This document shows, piece by piece, positions 1 through 64,000 of a stretch of 64,000 bases of DNA. A program made the position numbers and the translations under genes. The notes under the pieces were generated by a model, which was not told the origin of the DNA, searched no databases, and saw only the letters and a program-made list of their open reading frames with translations. The DNA comes from Sorghum bicolor. Taxonomy: Eukaryota; Streptophyta; Magnoliopsida; Poales; Poaceae. Each line of letters begins with the position of its first letter. Position 1 is the first letter of the stretch. Location: assembly GCF_000003195.3 (NCBI RefSeq), contig NC_012873.2, positions 23,781,317-23,845,316 of the forward strand. Direction: 5' to 3'.

Positions 1-2
1 TC

Positions 3-1545
3 CCATGCCTCGTCGACCTGTTCCTGCGCCATGGGGGCTCCCTCGAGACCGTTGAGGACCTCATCCGCGGTCTCAAGGCACGGGCCGACCGGGAGATGGA
101 GCACTGGTGCCCCGATCGGATCCGCATCCGGGCTTCCCATGACCCGTCTGAGCCTAACATCTTCCTGGACGATAGGAAGGAGGCGGAGAAGTGGGAACAC
201 GTCGAGGAACTCTGCCTTTGGATGAAGCATGTGGTGGGGCTCCTCACAGACGTTATCAACAACGGGCTCGGGCCGGCTTATTTCGTAAGTGTTTTTCGAT
301 CTTCAATCCTCGTGGAGCCTTTCATTTTTGTGCTCTAACCGTTCGATCTTTGGTTCGCAGGACATGAAAGAGACCTCCCGCATCAAGTCTAGAATCATTC
401 ATGCCACGAGAGGTGGTTGGGAGCAGCTCCCCCTCCTTAAGGATCAACTCCTCGAGTCGCAGGAGAAACTCCTCAAGACTTATAAAGAGCTCATAGCGCT
501 CGGGGAGGAGAAGAAGGCGAAGGAAGCTGCTTTGGCTGAGGCTCGGGAGGCCTCGAGGAAGGCGGAGGAGGAGGCGACGCTGCTGCGGGAGCGGGCTCTG
601 ACGGTTGAGGAGGCCGCATCCAGAGCCCGGGAGGAGGCCCTATCCTTCAAGAGCGTCATCGCGGACCTGGACAAGGAGAAGGGCCTTCTCAAGACCGACC
701 TGGACTCCCTCCGGGAGTCCTTCCAAAAGATGAAGGTGGAGCACGTGAGCGGCGAGATCGCCAGGAGCGCCGCGGAGGAAGCCAAGAGGAAGGCCCTCGA
801 AGATCTCGAGGCGGAGCGGGCTCAATCCCGCAGGCTCTCTGACGACGTCGAACGTCTGAAGGGAGAGCTACTGGAGAAGAGTGGGGCCATTGCTCAGGCT
901 GGCAAGGTGATCGAAGATCTCCGCGTTGCCAACACCGAGCTGGCCCGTTCCAACAGAGAGATTGAGAGGGCCAACACCAGATTAGTCGGTGAGAACACGG
1001 CCCTGGTGGAGAGCATCAGAGGTATGTTTCCTTTGTTGAATTTCTTTTTCGAGGAGTGCTTGAGTTTTTTCTAAAGCTTCCTTGTATTGGCATTTATAGG
1101 GCTCAAGGACGAACTCCTAGCAGCTCAGGCCGAGGCCCGTAATGCTAAGGCCCAGCTCGAGGCGGAGGTCGCTTTGAACCGTCGTGTGCGGACGGCGATA
1201 AGCGACCTCTCGACCTCATGGGAGGTCGAGCCTATGGACGAGTCGAGGGAGGGAGCTCGAGGCGATGCACGGGTCGACCAGCTGTGCTATTTGGGCGCGA
1301 CGCTGAGAGACCGGGTGCGGGACGCCCTCCACATCGGGGTGAAGCGGGCGATGGCAGTTGTCTGCTCGGGCTTCTCCTATGACATGGAGGTGGTGTCCCA
1401 CGGCTTCGTCACCGACATTTCCATGATCGACGCGGAGAACGAAGAGAGGCTCCACGCCTTGATCGACGACGCGGAGGCTCCTGGAGAGAGGCTGGCCAAG
1501 CTTTTTGAGCCTGAGGTGCTTCCTCCTGAAGCTGGCTCGGACTGA
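3..1545 (+). CDS. Antisense gene of element A: three-exon coiled-coil protein, 5' partial
   Basis: Three exons join in frame: 3-284, 361-1021 and 1100-1545, with GT-AG introns of 76 bp (gtaagt to cag) and 78 bp (gtatgt to tag). The frame is open from the window edge to the stop at 1543-1545, giving about 462 residues with the start outside the window. The first exon resembles the end of a retrotransposon-associated domain of grass genomes. About 200 residues of exon 2 are an Ala/Glu/Arg-rich heptad coiled coil. The last exon ends in a globular acidic segment. It runs opposite to pol and converges on it at 2103. Antisense extra ORFs downstream of pol are known in Tat elements such as maize Grande. 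The function is unknown. A host gene is less likely given the position. It has no stop, unlike the sense gag-pol of the same copy. Confidence 0.75.
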
Positions 1546-2102
1546 GGCCTGCGAGCCTGCTCAGGGCGCCTGGGGCCCCTTGTATGATACTTTATTAATT
1601 CTGCTGTTAGGTGATACAGTATCTTTTTGTGATTGTTAAATGCTTATTTGTCTTTCCGCTCGAGGTTTTTTTGTTTCTCTTTGTTCCTATGTTTGTATCC
1701 CTTGCTCGATCTTTCGTCAAAAACAACCTCGATCACCTCAAGGGTGAGGAAGTGAGTAGAATTTCCGTAGCCCGGGGGCGTGGGAGTTCTCCGGCTCGTT
1801 ATCCCTCGGCCTTTGAGGGGCTCGAGGTGCCTTAGCTACTCGAACCGTGCAAGGTTTATTAAGTAAGAAAAGAAAATTTCTTGGCTTTTTCGACGTTTGG
1901 GGGGGGGTCGTCCCCCTGGTAGCCCCCGAGGGGGTGTTGACTATGATGGGTCATAGTCGGTGCCCCCTTCTAACATCGAGATTATGACTTGTAAATCTTT
2001 TGGCGCAAAAAGAAGTTGCTCGAGGGAAAGACTTTATTTATTCATTCATTCGTTTACAAAGTCTTGGTACAAAATGTACGTAGGAACATAAGCTTAGAAC
2101 TT
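1546..2102. other. Convergent gap between the antisense gene and pol of element A
   Basis: This stretch separates the 3' ends of two converging genes and should hold both polyadenylation regions. I see no ORF of note. It is pyrimidine-rich near 1600-1700 and carries the hairpin cluster at 1903-1958. Confidence 0.6.
1903..1958. repeat. Hairpin cluster at the pol/antisense-gene junction (element A)
   Basis: Two G5/C5 inverted repeats (1903-1916 with loop tcgt, and C5-ga-G5 at 1923-1934) are followed by a perfect hairpin at 1939-1958: an 8-bp stem GACTATGA/TCATAGTC around TGGG. The location matches the paired hairpins of elements C and D. A role in 3' end formation of either transcript is inference. 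Confidence 0.6.
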
Positions 2103-3398
2103 CTAGGGGTAGAATCGACGTAGCAGTTCGATGTTCCATGCGTTGGTGAAGACTGCTCCCTTCTCGTCCGCCAACTTGTACGTTCCCGGCTTCAGGACCT
2201 CGGCCACCACATACGGGCCTTCCCAAGGTGGAGTCAACTTGTGGCGTCCTTGATTGCTTTGCCGGTGTCGTAGGACAAGGTCGCCCACGTTGAGGTCCCT
2301 CTTGCGCACGTGCTTGTCGTGGTAGAATCGAAGTTTCTGCAGATATCTGGCGGAGTTGAGGAGGGCCATGTCTCGAGCCTCCTCGAGTTGGTCGACCGCG
2401 TTTTCTTGAGTCTCCTGATTGGATTGCTCATTGTATGCCTTGAGTCGAGGTGACCCATACTCGAGGTCTGTGGGGAGGACAGCCTCGGAGCCGTAGACCA
2501 TGAAGAATGGGGTGTACTTTGTGGCCCTGCTTGGTGTTGTCCTTAGACTCCATAGGACCGAGGAAAGCTCCTCGACCCAATTCTTGCCAAATTTCTTCAA
2601 ACGATTGTAGATCCTTGGCTTGAGTCCTTGCAAAATCATGCCATTGGCACGCTCGACCTGGCCGTTAGTTCGAGGGTGGGCTACTGCAGACCAGTTCACA
2701 CGGATGTGATGCTGATCGCAGAAGTCCAAGAACTTTTTTCCGGTGAACTGAGTGTCGTTGTCGGTGATGATGACATTGGGAATCCCAAATCGGTGGATTA
2801 TTTTGGTGAAGAAAAGGACGGCCTGCTCGGAGCGGATGTTGGTGATGGGTCGAGCCTCGATCCATTTGGAGAATTTGTCAATGGCCACCAGCAAGTGGGT
2901 GTACCCTCCTTTCGCCTTTTGTAGAGGTCCTACCAAATCGAGCCCCCACACAGAAAACGGCCAGGTAATGGGGATCATCTGAAGAGCGTGGCCGGGCATG
3001 TGCGTCTGCTTGGCGTAGAACTGGCACCCGTGGCACGAGCGAACGAGCTCGGTGGCATCCGCCACGGCCGTCGGCCAGTGGAAACCTTGTCGAAAAGCGT
3101 TTCCTACGAGGGTCCGTGGAGCAGCATGGTGGCCGCAAGCCCCCGAGTGTAGGTCCTCGAGGAGTTTTCGGCCTTCTTCCATGGTAATGCAACGCTGTAA
3201 GACCCCCGTCGGGCTTCGTCGATATAGTTCATTGTCTTCGCCATAGATCACATATGACTTGGCCCGTCGAGCGATACGACGGGCCTCTGACCGATCTTCC
3301 GGCAGTTCGTCGCGGATTAGGCAGTCGAGGTATGGCGTGCGCCAGTCGAATGGTCGACCAGGCTGCCGCTCTACCTCCATCACTTCAGCCGCCATCAA
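2103..3398 (-). CDS. Element A integrase, C-terminal part of pol
   Basis: Open frame of about 431 residues. In order it has an HHCC zinc-binding region (HSGACGHH followed by CHGC), then the DDE core: first Asp in GLDLVGP, second Asp in ITDNDTQF, Glu in NGQVERAN, so the catalytic triad looks intact. The C-terminal part has the GPYVV-like motif of gypsy integrases and ends in an RRFYP tail. No chromodomain is visible, as expected for Tat. This frame is shifted by one base from the RT frame at about 3396, so pol is interrupted here by an indel. The integrase inserts the cDNA copy into the nuclear genome. Confidence 0.88.
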   Translation of the reverse strand: MMAAEVMEVERQPGRPFDWRTPYLDCLIRDELPEDRSEARRIARRAKSYVIYGEDNELYRRSPTGVLQRCITMEEGRKLLEDLHSGACGHHAAPRTLVGNAFRQGFHWPTAVADATELVRSCHGCQFYAKQTHMPGHALQMIPITWPFSVWGLDLVGPLQKAKGGYTHLLVAIDKFSKWIEARPITNIRSEQAVLFFTKIIHRFGIPNVIITDNDTQFTGKKFLDFCDQHHIRVNWSAVAHPRTNGQVERANGMILQGLKPRIYNRLKKFGKNWVEELSSVLWSLRTTPSRATKYTPFFMVYGSEAVLPTDLEYGSPRLKAYNEQSNQETQENAVDQLEEARDMALLNSARYLQKLRFYHDKHVRKRDLNVGDLVLRHRQSNQGRHKLTPPWEGPYVVAEVLKPGTYKLADEKGAVFTNAWNIELLRRFYP

Positions 3399-5323
3399 GA
3401 GTGTGTCGACGGTGTTGGTTGGCTGGGCAGGAGCTGCGTCGATGCCAGCCCCTGGCCTAAGTCGACGGATGGCTCGTGGAGATCTCTCGAGAACGCGTCA
3501 GGCGGCACCGTGCCTCGAGTTGATGCGATCTTGGCGAGTTCGTCGGCTGCCTCGTTGTAGCGTCGGGCGACATGGACAAGCTCGAGACCATGGAATTTGT
3601 CCTCGAGTCGACGGACTTCTTTGTAGTACGCCTCCATTTTCGGGTCGTGGCAGCTCGAGGTTTTCATTACTTGGTCGATGACGAGTTGGGAGTCACCTCG
3701 GACGTCGAGGCGTCGGACTCCTAACTCGATGGCAATCTTGAGACCATTGACGAGGGCCTCGTATTCTGCGACATTGTTAGACGCGGCAAAATGGGTCCTG
3801 ATTATATACCTCATGTGGACGCCCAAGGGTGAGATGAACAGCAGGCCGGCCCCGGCCCCTGTTTTCATGAGTGACCCATCAAAATACATCGTCCACAGCT
3901 CCGCCTGGTCCTGAGTCGGGGGAAGCTGGGAGTGTGTCCATTCTGCGATGAAGTCTACCAGGGCCTGCGATTTGATGGCCTTGCGAGGCGCGTAAGTGAG
4001 AGTCTCACTCATGAGCTCGACCGACCATTTTGCTATTCTTCCCGTGGCCTCTTTGCTCTGGATTATTTCGCCTAAGGGGAAAGACGAGACCACCGTGATG
4101 GGGTGGCCAAGAAAGTAGTGTCGCAGCTTACGGCGGGCAAGGATTACGGCATAGATCAGCTTCTGGATTTGGGGATAACGTGCCTTGGTCTCCGAAAGCA
4201 CCTCACTGACGAAATAAACTGGCCTCTGGACTGGTAGCGCATGTCCCTCCTCCCGGCTTTCGACCACCACCGCTGCGCTGACGACCTGGGTCGTCGACGC
4301 AACGTAGAGGAGGAGCGGTTCTGCAGGTTGAGGTGGGACCAGGACTGGTGCTGAGGTCAGCGTCTTCTTCAGCTTTTCGAGCGCTTCCTCGGCCTCGGGG
4401 GTCCCAGAAAAATGCTCGACTTTCTTCAGAAGTCGATACAATGGTAACGCCTTTTCTCCTAGTCTCGAGATGAAACGGCTTAGAGCCGCCAGGCATCCCG
4501 TGACTCTCTGCACACCCTTGATGTCCCGGACCGGCCCCATTCTCGTGATGGCCGAGACTTTCTCGGGGTTGGCCTCGATGCCACGCTGCGAAACAATGTA
4601 GCCCAAGAGCATGCCTCGAGGCACGCCGAAAACACACTTCTCGGGATTGAGCTTGATCTGGTTGGCGTGTAAACAGCTAAAAGCGATCTGAAGGTCCTGG
4701 ATCAGGTCCCATCGCCGCTTTGACTTGAAGACAATGTCGTCGACATAGGCCTCGACTGTCGACCCTATGTGTTCACCAAAAACGTGGAGCATGCAACGTT
4801 GGTATGTAGCTCCCGCGTTTCGAAGCCCAAATGGCATGGTCACATAGCAATACATCCCAAAAGGCGTGATGAAAGAGGTCGCGAGCTGGTCGGACTCCTT
4901 CATTTTTATTTGGTGGTAACCAGAATACGCATCAAGGAAAGAAAGGGTTTCACATCCCGCGGTAGAATCGACAATCTGATCAATACGTGGCAATGGAAAA
5001 GGAACTTTTGGACATGCTTTATTTAGACTAGTATAATTGACACACATCCTCATTTTCCCATTCTTTTTCTTAACTAATACAGGGTTTGCTAACCAGTCGG
5101 GATGATGAACCTCCTTGATGAATCCAGCCGTCAAAAGCTTGTGGACTTCCTCGCCAATGATCTTGCGCTTCTCCTCGTCGAATCGGCGCAACCGCTGCTT
5201 CACTGGCTTGGAACCAGCTCGAATCTCCAAGGAGTGCTCGGCGACTTCCCTCGGTATGCCTGGCATGTCCAAGGGACTCCATGCAAACATGTCGGCGTTT
5301 GCACGGAGAAAGTCGACGAGCAC
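3395..5323 (-). CDS. Element A reverse transcriptase, RNase H and second RNase H
   Basis: Open frame of about 642 residues. RT motifs run from the LVKKKNGKMRMCVNYT block to the catalytic YVDD in AYVDDIVFK, then the thumb. A first RNase H follows but looks degenerate: its opening Asp region reads LLLYVAST. A second RNase H of the plant/archaeal type comes next, with MYFDGSL, AEYEAL, VRGDSQLV and a final NEAADELA segment. A decayed first RNase H followed by a second one is known in Tat elements and supports the lineage call. The frame continues upstream through a TAG at 5332-5330 into the protease region, and ends by frameshift at about 3396. Confidence 0.9.
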   Translation of the reverse strand: MLVDFLRANADMFAWSPLDMPGIPREVAEHSLEIRAGSKPVKQRLRRFDEEKRKIIGEEVHKLLTAGFIKEVHHPDWLANPVLVKKKNGKMRMCVNYTSLNKACPKVPFPLPRIDQIVDSTAGCETLSFLDAYSGYHQIKMKESDQLATSFITPFGMYCYVTMPFGLRNAGATYQRCMLHVFGEHIGSTVEAYVDDIVFKSKRRWDLIQDLQIAFSCLHANQIKLNPEKCVFGVPRGMLLGYIVSQRGIEANPEKVSAITRMGPVRDIKGVQRVTGCLAALSRFISRLGEKALPLYRLLKKVEHFSGTPEAEEALEKLKKTLTSAPVLVPPQPAEPLLLYVASTTQVVSAAVVVESREEGHALPVQRPVYFVSEVLSETKARYPQIQKLIYAVILARRKLRHYFLGHPITVVSSFPLGEIIQSKEATGRIAKWSVELMSETLTYAPRKAIKSQALVDFIAEWTHSQLPPTQDQAELWTMYFDGSLMKTGAGAGLLFISPLGVHMRYIIRTHFAASNNVAEYEALVNGLKIAIELGVRRLDVRGDSQLVIDQVMKTSSCHDPKMEAYYKEVRRLEDKFHGLELVHVARRYNEAADELAKIASTRGTVPPDAFSRDLHEPSVDLGQGLASTQLLPSQPTPSTHS

Positions 5324-5329
5324 TGCTTC

Positions 5330-5677
5330 CTATTTGGGGTCGAGATCGGCGCTGATCGTCAGCACCTTGTCGTCGGAGTTGTTGGGGTCGAGTGGGATCT
5401 CCTTGGTTCCTTCTGCCGCCTCCAAGCTGCCCGCATGGCGCTTGGGCTCTGGAGCCTCAGCGGCCAGGGCCTCGAGCTTCGCGACGAGCTCGGTGGAGTT
5501 TTCGACCGCCTCCCCATACTCGACGCACTCGACATCGCACTCGTACGCGTGCTCGAAGGAGGAGCTGACGGTGATGACGCCTTTGGGACCGGGCATCTTC
5601 AGCTTCAAGTAGGTGTAGTTGGGTATAGCCATGAACTTGGCGTAGCCCGAGCGTCCAATGATGGCATGGTACGTGCC
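5330..5677 (-). pseudogene. Element A protease/RT linker, bounded by stops
   Basis: This stays in the same frame as gag upstream (across a TGA at 5680-5678) and RT downstream (across a TAG at 5332-5330). It holds the conserved GRxGYAKFMA-like block that follows the protease in Tat polyproteins and an acidic linker. Because the frame is unchanged across both stops, this is one gag-pol ORF broken by point mutations. Confidence 0.7.
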
Positions 5678-7633
5678 TCAGAATCCAACCACTTCAAAGG
5701 TGAGGGTCTCCTTCCTGAAGTTGGCCGCTGTGCCGAAGCAGACCGGTAAGTCGATTCGACCTACTGGTAGCGCCTTTTTCCCTGGCACGACGCCATGAAA
5801 ACCGCCGGCGCTTGGTTGGAGCTTCCCTCTATCTATGCCGAGGAGGTCGAGGGTCTCGAGGTAAATGATGTTGAGGCTGCTGCCACCATCGATCAGCACT
5901 TTTGAGAGCTGTGTGTTGACGATGATCGGGTCGACGACGAGCGGGTAGACACCTGGGGCGACTACCTTGTCGGGGTGGTCCTCTCGATCGAAAGTGATGG
6001 GAGTGCTTGACCAGCTGAGGTACTGGGGCATCGCCATTCTTGTCGCGAAGACCTCGCGACGCTCCTTTTTGCACTGCCTCGTGGTTAACTGAGTCGAGGG
6101 CCCGCCGTAGATCATGTAGCAGTCGTGGACGGCGGGGAAGCCGTCATCGTCTTTGTTGTCCTCCTTGTTGCCGCCCTTCTCTTTCTTGGAGTCGTCACAC
6201 GCATCCTTCTTGAACCCTAGACCGTCGAAATGCTTTTTCAGCATACGACAGTCCTTGAGCTTGTGGTTGGCGCCTCCCTTATGGTAAGGGCACGGCTCTT
6301 CTAGCATCTTGTCGAAGACGCCTCCCTCCGGAGGGCCTCGAGGCTTCTTTCGTTCCATGGCGGCGACAAGGTTGTTGTCGGAATCTTCCCGCTGAAACTG
6401 CCGTGCTTTCTGCTTCTTTTTATTCTTCTTGAGGCCTCGACTGGGGGTTCCATCTTCATCGGCAGGCCGCATGCCTTTCCCCCCTTCACAGCTGAAGAAT
6501 GCGCCGACTGCCTCCTCCCTAGCCGCGTAGTTTGCCAGTACGTCCATCAACTCATCGACGGTCTGAGGGCGATTCCAGCCCAGTTCCCGCACTAAGTCTC
6601 GACTGGTGGTACCAAAGACGAAAGCCAGGATGATGTCTTGGTCGGGGATGTGCGGCAGCTCAGTGGGCTGCTTCGAGAAGCGTCGAGCGTACTCTTGAAG
6701 AGTTTCTCCTGACTTCTGTTTGCACTTGCTGAGGTCCCACGAGTTCCCGGGCCGTATGTAGGTCCCTTTGAAATTACCCTCGAAAACCCTGACCAGATCA
6801 ACCCAGTTGTGGATCTGACCAGCGGGAAGTTCCTCGAGCCATCGACGGGCGGTGTCGGAGAGGAATAGCGGTAGCTGCCTTATGATGGCTCGATCGACCC
6901 CTCGAGCTCCCCCCAACTGACAGGCCAACCTAAAATCAGCTAACCACAATTCTGGTTTGGTTTCACCATTGTATTTCGTGATGCTGGTCGGGGGTCGGAA
7001 CGGACTGGGCAAGGGCGTGCTGCGGATCGCCCTACTGAACACTCGTGGGCTCGGTGGCTCGGGGGCCACCCGATCTTCGTCGCTGTCGTACCTCCCACCG
7101 CGATGTGCGCTGTAACCGCGTTCTTCCACGTCTCCGTGCCGGCGGCGTCGATTCTCTTCGATGTCATGCCGCGCGTCGTGTCGACGCTGATTGTCGACGG
7201 GGAGAACGAGAGTGGTCTTTCTGCCTCGAGGTGGAGGCTGTTGATGGACTGACACCTCCTTTTTATTTTGAGGCCGCTCGTCGCGCTTTTTAGTGGCAGC
7301 TCCTCGTCGTCGAGAAGCTGAGCTTTCGGCTTGTTGAACTGCCGCCACCTGGAGCAGGGTCTGTACCTCGTCTCGAATGCGTCGAGCCTGGGAGTTCGAT
7401 GGCTCTGGCATGTTGTGCAGCAGCATCGTCGCCGCCACTACGTTTTGGCCTACTCGAGGGAAGCGGCTGACGGGCTGCTCTGGCTCTGCGTCTCCGACGA
7501 TTTGTCGATGCACCTCTCGAGCACGCCTGCGAACACTTCCGCCCGGCGGATACGGCAAGTCTTGCTCAAGGATTTGCTCAAGCAGGACGAGGCGCTCTCG
7601 GTCTTCGTCAAGCTTCATCTTGAGCTCTCGCAA
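5678..7633 (-). CDS. Element A gag (capsid, nucleocapsid region) and protease
   Basis: Open frame of about 651 residues forming most of gag. It contains a retrotransposon gag core (WLADFRLACQL through RRWLEELPAG and LQEYARRFSKQ), a Lys-rich region with a CPYHKGGANHKLKDC zinc-knuckle-like motif, and a retropepsin-like site VLIDGGSSLNI, where DGG replaces the usual DSG or DTG. The segment is in frame with 7712-8482 upstream across a TAG (7638-7636) and a TGA (7714-7712), and with 5330-5677 downstream. No ATG follows the TAG directly, so this is not an independent start but an interrupted polyprotein. Confidence 0.85.
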   Translation of the reverse strand: MRELKMKLDEDRERLVLLEQILEQDLPYPPGGSVRRRAREVHRQIVGDAEPEQPVSRFPRVGQNVVAATMLLHNMPEPSNSQARRIRDEVQTLLQVAAVQQAESSASRRRGAATKKRDERPQNKKEVSVHQQPPPRGRKTTLVLPVDNQRRHDARHDIEENRRRRHGDVEERGYSAHRGGRYDSDEDRVAPEPPSPRVFSRAIRSTPLPSPFRPPTSITKYNGETKPELWLADFRLACQLGGARGVDRAIIRQLPLFLSDTARRWLEELPAGQIHNWVDLVRVFEGNFKGTYIRPGNSWDLSKCKQKSGETLQEYARRFSKQPTELPHIPDQDIILAFVFGTTSRDLVRELGWNRPQTVDELMDVLANYAAREEAVGAFFSCEGGKGMRPADEDGTPSRGLKKNKKKQKARQFQREDSDNNLVAAMERKKPRGPPEGGVFDKMLEEPCPYHKGGANHKLKDCRMLKKHFDGLGFKKDACDDSKKEKGGNKEDNKDDDGFPAVHDCYMIYGGPSTQLTTRQCKKERREVFATRMAMPQYLSWSSTPITFDREDHPDKVVAPGVYPLVVDPIIVNTQLSKVLIDGGSSLNIIYLETLDLLGIDRGKLQPSAGGFHGVVPGKKALPVGRIDLPVCFGTAANFRKETLTFEVVGF

Positions 7634-7711
7634 CTACGCTAGCTGTGCAGCCTTGTCTTCTTGTGGAGGGGGGTCGACCTGCCCGTCGTGCCTAGGCGTC
7701 CTGGGGTCTTC

Positions 7712-8482
7712 TCATGCCGCGGGGGCCCGACCGCCCGCAGCAGCATCTCGCGTCTCGTCGGTAGTTTCTACCGCCCCGTCGATGTGATAGCATTCCCTTG
7801 TAGGGTCGTAGCTATCGGTTTCGGAGTCGGAGTCCGGTTCGGCGGCGTAGAAACATCCACGTCCCTCCTCCAGCAGCCGCTGCCTGAGTGAGGTGATCAT
7901 GTATCGTCCGGGGCCTAGACGACGGATTCCTCGTACCCGGGAAAGATCCGGCAGCTCGGACGTCGGTCGCTGCGCTTCAGTGTCATGTGGGAGGACCATT
8001 GGTCTTTCCACGTATGTCTGGGTGTTTGGGCATATCGCCCTGGCGAGCGATGCCATGGCGTTGTCCAATCCGAATGGCAGTGCCCTTCTTGGAGTGAACA
8101 ACCCATGTGGAAGCAGCCTAGCAGCGGTGGGGGAGAGCGCGTGGGATGCGTCCGCTCTCGTGGTTGTGCGGCGCTGAGCCCTCGCGCTCGTTGCTTCGAC
8201 ACATGGTGCTGCCGACTTGTGGCCCGCTTCTTGCTTCGCACGAGTTGTTGGTCGTGATGAAGCAGAGGGGCCGCGGTGGTGCTGTCCGCGCCTCTTCTTA
8301 GGCGGGGAGGCGTGGTGGTGAGGGCGTCTCGGGGCCCTCAACCGTGCTGGCGCAACGCGGGCTCCTCCTGGTCCTCTGACTGAGAGCAAGATCATGTCAT
8401 AGCCGGAGCCCGTAGACATGAACTCGAGACTCCCAAACCAAATCACCGTGGAGCGCGGAATCGGCGAGGCGAGAGTAGCCAT
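7712..8482 (-). CDS. Element A gag N-terminal part
   Basis: The first plausible ATG is at 8482-8480, just inside the element after the primer-binding site. An upstream in-frame stretch reaches into the LTR and is probably untranslated. About 256 residues follow, rich in Arg, Pro and Ser and of low complexity, ending at a TGA at 7714-7712. The same frame continues as gag beyond that stop. The matching leader is seen in fragment A' at 18787-18928, which confirms it belongs to this family. Confidence 0.6.
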   Translation of the reverse strand: MATLASPIPRSTVIWFGSLEFMSTGSGYDMILLSVRGPGGARVAPARLRAPRRPHHHASPPKKRRGQHHRGPSASSRPTTRAKQEAGHKSAAPCVEATSARAQRRTTTRADASHALSPTAARLLPHGLFTPRRALPFGLDNAMASLARAICPNTQTYVERPMVLPHDTEAQRPTSELPDLSRVRGIRRLGPGRYMITSLRQRLLEEGRGCFYAAEPDSDSETDSYDPTRECYHIDGAVETTDETRDAAAGGRAPAA

Positions 8483-8520
8483 CTGGAAAGGAGTGGGAAA
8501 TCGATGAAAAACACGCAAGA

Positions 8521-8538
8521 CCCCTACCTGGCGTGCCA
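8521..8538 (-). other. Primer-binding site of element A
   Basis: On the minus strand TGGCACGCCAGGTAGGGG starts two bases after the LTR end (CCGACA, then GT). Elements C and D carry a related site (TGGCACGCC or TGGCACACC) in the same place. I do not assign the tRNA. Confidence 0.7.
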
Positions 8539-8540
8539 AC

Positions 8541-9575
8541 TGTCGGTGTTTTCCCCACGGGTGGTCACACCAACGAGTAAATTTGTATGCGTGCTCCCTT
8601 TCCCAGATGGTGATGCAAGAAGACACAGAGATTTATCCTGGTTCGGGCAAGGGAAGGCCCTACGTCCAGCGGGGGGGGGGAGAGTTTGTATTATCTTGCA
8701 CCTAAGTGCTTGTACAGGGGTGAATACAAGCGCGGTATGAAGTGTGTCGTTCTACTGCGTATGAGCGTGGTGTTCTCCTCTGTTCTGTTCCTGAGTCCCT
8801 CCTTTTATAGTTCCAAGGAGAGACCCAGGGTACATGTATAGGCGTCAGAATAGGAGCCGGTAGCAGTATGGAGCGCTGACCTACTCGAGGCTTCCGTACC
8901 GGCATAGCCTCGAGCCGTCCCGTCTTGATAGCCTGGTGATGATTATGCCTGCCCCTGCATTCTGCTCTGCGCGCCGTCTTGTACTGGTTCGACGGTCGCA
9001 TGCTCGTACGGTTTGGCGGCAAATCCGGCGGAGTGGTTGCGGTGTGACCAGTCGACGTTCGACCGTCCCCAGGAAGGAACCATGTTAAGTCGAGGGTCGG
9101 ACGCCGTACGACGTCCTGACGTCGGAGCGCTGACCTTGGCTACCTCGAGGGGGTCTTGATTAGACGTGCCATCTCTGTTTCCTACGTCCTGACACGCCCT
9201 GGGCCGTTTGGTGGGGAAGGCTGCAAAAAGATCGTTGGGACGGATGCATGTTCCCTATCACGCCTCCCGTGACTCGTGTGTTAGGTGGGGAGGCATCAGG
9301 CGCATTTAATGCCCCGGCTCGCGTGCGCGTGTCAGGCGGCGGGCGGCGTCCTTACGCTCGACGCCTCCCGGTTCGCGTGAGCCTGTTCCGTATTCGACGG
9401 TTACCAGAGCTCGACGCCTGATTGATTCGCTCGACGCTATTTCCGTCTTCGAGGCTGTGGCCGTCGATGGCTGCGCCTACGTACGGATGGAGCGTCGAAT
9501 CGAGGGTCTCGTCCTACGTACGGATAACCTTGTTATATGTGTTGGTGAGGGTACCCCCTGTTGATACCCTCGACA
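8541..9575 (-). repeat. 5' LTR of element A (1035 bp)
   Basis: On the minus strand it starts TGTCGAGGG and ends ACCGACA, giving terminal inverted repeats TGTCG/CGACA. The boundary at 9575 is fixed by the start of element B LTR sequence (agaggctctc), which continues the same way at 16311. The other boundary is fixed by the primer-binding site. A related LTR in opposite orientation starts at 17782. Confidence 0.88.
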
Positions 9576-9901
9576 AGAGGCTCTCTCCTCCAGGGGCCAG
9601 GGGGTCTGGTTTTATAGTCCCTTCAAGTGAATATGGGCCGTTGGATCAAACCGACATTGATTGAACGGTTATCCTTGATCCTTTAGGTCGGTGGAGATCT
9701 TTCCCAAGAGAGAGTCCTGTTTGGACTCCACATGGGGGCGGGCGGTCTTCCGTATTCCCTGATAACCCCCTACAGAAATAGACAAACACCAAAACTCGTG
9801 GAATTCTGTTAGATAAAACCCTAAGTCTGGATGTTGATTTCATTTAGATCCTTTTCTTTGTTTATTTGATAATTAAATTTGATACTTAAGGACCATCAAC
9901 A
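9576..9901 (-). repeat. Truncated 3' LTR of element B
   Basis: Minus-strand start TGTTGATGGTCC at 9901, matching the middle LTR start at 16773. It covers 326 bp against 463 bp of the matching part of the middle LTR (16311-16773). The gap is one deletion of about 137 bp around 9740. The rest should lie beyond the left end of element A. Confidence 0.85.
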
Positions 9902-9917
9902 AACTCCCCCAAGCTTA
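9902..9917 (-). other. Polypurine tract next to the B 3' LTR
   Basis: The minus strand reads AAGCTTGGGGGAGTT directly before the LTR start. It primes plus-strand cDNA synthesis. The same tract sits at 16774-16789 next to the middle LTR. Confidence 0.85.
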
Positions 9918-12083
9918 CCTCTTGCTCGTCCCTGAGCAAGGATAATCTCAGCGATGGATCAGAAGTTGTTGCAATATCTTTGAAATTGACGGTACACATG
10001 CTTTTTAAATAAGATCTCATCTCTAAGTTAGAGTAAACTGTCAAGACTTAAAACATACTTTACCTTCACCATGGGACTTGTAACCGTCACTTCTGTCTTG
10101 AGTGGTTAAAAGATAGAACAGTCTAGTCAAGTGCCATGTCTCTTATTCTTGATCAGCTATAGCTCTGGAGTTTTTGCAGATTTTCAAATAAAACTCAGAG
10201 ATTCCTTGTATGACTCTCTCAGATCTCTCTTTTGTGGTATTTCTGGATCCTTACCAAGGCAGTGATGGTATATTCCTTCTCTCAAAATATGTGGTATTTA
10301 TGGTATAAAGCATAATGACATTGCCTTCTCTCTCACCCTACTCTAATAAGGCTTTAATATCTGGAGCTCATAGGTGGGAGATAAAGTATACATACTTACA
10401 AGACATTTATTGCATAGTCAAACCATGGATCCAAATAAACAAATCATTAAGTCAAATCAAGATGTGCATGTGTGGCGAATGAATGGTGTACGGTGATGAT
10501 GGTGATAACAATGGTGAAAGTCTAATTCTACTTTTTGCTCTTTGAGGGGATACATACCTTCCTTGCTTTCTGAAACTTTATGAGGAGAATGAGATGTTCT
10601 TCTTTTTCTTTTCTCTCGGGTGGGTATCCTGTACCCCTAATTCTACTATTGGACACTTGTCCATTTTTACCTCTCGTCTCACTTTTTCTTTACTTTTGAG
10701 GTTCCGGGCACTTGCCCCTTTTTATGTCCTCGTATCTTTTTTTTAGAACACTCATCTCTTGGGATAATATAGCAAGTAGTACTAACAAGATAACTTGAGC
10801 ATTTATTTCACAGGAAAAAACAATATTTTTGGTCATTCTCTCCCGGATTAGGAGTAGAATACTTTTTAGGTGATTCTTGAGATGAAAATGGGTGGATATA
10901 TGTGGATGGTACTTCCGGAGTAGAAGCAGCATATGTGAGTGAACGTGCAAGTGAATCTTAATTTAACCACATGACAAGCTCCTAAGGGTCTACACAACTT
11001 GACCACACTCGATGCTCATAAGCAATAAATAGTAAATGTGTGGCTCAAAGTCTAGCAAGCATGTATATATGGCTGTGGTAGGAATTTAAACTCTCATCAT
11101 ACAGGAACTCATCATGCAATATTTTAAAGATTTTTCAAAGATAAAATTCTCTAGAATTCTAGCATCTCTAGGAACAGATAAACAGCAGCTCAACCTTCCC
11201 ATATCATATCCTTTAACAACTTAGACTTCAGATCAAGTTTTCTTCCCACAAGTTTAGGTTTAGAGCAAGCTTTAAATTATAACAGTTATGTCTAAACTTG
11301 AGAGAACTTCAAATTTTAAAATTAGGTAGAGCAACTATTCATCATATCCATGCTAGAGGTTTATTATTAAGATTCAGATTAGCATAGCCACTTTGTTTAT
11401 TTATCAAACACACTAAGTAAAAGGCATATAAGCATAAAATCTTTATTTGGTTTTTCATGGTTATGTATATCTATATTTTAATATAGTATAAGTATAAAGA
11501 TAGATAGATAGAAATACTTATTGGGATAAATGGGGGTGCTCTCCCCCAAGCTGAATTTTGACGTAATTTCTCTTGATGTAGCTAGGATGTGGCAGAGGTG
11601 TATTTGAAAGTCAGCAGCATTCTGACAGCGATTACAATGTCCTCCGTCTGCTAGTCTTCTTGATTCTTAAATTATGTGGAGCTCAAATAGACAACAAAGC
11701 TTGTGGAACTGATTAAATGTTAGCATAAATATCTAGCCTTTATCATGTTGAGACTCCTCAATAAATGTTACTCCCTATTTTTATATTTTCATTTTATAAA
11801 GCAGAAAAATATTTATTTTATTTTTATGCCACCACAGTGAATGTACTTATGAGTTTTATGCCACTCGTATACTCACATGGGGCTTACTGTTTTTCACATT
11901 TTTATTTTCTTTTTAGGATAGTATGAACATAATTAACTAAGTAGACTATTTGAAATAATTGAAAGGGAAATGATAACTACCAAGTTTACCTCTTGGCAAG
12001 GCGTTCGGTGTTTTTAAGTCCTCCGAACGGGACTCTCCTCTTTCTCAATTGTCCTGGGATTCGTTGGGTGGCGTAGTCGGTAC
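9918..12083. other. Non-coding 3' internal region of element B
   Basis: AT-rich, with no ORF that resembles pol. This is where RT, RNase H and integrase would stand in an autonomous relative. A short minus-strand frame at 10690-10950 has no recognisable content. The first kilobase is duplicated at 16774-17781. Confidence 0.7.
11541..11556 (-). other. Second polypurine-like tract inside element B
   Basis: The minus strand reads CAGCTTGGGGGAGAG, very like the terminal tract at 9902 but about 1.6 kb upstream of it. It could be a central priming site or the scar of an older element end. Not tested. Confidence 0.45.
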
Positions 12084-12204
12084 TTACAGCAGCGCCTCCT
12101 CTTCATGCATAGTTATCTTCTCTTTCCATACCTGACTCGGTGCTACGGTCTCCTCTGGATAATTCTGTTTAAACTGTACGTCTCCTGACCTTACAACTTC
12201 TCCT

Positions 12205-12843
12205 TCATAGTCTGACCCATCCATCCTTGATGATTTCCCTCCTCTGGTTGCGGTTGCGTCGTTTTCTGACCTGCTTAGATTCTTCAAAGATGTAATTAGG
12301 GTCAGTAAAACAACGGCGTACCATCTCTGAGGGGAAGTGCATATGGACTTCTCCGGTTCCAATGTAGATGATTGCTTTAACGGTGCTGAGGAACGGTCTT
12401 CCAAGGATGATGGGTGGATCGTATTCGTCTTCTCCCATGTCAATAACCAGAAAGTCTATGTAGACAAAATGATCATCTATTTTGACAGGGACATCAGTTA
12501 CTGTTCCTTTAACTTCTCAAAACATATGATCTGCCATCTGGAGCTGAATGTATGTTGGTTTTAAGGGCATGGTTCCGAACAAGAGCCAATAGGTGACTGC
12601 GGCCATTATGTTGTCGCCTGATCCAGTGTCGCAAGTCATCTTGTAGAAGTTGTATCCATTTAGGGAGCAATAGATGCTTGGCATTCCTGGGTCGTCCTTC
12701 TTGGTCAAAAATGGTGACTTAAGTTGTTGATTTTGGCCTCCATGAACTACAGTGACCATCTTAGCTGACTCGGTCCACACTTGCTTGTTCATGTTCCTCC
12801 TGTTGGTCCTCTTCCTTGATTTATGTCTGGATTGATCTGGCAT
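12205..12843 (-). pseudogene. Element B second protease-like region
   Basis: One frame with a single TGA at about 12517. It has a retropepsin-like active site MTCDTGSGDNIM, a middle segment on VPVKIDD and FLVID, and the closing motif PPIILGRPFLST typical of Athila and other gypsy proteases, then a basic tail. It lies directly after another protease-like region (12789-13570), so the element has two. A shifted frame, 12084-12443, overlaps it and is probably a shadow. Nothing RT-like follows. Confidence 0.65.
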
Positions 12844-13570
12844 TTGTGTAATCTTGTTCTTGAAGAAAACATCTCCTTCCTCCCTTTGATGTAGAAACTG
12901 ATCTTGGCAGCACTGGCGTAGATGACAGCTCCTGAGGTGTTTAAGAATGGCCTCCCTAGGATGATAGGTGCTCTCTCATCATTGCCAGTCTCTATCACCA
13001 CGAATTCTGCTGGGGCATATAAGGTACCAACTCGGACACAAAGGTTCTTCAATATTCCTTTTGGAAAACCTTGATTTATGTCTGGATTGATCTGGCATTT
13101 GTGTAATCTTGTTCTTGAAGAAAACATCTCCTTCCTCCCTTTGATGTAGAAACTGATCTTGGCAGCACTGGCGTAGATGACAGCTCCTGAGGTGTTTAAG
13201 AATGGCCTCCCTAGGATGATAGGTGCTCTCTCATCATTGCCAGTCTCTATCACCACGAATTCTGCTGGGGCATATAAGGTACCAACTCGGACACAAAGGT
13301 TCTTCAATATTCCTTTTGGAAAACTTAATCCTGATCTGCAAACTGCAAACACATGGTTGTCTCTAATAAAGGATATGTAAAGAATTTTTCATAGAGTACC
13401 CTAGGCATAATGTTGACACTAGAGCCAAAGTCGCAGAGTGCTTCTGGGACGTCCACCATGCCGATGGCGATCGGGATGACGGGGCGTCCTGGATCACCTG
13501 TCTTGACCAGCAGAAGGTCAGTAGTAACTTCAGTGACGGGGTTACTCCAATTATTACCTGCATCAAACAT
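12789..13570 (-). pseudogene. Element B first protease-like region, with an internal duplication
   Basis: It starts in the gag frame with an active-site segment LCDFGSSVNIMP (DFG/S in place of DSG), then shifts frame near 13345 into SFPKGILKNLCVRVG and ends on APIILGRPFLNTSGAVIYA. That last part is present twice through a 255-bp tandem duplication (12814-13323) that keeps the frame. It belongs to the Athila-type protease family. The element is not competent as it stands because of the frameshift and the stops upstream. Confidence 0.65.
12814..13323. repeat. Two tandem copies of a 255-bp unit inside the B protease
   Basis: Copy 1 spans about 12814-13068 and copy 2 about 13069-13323. By eye they are identical. 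The unit is 85 codons, so the reading frame passes through both. The lack of differences suggests a recent event or an assembly artefact. Confidence 0.85.
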
Positions 13571-13606
13571 GTCTACAAGATTTGCAGTTTCTAATCCTCC
13601 CGGTTG

Positions 13607-14950
13607 TCATGGTATACCGGGGTTAGTAGCAGGAACAGCAGCAGCTATTTGATTTAATTGAGATTCAATCATTTTATTAAAGCTAATTTGATTCTTGATG
13701 GCAGTAGAGATATTATCCATTCTATTATTTATATTTTCTAGCATTTTATCATTTGATGCCAATTTCTTAGATAGGTTATCCATTAGCTTTCCTTGATTAG
13801 ACACTAACTCTCTCAGAGGTGGAAAATTATTATTATTGTTGTAAGAATTGTTACCTTGATAATTACCTGAGTAGTTAGGCCTCTGTTGATTCCAACCTTG
13901 ATTTTGTTGAGGACGGTTGTAGTAGTTATTGTTGTTATTGTTGATGTAGTTCACATCCTCAAGCATCTCAGGGCAGTGATTGCCTGAGTGTCCAGTGTCT
14001 CCACACTCCTCACAAGTCATGTGAGAGTCGTAGATGTGCATAACTTCTTTCTTATCTCCAGCTCTATCATCAAGCTTCTTAATGAGCGGGTCTAGCTTTG
14101 CAGACAACATGTCTACCTCCTTGAGCTGATGCATACCTCCACCTCTCTTGCGTGTCTGGGTCCTCTCTTCATTCCAGCCTTGGTTGGACGCCATCTTCTC
14201 CACAAGAGCTGTGGCTTGTGGTATGGTGAGTGATAAGAATGCTCCTCCAGCTGCAGCATCCATGGTCTCTCAGGCACTGTTGCCGAGCCCATGATAAAAC
14301 GTCTGCATTAGTAGCCAACTCTCCATTCCATGACGGGGACATTCTAGGATGTAGTCTTGGAAGTGCTCCCATGCTTCTGGAATGGATTCATCATTTTATT
14401 GTTGAAAACTTGTAATCTTCCAACGGAGAGCATTGGTCTTGCCCATGGGAAAGAACTTAGCCAGGAAGTTTGTTGAGCAGAGTGCCCACGTAGTATTCTT
14501 CTCCTTTGTAGCGTAAAACCACTGCTTCGCTCTCCCTAACAGTGAGAATGGGAAGAGGCGAAGTAGTATAGCATCTCTGGGGACTCCTGATATGGTAAAT
14601 GTGTTGCAAATCTCCAGGAAGTGTTGGAGATGAGCACTAGCATCTTCGTGTGCCTTCCCACAGAACTGGTTGGATTGCACCATGTGGATAAGTCTAGGCT
14701 TGAGCTCAAAGTTGCCATCGATCTCTGCAGCAGGTCCAGTGCGGATGTTGTCCGTAGTGGGAGCTGAGAACTCACAGATCAATTTGTTCGCCATGGCTTC
14801 GAACTCTGAAGACAAGTTCTGGTGATCTTCTTGATTGGATGAAGCTTCTTGTTGTAGTGTTGATGATCTCTTCTTGAGTTTGGCTCTTGTTTTTCTGAAT
14901 AACGCTTCGGGATTGTCAACAAAATTACCTGGAAGATGTCTTCTATTCAT
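13607..14950 (-). pseudogene. Element B gag
   Basis: One frame from ATG 14950 with in-frame stops at about 14398 (TAA), 14266 (TGA) and 13609 (TGA). The N-terminal half has the Athila-type gag core (LIHMVQSNQFCG, HLQHFLEICNTF, LFPFSLLGRAKQWF, NFLAKFFP). The C-terminal half has a zinc knuckle CEECGDTGHSGNHC and an Asn/Gln-rich stretch around 13800-13950. Gag packages the element RNA. The stops fit C-to-T decay of an element no longer under selection. The start codon is the first ATG after the primer-binding site. Confidence 0.82.
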
Positions 14951-15083
14951 ACATTCCCCTACATAAGATAAAATAGAAAAATATCGGGGTAAAACTGTAT
15001 GAGAGAATAGAAAAGATCAATCATATTAGTGATGCGAATGATAACTCAAAATCCTTTATTCATTCCTGATTAGTAATCAACCT

Positions 15084-15101
15084 TCCCCGGCAACGGCGCC
15101 A
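15084..15101 (-). other. Primer-binding site of element B
   Basis: Minus strand TGGCGCCGTTGCCGGGGA, eight bases after the LTR end at 15110. This sequence is the usual tRNA-Asp-type site of Athila elements, and it agrees with the gag assignment. Confidence 0.85.
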
Positions 15102-15109
15102 AAAATGCT

Positions 15110-16773
15110 TGTTGGGTATTCTTAAAATCATTACCAAAAGTAGACTTAGTTTTTTAATTCTGATAACGGTGCTAAAAATGCCAAACCTATCTCTCATACC
15201 ACTTAAGCCAAGTTGTCATCCCGAGCATGACATGAGAGATGCGGTATTGAAATATTCAATTGCTCTTCTAAATAAATAATGAATGGGATATGCAAGCGCA
15301 CAGATTAATACTGATGTAGCATTTTAACCGGGAAGTATTCCAGGTATCGTTATTTATATTTTTACCACTGGGAAGGGATTAACAATCATCAATATTGATT
15401 ACAGAATAGAATATGAGATTGAGTATCTATCATTGCATGTATAATTGAGAACATTTATCTAACTCTTTCATACAGGGATAAGTGTCACATAAAAGATATA
15501 TGAAGTAATGAATAGTGACAAAGATAATTAATCTGATCAGCATAACTTAGCCACATATAAATATGATAAGCACCTCAATTAGATACTCTAGAAAGTCATT
15601 AGCATGGTATTAGAACGAACTACAAGAATATTTCCTAAGTTATTCTCAACTATATAGTCTAGCTTTATCATAGTTAGTGCAAGCATACTTAGCAATCATT
15701 GTGAGACAAGACTACGCCCATGCATAGTGATATTAGCAAGGTAAATCAGAAACATAGCAATCACTCCCCTGTAATAATGTTGCTCTGCCAGCCCAATACA
15801 CGAGAGGGGGACTATATAAGAATAAATGAAGCTGTCACTATCACGAACTACCCCACGATCTGGCATATTGGGTACAATCGCAGATAGATACGGTATAAGC
15901 ACCACGCCTACACAGTATCTATCATTTACCCATGGATCCGATGGATAAACACTATACGATCCTAAACATGTATATAGATCCAATCTAACTAAGCCAAGTA
16001 TATAACTATGATAAACTAAGAACAATATAATCTTGAATATAAGCAAGTAGAGCAAAGTCATAAGCAATATATTGAAATAGAACAAAGTCATATTCATAAT
16101 ATTGAAGAACAAAGATAATTAGAAGAACAATTAGAAGCACAATTAGAGAATTACCAAGAATCCTCTTGACAGATCTGGAAACCAATCAAAGATTGACTCC
16201 TTCTAGTTCTAATCCTATGTAGCTATGCTAATCTAGATATCTAATTGATGGGGTGGCTCTAATCTTGATCAAAGGCTACTTCTCCCTTGAGGAATAATGT
16301 ATTAGGGTTGAGAGGCTCTCTCCTCCAGGGGCCAGGGGGTCTGGTTTTATAGTCCCTTCAAGTGAATATGGGCCATTGGATCAAACCGACATTAATTGAA
16401 CGGTTATCCTTGATCCTTTAGGTCAGTGGAGATCTTTCCCGAGAGAGAGTCCTGTTTGGACTCCACAGGGGGGCGGGCGCCCTGGTCTCCTAGGCGGGCG
16501 CCCAGGGCCAGGCCCCGTTCGGCCTCGGCTTCCTTCCCGTGGCTTCTGGAGTCTTCTAGAAGTAAGATAATTGCACGACACGTTGATATCTCTATGTAAT
16601 CCCAACGTGTGGGCCTTTCTTCCGTATTCCCTGATAACCCCCTACAGAAATAGACAAACACCAAAAGTCGTGGAATTCTATCAGATAAAACCCTAAGTCT
16701 GGATGTTGATTTCATTTGGATCCTTTTCTTTGTTTATTTGATAATTAGATTTGATACTTAAGGACCGTCAACA
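15110..16773 (-). repeat. Full LTR of element B (1664 bp), shared by two copies
   Basis: Minus strand starts TGTTGACGGTCC next to a polypurine tract and ends TACCCAACA next to the primer-binding site. It is therefore the 3' LTR of the copy on its right and the 5' LTR of the copy on its left. The solo LTR at 51661-52939 is a shorter, diverged relative with the same ends. Confidence 0.88.
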
Positions 16774-17781
16774 AACTCCCCCAAGCTTACCTCTTGCTCG
16801 TCCTTGAGCAAGGATAATCTCAGCGATGGATCAGAAGTTGTTGCAATATCTTTGAAAATTGACGGTACACATGCTTTTTAAATAAGATCTCATCTCTGAG
16901 TTAGAGTAAACTATCAAGACTTAAAACTTACTTACTTTACCTTCACCATGGGACTTGTAACCGTCACTTCTGTCTTGAGTAGTTAAAAGATAGAACAGTC
17001 TAGTCAAGTGTCGTGTCTCTTATTCTTGATCAGCTATAGCTCTGGAGTTTTTGCAGATTTTCAAATAAAACTCAGAGATTCCTTGTATGACTGTCTCAGA
17101 TCTCTCTTTTACGTTATTTCTAGATCCTTACCAAGGCAGTGATGGTATATGCCTTCTCTCAAAATATGTGGTATTTATGGTATAAAGCATAATGACATTG
17201 CTTTCTCTCTCACCCTACTCTAATAAGGCTTTAATATCTGGAGCTCATAGGTGGGAGATAAAGTATACATACTTACAAGACATTTATTGCATAGTCAAAC
17301 CATGGATCCAAAGAAACAAATCATTAAGTCAAATCAAGATGTGCATGTGTGGCGAGTGAATGGTGTATGTTGATGATGGTGATAACAATGGTGAAAGTCT
17401 AATTCTACTTTTTGCTCTTTGTGGGGATACATACCTTCCTTGCTTTCTAAAACTTTATGAGGACAATGAGATGCTCTTCTTTTTCTTTTCTCTCGGGTGG
17501 GTATCATGTGCCCCTAATTCTACTATCGGACACTTGTCCATTTTTACCTCTCGTCTCACTTTTTCTTTTCTTTCGAGGTTCTGGGCACTTGCCCCTTTTT
17601 ATTTCCTCGTATCTTTTTTTAGAACACTCATCTCTTGGGATAATATAGCAAGTGGTAGTAACAAGATAACTTGAGCATTTATTTCACAAGAAAAAAACAA
17701 TATTTTTGGTCATTCTCTCACGGATTAGGAGTAGAATTTTTTTTAGGTGATTCTTGAGATGGAAATGGGTGGATGTATGTG
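16774..17781 (-). repeat. Second copy of the B 3' internal region
   Basis: This is a direct repeat of 9902-10924 with scattered single-base differences and small indels, including the polypurine tract. It stops at 17781, where a family-A LTR starts. The other copy runs on past the matching point, so this one is interrupted. Confidence 0.85.
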
Positions 17782-18928
17782 TGTCGAGGATATCAGTAAG
17801 GGGTATCCCAATTGATGTACATAACGAGATCATCCGTATGAAAGTCGAGATCCCTAATTCGACGCTCTACACAATCACGCGTATAATCATCGACGACCCC
17901 AGCATCGAAGACGGAAAGGGCGTCGAGCGAATCAAGCAGGGCTCGAGCGCCAACTACCGTCGAATACGGAAACGAGCTCGAGCGAGTCGGCGAGCATCGA
18001 GCACAAGGGCGCCGCCCGCCGCCTGACACACGCACGGGAGCCAGAGCATTTAATGCGCCTGTCGCATCCCCACCTAACACGCTAGTCACGGGAAGCGTGA
18101 TAGGGAACAGGCTCCCGTCTCGTCATTCTTTTTGCAGCCTTCCCCACCAAGCGACCCAGAGCGTGTCAGGACGCAGGAAGCAGGGACGAAACGTCTAGTC
18201 AGGACCCCCTCGAGATGCCAAAAGTTAATACTCTGGATAGCAAGGCGCTACGGGGCGTCCGACCCACGACCGGACATGTTTCCTTCCCGAAGAAGGGTTG
18301 GGCGTCGACTGATGGCACTGCCACCACTCTGACATATCAGCCGCCATGACGTACAAGCGTGCAACGGACAAACCAGCCCAAGACGGCGTACAGAGCGGGA
18401 TGTGAGGGCACGCGTAATCATAATCAAGCTACCAGGACGGGACGGCTCGAGACCACGCTGGTACGGAGGCCTCGAGTAGGTCAGCGCGCCATGCCTCTAT
18501 CGACCCCTATTCTGTCACCTATACATGTACCCTAGGTCTCTCCTTGGAGCTATAAAAGGGGAGACCCGAGAATGAACACAGATCACGAAACACCACACCC
18601 ACACGTAGAGGAGTCTCCACACTCCATACCACACTTGTATTCGCCCCTGTACAAGCACTTAGGTGCAAAATAATACAAACTCTCTCCCCCTGCTGGACGT
18701 AGGGCCTTCTCTTGCCCGAACCAGGATAAATCCTTGTGTCTTTTTGCATCACCATCTGGGAAAGGGAAGAACGCATACAAGTTCACAGGTAGGGGTCCTG
18801 CGTGTTTTTTTTCCATCGATTTCCCACTCCTTTCCAGATGGCCACTCTTTCTTCACCGATTCCGCGCTCTACGGTGATTTGGTTTGGGAGTCTCGAGTTC
18901 ATGTCCACTGGCTCCGGCTATGACATGA
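17782..18928 (+). mobile_element. Fragment A': LTR and leader of family A, plus orientation
   Basis: It starts TGTCGAGGATATC like the element A LTR and runs through to the gag leader (18787-18928), which matches the complement of about 8400-8525 in element A. The last 40 or so bases of the LTR and the primer-binding site are deleted at about 18786. The fragment ends abruptly at about 18928 in element C sequence. The bases before it, atgtg, are in the B repeat and could be half of a target duplication. Confidence 0.8.
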
Positions 18929-19236
18929 AATATCTCTGAATAATGACCGCTTCCTGTCAAATCTCCTGCACAATCCCTATATTACCGTGCAAACAGTTAC
19001 CATATCTACCTGAGCACCCTCGGATTTCTCGGATGCGGCAAAGAGATAAGTCAGATTTGCCCCTGCCCATTTTGTCCTATAAGTAGTTCCTTCTCGGGTA
19101 CTCCTTCTCCATCACATCATTCCACAACTCCAACCTCACCTTACCGGCGGCGGCGCTGTTCCAAAAGCTCTGAGATCTCCGACGAGGCTCCTTCTTCTCC
19201 AACTCCAAAACTCTCAAGCTTCTCCTCCGTGGCAAA

Positions 19237-22200
19237 ATGGCCGTCAAGTTCATCATCCCTGAGGTCAGTCCTTCGCACCATCTCTTGTACTTTTCTCGCA
19301 CTCTCATTCATCTGCAATCCGCCGTACTGAATATTTTTCCCTCTTCTCTTTTTTTGTTTTTTTTTATATCTCCAAAACCATTAGGAATCGGCTAACAAAA
19401 TTGTCATCCCCACTGATCGACCACATCTCCAATGCCTTGGCCCGTTAGGGGATCCAGATCCAACCGATCTCATAAACGCAGAAACCAACAGGATCCCTTT
19501 CAGAGCAGAGAACTTTTCTTTGGATCTGTGGAAGGATACTTTTCGTTCCTGGCCCAGCCCTACCGTGGGGTGGACAGATTGGTTTTTGAGAGTCAGCAAC
19601 TCAAATGAAGTCCAATAGGGTGAAAGAAATCTAGCCCAATGCATTAGGTTGTTTATTGCCGATATGCATAGGAACGAGTCACTGCTGATAGCTGCATCAT
19701 ACTTCTGGTCAGACACGCTCAATGCCTTTGTCTTTGGCCATGGCCCTGTTTCCCCCACTCTTGCCGATGTGGCTATGCTCACCGGGTTAGATATTTCTTC
19801 TGCCGATAGCACCCATTTTTATGATACCAAACCCAGTGCTAAGGTAGAAACCCGCTCCATCGGCGGCTGGTCAGGATATATCCAAACATACCGCAAAATA
19901 GGCCCTATTGTCATAAAGAAGCAGACCTGCTTTCTGAACATGTGGCTAGACAAATTCGTGTTTTGTGGTCGATCGGCAGGACCAACTTCTGTTCATCTAG
20001 CAGCAGCGGAAAATCTGGCCAATGGTGGCCGATTTCCCCTTGGCCGATACCTGCTTAGAGCAGCCTATCACCTCCTCCATCAAGTAACTAAGAAGCTCTT
20101 GCTTGGCCAGTCTATCGGCAACTTGGGAGGCCCCTGGTGGTTTATCAATATGTGGCTCAATCTGCATCTGCACAAGCGCCTTGAATTTAACCTGTTCACA
20201 CAGTGTTTCCCAAGGGACATAACCGAAAATCATGTGTTGGAGGAATCGGCAACACGTGCTCCCTTAAACTTCGGCGAGGCTGTCATAGTTTTGCCTGGTT
20301 CAGGGGGTAATCCAGATCAGGTCAGCCGATTCTTTCAAACTCTGTACGAGGGCTTGGCCAGAGATGTGCGAGCATGGTTAGCCTATGATGACCCAGACAA
20401 TATGCTTCCCCTGGTTTTCAACCCATTTGATGAAGCTCTTGACCGGGATAATGAAGTGATGATGGCAATAGTGACTCCCAGAGCCATACCAGTGAATTTC
20501 TTTGGTAGTGGGAAAACCTCCCCTCAGACTTATGAATTTTACAACCCATCGGCACTAGCCCGTCAGTTAGCTTTTGGCCAGCTGCCGATCGCACTCTGCT
20601 ACGCCGATGTGATAAAGCCCAGGGAAATCATCAACAGTCTCCTTGAATGGATCCGAGTAGCCCAACTGCCATCGAGTGCCGATACAGACGTGGATTTATT
20701 GGAGTGGGTTCCAGCCGCCTTCATCACCTAGGCATACAAGCAGTGATGGACGGAATGGAAGGAGCACCTGTTCTGTAAATCGGCCCTCACATACCGCGGC
20801 ATGATTGACCCTGAATACGACGTTCCCAAAGATACTGTAAGTATTTTCAAACCGATGTTTCAATTCTTTCAATTCTGTTTTTATCGGCGATTTACTTTTG
20901 TACTTTTCTACAGGTTGATAATACCCCTCCATTGGTCATCAAAAGTGGCATGCCGATTGACCTATTTGCATCAGGCCCAATCTCTTCAATCGGCCACAAC
21001 GCCCCTACCCTGGCTGCAATCGTGCATCGAGGTATACGCCTGAGGAAGGTCACTACCAGGAGGACCCAGACTCCACCATCGGTAGCTGCTTCCACTCTAG
21101 CACAAGCTTTTAAGGTAGTTGTTAAACCTCTCCGTTTATGCCGATCTTATCTTTACGTCGGCTAGACTTGTATTCACAAATTCTTCTTTGTTGTTACAGC
21201 AAACCAGTGCATTGGCAAAAACCAAGAGCCAAGGTGCCGATGCCCCCCAGTCCAGCCAGCAGAAAAGAAAGGGTGCCAAGAGTACCAGGGCAGAAACAAA
21301 GCGCCAGAAAGTGGCAACTCCTCCTCCTCCTCCTCCGGTATCTCCCATTCCGGTGGAATCTTCCCCTTCTCCTCCAGACGTAGAGATTCAGCAAGCACCA
21401 TCTCCCCCTCTAACACAAGAAGCACCACAAGTAGAGGAAACTCAACTGGAAGAACCCCAACAAGAAGTACCTCAGCCAGAAGACACATAGGCTGATGTTC
21501 ATGAACCAACCACCGATCCAGCAGGTTCCACTATAGCATCGGTGGTTTCCTCTGTTCAAACAAGTACCGTCCTTCCTCAAGGTAACTTGTTTACAAAGTT
21601 AATACCGATGAACCCATCTTTTCATCTCATAATGACTTTTATTAATTTTCAGCTGACGTCATTCCATCGGCAATCCTGGCCGACCAATCTGTAGCCCCAT
21701 CGGCATCTCTGACCGATCAACCCTCGGCTCCATCAGCATCTTCCAGTCAAAGGCAAGAGATCGCCTTGAAGCAAGTAAGTTATTAAACCCCCATCAATAT
21801 TTTTACCGACATTTTGATCACAGAATGACTCACTTTGTTTTCCTTTTCAAGAGCAGGACTCTCCTGACAGCCTATTCTCCTTTGCTATTGATATCTCCGA
21901 TGATGAAGGCGAGGAAGCGAGCTCCTCCCGGGCAGTTGGGATCGCATCAGCAGAGATCAAAGCCATGCTGGAAGAACTATCGGCTCTCCTTCATCAGGAT
22001 ACGGCACAACTGGTCGATGACTCCGACCCAGCCAAGGTTCTGTTCAGGACTCTCAGAGGCCAGATTCCAACCGATATCGAAGAAATCCTCTTCCAAGCTG
22101 CACATCTGGAGAGTCGTCAGCTGCAGTACCAGAGGGCATCTCGGCGCCTTGCCGACAGAGCTGCTCAGGCCCAGCTTTCTGAAGAAATGATGAGAGAGAA

Positions 22201-22546
22201 ACTCCTGACCGATGAGAAGCACAAGAACATCGGCACCCTGAGATCTTCAGGAGATGCGCTGAAGCAGAAAATTTCTGACCTATCGGCAAACAGAGAAGCC
22301 CTGCTGGCAGAACTCAAGCGAGTGGAAGATGCTTTATCCCAAGCCCAACAGGAAGAGAGCCCACTGCCAGAGACCATCAGGCTCCTTGAGCAAGAACGAA
22401 ACATCCATGGTCGCAAGGCATTGCAGTTGAAGAAGAAGCTGAAGCCGATAGAAGGTTCTGCTGATGATGATATCAGAGAGATAGAAACAGCCAACCAGAT
22501 CTGGCTGCGCGCCATATCAGCGATCCAGTCGCTGCTGAACACATGA
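19237..22546 (+). pseudogene. Antisense gene of element C: PMD and coiled-coil protein, six exons
   Basis: Exons 19237-19263, 19385-20836, 20914-21114, 21200-21581, 21653-21774 and 21857-22546 have GT-AG borders and sum to 958 codons in one frame. Exons 2 and 3 match the plant mobile domain (aminotransferase-like PMD, related to MAIN/MAIL1): SYFWSDTLNAFVFGHG, SPTLADVAMLTGL, GRFPLGRYLL. Exons 4 and 5 are Pro/Ser/Glu-rich with a basic, nuclear-signal-like cluster (QKRKGAK, ETKRQKV). Exon 6 is a coiled coil. Four in-frame stops (19616, 20729, 20744, 21488) break this copy. At least the first three are Trp or Gln codons in copy D, so the ancestral gene was open there. PMD proteins act in silencing control in Arabidopsis. 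The role here is unknown. Confidence 0.78.
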
Positions 22547-22609
22547 AGCTTTAATCAGCGACACGTCTTTACTTCTCTGCACTCCTAGCTTTCTTACTGT
22601 TTTAATCTA

Positions 22610-22696
22610 GCTGATAGGATTGTTATCGGCAACTTTTGAAATACTAAGTCTGACCCCCAGATACATTTTAATCCAGCCGATAGGAGTGTTATCGGC
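22610..22696. repeat. Two hairpins between the antisense gene and pol of element C
   Basis: GCTGATA/TATCGGC (22610-22630) and GCCGATA/TATCGGC (22676-22696) are 7-bp stems with short loops. Element D carries the same pair at 37628-37648 and 37692-37712. They lie in the roughly 160-bp gap between two converging genes. Confidence 0.75.
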
Positions 22697-22706
22697 ACTT
22701 AAATCT

Positions 22707-25700
22707 TTATGCATCGACCCATATGCTGGGGTAGTACCTCTTCAAGTATTTGCCATTTAATGCTCTGGGAAATTCAACTCCTTCGAGAGTTTCTAGAATG
22801 TAGGCGTTACCAGGAGCCGATCGACTTATCCGATAGGGACCTTCCCAATTAGGAGACCACTTCCCAAACTTCGAACTTTTAGTCCCGATCGGTAAGATTA
22901 ATTTCCACACTAAGTCTCCATCGGCAAATTCCTTAGCCTTTACCTTCTTATCGTACCATCTGGCAACCCTTTTCTTATTCTCTTCTATGCTCATCAAAGC
23001 CCTTAGCCGATGCCCTGCTAGATCATCCAACTCGTCTGTCATCAGAGTAGCATAATCATCGGCAGCCAACTGATCTTGAAAAGATAGTCGCCTAGATCCA
23101 GCCTTAATTTCCCAAGGCAACACTGCATCATGTCCATATACCAACTGATAAGGTGAAACCTTGGTTGATCCATGACAAGCCATCCGATAGGACCATAAGG
23201 CTTCGTTTAACAATGTGTGCCACCTTCTAGGATTTTCTTCAATCTTCCATTTAATAAGCTTAATAATTCCTTTGTTGGACGCCCCGGCCTGCCCATTGGC
23301 TTGAGCATAGTAAGGAGAAGAATTCAATACTTTAATCCCCATACCGATTGCAAATTCATCAAACTCCCCTGCTGTAAACATAGTACCCTGATCGGTAGTA
23401 ATTGTTTGAGGGATTCCAAATCGGTAAATGATATGCTCCTTCACAAAATCAATCATATTGGCTGACGTGACCTTCTTCAAAGGAATGGCTTCAACCCATT
23501 TAGTGAAATAATCAGTGGCAACCAAAATAAACTTATGCCCCTTGCTAGACGGTGGATAAACTTGGCCGATCAGATCAATAGCCCATCCCCGGAACGGCCA
23601 AGGTTTGATAATAGGATTCATGGCCGATGCGGGTGCTCTTTGAATATTGCCAAACTTTTGACATCCTTGACACCCTTTGAAATATTTAAAGCAATCTTCA
23701 AGTATGGTCGGCCAGTAATATCCATTCCTCCTAATCATCCACTTCATCTTGAAAGCCGACTGATGTGCTCCACATACCCCTTCATGGATTTCTCCCATCA
23801 AACTCCTAGCTTCATCATCTCCTAAGCACCGGAGAAGAATCCCATCAATAGTTCGATAGTACAATTCATCTTCGAGGAGTACATATTTGGTTGCTTGAAA
23901 CCGAACTCGTCTTTCGACTTTCTTGGATGGATCTTTCAAATAATCAACGATTTCTTTTCTCCAATCATCGGCACCAATGGCCGATATTGCATTAATCATG
24001 GGTTGATATCCCGAAGCATGCGGAGCCAACCGATTTGCTTCTTCATTATGCAATCGAGGTACATACCCTAAATGGAAATCCTTGAATTCCTTTAATAGTT
24101 GCATGCTCCTCTCGTAATAACCTATAAGAATTCCACTTCGGCATTCATAGCTTCTAGCCAACTGATTTATAACTAGCATAGAATCCCCGAAGACCTCAAC
24201 AGCAACAGGATGAACTTCTCTCAACAACTCTAATCCCTTTATTAAAGCTTGATACTCAGCCTGATTATTTGTTGACGTGGCAACAATCGGCAAAGAGAAC
24301 TCATACTTCCTTCCCCGAGGGGAAATTAATACTATGCCGTTTCCTGCCCCCCGATCACATGTAGACCCATCAAAGAACAGCGTCCAAGGTACAATTTCCA
24401 AGGTCTCCACCGCGCCGCGATGTTGAGTTACCAAATCAGCCATAATCTGTCCCTTAACAGCCTTGACCGATTCATAACGCAGATCGAACTCCGACAGTGC
24501 CAGAATCCACTTGCCAGTCCTGCCACTCATAATTGGCATGGACAGCATATATCGGACTACATCATCCTTGCAAACAACAGTGCATTCGGCCAACAACAAG
24601 TAGTGCCTCAACTTGATACAAGAGAAATACAAGCATAAGCACAGTTTCTCAATAGTCGAATACCTGGTCTCAGCATCGATTAACCTCCTGCTTAAATAAT
24701 AAATTACACGCTCTTTCCCTTCAAACTCCTGAATCAAAGCCGAACCGTTGACCATCCCATAGGTAGACAAATACAATCTGAAGGGTTTTCCTTGCTGAGG
24801 TGGAATTAGAACTGGAGGATTTACTAAATAATTCTTGATTTCATCTAGAGCCAACTGCTGTTCTTCTCCCCAAACAAACTCTTGATCGGCCTTTAACTTA
24901 AGAAGAGGACTGAAAGCAAGAATTTTACCAGACAAATTAGATATAAATCTTCTGATAAAATTTACTTTGCCGATCAAGGACTGGAGCTCAGTCTTGTCGG
25001 TAGGGGCCACTATCTTATTGATGGCATCGATAGATCTTCGACTTATCTCAATCCCCCTTTGATGCACGATGAAACCAAGAAATTGTCCTGCCGATACGCC
25101 AAATGCACACTTATTGGGATTTATTTTCAAACCATGCTTCCTTGTGCATTCCAACACCTTTCGCAGATCGGCAAGATGTTTTGCGAAGTCTCCAGACTTA
25201 ACCACCACATCATCGATATAAATCTCTACCAGCTTACCGATGAACTCATGAAAAATAAAATTCATGGCCCTTTGATATGTAGCACTAGCATTCTTTAGGC
25301 CAAAGGTAATGACTATCCATTCAAACAATCCGACATGACCAGGACTTCTAAATGCAGTCTTTGGAATATCTTCCTCTGCCATGAATATTTGATTGTATCC
25401 TGCATTGCCATCTATAAAGCTAATGATCCGATGCCCAGTCGCGGCGTCAACCAGCAGATCGGCAACAGGCATTGGGTATCCATCCATCGGCGTAGCTTTA
25501 TTGAGATTCCTGAAATCAATGCATACCCGAAGCTTCCCGTTCTTCTTGTAGACCGGAACAACATTGGAAATCCATTCGGCATACCGACACTGCCGAATAA
25601 ACTTAGCTTCAATAAGTTTGGTGATTTCGGCCTTAATATCAGGGAGGATGTTAGGATTACATCGGCGAGCTGGATATTGATGTGGCTGAAATCCAGACTT

Positions 25701-25940
25701 GATAGGCAACCAATGTTCAACAATTGATCGGTCTAAACCAGGCATCTCAGTATAATCCCAAGCAAAGCAATCTTTATATTCCTTTAACAAATCAGTTAAC
25801 TGTCGCTTACACTCAGAATCTAACTTAGCACTAATAAAAGTGGGTCTAGGTTTATCACCACTACCTATATCTACTTCAACCAGATCATCGGCCGATGTGA
25901 ATCCCTGGCCTAACTTTCCATCATCTGCGAACCTATCCAT
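22707..25940 (-). CDS. Element C pol: RT, RNase H, second RNase H, integrase
   Basis: Uninterrupted frame of 1077 residues from ATG 25940-25938. RT has the catalytic YIDD in IYIDDVVVKSG. The first RNase H is degenerate (FRLYLSTYG), and the second has LFFDGSTCD, AEYQALIKG, VFGDSMLV. Integrase has the HHCC region (HEGVCGAH, CQGCQK), first Asp in AIDLIGQ and second in TTDQGTMF. The expected catalytic Glu in the NGQAxAS motif is Gly (codon 23285-23283), so integration should fail. The ATG overlaps the stop of the gag-protease ORF (TGATG), as in D (TAATG). No chromodomain is seen. Confidence 0.92.
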   Translation of the reverse strand: MDRFADDGKLGQGFTSADDLVEVDIGSGDKPRPTFISAKLDSECKRQLTDLLKEYKDCFAWDYTEMPGLDRSIVEHWLPIKSGFQPHQYPARRCNPNILPDIKAEITKLIEAKFIRQCRYAEWISNVVPVYKKNGKLRVCIDFRNLNKATPMDGYPMPVADLLVDAATGHRIISFIDGNAGYNQIFMAEEDIPKTAFRSPGHVGLFEWIVITFGLKNASATYQRAMNFIFHEFIGKLVEIYIDDVVVKSGDFAKHLADLRKVLECTRKHGLKINPNKCAFGVSAGQFLGFIVHQRGIEISRRSIDAINKIVAPTDKTELQSLIGKVNFIRRFISNLSGKILAFSPLLKLKADQEFVWGEEQQLALDEIKNYLVNPPVLIPPQQGKPFRLYLSTYGMVNGSALIQEFEGKERVIYYLSRRLIDAETRYSTIEKLCLCLYFSCIKLRHYLLLAECTVVCKDDVVRYMLSMPIMSGRTGKWILALSEFDLRYESVKAVKGQIMADLVTQHRGAVETLEIVPWTLFFDGSTCDRGAGNGIVLISPRGRKYEFSLPIVATSTNNQAEYQALIKGLELLREVHPVAVEVFGDSMLVINQLARSYECRSGILIGYYERSMQLLKEFKDFHLGYVPRLHNEEANRLAPHASGYQPMINAISAIGADDWRKEIVDYLKDPSKKVERRVRFQATKYVLLEDELYYRTIDGILLRCLGDDEARSLMGEIHEGVCGAHQSAFKMKWMIRRNGYYWPTILEDCFKYFKGCQGCQKFGNIQRAPASAMNPIIKPWPFRGWAIDLIGQVYPPSSKGHKFILVATDYFTKWVEAIPLKKVTSANMIDFVKEHIIYRFGIPQTITTDQGTMFTAGEFDEFAIGMGIKVLNSSPYYAQANGQAGASNKGIIKLIKWKIEENPRRWHTLLNEALWSYRMACHGSTKVSPYQLVYGHDAVLPWEIKAGSRRLSFQDQLAADDYATLMTDELDDLAGHRLRALMSIEENKKRVARWYDKKVKAKEFADGDLVWKLILPIGTKSSKFGKWSPNWEGPYRISRSAPGNAYILETLEGVEFPRALNGKYLKRYYPSIWVDA

Positions 25941-28900
25941 CAAAAACCTTCGTCAGAACCGACTGCTTGGATCGGTGGAATCTCGTAATCGGCATCCTTC
26001 AGAAAATCCTTCTCCCAAACTTCTCCTGAAATACACCTAGTCCTCTCATAGGTATCCACCTCTGCCGATGCAATGACATAAGAAGAATCTCCCGGGACAA
26101 TCTCAATTTTGTCTCCTACCCACTGAACCAAGCATTGGTGCATTGTAGATGGGATGCAACAATTAGCGTGAATCCAATCTCTTCCCAATAGCAAGTTGTA
26201 AGCACCCTTTCCACTGATCACAAAGAAGGTTGTCGGCAAGGTTTTGCTGCCGATGGTCAACTCTACACATATTGCCCCCTTGACTGGAGACACGTTCCCT
26301 TAAAAGTCTTTAAGCATCATATCAGTCTTGGTCAAATCCTGATCCCCTCTCCCAAGCTTCCGATATACTGCATACGGCATTATGTTGATAGCAGCCCCAC
26401 CATCAACTAGAATCTTGGTCATCGGCTGCCCATCAACCCTCCCTTTGACAAACAGAGCCTTGAGATGTTGTCTTTCGTCATCGGCAGGTTTCTCGAAGAT
26501 AGCTGTCATCGGATCGAGAGCCAATTGAGCTATTTGGTCAGAAAATTCCAACTCATCATCGCTAGATGGCGCAAGAAACTCCATCGGCAACATAAAGACC
26601 ATGTTGATATCTGCCGATGGACCTACCCCCTTGGGATCTGATTGCTGCTGATCTCCAGACTGACCAGAGTTCTCGCCCTTGCTTAGCCCTTCTCGCCTTT
26701 CGTGCTGCAGCCTCCTTTTCTGCGTCTTGGTCAACCCTTCTGGACACCATGGAGGAAGCGGCTTCTGCCTTGTTGCCGGGCGATGATTTTCCCTTGACTC
26801 CATCCGATGTGCATTGGCATCCCTGCAAAATATGAATTTGTCAGGAACTCGTGCTTTAGCCATCTCCTCAAGTTCTTCCTGGTTCCTGGGAAAATATTGG
26901 ACACGATCACCAAGCCTATTGTGCACACTGAGTCTGCCCCCCAGCCGATTATAGACGGATGCTCTCCCTCTAATCGGCCCATCGAAGCGCCGATCATTAT
27001 CACGATAGTTCCGATCGGATCTGTCGTACCGATCATAACCGTTGCACTCAGGGCAATCTCTGACAGTAGGAAGCTTGATATTCTCCTCCCAGCAATGGAT
27101 GAAGAATGGACAATTCCAGTGATCCTTATGCCGATTCCACTCCTGTCGGCGTCTTTCTTCTTCCCGACGATAATCTTCTTGCTGGCGCCGGTATCGATCT
27201 TCTCGTTGCTGCCAAGTTTCCCGAGGCCTTCTATGAGTTATTACAATCCCAGATCGGGGAGGCCTTCCTGAGCTGGTTCCTTCCTGGACCAAGCCCCTTC
27301 CTCTCGCATCGGCAGTAGTGACTTGATGCTGAGGATCCACCGATGCACTTCTTTCAGCTGCTTCTGAGGTTAAGACCTTGGCTTTTCCCTTAGCATCCAA
27401 CATGTTCGTTGGGAAAGGATGTTGGTCAATCTTCATCGGCTTCTTGGTCTTGGAGCTGTCAAATTTGATTCTCCCAGATTCTATAGCCGATTGCAGTTGC
27501 TGTCTGAACACCTTGCACTCGTTAGTGTCATGAGAAGTTGCATTGTGCCACTTGCAATATTTCATCCTTTTCAATTCTTCAGCCGACGGGATCACGTGAT
27601 TAGGTGACAGTTTGATCTGACCTTCCTGGAGCAGAAAGTCGAATATCATATCGGCTTTAGCGGTGTCAAACGCAAATTTCTCTGGTTCTTTATGTCCAAA
27701 AGGACAAGACATCGGCTTCTTGTTTTTCACCCACTCTGCCAAGCTGATGACTGGTTCTTCATCGGAATCCGAGCTTGTTGCTTCATCAACGAACGACACC
27801 TTTTTGTTCCATGCTCTCTTGGGTTCAAACGGCTTGATGTCTTGATCAGAGATTCTTTGCACCAGATGACTTAAGCTTTTGAACTCCTGAGACGCATATT
27901 TGTCCCTGATGTGTGGCAACAAACCCTAGAAAGCCAAATCGGCTAGCTGCCGATCGTCCAGAACCAGACTATAGCACTTGTTCTTGACTTCCCGTATCCT
28001 CTATACAAAACCCTCAACCGATTCATCATTACGCTGCCTTAATTTGACCAAATCGGTGATCTTCTTCTCATGGACCCCAGAGAAGAAATATTTGTGGAAT
28101 TGTTTTTCCAGATCGGCCCAAGTAACCACTGAGTTGGGAGGTAGTGATATAAACCAGGTAAAAGCCGATCTAGACAATGATGATGAAAATAGACGAACCC
28201 TTAACTCGTCCCTGTTACCAGCTTCTCCGCACTGAATGATGAACCTGTTAACATGTTCCATGGTCGACGTGTCATCCTGCCCAGAAAACTTAGTAAAATC
28301 CAGTACCTTGTACCGATGTGGAAGCGGAATCAAGTCGTATGTAGGAGGATACGGTGTCCGATAAGAGTAAGTATTGACTTTGGGTTTTATCCCGAATTGG
28401 TCTCTCATTACTTCAGCAATCTTATCGGCCCAGTATGCATCGGCATCTTGCCGATGGGGCGGTTGCGGATCAGGTGCCTGCTGGTAAGCCTCCACGTGTC
28501 TGTTCGGTGCACGATCTGCACGGAACATTGGGTTGATCATCTGACCTCCTACCTGTGGACCACCAAGCTGTTGCCCGCCAATCTGCTGTCCGCTGACCTG
28601 CTGCCCGAGATTCATTGGCTGGTTAGGGATCCCCTGATTCTGGAACCCGGGATAGATCTGTCCTTGCTAGAACCCTGTAGCCTGGTGACTCTGTTGGGGC
28701 GTTTGCGGAAAGACTTGCTGCCCAAGCCATCCATTATTAGCGTTCATCAGCATAGGCCCTGCCGATGACTGGTAATTGGGCATCATCATTGAATTGACAT
28801 ACCCTGATTGAGCCATAGACCTCTGTTGCATCAGCATCGAGTCTGCCGCTGTGTTAGGCATCTGGAACATTAGAGCTTGAGATTTCCCAGTGTAAGGTCT

Positions 28901-29593
28901 TGCAGTAGTAGTTGTAGTATAGTGGAGACTCTGGTTCATCGGCATATTGGGAGGTGCCGATGCCATAGGAGTCTTGCCTCTCATATCAGTCGTCTGCGAT
29001 GTACCCGGCGTTAACTCTGGAGGCATGCCATAACCCCACCAGTTGGGAGGAGTTAACCCTGTCATTGCCGATGCTAACAGATCTGTGGCAAGTTTAATCT
29101 GCCCATCTGAAGTCTGTGGATTAGTTGTCATCGGCATAGACTGTCCATTGGTGACTCCCAACGTGCTTGGCGGAACAGGAATCTCCATACCCGCAGCGAC
29201 CGTAGCAGCCGATGGAGCTGTGACCACCGGTGACCCTGGCTGATGATAAGTAGGGCCCACATAATCTGGTGGCAATTGTCCTTCCTTGAAAGTTCTTGCC
29301 ACGGCATTGAAACCCGTATTAGACAGTACACCAGCTTGGTTGATCAAAGCACGGTTGATAGCGCTGTCAACCATCTCTTGAAGTTTGCCGGGATTGGCTT
29401 CAAAAGTAACCTGCCGAGGTGCCGGCAGTGCATCCTTCTGAATCACTTCACCGCTCCTGTTTATGCTGAAGGACCTTAGGCATTGCTGCTTGTAATCCTC
29501 CATGGCTTTGGCAATTGCTTGCTTCTGCTCATCCTTGAGATTGGCTTCCGTCACGGGGATGACGTTCTCTTGATCAAACTCAGAAGTTGACAT
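25940..29593 (-). pseudogene. Element C gag and protease
   Basis: One frame from ATG 29593-29591 (MSTSEFDQENV) to TGA 25942-25940, broken by TAG at 28669-28667, 28003-28001 and 27928-27926 and TAA at 26302-26300. The N-terminal third is Gln/Pro/Met-rich. The gag core is near 28300-28000 (VNRFIIQCGEA, FTWFISLPP, FHKYFFSGVHEKK). A CKWHNATSHDTNEC zinc-binding motif and a basic RDR/E-rich segment follow. The retropepsin-like site is ILVDGGAAINIMP at about 26400. The TAG at 27926 is also present in element D (32400), unlike the other stops. Confidence 0.82.
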
Positions 29594-29614
29594 GTTGATC
29601 TTGATCTTGAATGA

Positions 29615-29632
29615 GTCCCGCCGGGCGTGCCA
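29615..29632 (-). other. Primer-binding site of element C
   Basis: Minus strand TGGCACGCCCGGCGGGAC, seven bases after the LTR end at 29640. It matches the D site at 30732-30749 apart from a few transitions. Confidence 0.75.
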
Positions 29633-29639
29633 AAAGATG

Positions 29640-30361
29640 TGTTGGTGCAAAAGTTGATCTGCAAACACAAAGGGCTAATACCCGATTCAAACGTTAAGGC
29701 GTGCCAGCCGATTTGACCTTACTATCGGCAAAGGTGGTAACTTGAATACTTTAGTCCTGACAACAACAATGCGCCCGGATGTCACGGCTAAGAGGTACTC
29801 ACGTGGAACTTGAGAACGCGCCGAACTTAAGTCGACGAATTCCTAAGAACTCGTAATGAAAAGAAAAAAGTATGACGAAGTCGTCGAAAGAAAAGTAGGT
29901 GCTGGAATATGAGTAAAAGTGTGTGTTTGATTGATTGATAGATTTCATTACAAGGCCCTAGGGTCTATATTTATACCCTGCTCAAAGAGTTACTACCATA
30001 CACGACTAGAATTCGAATTCCAAATTACATAGAATCCGTATACAAAACGATTTAAATAACTAAGGAAAACATAAAGCTATCCCCCCGTGACAAGCTGGAA
30101 CATGTCCACAAACTGATCGGCAACTCCCGGACTCTCCCTCCGCATCATCAATAGACTCCCTTGTCATAGTCATCGGCAGACTTCCTTGTCGTAGCCATCG
30201 GTACAGACAAATCACCATCTACAGACTTAGTCACGTTCAATCTCTCCTTCATCGGCAACCACCCTCATCGGCAATTCATCCTGTAGACAAAATACCGTCG
30301 TCCTATCCTGCCGGCCTGTACTCTACCAAACATGGACACGTGCCCAAAAACGGTGTCAACA
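29640..30361 (-). repeat. 5' LTR of element C (722 bp)
   Basis: Minus strand starts TGTTGACACCG and ends TTGCACCAACA. The borders are fixed by the primer-binding site and by comparison with the D 3' LTR (41613-42310). It includes the scattered ATCGGC words seen in the rest of the element. Its start abuts D LTR sequence that begins mid-LTR (ggttccg). Confidence 0.88.
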
Positions 30362-30724
30362 GGTTCCGTTTAGTTTGGAATTCGAGTCCTAGTCGTGTCT
30401 GGTTGTAGCTCTAGGGCCATGTAAGAATCTATCAATCAATCAAACAAAAGTTTTTACTCATATTCTAGCATCTACTTTTTCGACAACTTCGTCATATATT
30501 CTTTGTACTACGAGTTCTTAGGAAATCGTCGAGTCAAACTCGGCGCGTTCTCAAGTTCCGCATGATCACCTCTTGGCCGTGACATCCAGGCGCATCGCTG
30601 TTGTCGGGACCAAAGTGGTCGAGTTACCACCTTTGTCGATTGTAAGGTCAAATCAGCTGGCACGCCTTAACATTTGAATCTGGTATTAGCCCTTTGTGTT
30701 TGCAGATCAGCTTTTGCACCAACA
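30362..30724 (+). repeat. Partial 5' LTR of element D (last 363 bp)
   Basis: It matches 41948-42310 base for base in length. The first 335 bp are missing because element C begins at 30361. If C inserted here, the lost part should lie beyond the other end of C. It ends TTGCACCAACA. Confidence 0.87.
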
Positions 30725-30731
30725 CATCTTT

Positions 30732-30749
30732 TGGCACACCCAGTGGGAC
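30732..30749 (+). other. Primer-binding site of element D
   Basis: TGGCACACCCAGTGGGAC, seven bases after the LTR end. It is equivalent to the site in element C. Confidence 0.72.
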
Positions 30750-30770
30750 AGATTCAAGATCAAGATCAAC

Positions 30771-33700
30771 ATGTCGAGCACCGAGTTCGACTTGGAGAAC
30801 GTCATCCCGGTGACGGAAGCCAATCTCAGAGATGAGCAGAAGCAAGCTATTGCAAAAGCCATGGAGGACTACAAGCAGCAATGCTTGAAATCCTTCAGTA
30901 TCAACAGGAGCGGCGAGGTGATCCAAACGGAAGCATTGTTGGCACCTCGGCAGATTACTTTTGAAGCCCATCCTGGTAAACTCCAAGACATGGTTGACAG
31001 TGCCATTATCCGCGCCTTGATCAATCAAGCTGGTGTGCTGTCCAACACAGTGTTCAATGCGGTGGCTAGAACTTTCAAGGAAGGTCAATTACCACAAAAT
31101 TATGTGGGTCCTGCCCATCATCAGCCAGGGTCACCAGTGGTCACAGCTCCATCGGCTACTACGGTCGCTGCGCGCGTGGAAGCTACTTCTCCTCCAAGCA
31201 CATTAGGGGTCACTGATGTGCAATCTACACCAATGATGACCAATCCATCAACATCAGACGGGCAAATCAAGCTTGCCACAGATCTATTGGCATCGACAAT
31301 GTCGGGATCTGTTCCTCCTAACTGGTGGGGTTATGGTATGCCCCCAGAGATGATGTTGAAGACTCCTGCAACGTCTCAAGTGGCTGATATGACAGACAAG
31401 GCTCCTATGGCATCGGCATCTCCAAATCTGCCAATGAATCAGAGTCCCCAATTTACTACAACTACTACAGCAAGACCTTACACTGGGAATTCTCAAGTTC
31501 CAACGTTCCAGATACCTAACGCATCGGCAGATTCAGTGCCGACACAACAGAGGTTTATGACACAGCCAGGGTACGTCAATTCAATGATGATGCCCAATTA
31601 CCAGTCATCGGCAGGGCTTATGCCGATGAATGCTAACAGTGGATGGACAGGACAGTTAGTCTTTCCACAGATGCATCAGCAGAATCATCAGGTTGTAGGG
31701 TTTCAATAGGGACAAATCCAACCTTGGTTTCACAATCAAGGGTTGGTCAACGAGCCGATGAATCTTGGTCAGCAGGTTGAGGGTCAGATGGTTAACTTGA
31801 TGTTCCATGCAGATCGTACACCTCAGAGACACGTCGGAGCTTGTCAGCAGGCACCAGATCCACAACCGCCTCATCGGTAAGATGCCGATGCCTACTGGGC
31901 CGGTAAGATAGCTGAAGTAATGAGAGACCAATTTGGGATAAAGCCTAAAGTCAACACTTACTCTTATCGGACACCGTATCCTCCTGCATACGATTTAATT
32001 CCACTTCCAAATCGGTACAAGGTACCAGATTTCACTAACTTTTCTGGACAAAATGATACATCGACTATGGAGCATGTCAACAGGTTCATCATTCAATGTG
32101 GGGAAGCTGCTAACAGAGATGAATTAAGGGTTCGTCTGTTCTCATCATCTTTGTCTGGATCGGCTTTTACCTGGTTTATTTCGTTACCTCCCAACTTAGT
32201 AATTACTTGGGCTGATCTAGAGAAGCAATTCCATAAATACTTCTTTTCTGGGGTCCATGAAAAGAAGATCACCGATTTATTCAGGTTAAAGCAACGCAAT
32301 GATGAATCAGTTGAAAGCTTTGTGCAGAGGTTGCAAAAAGTTAAGAACAAGTGCTATAGTCTGGTTCTGGACGATCGGCAGCTAGCCGATTTGGCTTTCT
32401 AGGGTTTGTTGCCACATATCAGAGACAAGTATGCTTCTCAAGACTTTGAGAGCCTAAGTCACTTGGTGCAGAGGATTTCCGACCAGGATATCAAACCCTT
32501 TGAGCCCAAGAGAGCATGGAACAAAAAGGCATGATTTGTTGATGAGGCAGCAAGCTCAGATTCTGATGAGGAGCCAGTCATCGGCTTGGCAGAATGGGTG
32601 AAAAATAAGAAGCCGATGTCTTGCCCTTTTGGGCATAAAGAACTAGAGAAATTTGCATTTGATATCACTAAAGCCGATAGGATATTTGATTTTCTACTTC
32701 AGGAAGGTCAAATCAAGTTGTCACCCAATCATGTAATTCCATCGGCTGAGGAATTAAAGAAGATAAAATATTGCAAATGGCACAATGCAACGTCTCACAG
32801 CACAAATGAGTGCAAGGTTTTCAGGCAACAGCTACAATCGGCTATAGAATCTGGGAGGATCAAGTTTGATAATTCTAGAGCTCAGAAGCCGATGAAGATC
32901 GATCAACATCCCTTCCCAACAAATATGATTAATGCTAAAGGAAAAACCAAGGTGTTGACATCTAAAGCAGCTGAAAGAAATGCATCAGTGGATCCTCAGC
33001 ATCAGATTACTGATGCCGATGCCAAGGGAAAAGGTTTAATCTAGGAAGGAACTAGCTCAGGAAGGCCTCTCTGATCTGGCATTGTGATATCTCATAGAAG
33101 GCATCGGGAGACTTGGCAGCAACATGAAGATCGGTATCGGCGCCAGCAGGAGGATTATCGTCGGGAAGAAGAGAGGCGCCGACAGGAGTGGAATCGGCAT
33201 AAAGATCACTGGAACTGCCTGTTCTTTATCAATTGCTAGGAAGAGAACATTAAATTGCCCACTGTTAGAGATTGCCCTGAATGCAATGGTTACGATCGGT
33301 ATGATAAACCTAATCGGCAGTGTCAGAATGATGATCGGCGATTTAACGGGCCGATTAGTGGAAGAGCATCAGTTCATGATCGGCTGGGGGCAGACTCATT
33401 GTGCATGACAGACTTGGTGATCGTGTCGAATATTTTCCCAGGAACCAAGAAGAGCTTGAAGAGATGGCCGATGCACGAGTTTCCGATGAATTCATATTTT
33501 GCAGAGATGCCAATACCTATCGAGTGGAGTCAAGGGAAAGTCGTCGCCCATCGGGAAGGCAGCCACAACTTCCTCCATGGTGTCCAGAGGGATTGACTAG
33601 GACACAGAAAAGAAGGTTGCAACGCAAAAGACGAGAAGAGCTAAGCAAAGGCGAGAATTCTGGCCAATCTGGAGATCAACAGCAACCGGATCCCAAGGGA

Positions 33701-34390
33701 AAAAGGCCACCAGCAGATGTTAACATGGTGTTTATGTTGCCGATGGAGTTCCTTGCGCCATCCAGTGATGATGAGGAGTTGGATTTTTCCGACTAGATAG
33801 CTCAGTTAGCTCTGGATCCAATGACAGCTATCTTCGAAAAGCCTGCCGACAATGAAAGGTAGCATCTTAAAGCTTTGTTTGTCAAAGGAAGGGTTGATGG
33901 GCAGCCGATGACCAAGATACTTGTTGACGGTGGGGCTGCTATCAATATTATGTCATATGCAGTCAATCAGAAGCTTGGGAAAGGATATCAAGATTTGACC
34001 AAGACCGATATGATGCTGAAAGACATTGAAGGAAATGTGTCTCCGGTTAAGGGGGCAATATGCGTTGAGTTGACCATCGATAGCAAAACCTTGCCGACAA
34101 CTTTCTTCATGATTAGTGGAAAGGGTGCTTATAATCTGCTGGTAGGGAGAGATTCTATTCATGCTAATTGTTGCATCCCGTCTACAATGCACCAATGCTT
34201 GGTTCAGTGGGTAGGTGACAAGATTGAGATTGTCCCGGGAGATTCTTCTTATGTCATTGCATCGGCAGAGGCAGATACTTATGAGAGGACCAGGTGCATT
34301 TCAGGAGAAATTTGGGAGAAAGACTTCCTCAAGGTTGCGGATTATGAAATTCCACCGATCCAAGCAGTCGGTTCTGATGAGGAGTTTTAA
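30771..34390 (+). pseudogene. Element D gag and protease (degenerate)
   Basis: Starts at ATG 30771 (MSSTEFDLENV) and runs in the same order as in element C: Gln/Pro/Met-rich N-terminus, gag core (VNRFIIQCGEA, FTWFISLPP), CKWHNATSHSTNEC motif, basic segment, and retropepsin-like ILVDGGAAINIM at about 33930. In-frame stops include 31707, about 31878, 32400, about 32533 and 33042, plus a frameshift near 33400. The final stop TAA (34388-34390) overlaps the pol ATG. The TAG at 32400-32402 is the only stop I find shared with element C. Confidence 0.8.
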
Positions 34391-37300
34391 TGGATAGGTT
34401 CACCGATGATGGAAAGTTAGGTCAGGGGTTTACATCGGCTGATGATTTAGTAGAGGCAGATATAGGTAGTGGTGATAAGCCAAGGCCTACTATTATTAGT
34501 GCTAAGTTAAATTCTGAGTGTACGCAACAGTTGACCGATTTGTTAAAGGAATATAAAGATTGCTTTGCTTGGGATTATACTGAGATGCCTGGTTTGGACC
34601 GATCGATTGTTGAACATCGGTTACCAATCAAGTCTGGATTTCGGCCACATCAGCAACCAGCTCGCTGATGTAATCCTAATATTCTTCCTGATATTAAGGC
34701 CGAAATAACTAAACTTATTGAAGCTAAGTTTATTCGGCAGTGTCGGTATGCCGAATGGATTTCCAATGTTGTCCCAGTTTATAAGAAAAACTGGAGCCTT
34801 CGAGTTTGCATTGATTTCAGGAATCTTAATAAAGCCACGCAAATGGACGGTTACCCCATGCCAGTTGCCGATTTGCTAGTTGATGCTGCAGCAGGGCATC
34901 GGATTATTAGCTTCTTGGATGGCAATGCAGGATATAATTAGATATTCATGGCTGAAGAAGATATACCAAAGACTGCATTTAGATGTCCTGGTCATGTAGG
35001 GTTGTTTGAATGGATAGTCATGACCTTTGGTTTGAAAAATGCTGGTGCTACTTATCAGAGGGCTATGAATTTTTTCTTTCATGAGTTCATCGGCAAGTTG
35101 GTGGAAATTTATATCGATGATGTGGTGGTTAAGTCTGGAGACTTCACAAAGCATCTTGCCGATCTGCGAAAAGTGTTAGAATGTACAAGGAAACATGGTT
35201 TAAAGATGAACCCTAACAAGTGTGCATTTGGCGTATCGGCAGGGCAATTTCTTGGTTTCATGGTGCATCAAAGGGGAATTGAAATTAGTAGATCTATTGA
35301 TGCTATCAACAAAATAGTTGCTCCTACCAACAAAACTGAGCTCCAATCTCTGATCGGCAAAGTAAATTTTATCAGCCGATTTATTTCCAACTTATGTGGA
35401 AAAATTCGTGCTTTCAGTCCTTTACTTAAATTAAAAGCCGATCAAGAATTTATATAGCGAGAAGAGCAACAGTTGGCTCTGGATGAAAACAAGAATTATT
35501 TGACAAATCCTCCAGTCTTAATTCCACCTCAGCAATGAAAGCCCTTCAGATTATATTTGTCTACCGATGGGATGGTCATCGGTTCGGCTTTGATTCAAGA
35601 ATTTGAAGGGAAGGAGCATGTGATTAACTATTTAAGCAGAAGATTGATTGATGCTGAGACCAGATATTCGGCTATTGAAAAATTATGCTTATGCCTATAT
35701 TTCTCATGCATTAAGTTGAGGCACTATTTGCTGTCGGCCGAATGCACTGTTATATGCAAAGATGATGTGGTCCGATATATGCTATCTATGTCGATTATGA
35801 GTGGCAGGATCGGTAAGTGGATTTTGGCACTGTCGGAATTTGATCTGCGTTACGAATCGGCTAAAGCGGTTAAAGAACAGATTATGGCCGATTTTGTGAC
35901 TCAACATCGCGGTACAGTGGAGACTTTGGAAATTGTGCCTTGGACACTCTTCTTTGTTGGATGCACGTGTGACCGGGGGCAGGAATCGGCATAGTATTAA
36001 TTTCCCCTCAGGGAAGGAAGTATGAGTTCTCTTTGCCGATTGTTGCCACGTCAACGAATAATCAAGCCGAGTATCAAGCATTGATCAAAGGGTTGGAGTT
36101 GTTAAAAGAAGTTCATGCTGATGCTGTTGAAATCTTTGGGGATTCTATGTTGGTTATGAATCAATTGGCTGGAAGTTATGAATGCCGAAGTGAAGTTCTG
36201 ATAACTTATTATGAAAAGAGTATGCAACTATTAAGGGAATTCAAAGATTTCCGATTAGAGCATGTTCCTCGATTGCATAATGAGCAAGCTAATCGGTTGA
36301 CTCAGCATGCCTCGGGATATCAGCCCCTATTGAATACAGTAGCGACAATTAGTGATGATGATTGGAGAAAAGAAATTATTGATTATTTAAAGAATCCATC
36401 CAAGAAGGTTGAGAGGTGTGTCCAGTTTCAAGCTACCAAGTATGTACTTCTCGAAGATGAGCTTTATTACCGAACAATAGATGGGGTTCTTTTCAGATGC
36501 TTAGGCAATGTTGAAGCTAAAAGTTTGACGGTGAAATCCATGAAGGTTGTGTGGAGCACATCAGTCGGCTTTTAAGATGAAATGGATGATTAGGAGGAAC
36601 GGGTATTACTGGCCAACCATACTTGAAGATTGTTTTAAATATTTCAAGGGATGTCAAGGATGTCAGAAATTTGGTAATGTTCAAAAGGCACCCGCATCGG
36701 CCATGAATCCCATTATTAAGCCTTGGCCGTTCCGGGGATGAGCTGTTGATCTAATCGGCCAGATTTACCCACCATCAACCAAAGGGCATAAGTTCGTCTT
36801 GGTTGCCACTGATTATTTGACAAAGTGGGTTGAAGCTATTCCTTTGAAGAAAGTCACATCGACCAATATGATTGATTTTTTAAAAGAGCATATTATTTAC
36901 CGATTTGGTATTCCTCAAACGATTACTACCGATCAGGGTACTATGTTTACATCGAGAGAGTTTGATGAATTTGCAATCGGTATGGGAATTAAAGTGTTGC
37001 ATTCTTCTCCTTATTATGCTCAAGCCAATGGGCAGTCCAAAGCATCTAACAAAGGAATTATTAAACTCATCAAACAGAAGATTGAAGAAAATCCTAGGAG
37101 GTGGCATACGTTGTTGAATGAAGCTTTATGGTCATATCGGATGGCTTGTCATGGGTCGACCAAAGTTTCGCCTTATCAGTTGGTGTATGGACACGATGTT
37201 GTGTTGCCATGGGAGATTAAAACCGGATCTAGGCGACTATCTTTTCAAGATCAGCTTACTGCCGATGACTATGCTACATTGATGAAAGACGAGATGGATG

Positions 37301-37635
37301 ATTTAGCAGGGCATCGGCTGAAGGCTTTGATGAGTATAGAAGAAAATAAAAAGAGAGTTTCTAGATGGTTTGGTAAGAAGGTAAGGACTATGGAGTTTGT
37401 CGATGGAGACTTAGTATGGAAACTAATCTTACCGATCGGGACTAAAAGTTCAAAATTTGAGAAGTGGTCTCCGAATTGGGAGGGTCCCTATCGGATAAAT
37501 CGATCTGCTCCTGGCAATGCCTATATTTTAGAAACTCTCGAAGGAGTTGAATTTCCCAGGGCATTGAATGGCAAATACTTAAAGAAATATTATCCTAGCA
37601 TATGGATTGATGCATGTAAGTTTAAGTGCCGATAA
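34390..37635 (+). pseudogene. Element D pol (degenerate)
   Basis: Starts at ATG 34390 inside the overlapping TAATG. RT is recognisable, with YIDD in IYIDDVVVKSG. Both RNase H domains and integrase follow. Stops (for example about 34666, 34939, 35455, 35536, 36739) and two frameshifts (near 36000 and 36540) inactivate it. In the integrase the NGQ motif reads NGQSKAS, so the catalytic Glu is Lys (codon 37039-37041). The C-terminal part from 36799 to 37635 is still open for 278 residues. Confidence 0.85.
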
Positions 37636-37712
37636 CATTCCTATCGGCTAGATTAAAGTGTATCTGGGGCCGGACTCTGTTTTAAAAGGGTGCCGATAAC
37701 AGTCCTATCGGC
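37628..37712. repeat. Two hairpins between pol and the antisense gene of element D
   Basis: Two perfect 7-bp stems, GCCGATA/TATCGGC, at 37628-37648 and 37692-37712. Loops are short and differ from those in element C, while the stems are kept. Confidence 0.78.
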
Positions 37713-37765
37713 TAGACCAAAATGTTCAGGAGTTCTTAGAGCAAAGCACGTCGTCAATGAAGAGT

Positions 37766-40700
37766 TCATGCATTCAGCAAGGCTTGGATGGCCGATATAG
37801 CGCGCAGGCGAATTTGATCGGCTTCTTCCATCTCTTTGATATCTTCATCGGCAGAGCCTTCCAGCGGTTTCAGCTTCTTCTTCATCTGCAGCGCCTTGCG
37901 AGCATGGACGTTTCGCTCTTGTTCAAGGGTCTTGATCATCTCAGGCAGCTGATCTTCTTCCTCTTGAGCATGGGACAGGGCCTCTTCTACTTGTTTAAGT
38001 TCTGCCAGCAGGGCTTCCCTCTTTGCCGATAGATCGGAGATCTTTTACTTTAGCATATCTCCTGAGGATTTTAGAATGCCGATGCTCTTATGTTTTTCAT
38101 CGGCAAGGTGCTTTACTTTCATTACCTCTTCTGAAAGCTGGGCGTGAGCAGCTCTATCGGCAAGGCGCTGAGTGGCCTTTTGGTACTGGAGATGTCGACT
38201 ATCCAGGTGAGCAGCCTTGAAGAGAATCTCCTCGGCATCGGCAGGAATTTGGCCTCTGAGAGCCTTGAACAGAGCCTTGGTTGGATCGGAGTCGTCAACC
38301 AGTTGGGTTGTGTCTTGATGAAGGAGGGCCAACAGATCTTCCAGCTTTGCTCTAATCTCTGCCGATGAAATTCCAACTGCTTGAGAAGAGCTTGCTTCCT
38401 CGCCTTCATCCTCAGAAATTTCGATGGCAAAGGAGAATAAGCTGTCGGGAGAGTCCTGTTCCTGAAGAAGAAGATAAAATAAGTTATTTGATGATCAAGT
38501 ACTGGCGATGATATAAATAGAGATTGGGTAACTTACTTGTTTCAGTGCGATTTCTCGCCTCTAGCTAGCTGAGGCTGATGGTACTATGGGTTGATCGGCT
38601 GGAGTTGCCGATGGAACAATGTCAGCTGAAAATTAACAGGGGTAATTATAAGATGGAAACGTAGGTTTATCGGCAATAATTTCATAGAGAGTACGTTACC
38701 TTGAGGGGGTGCAGTACTTGTTTGAATTGAAGAAACTACCGATGCTATGATTGAGCCCACTGGGTTAGCGGTTTCCTCGTGTACATCGGCCGATGTTCCC
38801 TCTGGCTGAGGTTCTTCCTGTGGTTGAGGGGGAGACGGTACTTGCTATGTCTGAGCTTCTAGAGAAGAGGGGGACGATTCTATAGGGATCGGTGACCTTG
38901 GAGGAGGAGGAGGCGTTGCTGTTCTCTGACGCTTCGCTTGTGACTTGGTACTCTTGGGACCCTTTCTCTTTGCTTGGCTGGACTGGGGGGCATCGACAGT
39001 CGTTTTGGTACTTCTGGTCTTTGCTGATTTGGCAGTTTGTTGATATAATGATAAAAGTTTTATAAGTACAAGTATAACAGAGTATTGATGAGGTTCTGGT
39101 TGAAATAGTAAGAAGTTATCGATGAAGTTCCCATGCCAGCCGATGTGTCCAGAAAATTGTGTAAATGTAAGAATGGAATCGGTATAAGTTCAAGAATTCA
39201 AGGATTTACCTTGAAAGCTTGTGCCAAAGCAGTGGCAGCTACCGACGGGGATGTTTTCACTCGCCTGGTGGTGATTTTCTTGAAACGCACACCCCGGTAC
39301 ATTAAAGCCGCCAAGCTCGGAGCGTTGTTGCCGATCAAAGAGATCGGGCCCGATGGAAGGAGTTCGATTGGCCTGCCACTTCTGCTAATTGATGGTGGCG
39401 TATCATCGACCTGTATAAAACAAAGAAAGTAAGTTGTCGATAGAAAATGAAAGTGAAAGGATTGAAACATCGGTTAAAATACTTACAGTATTATCGGGGA
39501 CTTTGTATTTGGGGTCGATCATGCCACGGTATGTGAGGGCCGATCTGCAGAACAAATGTTCTTTCCACTCCTCCCACCACTGTTTGTATGCCTGAGTAAT
39601 GAAGAGAGCTGGGATCCAAGCCGATAGATCGACATCTGTATCGGTGTTTGTCGGAAGTTGAGCTATTCTGATCCACTCAAGCTTGCTGGTGATGGTCCCC
39701 CTCGGCTTTACCACATCGGTGTAGCAAAGTGCAATTGGCAGCTGTCCAAAGGCTAGGTGACAAGCTAGTGTCGATGGATTGTAGAACTCATAGGTCAGAT
39801 TGGAAGCTTTCCCACTACCAAAGAAACTCACTGGTATGGCCTTTGGGGTGATAATTGCCATCATCACATCACGGTCCTTGTTGAGAGCATCATTGAAGGG
39901 ATGGAAAGTCAGGGGAAATCTGGTGTCTGGATCTTCATAAGGCATCCATGTCCGCTGTTCTCTAGTCAGAACTTCATAGAGAGTCTGAAAGAATCGGCTA
40001 ACCTGGTCTTCATTACCACTAGTGCCAGGTAAGACTATGGTAGCTTTGCCAAAATTCAAGGGGGAACAAGTTACCAATTCTTCTTCATCCAATTCATAAT
40101 CCTCGGCTATGTCCCTGGGGAAGCGCTGTGCAAAGAGGTCGAATTCAAGGCGTTTGTGCATGTGGAGAATAAGCTACATGTCGATAAACCTCCAAGGACC
40201 CCCTAAGTTGCCGATGGATTGACCTAGCAGAAGTTTCTTGGCTACCTGGTGGAGGAGGTGATAAGCAGAGCTGAGCAGGTATCGGCCCAGAGGAAATCGG
40301 CCACCATTGGCTAATCTTTCTGCTACCGATAAGTAAACAGAGGTTGGTCCCGCCGATCGGCCACAGAATACAAACTTATCCAGCCACATATTCAGGAAAG
40401 TGGTCTATTCCTTTGCATTGATAGGTCCTGTTTTTTGGTACTTCTGAATGTACCCAGACCAACCGTCGATAGCACGAGTTTCTACCTTAGAACTGGGTTT
40501 GGTGTCAAATAGATGGCTGTTATCGGCAGTGGATATGTCTAAGCCGGTGAGCATGAGTGCATCGGCAAGTGTAGGAGAAGCAGGGCCATGGCCAAATACA
40601 AAAGCATTGAGCGTGTCTGACCAAAAGTACGAAGCAGCAATTAGCAGTGACTCATTCCTCTCCATATCGGCAAGAGACAATCTAATGCACTGGTCTAACT

Positions 40701-41088
40701 TCCGCTCGCCCCATTGAACCTCATTTGAATGGCTGACTCTCAGGAACCAATCCTTCCATCCCTTGGTAGGACTGGGCCAAGAACGGAAGGCATCTTTCCA
40801 TAGATCTAGAGAGAAGTTTTCGGCTCTAAAGGGGATTCTGTTTGTCTCTGCGTTTATTAGATCGGTGGGATCTGGATTTCCTAGCGGGCCAAGACATTGG
40901 AGGTGAGGTTGATCGGTAGGAATTATGATCTTATTGGCCAAATCCTAAAACTTTTTGAGGATAAAAGAAGGAACAAAAAGAAAAAGGAGTATTCAGTAAA
41001 AGGAATTGCGGATGAACAGGAGTACAGCAATAGTGCGGAAAAAGAAGGGTGGTAAACTGACCTCAGGAACGACGAAGTTGATGGCCAT
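37766..41088 (-). pseudogene. Antisense gene of element D: PMD and coiled-coil protein
   Basis: It is the counterpart of the gene at 19237-22546. Exon 1 is 41088-41062 (MAINFVVPE), exon 2 is 40944-39487 and exon 3 is 39410-39210. Exon 2 keeps the PMD motifs (YFWSDTLNAFVFGHG, LADALMLTGLDIS) and has one stop, TAG at 40407-40405. Exons 1 and 3 have the same lengths as in C (27 and 201 nt). The acceptor before exon 4 appears to have changed from CAG to CAA. The last exon encodes the coiled coil, has a TAA near 38047, and ends at TGA 37768-37766. It starts close to the 3' LTR, so its promoter should lie in 41089-41612 or in the LTR. Confidence 0.78.
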
Positions 41089-41612
41089 TTCCTCGCAAGG
41101 AAGAAGATCGAAGACTTGGGGGATTGGTGAAGAAGGCCTTTGTTGAAGTTCTTGGAATCCTCGGGTGATGCCGCCGTCAGGAAAGTAGATTTTGGGCTGT
41201 AGAATGATAAGATGGAGAAGGAGTACCGGAGAAGGAAGTATTTATAGGACAAATCGGGCAGGGGCAAATCTGACTTATCTCATTGCCGCATCCGTGAAAT
41301 CCGAGGGTGTTCAGGTGGATATGGTAACTGTTCGCACGGTAATCAAGGGATTGCGCAGGTGATTTGACAGCAAGCGGTCATGATTTTGAAGATATTTCAC
41401 TGTACAGGATCTCCTGGTCGGTCCATCGGCAGTTCCCTCTAATGGTAATATTGCCGTTGAGGAATTCGAGGAATCTGCAGGAGAATCGGGCCAAAGTTGT
41501 TCGGATTTAACGGCCGGTTACCAAATTAGGAGAATTAATTGCGAAAAGGAATCATTACTGCAGAGAATTTCGGAGCATTAATGATTTTATACTCCGAAAT
41601 TGGGGGGGCATG
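41089..41612. promoter_or_regulatory. Upstream region of the D antisense gene, ending in the polypurine tract
   Basis: No ORF of note. On the minus strand this is the only space upstream of the PMD gene before the LTR, so it is the likely promoter and 5' leader. The polypurine tract (about 41601-41612, tgggggggcatg) abuts the LTR. The matching part of element C is 18928-19236. Confidence 0.5.
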
Positions 41613-42310
41613 TGTTGACACCGTTTTTGGACACGTATCTTTTAACGCGTACCTGGGGTTAGTAAAGTATAGATCGATAGATGAAGCAATGGTAACTAGT
41701 CTACAGGGAAGTTGCCGATGAAGGTGGTTGCCGATGGGGCAACAACTGAATCTGACTAAGTCCAGAGGTGGTGACGTGTTCATGTCGATGACAAGTATCA
41801 ATGTTTGTCGATGGCCACAACAGGAGGTCTGCCGATGGCTCTGAAGAAAAGCGTAGAGGTTGCCGATTGATCTGTGGCGGTGCCCCGGTCGGCTACAAGG
41901 GGATAGTTTTATGTTTTCCATAGTTATTAGAATTCGTTTTGTGTACGGGTTCCGTTTAGTTTGGAATTCGAGTCCTAGTCGTGTCTGGTTGTAGCTCTAG
42001 GGCCATGTAAGAATCTATCAATCAATCAAACACAAGTTTTTACTCATATTCTAGCATCTACTTTTTTGACGACTTCGTCATATTTTCTTTTTACTACGAG
42101 TTCTTAGGAATTCATCGAGTGAAACTCGACGCGTTCTCAAGTTCCGCGTGATCACCTCTTGGCCGTGACATCCGGGCGCATCGCTGTTGTCGGGACCAAA
42201 GTGGTCGAGTTACCACCTATGTCGATTATAAGGTCAAATCGGCTGGCACGCCTTAACGTTTGAACCGGGTATTAGCCCTTTGTGTTTGCAGATCAGCTTT
42301 TGCACCAACA
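41613..42310 (+). repeat. 3' LTR of element D (698 bp)
   Basis: TGTTGACACCG to TTGCACCAACA. The left edge is next to the polypurine tract, and the right edge is where chromovirus E coding sequence resumes (actcg). No left target duplication can be checked because the 5' LTR is incomplete. Confidence 0.9.
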
Positions 42311-42735
42311 ACTCGAAACTGAGTCTTTGGGTCATTTTTATCTTCTCTTTGATGTGAAAAATACCCTTATCTATTTTCTGACCGTCGATGACTTGACTTT
42401 CAAGTGAACAACTGAGCTGTATGTGACATAACACTTCAGGAAGCACGAGATTGAAACCATCTTCAAACAAAGGTTGAACCACTTGATAGTGTGGTTTACG
42501 ACTCAAGGCGTCTGCTACCACATTAGCCTTGCTTAGATGATAGTGGACCTGTAGATCGTAATCCTTGATCAGCTCTAACCATCTTCGCTGCCTCATATTC
42601 AGCTCGGACTGAGTGAAGATGTACTTTAGACTTTTATGATCTTTGTAGATGTGACACTTATTTCTCGGTAGATAATGCCTCCAGATCTTCAGAGCGTGCA
42701 CTACCGCTGCTAGCTCGAGGTCGTGAGTCGGATAG
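42311..42735 (-). pseudogene. Element E RNase H, C-terminal part
   Basis: The sequence continues the RNase H that breaks off at 50274. It has [19 protein letters not shown], the catalytic Asp region [22 protein letters not shown] and the closing [12 protein letters not shown], then the start of the integrase linker. The joint is exact: the target duplication gatag occurs at 42731-42735 and 50274-50278. It is cut at 42311 by the D LTR. Confidence 0.85.
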
Positions 42736-42852
42736 TGAAAGCCCTAGTTTGGTTTTGGATAATTGATGAAACCTAATTGTACTAACCTTTGTCATGAGTG
42801 AAATACAAAGATAGGTTGGTACAGCCAAGTGATAGAGCTAGATGATGGTCAT

Positions 42853-45800
42853 TGTAACACCCCAGGTGTTTGTCTTGCGTTTTGGCACTTACATTTCATG
42901 AGCATAAGCATCATTTGTTCATATATGATAGTATGAAACATACTTTGATGTTGTGACAAGTGAATGCTTGATGATCCTGCATAATAGAGCTTGTGGGTGT
43001 TGATGGTGCTTCTTTCACATGTATCACCTCCATCTCTACCTAGGTTGATCACTGAAAAAGTTTCATGAAGTTTGGATTCAAAAGGTCAAATGAAAGGATA
43101 AGTTACATGCTTGTTGGAATGACCTTATTAAGTAAATGGAACCTTGGGTTACTAACCTAACCTTGCAATCTTGACCAAGTGACTCTAGATGAACTCTACA
43201 AAAAAAGTCATGAAGGGTACATGTTGAGCTTGTGCCTAGAAAATGCTTCAATTGGCCTAAAACCTTAATTCAAGCTTTATCAAGTTGCTGCTTTGACCAA
43301 AGTGAAAGTTTGAATTTGGTACCAGTTATGAGGTTCGGCCTTAAATAAAAGTTGTAGTTTTGCTTCTGTAGAACAAACTTTATTTAAAGGTCAAGCTCTA
43401 GTTTGGTACCTATCCTAGCAACTTAAGCTCACAAGATTCAATGCAGTGATGTTTTGGAACCCCAGAAATTTGGCTAAGTCCTCAAGGTGCTCAGTTTCGG
43501 GTACCCTAGGTGGGAGCCTTGTATCTTAATAACTTGGCAGAAACAGTGTAAGGTCCTTTAATAAAGGTTGTAGTATAGTTTGTATGCTACAAAATTTGTT
43601 AAAGTGCCCAAGTCAGAATCTTCTTCTAATCCTGTCAAATAATGGTAACATAATTGAATCTGCTATAATTTCCAGCATTTCAATTTCTAAGTCTAGGTTT
43701 GCAGTTCATCACGTTGGCATTCCGCGTTCTCCAAATTTTGTTCAACAACTTGTTTGGATCCTAAAGTAGAAGTTGGAGTACATATTGTGGACAAGAGTAT
43801 ACAAAAAGATGACACCAGTTTGACTTCGTTTTGGTCATCAATTTTGAGTTTTGCTAATCACTATCAATTCATTGACACTTAAGGATTGGCATCACGTTAT
43901 CTCTTAATGTGTTGATCTAATGACTTTGCACTCTGAATCAAAGTTGGAGATCAGGCCGAGTACAACAAACTTTATTTTTGTCCCAAGGTCTAATTCGGCA
44001 TGCAAGGAGCCCAAAATCATGTTTCACTCTATCCAAACCGTCACCCGACACGAGTTCGACAGAATGCCTCAAAGGCCGGCACGTGGCCTGTGCGTGGCGA
44101 CCATGCAGCAGGGCGCCCTCACCATGGCTGCCACCTCCACCTTGCCTTGTCCTCTTTCTGTACCATTGTGGACGAGCACCAGAGAGCCCTCCCTGTGCTC
44201 GTCCACCCCCCGAGCACTTGCCCACGGTCTCCTCCACCTCTGTTGCCCTTTCACTCTCTATCTCCCTGTCCATCCCGTCGCTATGGCTGCCAGAGGGGAG
44301 CTCGAGCTGCTGCTGCACTGCTGCTGCTCGTGGCCGTGCGGATGCAGCAGCCTAGCATGGCCAAGGCTTGGTGTGTCCAAGCCCTAGGGCGTCCTCCCTT
44401 GACCAGGCCTGAGCACGACCTCCCTTCCCTTGCCTCTGTTCCTCTGTTTGTTCGCTAAGAGAAGGAAGGAGGGATCTCGGGTCAGAATAAAAAACAACTC
44501 AGGGTTCCAGATGTGAAGCTAAGACTCACATAAATAGTATTACAGGTCTGTGGCGTGATTCTTGGAAAAGCTAGAGTTCCCAGTGCAAGATCTGTTTTCC
44601 TTTTCTTTTGTTTTTGCAGATTTCATGGATAAAATTTTGAAATGCATAGAAATTCGTAGAAAAGTCGTAAAATAGCAAATGTGGACTTTTTGGAATCCTT
44701 ATTAAATTCTCTATGTAGTAGAACTATATTATTGCATGTTTTAGTTTGAAGTTTTAACGGTAAAAATAGATTTGTGCAGTTTGGTTTTAATTGCTTGTTA
44801 TATTTGTCTTTTTCATAACTGCTGTGTTATTGTCGAAATAAATGTGAAAATATTTTGACATGCTTTTCATATGACGTGAGATGTCTGGTAAAAGTTTCAT
44901 GAATTTAGGATTGATAGATTAAGAGGTATAAAAATAACAATTGCCCTTTTGTTGCTTTTCTCCTATTCTGAGTGGATCTGCATATTTCTATTATTTGGCT
45001 CAGTTAAGTTGTGAATCTTGCCTTGATGAAAATATATAAGATTTAGTACTTTTCATAAGCGTTCCAAAAAGATAAATAGCACAATTGTTTGTTAAGCACA
45101 TGTTTAGTTATAGTGGTTTAAAGTACTGTTCCAGTTTCTGTCTAAACCCAGACTGGAATGCATTGTTTGTTATGTAAGACCTTCTTAGTTGTAGATTTAG
45201 CTCTAGATGTTTATAACAAAGTTGTTCACAATTTCGTAAGCTTTCTAGGAAGTATATAATCATAATTTATGGACATATGAAACTCAAGTTATTGCTGTTT
45301 AATATGGCATGATAGATTCTGTCCATGATTTGAACAGAGATGTCTTCATGGGGATTGATAAATGGTTTATAATTATAAATAAAAATGTGAAAATGGAAAA
45401 TATTGGTCCTGTCAAATTATATGATATTGTTGTATCATGTTGATATATATTATGGTCATGTGTTTGAAGAAAATGTGAGTTTTAGATTTATCTTGCTCTC
45501 CCATGGTTAATTGCAATAGCAATTTGTCTTTTTCATAGAGACTGCTATGTTTGTTAAAATACAATGAAATTTGTATAGTAGCCTATTTATAGTATGTAGA
45601 GGCTACTGTAATTTTGGTGGAATTTACTGTACATTTTTGGTATATGTTCTTTAATTCACATTATTATCCAAATAAATTAAGAAATGCTTTAAATAAATTT
45701 ATTTGGTAATGACCACTATGTTTTCTGGTGTTCTTTAGATATGTGCAAAACTGTTAGTAACAATGCTTTTGCTCAAATGCATGTTTGAAACATAAGTTAA

Positions 45801-48148
45801 TAATTAATTGCTTGCAATTGTTGTTTCTATTTGGATTACAATATGTAAATGATGTTTTCTGGGAATCTTGTTTATAGAAAAGTTGTAGATAATTCATTTA
45901 TCTAGCTTCTGTTAAAATTTGGTAGTATTTGGTTATGTGGTTTGTGAGTTATGTCTGTTCAAAGTTTGATTACAGAAATGGCTGCTCTGTGTTTGTCAGA
46001 GACAGATTCTTGAGCTTTATAATTTCGACCAGTTTAGGTTGAGAATCATGCTTTGATGTCTAAATATGAAATGCAGATAATTTCTTAAGCTTTCCAGAAT
46101 GTCTTAATTAGTATCTTTTGGAGTTGTGTAACTCCAGTTATGATTTATTTTCTCAGCTGCTGTTAACAGTCCTAAAAATGGCACATTCCTTGTATTGCTG
46201 TTGCTTGGTATATTGCTATGTATGACTCATGTCTTTGGTAATGGCCAAGTTAATATACCTGAGACCTGGTGAAACATGTATGCCATGTCTAATATGTTTA
46301 GTGTTGCATTCCTTGTTGGCTTAGCATATTGGTTGTGTAATCATTAAGTTGAGCAATGAGATGTGCTTAAGTGTGTTTAGTGTAACCATGCTCTTGCCAT
46401 GCTTCTTGTGTGTAATGCTTTGTCTATTGCACTTCCATGTGTTCATGCACTTGCATCTTGCATGTCATTTAGGTACGCTAGATAAACCACGTGAAGGATG
46501 TGATGGTGGATCATCCCAAAGATGGAATGATTAAGCAAGTGTTATGATCTTAGATGTCACTAAGACGGAGCAAGCTAACTAATCTGACTCGGTGTCACAT
46601 TCCAGGCAAGCCCCGGAGCATTATAAGCCTCCTACTTTTTGAAAGTCAATGAGTATATATATGTTATATATGTATTGTTGCATTATGTATAGGAGTTGGA
46701 TGAAACCCTTGCTGCATATATATACCCTTCCTTGTCCAGTATATATATAACCTGAATCCAAATTAGTCTGGATCACGTCTATGCTTAGCCATGCTTAGCT
46801 CGGTAGAAGCCAGGTGATTTCCTATCACCTGCAGGATATAGGTGGATTCCGGATCACGGTTGGCTATATTTGCTATCGTGGAAAAGAACCATGTGTTAAT
46901 AATATGAAAGGAGACCGGGCGGGATGATGATAGTGACGTAACAAGGCATGGAGGTCTTGGGTGTGGATCTATCCCCATCTATGTCGATTAAGGACCGATC
47001 GTTGTACGTCCTCTTGTCATGTTGAACGCATGCCTAACACTTAGTTGGCCGGATAAGTCGTTCCGACCGTGAAGCCTAGTAGTATGACTCAGGCCGGAAG
47101 ACCGGCAAGTATAAAGTGCGCACTACCGGAGGAAGTGTGGTGTGCGGGGGACCATTGACGTAAGACCAAAGGCAGGTGAGTTAAAATTCCTGACCTCCCT
47201 GGCAGAGTGGTAGCCCTAGGAGTGCGGTGCTGATCGGAGCCGCGATTCCTGAGTCGTGCCAAAGGTGACCCGCTTGCTCTCCGACGGGGGATGCTTGGGT
47301 GAGTGCTAGGAATAACCCTCCAGCTGGATAGGAATCGATTCGAATCGCCGTCTCTCCCGGATAGTGAGAACTTGACAGAGCAGCGGCAAACATAGCATTC
47401 ACTAATAACTTAATGGTTCTATGATGATGATGAGGATCACAGCCTTGATAAACCTGATATGGTTATTATTGATTGATATTAATCAAGTGATTGCTATAAT
47501 ACAGGTGCTAATCTAGTTGATAGGTTAATGAGAATTAAATGGATGCTAAATAAGAAAGGTTTAACTATTTATACTTAAGCTTTTTATGCAAAATGTTGTC
47601 CAACAAGCTCCACTTATATATCACCCTTGCATACTCCTTGGTGTCATTTATCTCTGGTTTATGACGGGTAAGTCTAGCTGAGTACATTCTCGTACTCAGG
47701 GTTTATTCCCACTTGTTGCAGGCTGTGATGTATCATAGCTACTGCAAGATTTGGATGACTCCTGCTATAGGGAAGGAGTAAGATCATGGGCATGATCCTT
47801 CCTACTTACCTCATCTATGATGCTTTTGTTGGAATGGACCATGGTACTGGCATGTATTTGAAATAAAAGTGATATTGGTTTCAAATTACTTTGCTTCCGC
47901 TATTTGTAAACTTGAGTTGTAATAACCTTATCGAGCTCCGATGTATTTGAACTACTTGCAAAATGTATGTAATGTGTGACTTGTTATGTTGAATCACAAC
48001 GATCTTGGCTTGTATGTTGGTTGGTTTGAAATCCGTCGTGATTTTGTTGGACTACCGGAGTTATATGGGCTCAAGTATGACAAATTGATCACTTCGGTGA
48101 TTGTTTTTTTTGTACTTGTGCTCTTATAATTTGGACGGTTCCGTGACA
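42853..48148 (+). mobile_element. 5.3-kb LTR-like insertion of the element E family
   Basis: It starts TGTAACACCCC and ends CCGTGACA, flanked by gtcat and gtcac (4 of 5 bases). Its last 1.2 kb (about 46975-48148) match the complement of the element E LTR (56444-57611), so it is of the same family. No gag or pol motif is found. It could be a single very long solo LTR, or LTRs with a collapsed internal region. Most of 44500-46600 is AT-rich and non-coding. Confidence 0.68.
44040..44460. other. GC-rich island inside the long LTR
   Basis: A locally GC-rich, CpG-containing stretch in AT-rich surroundings. Overlapping open frames on both strands (for example minus 44318-43938) have no recognisable motif and look like a compositional effect. 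It could be the LTR promoter and leader zone. Confidence 0.4.
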
Positions 48149-48631
48149 GTCACGGTGATGGAGGTGACCAATATATGATATTCAAGTGCTCCAACTTCTA
48201 AAAGAAGAAAGAGAAAAACAAAATGAGCTCAAGGCAAAGGTATTTTTAATAGGGCCATTTTGTTTTGCCGCTCAAGACACCTAGTGGGTGTGAGTGGATA
48301 TAGGATAGATAACCGTACAATAAAGAGGGGAAATCTTTAATTGCAATGGTTATCTAGTGCCACTAAGTATGAGTCTCATTTGCATTTTCCTAGCGCTTAG
48401 TGACGTGGTGAGCTGCATGAGAAAGCCTATAAAAATATTTGTGAAAAGCTAATTCAAATGTCCAATTTATTTTGGAATATTTTGGTAAAATTAGCTACTT
48501 GAAAAGGTGCTAAAAATTCAAAAAAGATAAACTGTTATCCAGACATAAAAGAACTGCAGGCTGCTGAAACAAGCTGAAAGTTATTGTAAGCAGCTGAAAC
48601 TAGTTGGAAGCAGTCAGAACCAGCCAAAAAC

Positions 48632-48860
48632 TAGTGCACAATCTGACAGCAAGCAAGTGAAGGTCTTTCTAAAAAGCTGGAAGCAGTTGCGACTAGTTGG
48701 AAACAGTTAAAATCAATGCACAGCTCAACAGCAAGCAAATGAGCGTGGTTGCAGGTCACTGGAGGCAGTCGCAACCAGTTAAATCCATTGTGCAGTCCAA
48801 CAGCAGACAGGTGAAAAGAATGTTGGAAGCAGTTGTAGCTAGTTGGAATCAGTTGAAAGA
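48632..48860. repeat. Three degenerate tandem units of about 75 bp
   Basis: Units share a core of the form cAACAGCAagCAa followed by GGAAGCAGTTGc and AgTTGGAA. They lie within the solo LTR outside the inner insertion. By eye the units differ at many positions. Confidence 0.55.
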
Positions 48861-50273
48861 TTTTACAAATATTGCCTGCTGTCTGTCTCATGCGTAAGAA
48901 GGAAAAGGCAGGGACCATGCTTGCATACGTTGTATGTGGTGGAGCTCTTGCCATAATAAATGAGAGAGAGAAAGAGAAGAGGTGATTTGGATGGTTGCAT
49001 GCAAATGTGAACACGCTTGAAGAAAAGGAGGTAGCCATTGACCTTTGCTATTCATAGCATGGGGTCCACTCAAGTATAAGGAGGTACTTAAGTGTTTTGA
49101 GGTGCAGCTCGTCCCATTTAAAATGGAGAGTGCAGGCGTGCATGCGCGTGGACTGCTGGTTGCAGCTCTTTGCCACTTACTCATTTACTTGATGTGACCC
49201 ATTGCTAAGAGAAGACAGAGGGCCACTCAGTGCCTGTGTTGCCTGTTGTGGAAAACGGTACTATTGTTTTGCCCGTTGGAGAGTTGGCTGGCCAAGGAAA
49301 TATAGGCCGAGTGCTCCCCTTCTTTGCTTTCTGTCTCGTGAATATAGAATAAAACGCCTCACTTCTTTCTTTCGAGAGAACAGAGAACTCGAGCTCTCCT
49401 CTTCCATCTCTCCCAAGTGCTAATCCTACGAGAGATTTTTGAGAGGTCTCCATGATTGATCCAGTGAGCTCGTGAGCATCTCCTCCCTCTCCTCTCCCTC
49501 CCATAGCTTGGTGCTCATCTGAGAGAGGATTGAGGGAAACCCTAGGTGCATTTGAAACTGCATATTCTTGTGGCTCTAGGTGATTTTTGTGATTGTGGAT
49601 TTCTTATTACTCTTGGTGATTGTCGTCACCTAGACAGTTGTGGATTTGTTGATTGGTGAGTGGATTTGGAGATTGTGTCCGCCCCCAATCAAGGTGATAT
49701 TTGTGATGGGTTCTTGGGCTTATTCCCCGGCGAAGTGCCAAAACCCACTCTAGTGGATTTCGCGTGTCATTGAGCTACCTCACTTGTGGTAGGTCCTTGC
49801 GGTGCTCGTGGTGAGCTTGGATGTGAAATCCCAATTAACCGCCGGATCACGAAGTGTTGGTCGACACAACAGGGACTAGCGTGCCAGCAAGCACGTGAAC
49901 CTCAGGAGAAAAATATTGGGGTCAATATTGTGATTGGTATTCTCCCGGTGATTATTTTGATATACATTGTGATTGACTCATCCCCTACACATCGGTATAA
50001 TTATCTCTTACCTCTTTACTTTCTTGCAAATTAGTTGTAACTAGTAGATCCTAGTTTTAGCTAGCTGTAACTAGTTGTAAAGAGTAGTGATATAGACCTT
50101 GCTTGTGCCTACAGATTATTGCAACTAAAATTATTGGACAGGTGGCTTGCAACCCTTGTAGAGCTAGAGCAAAATTGCTTATTGCCTTTTGTTATGCTAA
50201 TTCTTTGCTCTATTGCCTTGTAGATTTTTTAAATAGGCTATTCACCCCCCTCTAGCCATATTAGGACCTTTCA

Positions 50274-51660
50274 GATAGTTGACTTCATGCTTTCTTAACT
50301 GCCATGAAGCATAAGCTATAACTCTACCTTCTTGCATCAGCACACACCCTAAACCACATTTCGATGCGTCACAAAACAAATCAAAATGCTTCTCGATATT
50401 TGGTTGTGCCAGAACAGGAGCGGTGGTCAGCAATTTTCGCAAGGTGCGGAAGGCTACTTCTCACCCTTCCGTCCAAACAAACTTATGATCTTTTTGTAGC
50501 AAACTGGTCATTGGCTTGGCAATCTTGGAGAAGTCGGGTATGAATCGACGATAATACCCGGCTAGACCAAGAAAGCTTCGAACTTCCGAGACAGAAGTTG
50601 GTGCCTTCCAGTCCATGACTTCCTGTACTTTTGACGGATCCACAGCAATCCCTTATTCTGACAGAATGTGCCCGAGGAAAGCAACTTTCTTCAGCCAGAA
50701 CTCGCACTTACTAAACTTTGCATACAACTGATGTTCTCACAGTCGTGTTAGCACGACTCTCAGATGCTCGGTGTGATCTTGCTCATTCTCTGAATAGACC
50801 AGAATGTCATCGATGAACACCACAACAAACTTGTCTAACTCTGGCATAAAGACAGAGTTCATCGGATACATAAAGTATGCAGGAGCATTTGTCAACCCAA
50901 AGGACATGACAAGATACTCATACAACCCATATCTGGTGGAGAAAGCAGTCTTCATTATATCTTGCGGACGAATCTTGATTTGGTGATACCCAGACCTCAA
51001 ATCTATCTTAGAGAACACTTTTGCCTTGGACAACTAATCAAACAGGATATCAATCCGTGGCAACGGATACTTATTTTTAATTGTTACCGCATTGAGTGGA
51101 CAATAGTCCACGCACATACGCAGCGATTGATCCTTCTTTTTCACAAACAACGCTGGACAACCCCATTCTGACAAAATTGGTCGGATGAAACCTTTATCCA
51201 GCAACTATTTCAGCGAAGTCTTCAACTCAGCGAGCTCATTAGGCGGCATCTGGTATGGCCTTCTAGAGATCGGTGCTATACCTGGTATCAACTCTATAGC
51301 AAACTCCACTTCCCTATCCAGGGGAAGTGCTGGCAACTCCTCGAGAAAAACGTCAGGAAACTCACAGACCACTGGTATGTGTTCTAGTGGAACCACCTGT
51401 ACTGCACATGAAAGACTGGCGAAGTCGAATCATGGGGTAGCCTAACCTGAAGCATGCCATCCCCCTACAGATCTTTAAGGGAGAGAGTTCTGTGTCCAGC
51501 ATCTATAACTGCACCCTAGTCAGTCATCTTATTCATTCCAATGATAATGTCCAAAATGAGCCCTGGCATGACCACAAGGTTTACACGAAACCTTCGGCCA
51601 CTGATATCCAAGGTAGCCTCTGTTACTGCTTTGTTAGTCAACACATCAGCCCCTGCTGAA
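50274..51660 (-). pseudogene. Element E RT, with the C-terminal protease part
   Basis: From 51660 down, the protease half (EATLDISGRRFRVNLVV, then LILDIIIGMN) continues from 52940 across the inserted solo LTR. RT follows from about 51396: [25 protein letters not shown], catalytic FIDD in [25 protein letters not shown], and the start of RNase H with [14 protein letters not shown]. Stops occur for example near 51207, 51035, 50737, 50652 and 50461. Such stops fit mutational decay. The frame breaks off at 50274, at the gatag duplication, and resumes at 42735. Confidence 0.85.
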
Positions 51661-52939
51661 TGTTGACGGTCCTTAATGCTCACATTTAACCATCAACTAA
51701 TCATGGAAAACGACTTATATGCAACCATCACCCAGACTTAGGGTTTTATCTAACAGAATTCCACGAGTTTTGGTGTTTGTCTATTTCTGGAGGGGGTTAT
51801 CAGGAAATACGGAAGAAAGGCCCACACGTCGGGTTTACATAGAGATATTAACGTGCCGCGCAATTTTCTATCATCTAGAAGACTCCAAAAGCCACGGGAA
51901 TGAAGCGGAGGCCGGGAGGGCTCAGGCACAGGGCGCCCACCCTAGTCCTAAGGGCGCCCGCCCTACTACAGTGGTCAATCAGAGTCCAATTCGGGTATTA
52001 CGCTCCACCGACCTAAAGGATCAAGGAAAACCGTGCGATTAATGTCGGTTTGATCCAAAAGCCCATATTCACTTGAAGGGACTATAAAACCAGACCCCCT
52101 GGCCCCTTGAGATCATACCTCTTCTACAGAATCAAAGCTAGGGTTTCAATTCTTCATCCAAGTAGAGAGGATCCCTCTAGTTCTTCTAGTTCTACCTCTA
52201 GTTCATCTAGATCTAGTTCTAGTTCGTCTAGTTCTAGTTCTAGTTCCTCTAGTTCTAGTTCTAGTTAGTTCTAGTTGTAATCTAGAAAATAGGGAGAGAG
52301 AAGAGGAGAGCGGAGGAGGAGCCGGATCTGTCGGATCTTCCTCAACATTGTACTTTTGCAGCAACTGGTTTGTTCTTCGCCGTTCTCCAGGTTCTTCAAT
52401 TCATAAATCTTGAGTTCTTTAATTACTTTTATTTACATTCAAGTTGTTTATTGGATTCCCACTTGCATCAAGTGCTCTAATATTTGAAACATTAGAGTAG
52501 TAATTAATAGATTAGACGTGGTGTTTAGTCTTGCAATTACCTGGAATTCCACCCAATCCTGTGGATTGTTGTGGTAGGCTTAGGGTAGTGACAGCCCTAA
52601 CGGTCGATGTATTCCACCTCGTTCGGATCGGTGTTTGTAGGACCGTAGTCAGACCTTCCTAGCCCCCTTCTCATCTCTTTTCGTGGTTAGTGCTCTGATG
52701 TCCCGATATAAATAATCTTGAAGTAATTCTTGATTCTTAGATCAACTAGAGAACTCTCAGGAAACTTCCTCTCTTCCCACCAAAAATACTTAAATAGTTA
52801 TCCTTGGGTGATCTTGATTCTTAATTGGTACACTCACATTCCCTGTGGAAAATCGATACTCTGGAATACTCCCCGGTGAAGGCTACATCGGCATCCGTGC
52901 GCTTGCGGATTTTTCTGTTTGCGTTTAAAATACCCAACA
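51661..52939 (+). mobile_element. Solo LTR of a family-B relative in the E protease
   Basis: It starts TGTTGACGGTCC and ends TACCCAACA, as does the B LTR, and shares a long block (near 51730-51840) with the complement of 16610-16720. Length is 1279 bp. Flanks are ctgaa and cagaa (4 of 5). The protease frame reads across once it is removed. There is no internal region, so it is a product of LTR-LTR recombination. Confidence 0.85.
52175..52285. repeat. TCTAGTTC microsatellite
   Basis: Irregular repeats of ctagttc and ctagttct over about 110 bp inside the solo LTR, upstream of its likely leader. Confidence 0.75.
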
Positions 52940-53129
52940 CAGAACTGATGCGATAACCACAACCCAACTCGGTAATTGGTTGGTCATGCTTTTGTGCAAA
53001 TGCTTCGCTCATGAATGAATGCGATGATCCAGAATCAAACAAAACAACGGCAAGATGTTGGTTGACAGGAAACATATCAGCTGTTACTGGATCTCCTTCT
53101 AGGATTTCCTCTATCGAGGTGTGGTGCAC
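52940..53129 (-). pseudogene. Element E protease, N-terminal part
   Basis: It has the active site VVLFDSGSSHSFM and a downstream ITELGCGYRI segment, then stops at the inserted LTR. Chromovirus proteases of this group carry DSG(S/A)xHSF, which agrees. Confidence 0.82.
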
Positions 53130-53149
53130 ACGGGCCGGGTAGGTCGTCT

Positions 53150-54244
53150 GCTACTTCTTGGGGTAAGGACATTTCTTAGCAAAGTGCCCCATCTTGTGGC
53201 AATTATAGCACGGACCCTTGGTCATGTTGTTGGCAGCAGGTGCTGCAACTTGCATTGCCTTTGGCTTGGCGGGAGCCACTGCTACCTTGTATGACTTTTG
53301 ATGCGTTGGATGCCCTGTGTTCCTTCTCTGCGGCGGTCAAAACCTAGCACCTGGGGCAGGAGGACGATACTGCTGACGTTCTGCCACCACTGGTGCCCTG
53401 GATTAAGACGATCCAGCTTCAAAAGTCTTTTGCGCGACTTGGATGCACTATAGTTGTTGTTATTGTTCTCTTGGGTCAGACAGTCGCTAATGTAGGCATT
53501 GAAGGTAGCCTGGGCCCCTGTACCCATGGTCTTCAGCATCTTTGGGCTCAAACCTCTCTAGAAACTAGCGATCTTCTTGGCCTCTATGTTTACGAACTCG
53601 GGAGCGTAACGAGCAAGATTATTGAAAGCGTGCAGATACTCCTTCATAGACTTGGTCCCCTGAGACAGCTTCATGAATTCTCCGACCTTCATTTCCAGCA
53701 CACCCGGAGGAATATAATTCTCCCAAAAGGTGGTGGTGAAGCAGTTCTAGGTGATCGGGGTCCCCTCTGGGTAGGTGGTGCGATGATGGGACCACCATAT
53801 CCCAGCAGGCCCCTGCAACTGAGGCGCTGCATACTCTGCCTTGAGCTCTTCAGTCATTCGAGGGAGACAAAACTTCTGCTCCATGGTGTTAATCCACTCA
53901 TCGGCCTCAAGCAGTTCTAGGGCCTCCTTAAAGATCGGTGGTTTGGTATCCATGAAGTCCTTGAAAGAGTTGTACTGATTTACTTCACGGCCGCCCTGCT
54001 TATGCCCACGGCGGGTGTTGTCAGCGATATTGCGTAGGGCTTCTTCCATGTTGCGCTGCATCTGCTCCATGTTGCGTTGGCTCCCCAGAAACTGCACAAA
54101 GAACATGTTCGCAGTGTATGGAGGAGGTGGTGGTGGTGGCGGTGATGGTGCTCTTTCCTCATTCCTATGAGCCTCTCCTCCGGAGCAACCTGCTCCAAGA
54201 CCGGGGTTGCTGTTACCCCCGCCACGAGTTTGCACCATCTGCAT
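53150..54244 (-). pseudogene. Element E gag
   Basis: Starts at ATG 54244 (MQMVQTRGG) or the second Met. A Pro-rich run is followed by the chromovirus gag core (PIFKEALELLEADEWINTM, LQGPAGIWW), GEFMKLSQGTKSMKEYL, and KMLKTMGTGAQATF. It ends in a zinc knuckle CYNCHKMGHFAKKC at about 53160-53205. Stops at about 53747 and 53553 and a frame change near 53400 break it. Gag core, knuckle and protease follow in the usual order. Confidence 0.82.
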
Positions 54245-54574
54245 CCGTCAATGATAAGTAGTCGTTAGGAGTTGCTATCAAAGGTAGACATATGTAGAAT
54301 TATGCCATACTGAATTTACTGAGGAGAATAAATTCGCACAATAAACCGAGGCATAACAATTCATCATCCACACACAACATCACTAACAGATTACTTAACA
54401 TTTAAGCAACAGGGTACGCACACATCCAGAATTGCCAGTATACATACACTAGACTTTCAGCATTAACACAGTTCAACACATAGAGTTTTACACATCCCAG
54501 ATCCAACAGATTACAAGGCATGCCATGCATCAACAACAACAAAAGAAGAAGGATTAGCTCTAGAGCCCTAGCAT

Positions 54575-55618
54575 CTACTCGCTATGGTCACTGTCCATGC
54601 CGGAACCTTCCTCATCCTCATCTCCACTAGCGGTTGCCTCCATCTGTGGATCCTCATCCATCTCATCCTCAGAATCTAACTCAGCTGCTACAAGCAGGTG
54701 GTGAGGGTGGAGCTGGTTATGCAGCTGGTGGATCTCCTCATGCAGATTCTCATTGTACTCCTCAGCATTAGCTAGCTGCTGCTCAAACTCTAGCTGTCGG
54801 GCCCTCAATGTGTCCTCCTCGTGCCAGGCTTCATTCCTCTGACCAAGCACATGAACTAGCATGCGCTCGCAGTTCCTGTGAGCGGTGGTCACCCTATCCC
54901 TCTGCTCTCTCACTGCGAGCAGATCCTGGCTCAGCTCACTGTTCTTCTGGACTGCATGGTCCCTCTCCAGAGTCACACGGGCCAACTCTGACTGCAGCCT
55001 CTCAACCCCACTATCAAACTCAGGCTATAGCTGGCGCTTCTCATCCTGAACTATGAGAAGAGACCCAGACAAGCGTCCCAATCAACGCTCTAGACCCCCA
55101 TAGGTCTTCATTAAGGCAAACATAGCACTCATAGTTGCGCTGTCACTGTGCTGATCCTCATCCGCACTCCTCTCTAGAGCATTCACCTCGGACTGATCCC
55201 ACTCCGAAGTGTAGGGGTTACCCCGGGGAAACACCCCAGCGAAGGCGTGGGCCAGCTCCTACGGAAACCTCTCCATGATGACCCTCAGAACCGCAAAAGC
55301 AGCCCTGTTGGCACCCTAGAAAGGCATGGTACCTCGGGACTCGTACACCCAGCCACCTAAGGCAGGGTCACCTCCACTGGTAGGGACCACTACCTCAATC
55401 CCCACCAGAGTCCCGTCACCAAGCTGCTCCTTGTTCCAATAGTAGCGAGGTTCCCTTCCTTTGGGATACCCCATCGAACTGAGCACTCTCTAAAGCAAGG
55501 TAAGCATCCCAAACTCCTGTAGGAACTTGCTCTTATGACGCGAGCTCCTAGCTACCAACTGATGGCGAGGGGCCCGCCCACCAGTGGACTTGCGAGAGGT
55601 GAGCCGAGTGCGTGCCAT
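54575..55618 (-). pseudogene. Element E orf0 with a histone H3-like N-terminus
   Basis: One frame of 347 codons from ATG 55618-55616 to the stop at 54575. Five in-frame stops (about 55490, 55317, 55258, 55084, 55028), mostly TAG, show decay without frame change. The N-terminus, MARTRLTSRKSTGGRAPR, matches the H3 tail at 16 of the first 26 residues after Met. H3 K4, K14, K18, K23 and K27 are Arg or His, but R8-K9-S10-T11-G12-G13 is kept. A middle domain (about residues 45-150) is unrecognised. Residues 200-300 form a coiled coil, and the last 35 are Asp/Glu-rich. Rice RIRE3/RIRE8 relatives have an ORF at this place. Function unknown. Confidence 0.7.
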
Positions 55619-56425
55619 CTGTCGAAAAATAGAATACCTTGGGTATGACTGAGGACTATCTTTTATTATCTTAATTGAAATTGGGACAGATTTAAATAAG
55701 GGGAGGAAGTAAGCAACGATATGGAATGAACATGATGCATGCACGGACTTACGATCTCACAAACGTAGAAAAGAAAATTAATACTAATCGGTATATGCGG
55801 TGGCACACAACGTTCTCTCATAACGTAACTAGCGTTCTAGCCGAGAACGTGGTTAGCGTACCTGCAGAAAACTCATTTCAGCCCAACCACAGTATGAACA
55901 TGCAGAACAAGAATTTAGAGCTATACACCCCACACACATAGACACCACATTCATGCATATGGTGTGTTACTACCCACATCATCGCCCTTGTGACGGCATC
56001 GCCTCTTAGGACGGAATCTCCAACATATGGTACTGTTCCCAGGCACACCAAACATGCGTGCATGACACAGCACCTATTATCACTTCCCTAGATCAGCAGT
56101 GTATCCGATCATGCTCTCACAGCTCCCACTTACCAAGGCGTAGAGGAAGAATTGATCCATACATTACCACTCAAATGAATGGCACTCATACTATTGCACA
56201 CCGTATGAGCGATGAAAATAGAAATATGATGCATAACCCCTAAGTCAGTACTTAACTAGCCACCTTAGAGTCCTTAACTGGGCATAAAGGATATGACCAT
56301 GGCACACCATGTAGTTTTTCCAAAAACTCATTTTAACACCTTGATTATCGTTATTTTGATAGATAACTTTGATTAACTGGTTTTAGTTCAATTTAGAATG
56401 TACTTATGAACAGTAACTCGCTAAA
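55619..56425 (-). other. Leader of element E between primer-binding site and orf0
   Basis: About 800 bp without a convincing frame. An open stretch continues the orf0 frame upstream to 55744 but lacks H3-like content, so the Met at 55618 is preferred. Confidence 0.55.
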
Positions 56426-56441
56426 CCTTGCTCTGATGCCA
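56426..56441 (-). other. Primer-binding site of element E
   Basis: Minus strand TGGCATCAGAGCAAGG, two bases after the LTR end. It resembles the initiator tRNA-Met site (TGGTATCAGAGC) with one transition. Confidence 0.78.
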
Positions 56442-56443
56442 GC

Positions 56444-57611
56444 TGTAACAGAACCATCCAAATTATAAGAGATTAAGCCTAATAATGAACATTTGCACAG
56501 TCAAACCATCAAGCTTAAGCCCATATAATCCTGGTAGTCCGTGAAATCTCAAAGGATTTCAAACCACAACTCATACATACAACCAAGATCGTAATAAGTT
56601 CAGCGGTCACCATTCACAATTACATCCAGTTCGCAACATTCATCACATACATCGGAGTTACTTAAAGTTATTACAAACCAAGTTCTCAAGTAGCGGAAGC
56701 TTCATAGTTTGAAAATAACACACACACATTTAGTCTGATACAGTGCCATAGTTCGATCATTCCCACAAAAGCAAAAGAGGAGGTAGAGTGACCATTGCCC
56801 TTGGTCTAGTCATCAGCCATTGCTTGGTACAAGCAGTGAATGCAATAACCATAGTACATTTTCCCATCTGCAAAACAACATGGGAATAGAACCCTGAGTA
56901 CGAGAATGTACTCAGCTAGACTTACCCATCATAAACCAAAATTAAAGACCCTTCAAGGATCATGAAGGCTGCATGGTGGGGTAGCTGAGACCTTTTTTGC
57001 GTAAAAGCATTACTCAACTAAAAGAGATCATAGCCTGATAACCTTTCTCTTTTAATTAGCTCAAGTTAAGTATTATCATTACCTATTATCTTGGTTTGCA
57101 CATGTACTATTGCAAACAAGTGTTGTGATATGATGGTACCTCATCATAGCATTCACAAATCATTACTTATCATATCCAAGTGTTCCATAGTCCTTACTAC
57201 GAGGACAGGGCTCATGTCAAGTGCTCACTATCCAGGAGCGATGGTGACTCGAATCGATTTCTAACCAACTGTCGAGTTTATTCCCCAGACAAACCACACT
57301 CACTCATCAAGTGAGCTACAGATCACCGTATTGCACTATCCAGGACCAATTGGCGGGTTCGACACGCACCGCCCGTACCTGAGGACCGTTGCGGCGACCG
57401 AGGTATCCAAGGTATACCAAGGTTGCGCGTCGTGCCCTCGTCGTTCTCCTCAACCATCACCAATACAGCGCGTACATCAGGCCGATTCCCGGCCCGGATA
57501 GTGCTCAGGCTTCGCGGTCGGAACGACTTATCCTTCCAGCTAAGTGTGGGGCATGCGTTCAACATGACAAGAGGGTCATCAATGATCGGTCCTTTATCGA
57601 CACAGGCAGTG
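56444..57611 (-). repeat. 5' LTR of element E, start cut by element F
   Basis: Minus strand end is CTGTTACA. It corresponds to 46975-48148 of the inner insertion, including the shared block around a complement of tctagctgagtacattctcg. Only the last 1168 bp are present. The remainder should lie beyond the right end of F. Confidence 0.82.
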
Positions 57612-58807
57612 TGATATGACCATGCCACCAAGTAAGATGTCACAAGCTCCAAGTCAAGCTACACCCACTCAAGTTTCACCTACACCGACACCAGCCCATG
57701 TCATCAATGGACCGATTACACGTAGTCGTGCAAAGAAGCTACATGTAGAGGTCCACGCGCTACTTTGTGAGATTCATTTTAATATTAATAAGAATTATAT
57801 ACTACCTAAGTATTGTACCTTGATTATACTCAGGTATATAGAAGAAGAGAAGGATGAATCGGACCCGAAGAACGGACCAGTGCAAGTTCCAGAAGAAGTA
57901 AAAAATGGACTAGTGGAAGTCAAAAACAGACCAGTACAAAGAAATCTTCATAACTTTTTAGTCACAAAAGCTATGAAGGTCCATGAGCACTTGTTGGAAA
58001 GCTTGACGCGTCTACTTTCCAATGAATCTAGTGGCGACCAGTTTGGATACACCATATTGCCTGTAGACCAGAATTAGTACAGACTGCTCAGAAGGTCAAC
58101 AGTCTGTCGTGACAGAATGTTGGTACAACTTGCCAAGTAAAACTGTATCAATCTACAATGTTTCGTGCTGGTTGGCATACATTGCTGGAAAGCCCATTGA
58201 GTCTAGTTTCACACCCAAGAAACAATTCATCATTTGGACTTCCCAATGAAAAGTTATGGTCAGTTTATTGGAAACTGCTCTGGAGGCCAACAGTCACGCG
58301 AAGCCACTTCGGGAATCCATTTCGAGGGGACCTTTCACATTGCCTTCCCTCAGAAACTCTATTTCGTTTTCATACCTATCTAGCAGGGTTGTTGCTAGTA
58401 CAAATACCCCCTAAGACTTATTGTAATCTAAGACTTTTGATAATTGAAATACAGAACCCTTCTGTTTAGACGTGTGCTAGCAAATATTCAGAGAGTGATC
58501 TCTACCCCTTGCTCTTGTGATTTCCTCGCGGGATTACATAGGCGGCGGCTTCATCCGCTCCCAATTGGTGCTCCTACTCCCTTCAAGGTATGCCTTGATT
58601 GATTGTAGGTTGTGTTGGTTGGTTCTTTGAGAGTGTGGTTGGGCGAATCCTCGATTCAGGTTGCCGGTTAAAGACAGTGGTTGGCTTCAAGTTTTATTTG
58701 CCAGGCTGCACTAGTTATCGCTGCTTGCAGCAAGTTATCCGGCTGTTCTTCAGCTAGTTATCAGTGTTCTTCCTACGTCGTGAAGATCGGGACAACGTGT
58801 TGCATCA
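57612..58807 (+). repeat. 5' LTR of element F (1196 bp)
   Basis: TGATATGACC to GTTGCATCA, with TGAT/ATCA ends. The primer-binding site follows. Its first 1005 bp line up with 62996-64000 with no net indel. The five bases before it are cagtg. Confidence 0.88.
57616..58077 (+). other. LTR-embedded coding tail of pol (5' copy)
   Basis: An open frame of 153 codons whose first part reads PPSKMSQ, then GPITRSRAKKL and EVHALLCE. The second motif is a common C-terminal tail of plant chromovirus pol proteins. In the 3' LTR the same frame begins right after the polypurine tract. In this 5' copy it is not expected to be used. Confidence 0.6.
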
Positions 58808-58809
58808 TC

Positions 58810-58821
58810 TGGTATCAAAGC
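58810..58821 (+). other. Primer-binding site of element F
   Basis: TGGTATCAAAGC, two bases after the LTR end, differs from the initiator tRNA-Met site by one base. Confidence 0.85.
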
Positions 58822-59697
58822 TTTCGTTACCACGGTAGAAATTCTATCCCTAGCTACATATATATTTTTGCTTCGTCCTATCCACCAAAAAGCCAGAAAA
58901 ATATATTGCTTAGACCTTTGTTTCAATCTGTTATTTTAGTGAGTTCGGTTAAGTCGTAGTCCATTAGAGTCTTTGTTTTAGTTGCTGATCATTTATCCTT
59001 CGCATGTTCTTTGTGCCTCTTTTATATCTAAAAATCCCCACAAAAAAATCTCTATAACATATATCATCCTTTGTGTTAACTTTGATCCTATCTAGCCACT
59101 GGTTGTTGTTTTATTTCTGTCTTTAGTTGTGCAAGTATCATAATCTGATCCCTGTTTTTAGTTCTATATATATAAAAAAAAGTGTGTCAAAAAAAAGAAA
59201 AGAAAGTGCAAAAAAAAGTGAAGTGAAAAATAAGAAGTTCACAAAGGTTCAGAGAGAAAGTCTGAAAGATTAGTTGGTTTATGTGCACAAGTGCTGAAAG
59301 TTTCATATCAAGTTCTGCAACCAGTTTGCTATCTTTGTTTGGTGCAAAACTTTGGCTAGGTCTGATTGCAACACTTGCATCCCAATCATACTCTTTGTTT
59401 GCATCAATTCTGAAATTTCTTTGCGTGTGTGTGATCTATTTATACACTTCGAATCTTTTGATCAGCACTAGGCAGAGAACTTCTAGTTTGGATTGTTACT
59501 TAACTTTACAACAACTAGAATTCAGATTGCATTCCTTGTGTATTACTCCCCACCAAGCTCCACATAAAAACCATCCTAATTGGTACTCTCTGTTCTTGTA
59601 TTCGCCTCGCCATCACTTTCAGTTGCCACCACACATTTGTTTTCCTTGTAATCTGCAGCAGAGGAATTCATAAGAGCTTTGGTGGTTAGAGAGGAAG
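58822..59697 (+). other. Leader of element F with an A-rich tract
   Basis: No supported gene. An A-rich run of aaaaaaagtg-type repeats lies at about 59165-59235. The region ends just before the gag ATG. Confidence 0.6.
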
Positions 59698-60270
59698 ATG
59701 GGTCGAGTGGACATCAAATATCGTGTTACCATAGCACAATTTAATAAACTCCGACAAAACATGGAAGCAAAGGAAGAGAGGTTTACACAAGATCTTCAGA
59801 ATCTTATGACTGAAATCAGAAGGCATCGTCCACCTCGTGATGGTGCAAGCAACCATAGTGGAGATAGAGAAGATAGTGATGGAAGAAGAGGAGGTCGGAG
59901 GAACAAGAGGGCTGCACATGGTAAAGGAAGAAGACATAGTGGAAGAAATGATGATGACTCTGAAGATGAGGCTAATGACAACCGCTTCCAACTCAGTTTT
60001 GGTCGCCGATGTCATAGAAGAGGCAACCATGAACAAAGATTTGGCAAACTGAAATTTACCATGCCAAAGTTTGTTGCTGAACCATCTACGGTGAAAGACT
60101 CAAGTAGAGGCTCACGATCTAATTTTCAGGGTAATTTTAGTGGAAAGAACACTGTTGTCCCAAGTTAAAAACCAGCAGCATCAACCACTACTTCAGTGAG
60201 TTCTACTTCCAGGAGTAGTGAAATTTAGAGCTTCAAGTATGGAGGCCTTGGGCATATATGTAAGGAGTGC
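59698..60270 (+). pseudogene. Element F gag, capsid core deleted
   Basis: Starts at ATG 59698 (MGRVDIKYRV). The charged N-terminal region reaches KLKFTMPKFV at about 60070, where the capsid core of related gags should begin. The sequence instead passes directly to a Ser/Gly-rich region, so 200 or more residues are missing. A zinc-knuckle remnant (SFKYGGLGHICKEC, first Cys changed to Ser) lies at about 60226-60270. Stops at 60166 (TAA) and 60226 (TAG). Confidence 0.8.
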
Positions 60271-60282
60271 CTCAATAATCAG

Positions 60283-60738
60283 GTGATCATTGTGAATGAT
60301 GATGGAAAGTATGAATCGGCTAGTGAAGAGGGAATTGAGGAGGAAGCCCATGGAGACGAGGACCTTACTTGTTGTGAATTTGAGCAAGGAGCTGCTCTTG
60401 AGATGACTCAAATCTCGAGTGTTCCGGCAAATGAAGCTGAAAATGGGCAGCAACACAAATTATTTCAAACTAGAGCAAAGGTTCATGATAAAGAGGTGAA
60501 GGTAATTATTGATGGAGGGAGCTGCCATAATCTTGCTAGTTGTGAGATGGGTGATAAACTTGGGTTGAAGCTGCTACGACATCGTCATCCATATCATATA
60601 CAATGGCTGAATGATCAGGAAGATATCAAGATTGGATATAAAGTGAAAGATCCATTCAAGATTGGTGAATATGTTGACACAGTGGAGAGTGATGTGGCAT
60701 CTATGTCGGTGTGTCACTTGCTGCTTGGAAGACCATGA
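60283..60738 (+). pseudogene. Element F protease
   Basis: It has the active-site segment KVIIDGGSCHNLAS and the closing CHLLLGRP. It is in the same frame as gag and RT. It ends at a TGA (60736-60738) in place of a Trp codon (LLGRP followed by W in relatives), so the polyprotein was continuous before mutation. Confidence 0.82.
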
Positions 60739-60822
60739 AAATATGATCGATACAGCCAACATTGTGGGGGAACAAATCAGTTCACTATCAATCTAAAAGG
60801 GAAGAAGTTTGTTCTCAATCCT

Positions 60823-62430
60823 ATGACACCCCAACCAATCATGGCTGAACACTTACAAAAGAAATCTGAAATTGTTCTAGTGAGTAGAGAGGAAGGAGAG
60901 CAGATGCAATTGAGTCCTATCCACAATTCGATGAGTGAGAGCCACAAGCCAAATTTGAGAGAAAAAAAGAGAGGAGAGGGAGAACATCTAGTTATGCTAG
61001 CCACAAAATCTGAACTGAGAGAAGTAAGGAATAACCCAGATCAAGTGCTCTTTGTACTTGTGTACAAAGACATTTTAATTTCAGCTAACGACATGACCTC
61101 TCTTCCTAGTGTTGTGTCTCATCTTTTGCAGGACTATGGAGATGTCTTTCTAGAAGAAACACCGGTGGGACTACCTCCAATTCGTGGGATTGATCATCAA
61201 ATTGATCTCATTCTAGGGGCTGCACTACCTAATCGACCACCATATCGAACCAATCCAGAAGAAAGAAAGGAGATACAAAGGCAAGTGCGAGAACTTCTTG
61301 ATAAAGGTTTTGTTCATGAAAGTTTATGTCCTTGTGCTATTCCTGCAATTTCAGTGCCTAAGAAAGATGGTTCTTGGAGGATGTGTGTTGATTGTAGAGC
61401 TGTAAATAACATCACTGTTCGATATCGCCATCCTATTCCACGTTTAGATGACATGCTTGATGAATTAAGTGGTTCCACCATATTCACTAAAATTTATTTG
61501 AGAAGTGGATACCATGAGATAAGAATGAATACAGGGGATGAATGGAAAACTGCATTCAAAACAGAATTTGGGCTGTATGAATGGTTAGTTATGCCATTTG
61601 GTTTGACTAATGCTCCTAGTACTTTCATGAGATTAATGAACCATGTCTTAAGAGCTTTCATTAGAAAATTTGTTGTTGTCTACTTCGATGATATCTTAAT
61701 TTACAGCAAGTCTTTTGAGGAACATGTGAATCATATTCGGCAAGTCTTGGAAGTGCTTAGAAATGAGAAAATATTTGCTAATCTTGAGAAGTGCAGTTTT
61801 TGCACAGACCATGTTGTGTTTCTTGGCTTTGTTGTTTCAGGAAAAGACATAGAAGTGGATGAAAGCAAGGTGAAATCCATCAAGGATTGGCCAACTCCAA
61901 CGAATGTTAGTCAAGTAAGAAGTTTTCATGGCCTTGCTAGTTTTTATAGGAGGTTTGTGAAAGACTTCAGTACCATCGCTGCTCCTTTGAATGAATTGGC
62001 AAAGAAAGGTGTTGACTTTAAATGGGGAAAATCACGACAAAATGCATTTCAATAATTAAAGAAACATTTGACTGAAGCACCTATACTTGTTCTTCCTGAT
62101 TTCACTAAAACTTTTGAAATAGAATGTGATGCTAGTGGAATTGGGATAGGTGGAGTTTTAGTGCAACAAGGAAAACCCGTAGCATATTTGAGTGAGAACT
62201 TGGGAGGTGCTCAACTGAATTATTTTGTGTATGACAAAGAATTGTATGCATTGGTGTGTGTGCTTAAAACATGGCAGCACTACTTATGGCCAAAAGAATT
62301 TGTTATTCACTCTGACTATGAAGCTTTGAAGTACTTGAAAGGACAAGCAAAACTGAATCGTCGTCATGCCAAATGGGTTGAGTTCATCGAAACATTTCCA
62401 TACATTGTGAAATATAAGAAAGCGGTGACT
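60823..62430 (+). pseudogene. Element F reverse transcriptase and RNase H
   Basis: RT from VGLPPIRGIDHQIDL through VPKKDGSWRMCVDCRAVN to the catalytic YFDD in VVVYFDDILIYSK, then FHGLASFYRRFVKDF. The frame has one TAA at 62053-62055, then RNase [37 protein letters not shown], and [15 protein letters not shown]. It then jumps at about 62430 to late integrase sequence, so the end of RNase H and most of integrase are deleted. Catalytic RT residues are intact. The RT sequence style resembles CRM elements. Confidence 0.86.
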
Positions 62431-62439
62431 CGCACGTTG

Positions 62440-62995
62440 TCAATGTTGTTGCAAACAATAGTGAAAAAGAACCTGAAGGTTTGTGAGGAATGCTTGACAC
62501 ATGTGGAGTTTGCATATAACAGGGCAGTACACTCTAACACTAATATGTTTCCTTTCGAAATTGTATATGGGTTCAAACCTATTCATCCGATAGATTTGTT
62601 GCCCCTTCCATTTGCAGGAAAGAACCAATATGGACGCCTCGAAGCGTGCTGCATACATCAAGAAGGTACACAAGAAGACCAAGGAAGCAATTGAACTCAA
62701 GGCAGGACGCAAGGCTGCAAGTATGAACAAACCTAGGAAGAAGGTGTTATTTGAACCCAGGAACATGATGTGGATACACTTGCACAAGGATCTCTTTCCT
62801 CAGCAGTGCAAATCAAAATTATTGCCATGAGGAGATGGTCCATTTCGTGTTCTTGAGAAGATCAATGACAATACAGACAAGATTGATCTTCCTGCAAGTT
62901 ATGGCGTGAGCAACTCCTTCAATGTTGCTGATCTCTCACCATTCACAGGTGAAGACACTTTAGAGTCGAGGACGACACCTTTTCAAGGGGGAGGA
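62440..62995 (+). pseudogene. Element F integrase remnant and polypurine tract
   Basis: It keeps [20 protein letters not shown] and [13 protein letters not shown] of the integrase C-terminal half, then a frameshift near 62610 into [18 protein letters not shown] and PRKKVLFEP. The zinc-binding part and the first catalytic residues are absent. Near the end, PFRVLEKINDN and VADLSPFTGED are followed by the polypurine tract (about 62983-62995, caagggggagga). Confidence 0.78.
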
Positions 62996-64000
62996 TGATA
63001 TGACCATGCCACCAAGCAAGATGTCACAAGCTCCAAGTCAAGCTACACCCACTCAAGTTTCACCAACACCGACACCAGCCCATGTCATCCATGGACCGAT
63101 TACACGTAGTCGTGCAAAGAAGCTACAACAAGAGGTCCACGCGCTACATTGTGAGATTCATTTTAATATTAATAAGAATTATATACTACCTAAGTATTGT
63201 ACCTTGATTATACTCAAGTATATAGAAGAAGAGAAGGATGAATCAGACTTCAAGAACGGACCAGTGCAAGTTCCAGAAGAAGTCAAAAACGGACCAGTGG
63301 AAGTCAAAAACGGACCAGTATAAAGAAATCTTCAAAACTTTTTAGTCACAAAAGCTATGAAGGTCCATGGGCACTTGATGGAAAGCTTGGCGCGGCTACT
63401 TTCCAATGAATCTAGTGGCGACCAGTTTGGATACTCTATATTGCCTGTAGACCAGAATTAGTACAGACTGCTCACAAGGTCAACAGTCTGTCATGACAGA
63501 ATGTTGGTACAACTTGCCAAGTAAAACTGTACCAATCTACAATGTTTCGTGCTGGTTGGCATACATTTCTGGAAAGCCCTTTGAGTCTAGTTTCACACCC
63601 AAGAAACGGTTCATCATTTGGACTTCGTAATAAAAAGTTATGGTCAGTTTATTGGAAACTGCTCTGGAGGCCAACAGTCACGCGAAGCCACTTCAGGAAT
63701 CCATTTCGAGGGGACCTTTCACATTGCCTTCCCTCAGAAACTCTATTTTGTTTTCATACCTATCTAGTAGGGCTGTTGCTAGTATGAATACCCCCTAAGA
63801 CTCATTGTAATCTAAGACTTTTGATAATTGAAATACAGAACCCTTTTGTTTAGCTGTGTGCTAGCAAATATTCAGAGAGTGATCTCTACCCCTTGCTCTT
63901 GTGATTTCCTCGCGGGATTACATAGGCGGTGGCTTGATCCGCTCCTAATTGGTGCTTCTACTCCCTTCAAGGTATCCCTTGATTGATTGTAGGTTGTGTT
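62996..64000 (+). repeat. 3' LTR of element F, cut by the window end
   Basis: Begins TGATATGACC next to the polypurine tract and aligns with the first 1005 bp of the 5' LTR with few substitutions and no net indel. The frame from 63000 to 63323 encodes the pol tail (GPITRSRAKKL, EVHALHCE) and lies just beyond the polypurine tract. One small frameshift separates it from the upstream pol. Confidence 0.88.

Follow-up and report, generated by a model that had tools for sequence, protein, structure and literature searches.

Whether a plant retrotransposon can carry an imitation of the histone H3 tail, and what such a tail would be for, is the question raised by a decayed reading frame, orf0, on the minus strand of the 64,000-nucleotide stretch of sorghum DNA analyzed here (C4:23781317-23845316 of a 709,120,108-base genome; hereafter the window). 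Additional reading frames termed ORF0 or 5'aORF are already known from Tekay elements (PMC3485330, PMC11728184, PMC7264820). The main texts of these three papers contain the word "histone" 0 times, and among the matches listed for the open-access literature no description of an H3 tail in a transposon was found by title or abstract.

The H3-like reading frame and its element

After the initiator Met, the window orf0 (MARTRLTSRKSTGGRAPRHQLVARSSRHK, minus-strand translation from 55618) equals H3 at 16 of the first 26 residues (positions 1, 2, 3, 6, 8-13, 15-17, 19, 20 and 26), a stretch that corresponds to codons 2-27 and is located at 55538..55615 on the minus strand. The count of matching residues given in a first-pass annotation of this DNA was thereby borne out. 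Scored with BLOSUM62, the first 28 residues reached 85, compared to a mean of -1.6 (sd 9.9) for shuffled versions; the best of 200,000 shuffles scored 50 and none was as good as the window tail. The tails of the related copies L012 and L010 share 17 and 19 residues with H3, respectively. When the open 264 residues of copy L008 were compared with the PDB using phmmer, each of the best 60 of the 141 matches was a histone H3, the best of these alignments pairing residues 1-24 with 1-24 (E 3.5e-4). It had further been claimed that only the K9 context is kept and that the other modifiable lysines are Arg or His. This applies to the window family, in which L012 retains K9 (codon at 55589..55591, minus strand, in the window) and has Arg at positions 4, 14 and 23 as well as His at 18 and 27, with the same residues present in the window copy, but not to the second family described below, which keeps K4, K9 and K14. 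Composition may explain some of the K-to-R pattern, since lysine is scarce throughout orf0 (10 K and 22 R in residues 29-347 of L012; K:R in the tail versus the rest, Fisher p 0.41). In the same copy, the lysines of H3 were lost more often than its other residues (1 of 6 versus 16 of 21 kept, p 0.015). The window copy carries S7, while A7 was present in 69 of the 70 copies of the anchor sample introduced below, and the window family is thus closer to H3 than the window copy itself. Judged by their sequence, the N-terminal 21-26 residues of the window-family ORF0 appear to be a genuine mimic of the histone H3 tail.

The orf0 frame (54575..55618, minus strand) comprises 347 codons plus stop and, in agreement with its earlier description as decayed, contains five internal stops (TAG x4, TGA x1); with L012, whose own frame of 347 codons is open, it shares 88.1% identity over 1042 nt. 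The occurrence of TAG at four of the five stops is the pattern expected if CAG decayed via cytosine methylation at CHG sites. The coiled coil and strongly acidic tail that had been proposed for the remainder of the protein are supported by a model of L012 and by the charge of three open copies. In this model a single helix extends over residues 159-303 (54710..55144, minus strand, in the window), with pLDDT values of 91-98 over 191-300 and lower ones before, while pLDDT is low from residue 307, in the acidic and apparently disordered C-terminal end (54578..54709, minus strand; DSEDEMDEDPQMEATASGDEDEEGSGMDSDHSE in the window copy). Net charge in the three open copies lies between -9 and -10 in residues 281-320 and between -11 and -12 in 321-347. 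Residues 1-30 are without structure (pLDDT 25-28) in the model, which was built from 16 close copies only, and the middle domain (codons 33-140, 55199..55522, minus strand) was modeled at low confidence (mean pLDDT 42) as helix, strands and helix. A paper on sunflower likens the aORFs of maize and sorghum Tekay elements to a double-stranded-RNA-binding protein (PMC11728184).

On the minus strand of the window, gag lies downstream of orf0 and is followed by CCHC and protease sequences. The start of gag (orf1, 53747..54244) is open for 165 codons and then broken and had no Pfam match of its own, the gag domain being seen in relatives L030 and L031. A CCHC zinc knuckle (53169..53210), read from the sequence, has a counterpart in the zf-CCHC of L031, and an aspartic protease fragment (RVP_2, 52821..53129) was detected by Pfam (E 9.9e-11), both again on the minus strand. 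On this strand, TGGCATCAGAGC at 56430..56441 resembles a primer-binding site (PBS), taken alone not above chance with 5 matches versus 5.4 expected; the 5' LTR should lie above 56441. A 300-nt direct repeat with 95% identity (57605-57904 and 62989-63288) was also noticed; it flanks a Ty3-type RT at 60823-62055 and probably represents the LTRs of a second element adjoining the chromovirus.

The assignment of orf0 to a retrotransposon, upstream of a chromovirus gag, is supported by the LTR, PBS and gag-pol context in relatives. In copy L029/L012 the LTR match ends at 3096, the PBS (TGGTATCAGAGC) starts at 3099 and the ATG of orf0 follows at 3920, 821 nt after the PBS; orf0 sits on the sense strand between 5' LTR/PBS and gag, with gag-pol downstream in L030. 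The LTR-like flanks of L029/L012 match at 97.1% over 1409 nt, which at a substitution rate of 1.3e-8 per site and year places the insertion of this copy at about one million years ago. Copies L030-L032 jointly carry gag, protease, RT, RNaseH and integrase, and the RT, of which a 33-residue stretch was read, is presumably Tekay-like. A Chromo match was found in one of these three copies, L030 (E 0.0014, below the Pfam curated cut-off), and none in the scanned ORFs of L031 and L032. From its pairing with HP1, we take the L030 chromodomain to have kept the W of the aromatic cage but to carry no aromatic residue at either of the two remaining cage positions. Published group II chromodomains are described as being without Y24 and usually without Y48 of the cage (PMC3350952). 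A tether between ORF0 and the chromodomain of the element's own integrase, as suggested in the first-pass annotation, is weakened by this incomplete cage and unlikely as stated.

Directly before the ATG, the window copy has a pyrimidine-rich run ending in CAG (55619..55642, minus strand) that resembles a 3' splice acceptor. Such a run followed by CAG or CAGG precedes the ATG in all three ORF0 families distinguished below (8, 5 and 3 copies shown), and of 70 window-family copies, 66 have AG at positions -2 and -1. In L029/L012 the leader, 821 nt long, contains 24 upstream ATGs, and a donor-like CACGGTAAGT is present near L029:3404. Splicing of the leader may give access to ORF0, whose exon would then start at the ATG. 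Such an arrangement would permit the gain or loss of N-terminal exons that the tail-less family suggests.

Variation among copies and further ORF0 families

A 30-base tail pattern had 660 matches in the genome when up to three mismatches were allowed, and an anchor of the same length, located 135 bases beyond the ATG, had 696, while reversed control patterns had 0. The anchor sample consisted of 70 copies (30 first loci and 40 more) taken from 100 listed places, the closest of the 696. Alignment of the first residues, a check proposed in the first-pass annotation, revealed that the H3-like start is kept among these copies. Position 9 was Lys in 65 of 69 copies and Met in four, with one gap, and A7, R8, K9, S10, T11, G12 and G13 were each kept in 62-69 of 69-70 copies (R8 62/70, T11 65/69, G12 62/69). 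Similar counts were obtained for P16 (69/69), R17 (58/69), H18 (70/70) and R23 (67/70), while position 14 was occupied by Arg in 58, Trp in seven, Gln in two and Pro in one of 68 copies and position 19 by Pro in 46, Gln in 13, a stop in five and other residues in six of 70. The change from K9 to Met, seen in L033, L062, L076 and one more copy, is shared or recurrent.

Mean residue identity to the reference copy in the anchor sample was 0.93 in codons 2-29 and 0.82-0.89 elsewhere. For variants with a minor count of at least 5, pN/pS was 0.40 in the tail (8 nonsynonymous, 9 synonymous) and 0.25 in the rest of ORF0 (106 and 161); the corresponding values were 0.75 and 1.16 for minor counts of 2-4 and 1.04 and 1.84 for singletons, the latter probably inflated by misaligned decayed copies. 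Among 28 copies chosen by their tail, variants present in at least four copies gave a pN/pS of 0.30 in the tail (2 nonsynonymous, 3 synonymous) and 0.10-0.17 in three other regions. Several of the tail changes within the window family resemble CpG decay. ORF0 as a whole was thus under protein-level selection in active lineages; within the window family, constraint on the tail was not above that on the rest of ORF0.

Two further pattern searches led to L121, one of four windows read (L121-L124). Its ORF0 of 216 residues starts MARQKQTPRKRTGPKGVPRHQLAPRSDQASSS, with a tail beginning MARQKQTPRKRTGPKGVPRHQLAP, and continues as a coiled coil (by likeness to L012) with an acidic end. Together with L125-L129, which start with MAR or MGR, then W or Q, followed by KQT(P/S)RKRTG(P/S)KGV(P/H)RH(Q/stop)LAP, L121 makes up the six-copy sample of a second family (family A). 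Position 9 is Lys in all six copies, embedded in PRKR in five and SRKR in one; K4, K9 and K14 are kept, A7 and S10 are lost, and K9 is the only lysine kept by both tailed families. K14 is combined with R23 except for Q at 23 in L126. Alignment of the tail to H3 requires the insertion of one residue, and z values of 6.7-8.4 were obtained against H3 for five copies (3000 shuffles each; L127, whose tail contains a stop, was excluded). When L121 alone was compared with the PDB, the best match was a non-histone (E 0.092) and H3 was weak (E 0.12 and up). This second, divergent ORF0 family with an H3 tail is new here.

A search with RT-motif variants yielded 29 places, and nine upstream windows were read (L112-L120). 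L112-L117 encode an ORF0 that, starting between residues 22 and 45, is 27-32% identical to L012. They have no H3 tail, and five of the six start MD(V/T/A)(P/S)AS..PSDTFL.EFGTPTLL; the start is lost in L115, and in L116 a stop stands directly before the ATG. This third family (family B), of which L124 is a further copy, has 61 of 142 middle-domain residues in common with the window family and also shares the coiled coil; ORF0 can thus exist without the tail. No ORF0 match was present in the stretch read of L118-L120, no convincing ORF0 relative in L122 or L123, and no ORF0 relative in the stretch examined of L130, which was aimed at another family; relatives in viral contigs were not confirmed.

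Age and origin of the tail

By our count, 17 positions of H3 1-21 are matched by old window-family copies such as L044 and 15 by L121. Both match at 12 (A1, R2, T6, R8, K9, T11, G12, P16, R17, Q19, L20 and A21) and either one at 20 of the 21, position 18 being the only one covered by neither tail. H18, P22, R23 and S24 are common to both tails and absent from H3, and a single, more H3-like ancestral tail is therefore simpler than two. With the tails paired through the H3 alignment of family A (an automatic three-way alignment leaves them unpaired beyond residue 12), L044, L003, L068 and L024 keep 15-16 of 24 tail residues of L121 and the young L012 keeps 14. This tail identity of 58-67% compares to 24% (30 of 125 residues) in the coiled coil of L012 and L121. 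Between the families, pS in the tail was 0.81-0.91 and pN 0.26-0.30, and such saturated silent sites together with 58-67% of the residues kept argue for selection on the protein. By this measure, the tail is kept by protein-level selection in two divergent families. The suggestion in the first-pass annotation to look for selection along the tail was thus answered positively between families, but not within the window family, where the tail is not special.

Nine H3 genes were compared; a second H3 pattern re-found only L103, and more H3 genes may exist. Relative to these nine, pS was 0.56-0.83 and pN 0.13-0.18 for L044, and 0.68-0.87 and 0.22-0.24 for L121, while the same codon was used at 3-6 of 15 residues shared with H3, compared to 2.6-3.7 expected from codon usage. 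With silent sites nearly saturated and codon sharing at or slightly above the chance level, these values point to an old origin, and a recent capture from any of the nine H3 genes found was rejected. In the H3.3-like gene L108, codon 23 is directly followed by an apparent intron, near where the similarity between ORF0 and H3 fades. Its codon agreement (6 of 15 versus 3.7 expected) is too weak to name it as the donor. Convergence on H3 that rises in younger copies was not seen either, as diverged copies mostly carry Q19 or a stop and young ones mostly P19. H3 identity shows only a weak positive correlation with how close a copy is to another one (Spearman 0.23, p 0.03, in 89 of 96 copies; seven with an H3 identity of at most 8 or no long match were left out). 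The tail is old and probably of H3 origin, with descent from H3 suggested by the coverage of 20 of 21 positions.

Possible roles and related systems

With moderate confidence we favor the view that the tail is an H3 mimic of H3 descent which is kept by selection and serves as a docking peptide, its partners being H3-tail-binding proteins of the host. An ancestor of the two Tekay-type chromovirus families would have taken up H3 coding sequence. With the Met, which is followed by Ala, presumably removed, the tail would expose a disordered Ala-Arg-Thr terminus, free as in H3, on a long coiled-coil rod that finishes in acidic residues and might form oligomers. In the nucleus or en route to it, this end could engage host H3-tail binders, candidates being Kap123/importin-4-type or transportin-type import receptors and/or readers and writers of the H3 N-terminus. 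ORF0 and its cargo might thereby enter the nucleus and reach chromatin, or ORF0 might compete with H3 for its binders. Import receptors are a good candidate because a basic residue is mostly kept at positions 14 and 23 in both families. Another candidate is a reader of the free A1-R2 end, as these two residues are retained by the majority of copies in each family. Kap123 is reported to hold K14 and K23 of H3 1-28, with small residues beside K14, and K14R to have a minor effect on nuclear localization (PMC5677370). Grass Tekay 5'aORF proteins are predicted to be nuclear (PMC11728184). Against a docking peptide stand the third family, which shares the middle domain yet has no tail, the pN/pS within the window family (0.40 in the tail versus 0.25 elsewhere), the Trp, Gln or Pro found at position 14 in seven, two and one of 68 copies, and the weak PDB matches to H3 of family A when searched alone (E 0.12 and up).

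Basic starts are common in such proteins, and L123, which begins with MPPRTRSAARMAA, illustrates this. That the tail resembles H3 by chance or as a generic basic N-terminus is nevertheless hardly credible and was refuted by the 200,000 residue-shuffled controls, none of which reached its score; H3 as the match in each of the best 60 of 141 PDB matches of L008 and the z of 6.7-8.4 in family A argue in the same direction. We also regard it as very unlikely that the tail is a drifting fossil without present function, left behind by an H3 capture or exon fusion long ago and seen because the active lineages are young. A third family that lost or never had the tail, the drift of position 19 in young copies and the unremarkable within-family constraint would fit such a fossil, while the between-family values (pS 0.81-0.91 versus pN 0.26-0.30; tail identity of 58-67% versus 24% in the coiled coil) are at odds with it. 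Possible, though somewhat unlikely in our estimate, is a tail that acts only as a nuclear import signal derived from H3, in which importin-4/Kap123 would bind basic anchors at 14 and 23 and the rest would be tolerated ancestry. The residues common to both tails include the uncharged A1, T6, T11, G12, Q19, L20 and A21, which are not obviously needed for import, Lys and not Arg fills the pockets in the reported structure (PMC5677370), and the tail-less family would need another signal. Import alone is nonetheless consistent with R14 in 58 of 68 and R23 in 67 of 70 window-family copies, K14 with R23 in family A (Q23 in L126), the use of K14 and K23 by Kap123 (PMC5677370) and the predicted nuclear location of Tekay aORFs (PMC11728184).

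A K9-specific decoy or tether would require that KYP/SUVH methylate K9 of ORF0 and that CMT3 and ADCP1 bind it, so that silencing factors are titrated or the element is brought to heterochromatin. K9 is the sole tail lysine in L012 and the sole lysine common to both families, and the retention of A7-G13 in 62-69 of 69-70 window-family copies, with K9 in 65 of 69, likewise suits this mechanism, which we still judge distinctly unlikely in view of the P7 (once S7)-R8-K9-R10 of family A, the Met at K9 in four of 69 copies and the lack of two of three cage residues in the element's own chromodomain (PMC3350952). With PRKR or SRKR in family A, the K9 substrate context is not kept between families; the ARKS context is not common to them, family B is tail-less, and the K9-centered design envisaged in the first-pass annotation was not supported. 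A fuller scenario, in which a grass Tekay ancestor took the N-terminal coding part of a host H3, at least two lineages kept it until silent sites were saturated, as a free tail on a coiled-coil scaffold that engages the H3-tail machinery of the host, and the window family was tuned by Lys-to-Arg/His changes until K9 was its sole modifiable tail lysine, making the tail a decoy or tether within the pathway of H3K9 silencing, seems rather unlikely.

An H3 tail kept over saturated silent sites, read as a docking peptide for H3-tail-binding proteins, provides a concrete biochemical hypothesis for ORF0/5'aORFs. Should the tail meet the H3K9 pathway, retroelements would have their own counterpart of viral histone mimicry, acting within the very pathway by which they are silenced; should it meet importins, an accessory protein would be borrowing the histone import route. 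Like the ORF0 of Retrosat2, RIRE3, RIRE8 and Sorsat2 (PMC3485330) and the aORFs of Tekay elements (PMC11728184), the window orf0 is an extra ORF between 5' LTR and gag-pol, and it has in common with the grass Tekay ORF0/5'aORF that it lies on the same strand, evolves fast and has no settled function. Histone H3 and ORF0 are alike over residues 1-21 or so, after which ORF0 continues as coiled coil and acidic end; no Pfam histone match was obtained for L008 or L012. While the chromodomain of chromovirus integrases reads H3, ORF0 imitates it, and the same kind of element has both. Histone H3 mimics are known in the form of ARKS/ARTK-type motifs in viral proteins and G9a. ORF0 resembles these viral and cellular mimics in placing a short H3-like stretch around a lysine in a non-histone protein, whereas they are short motifs of few residues and ORF0 follows H3 in register from the N-terminus for about 21 residues, in a plant retrotransposon with hundreds of copies.
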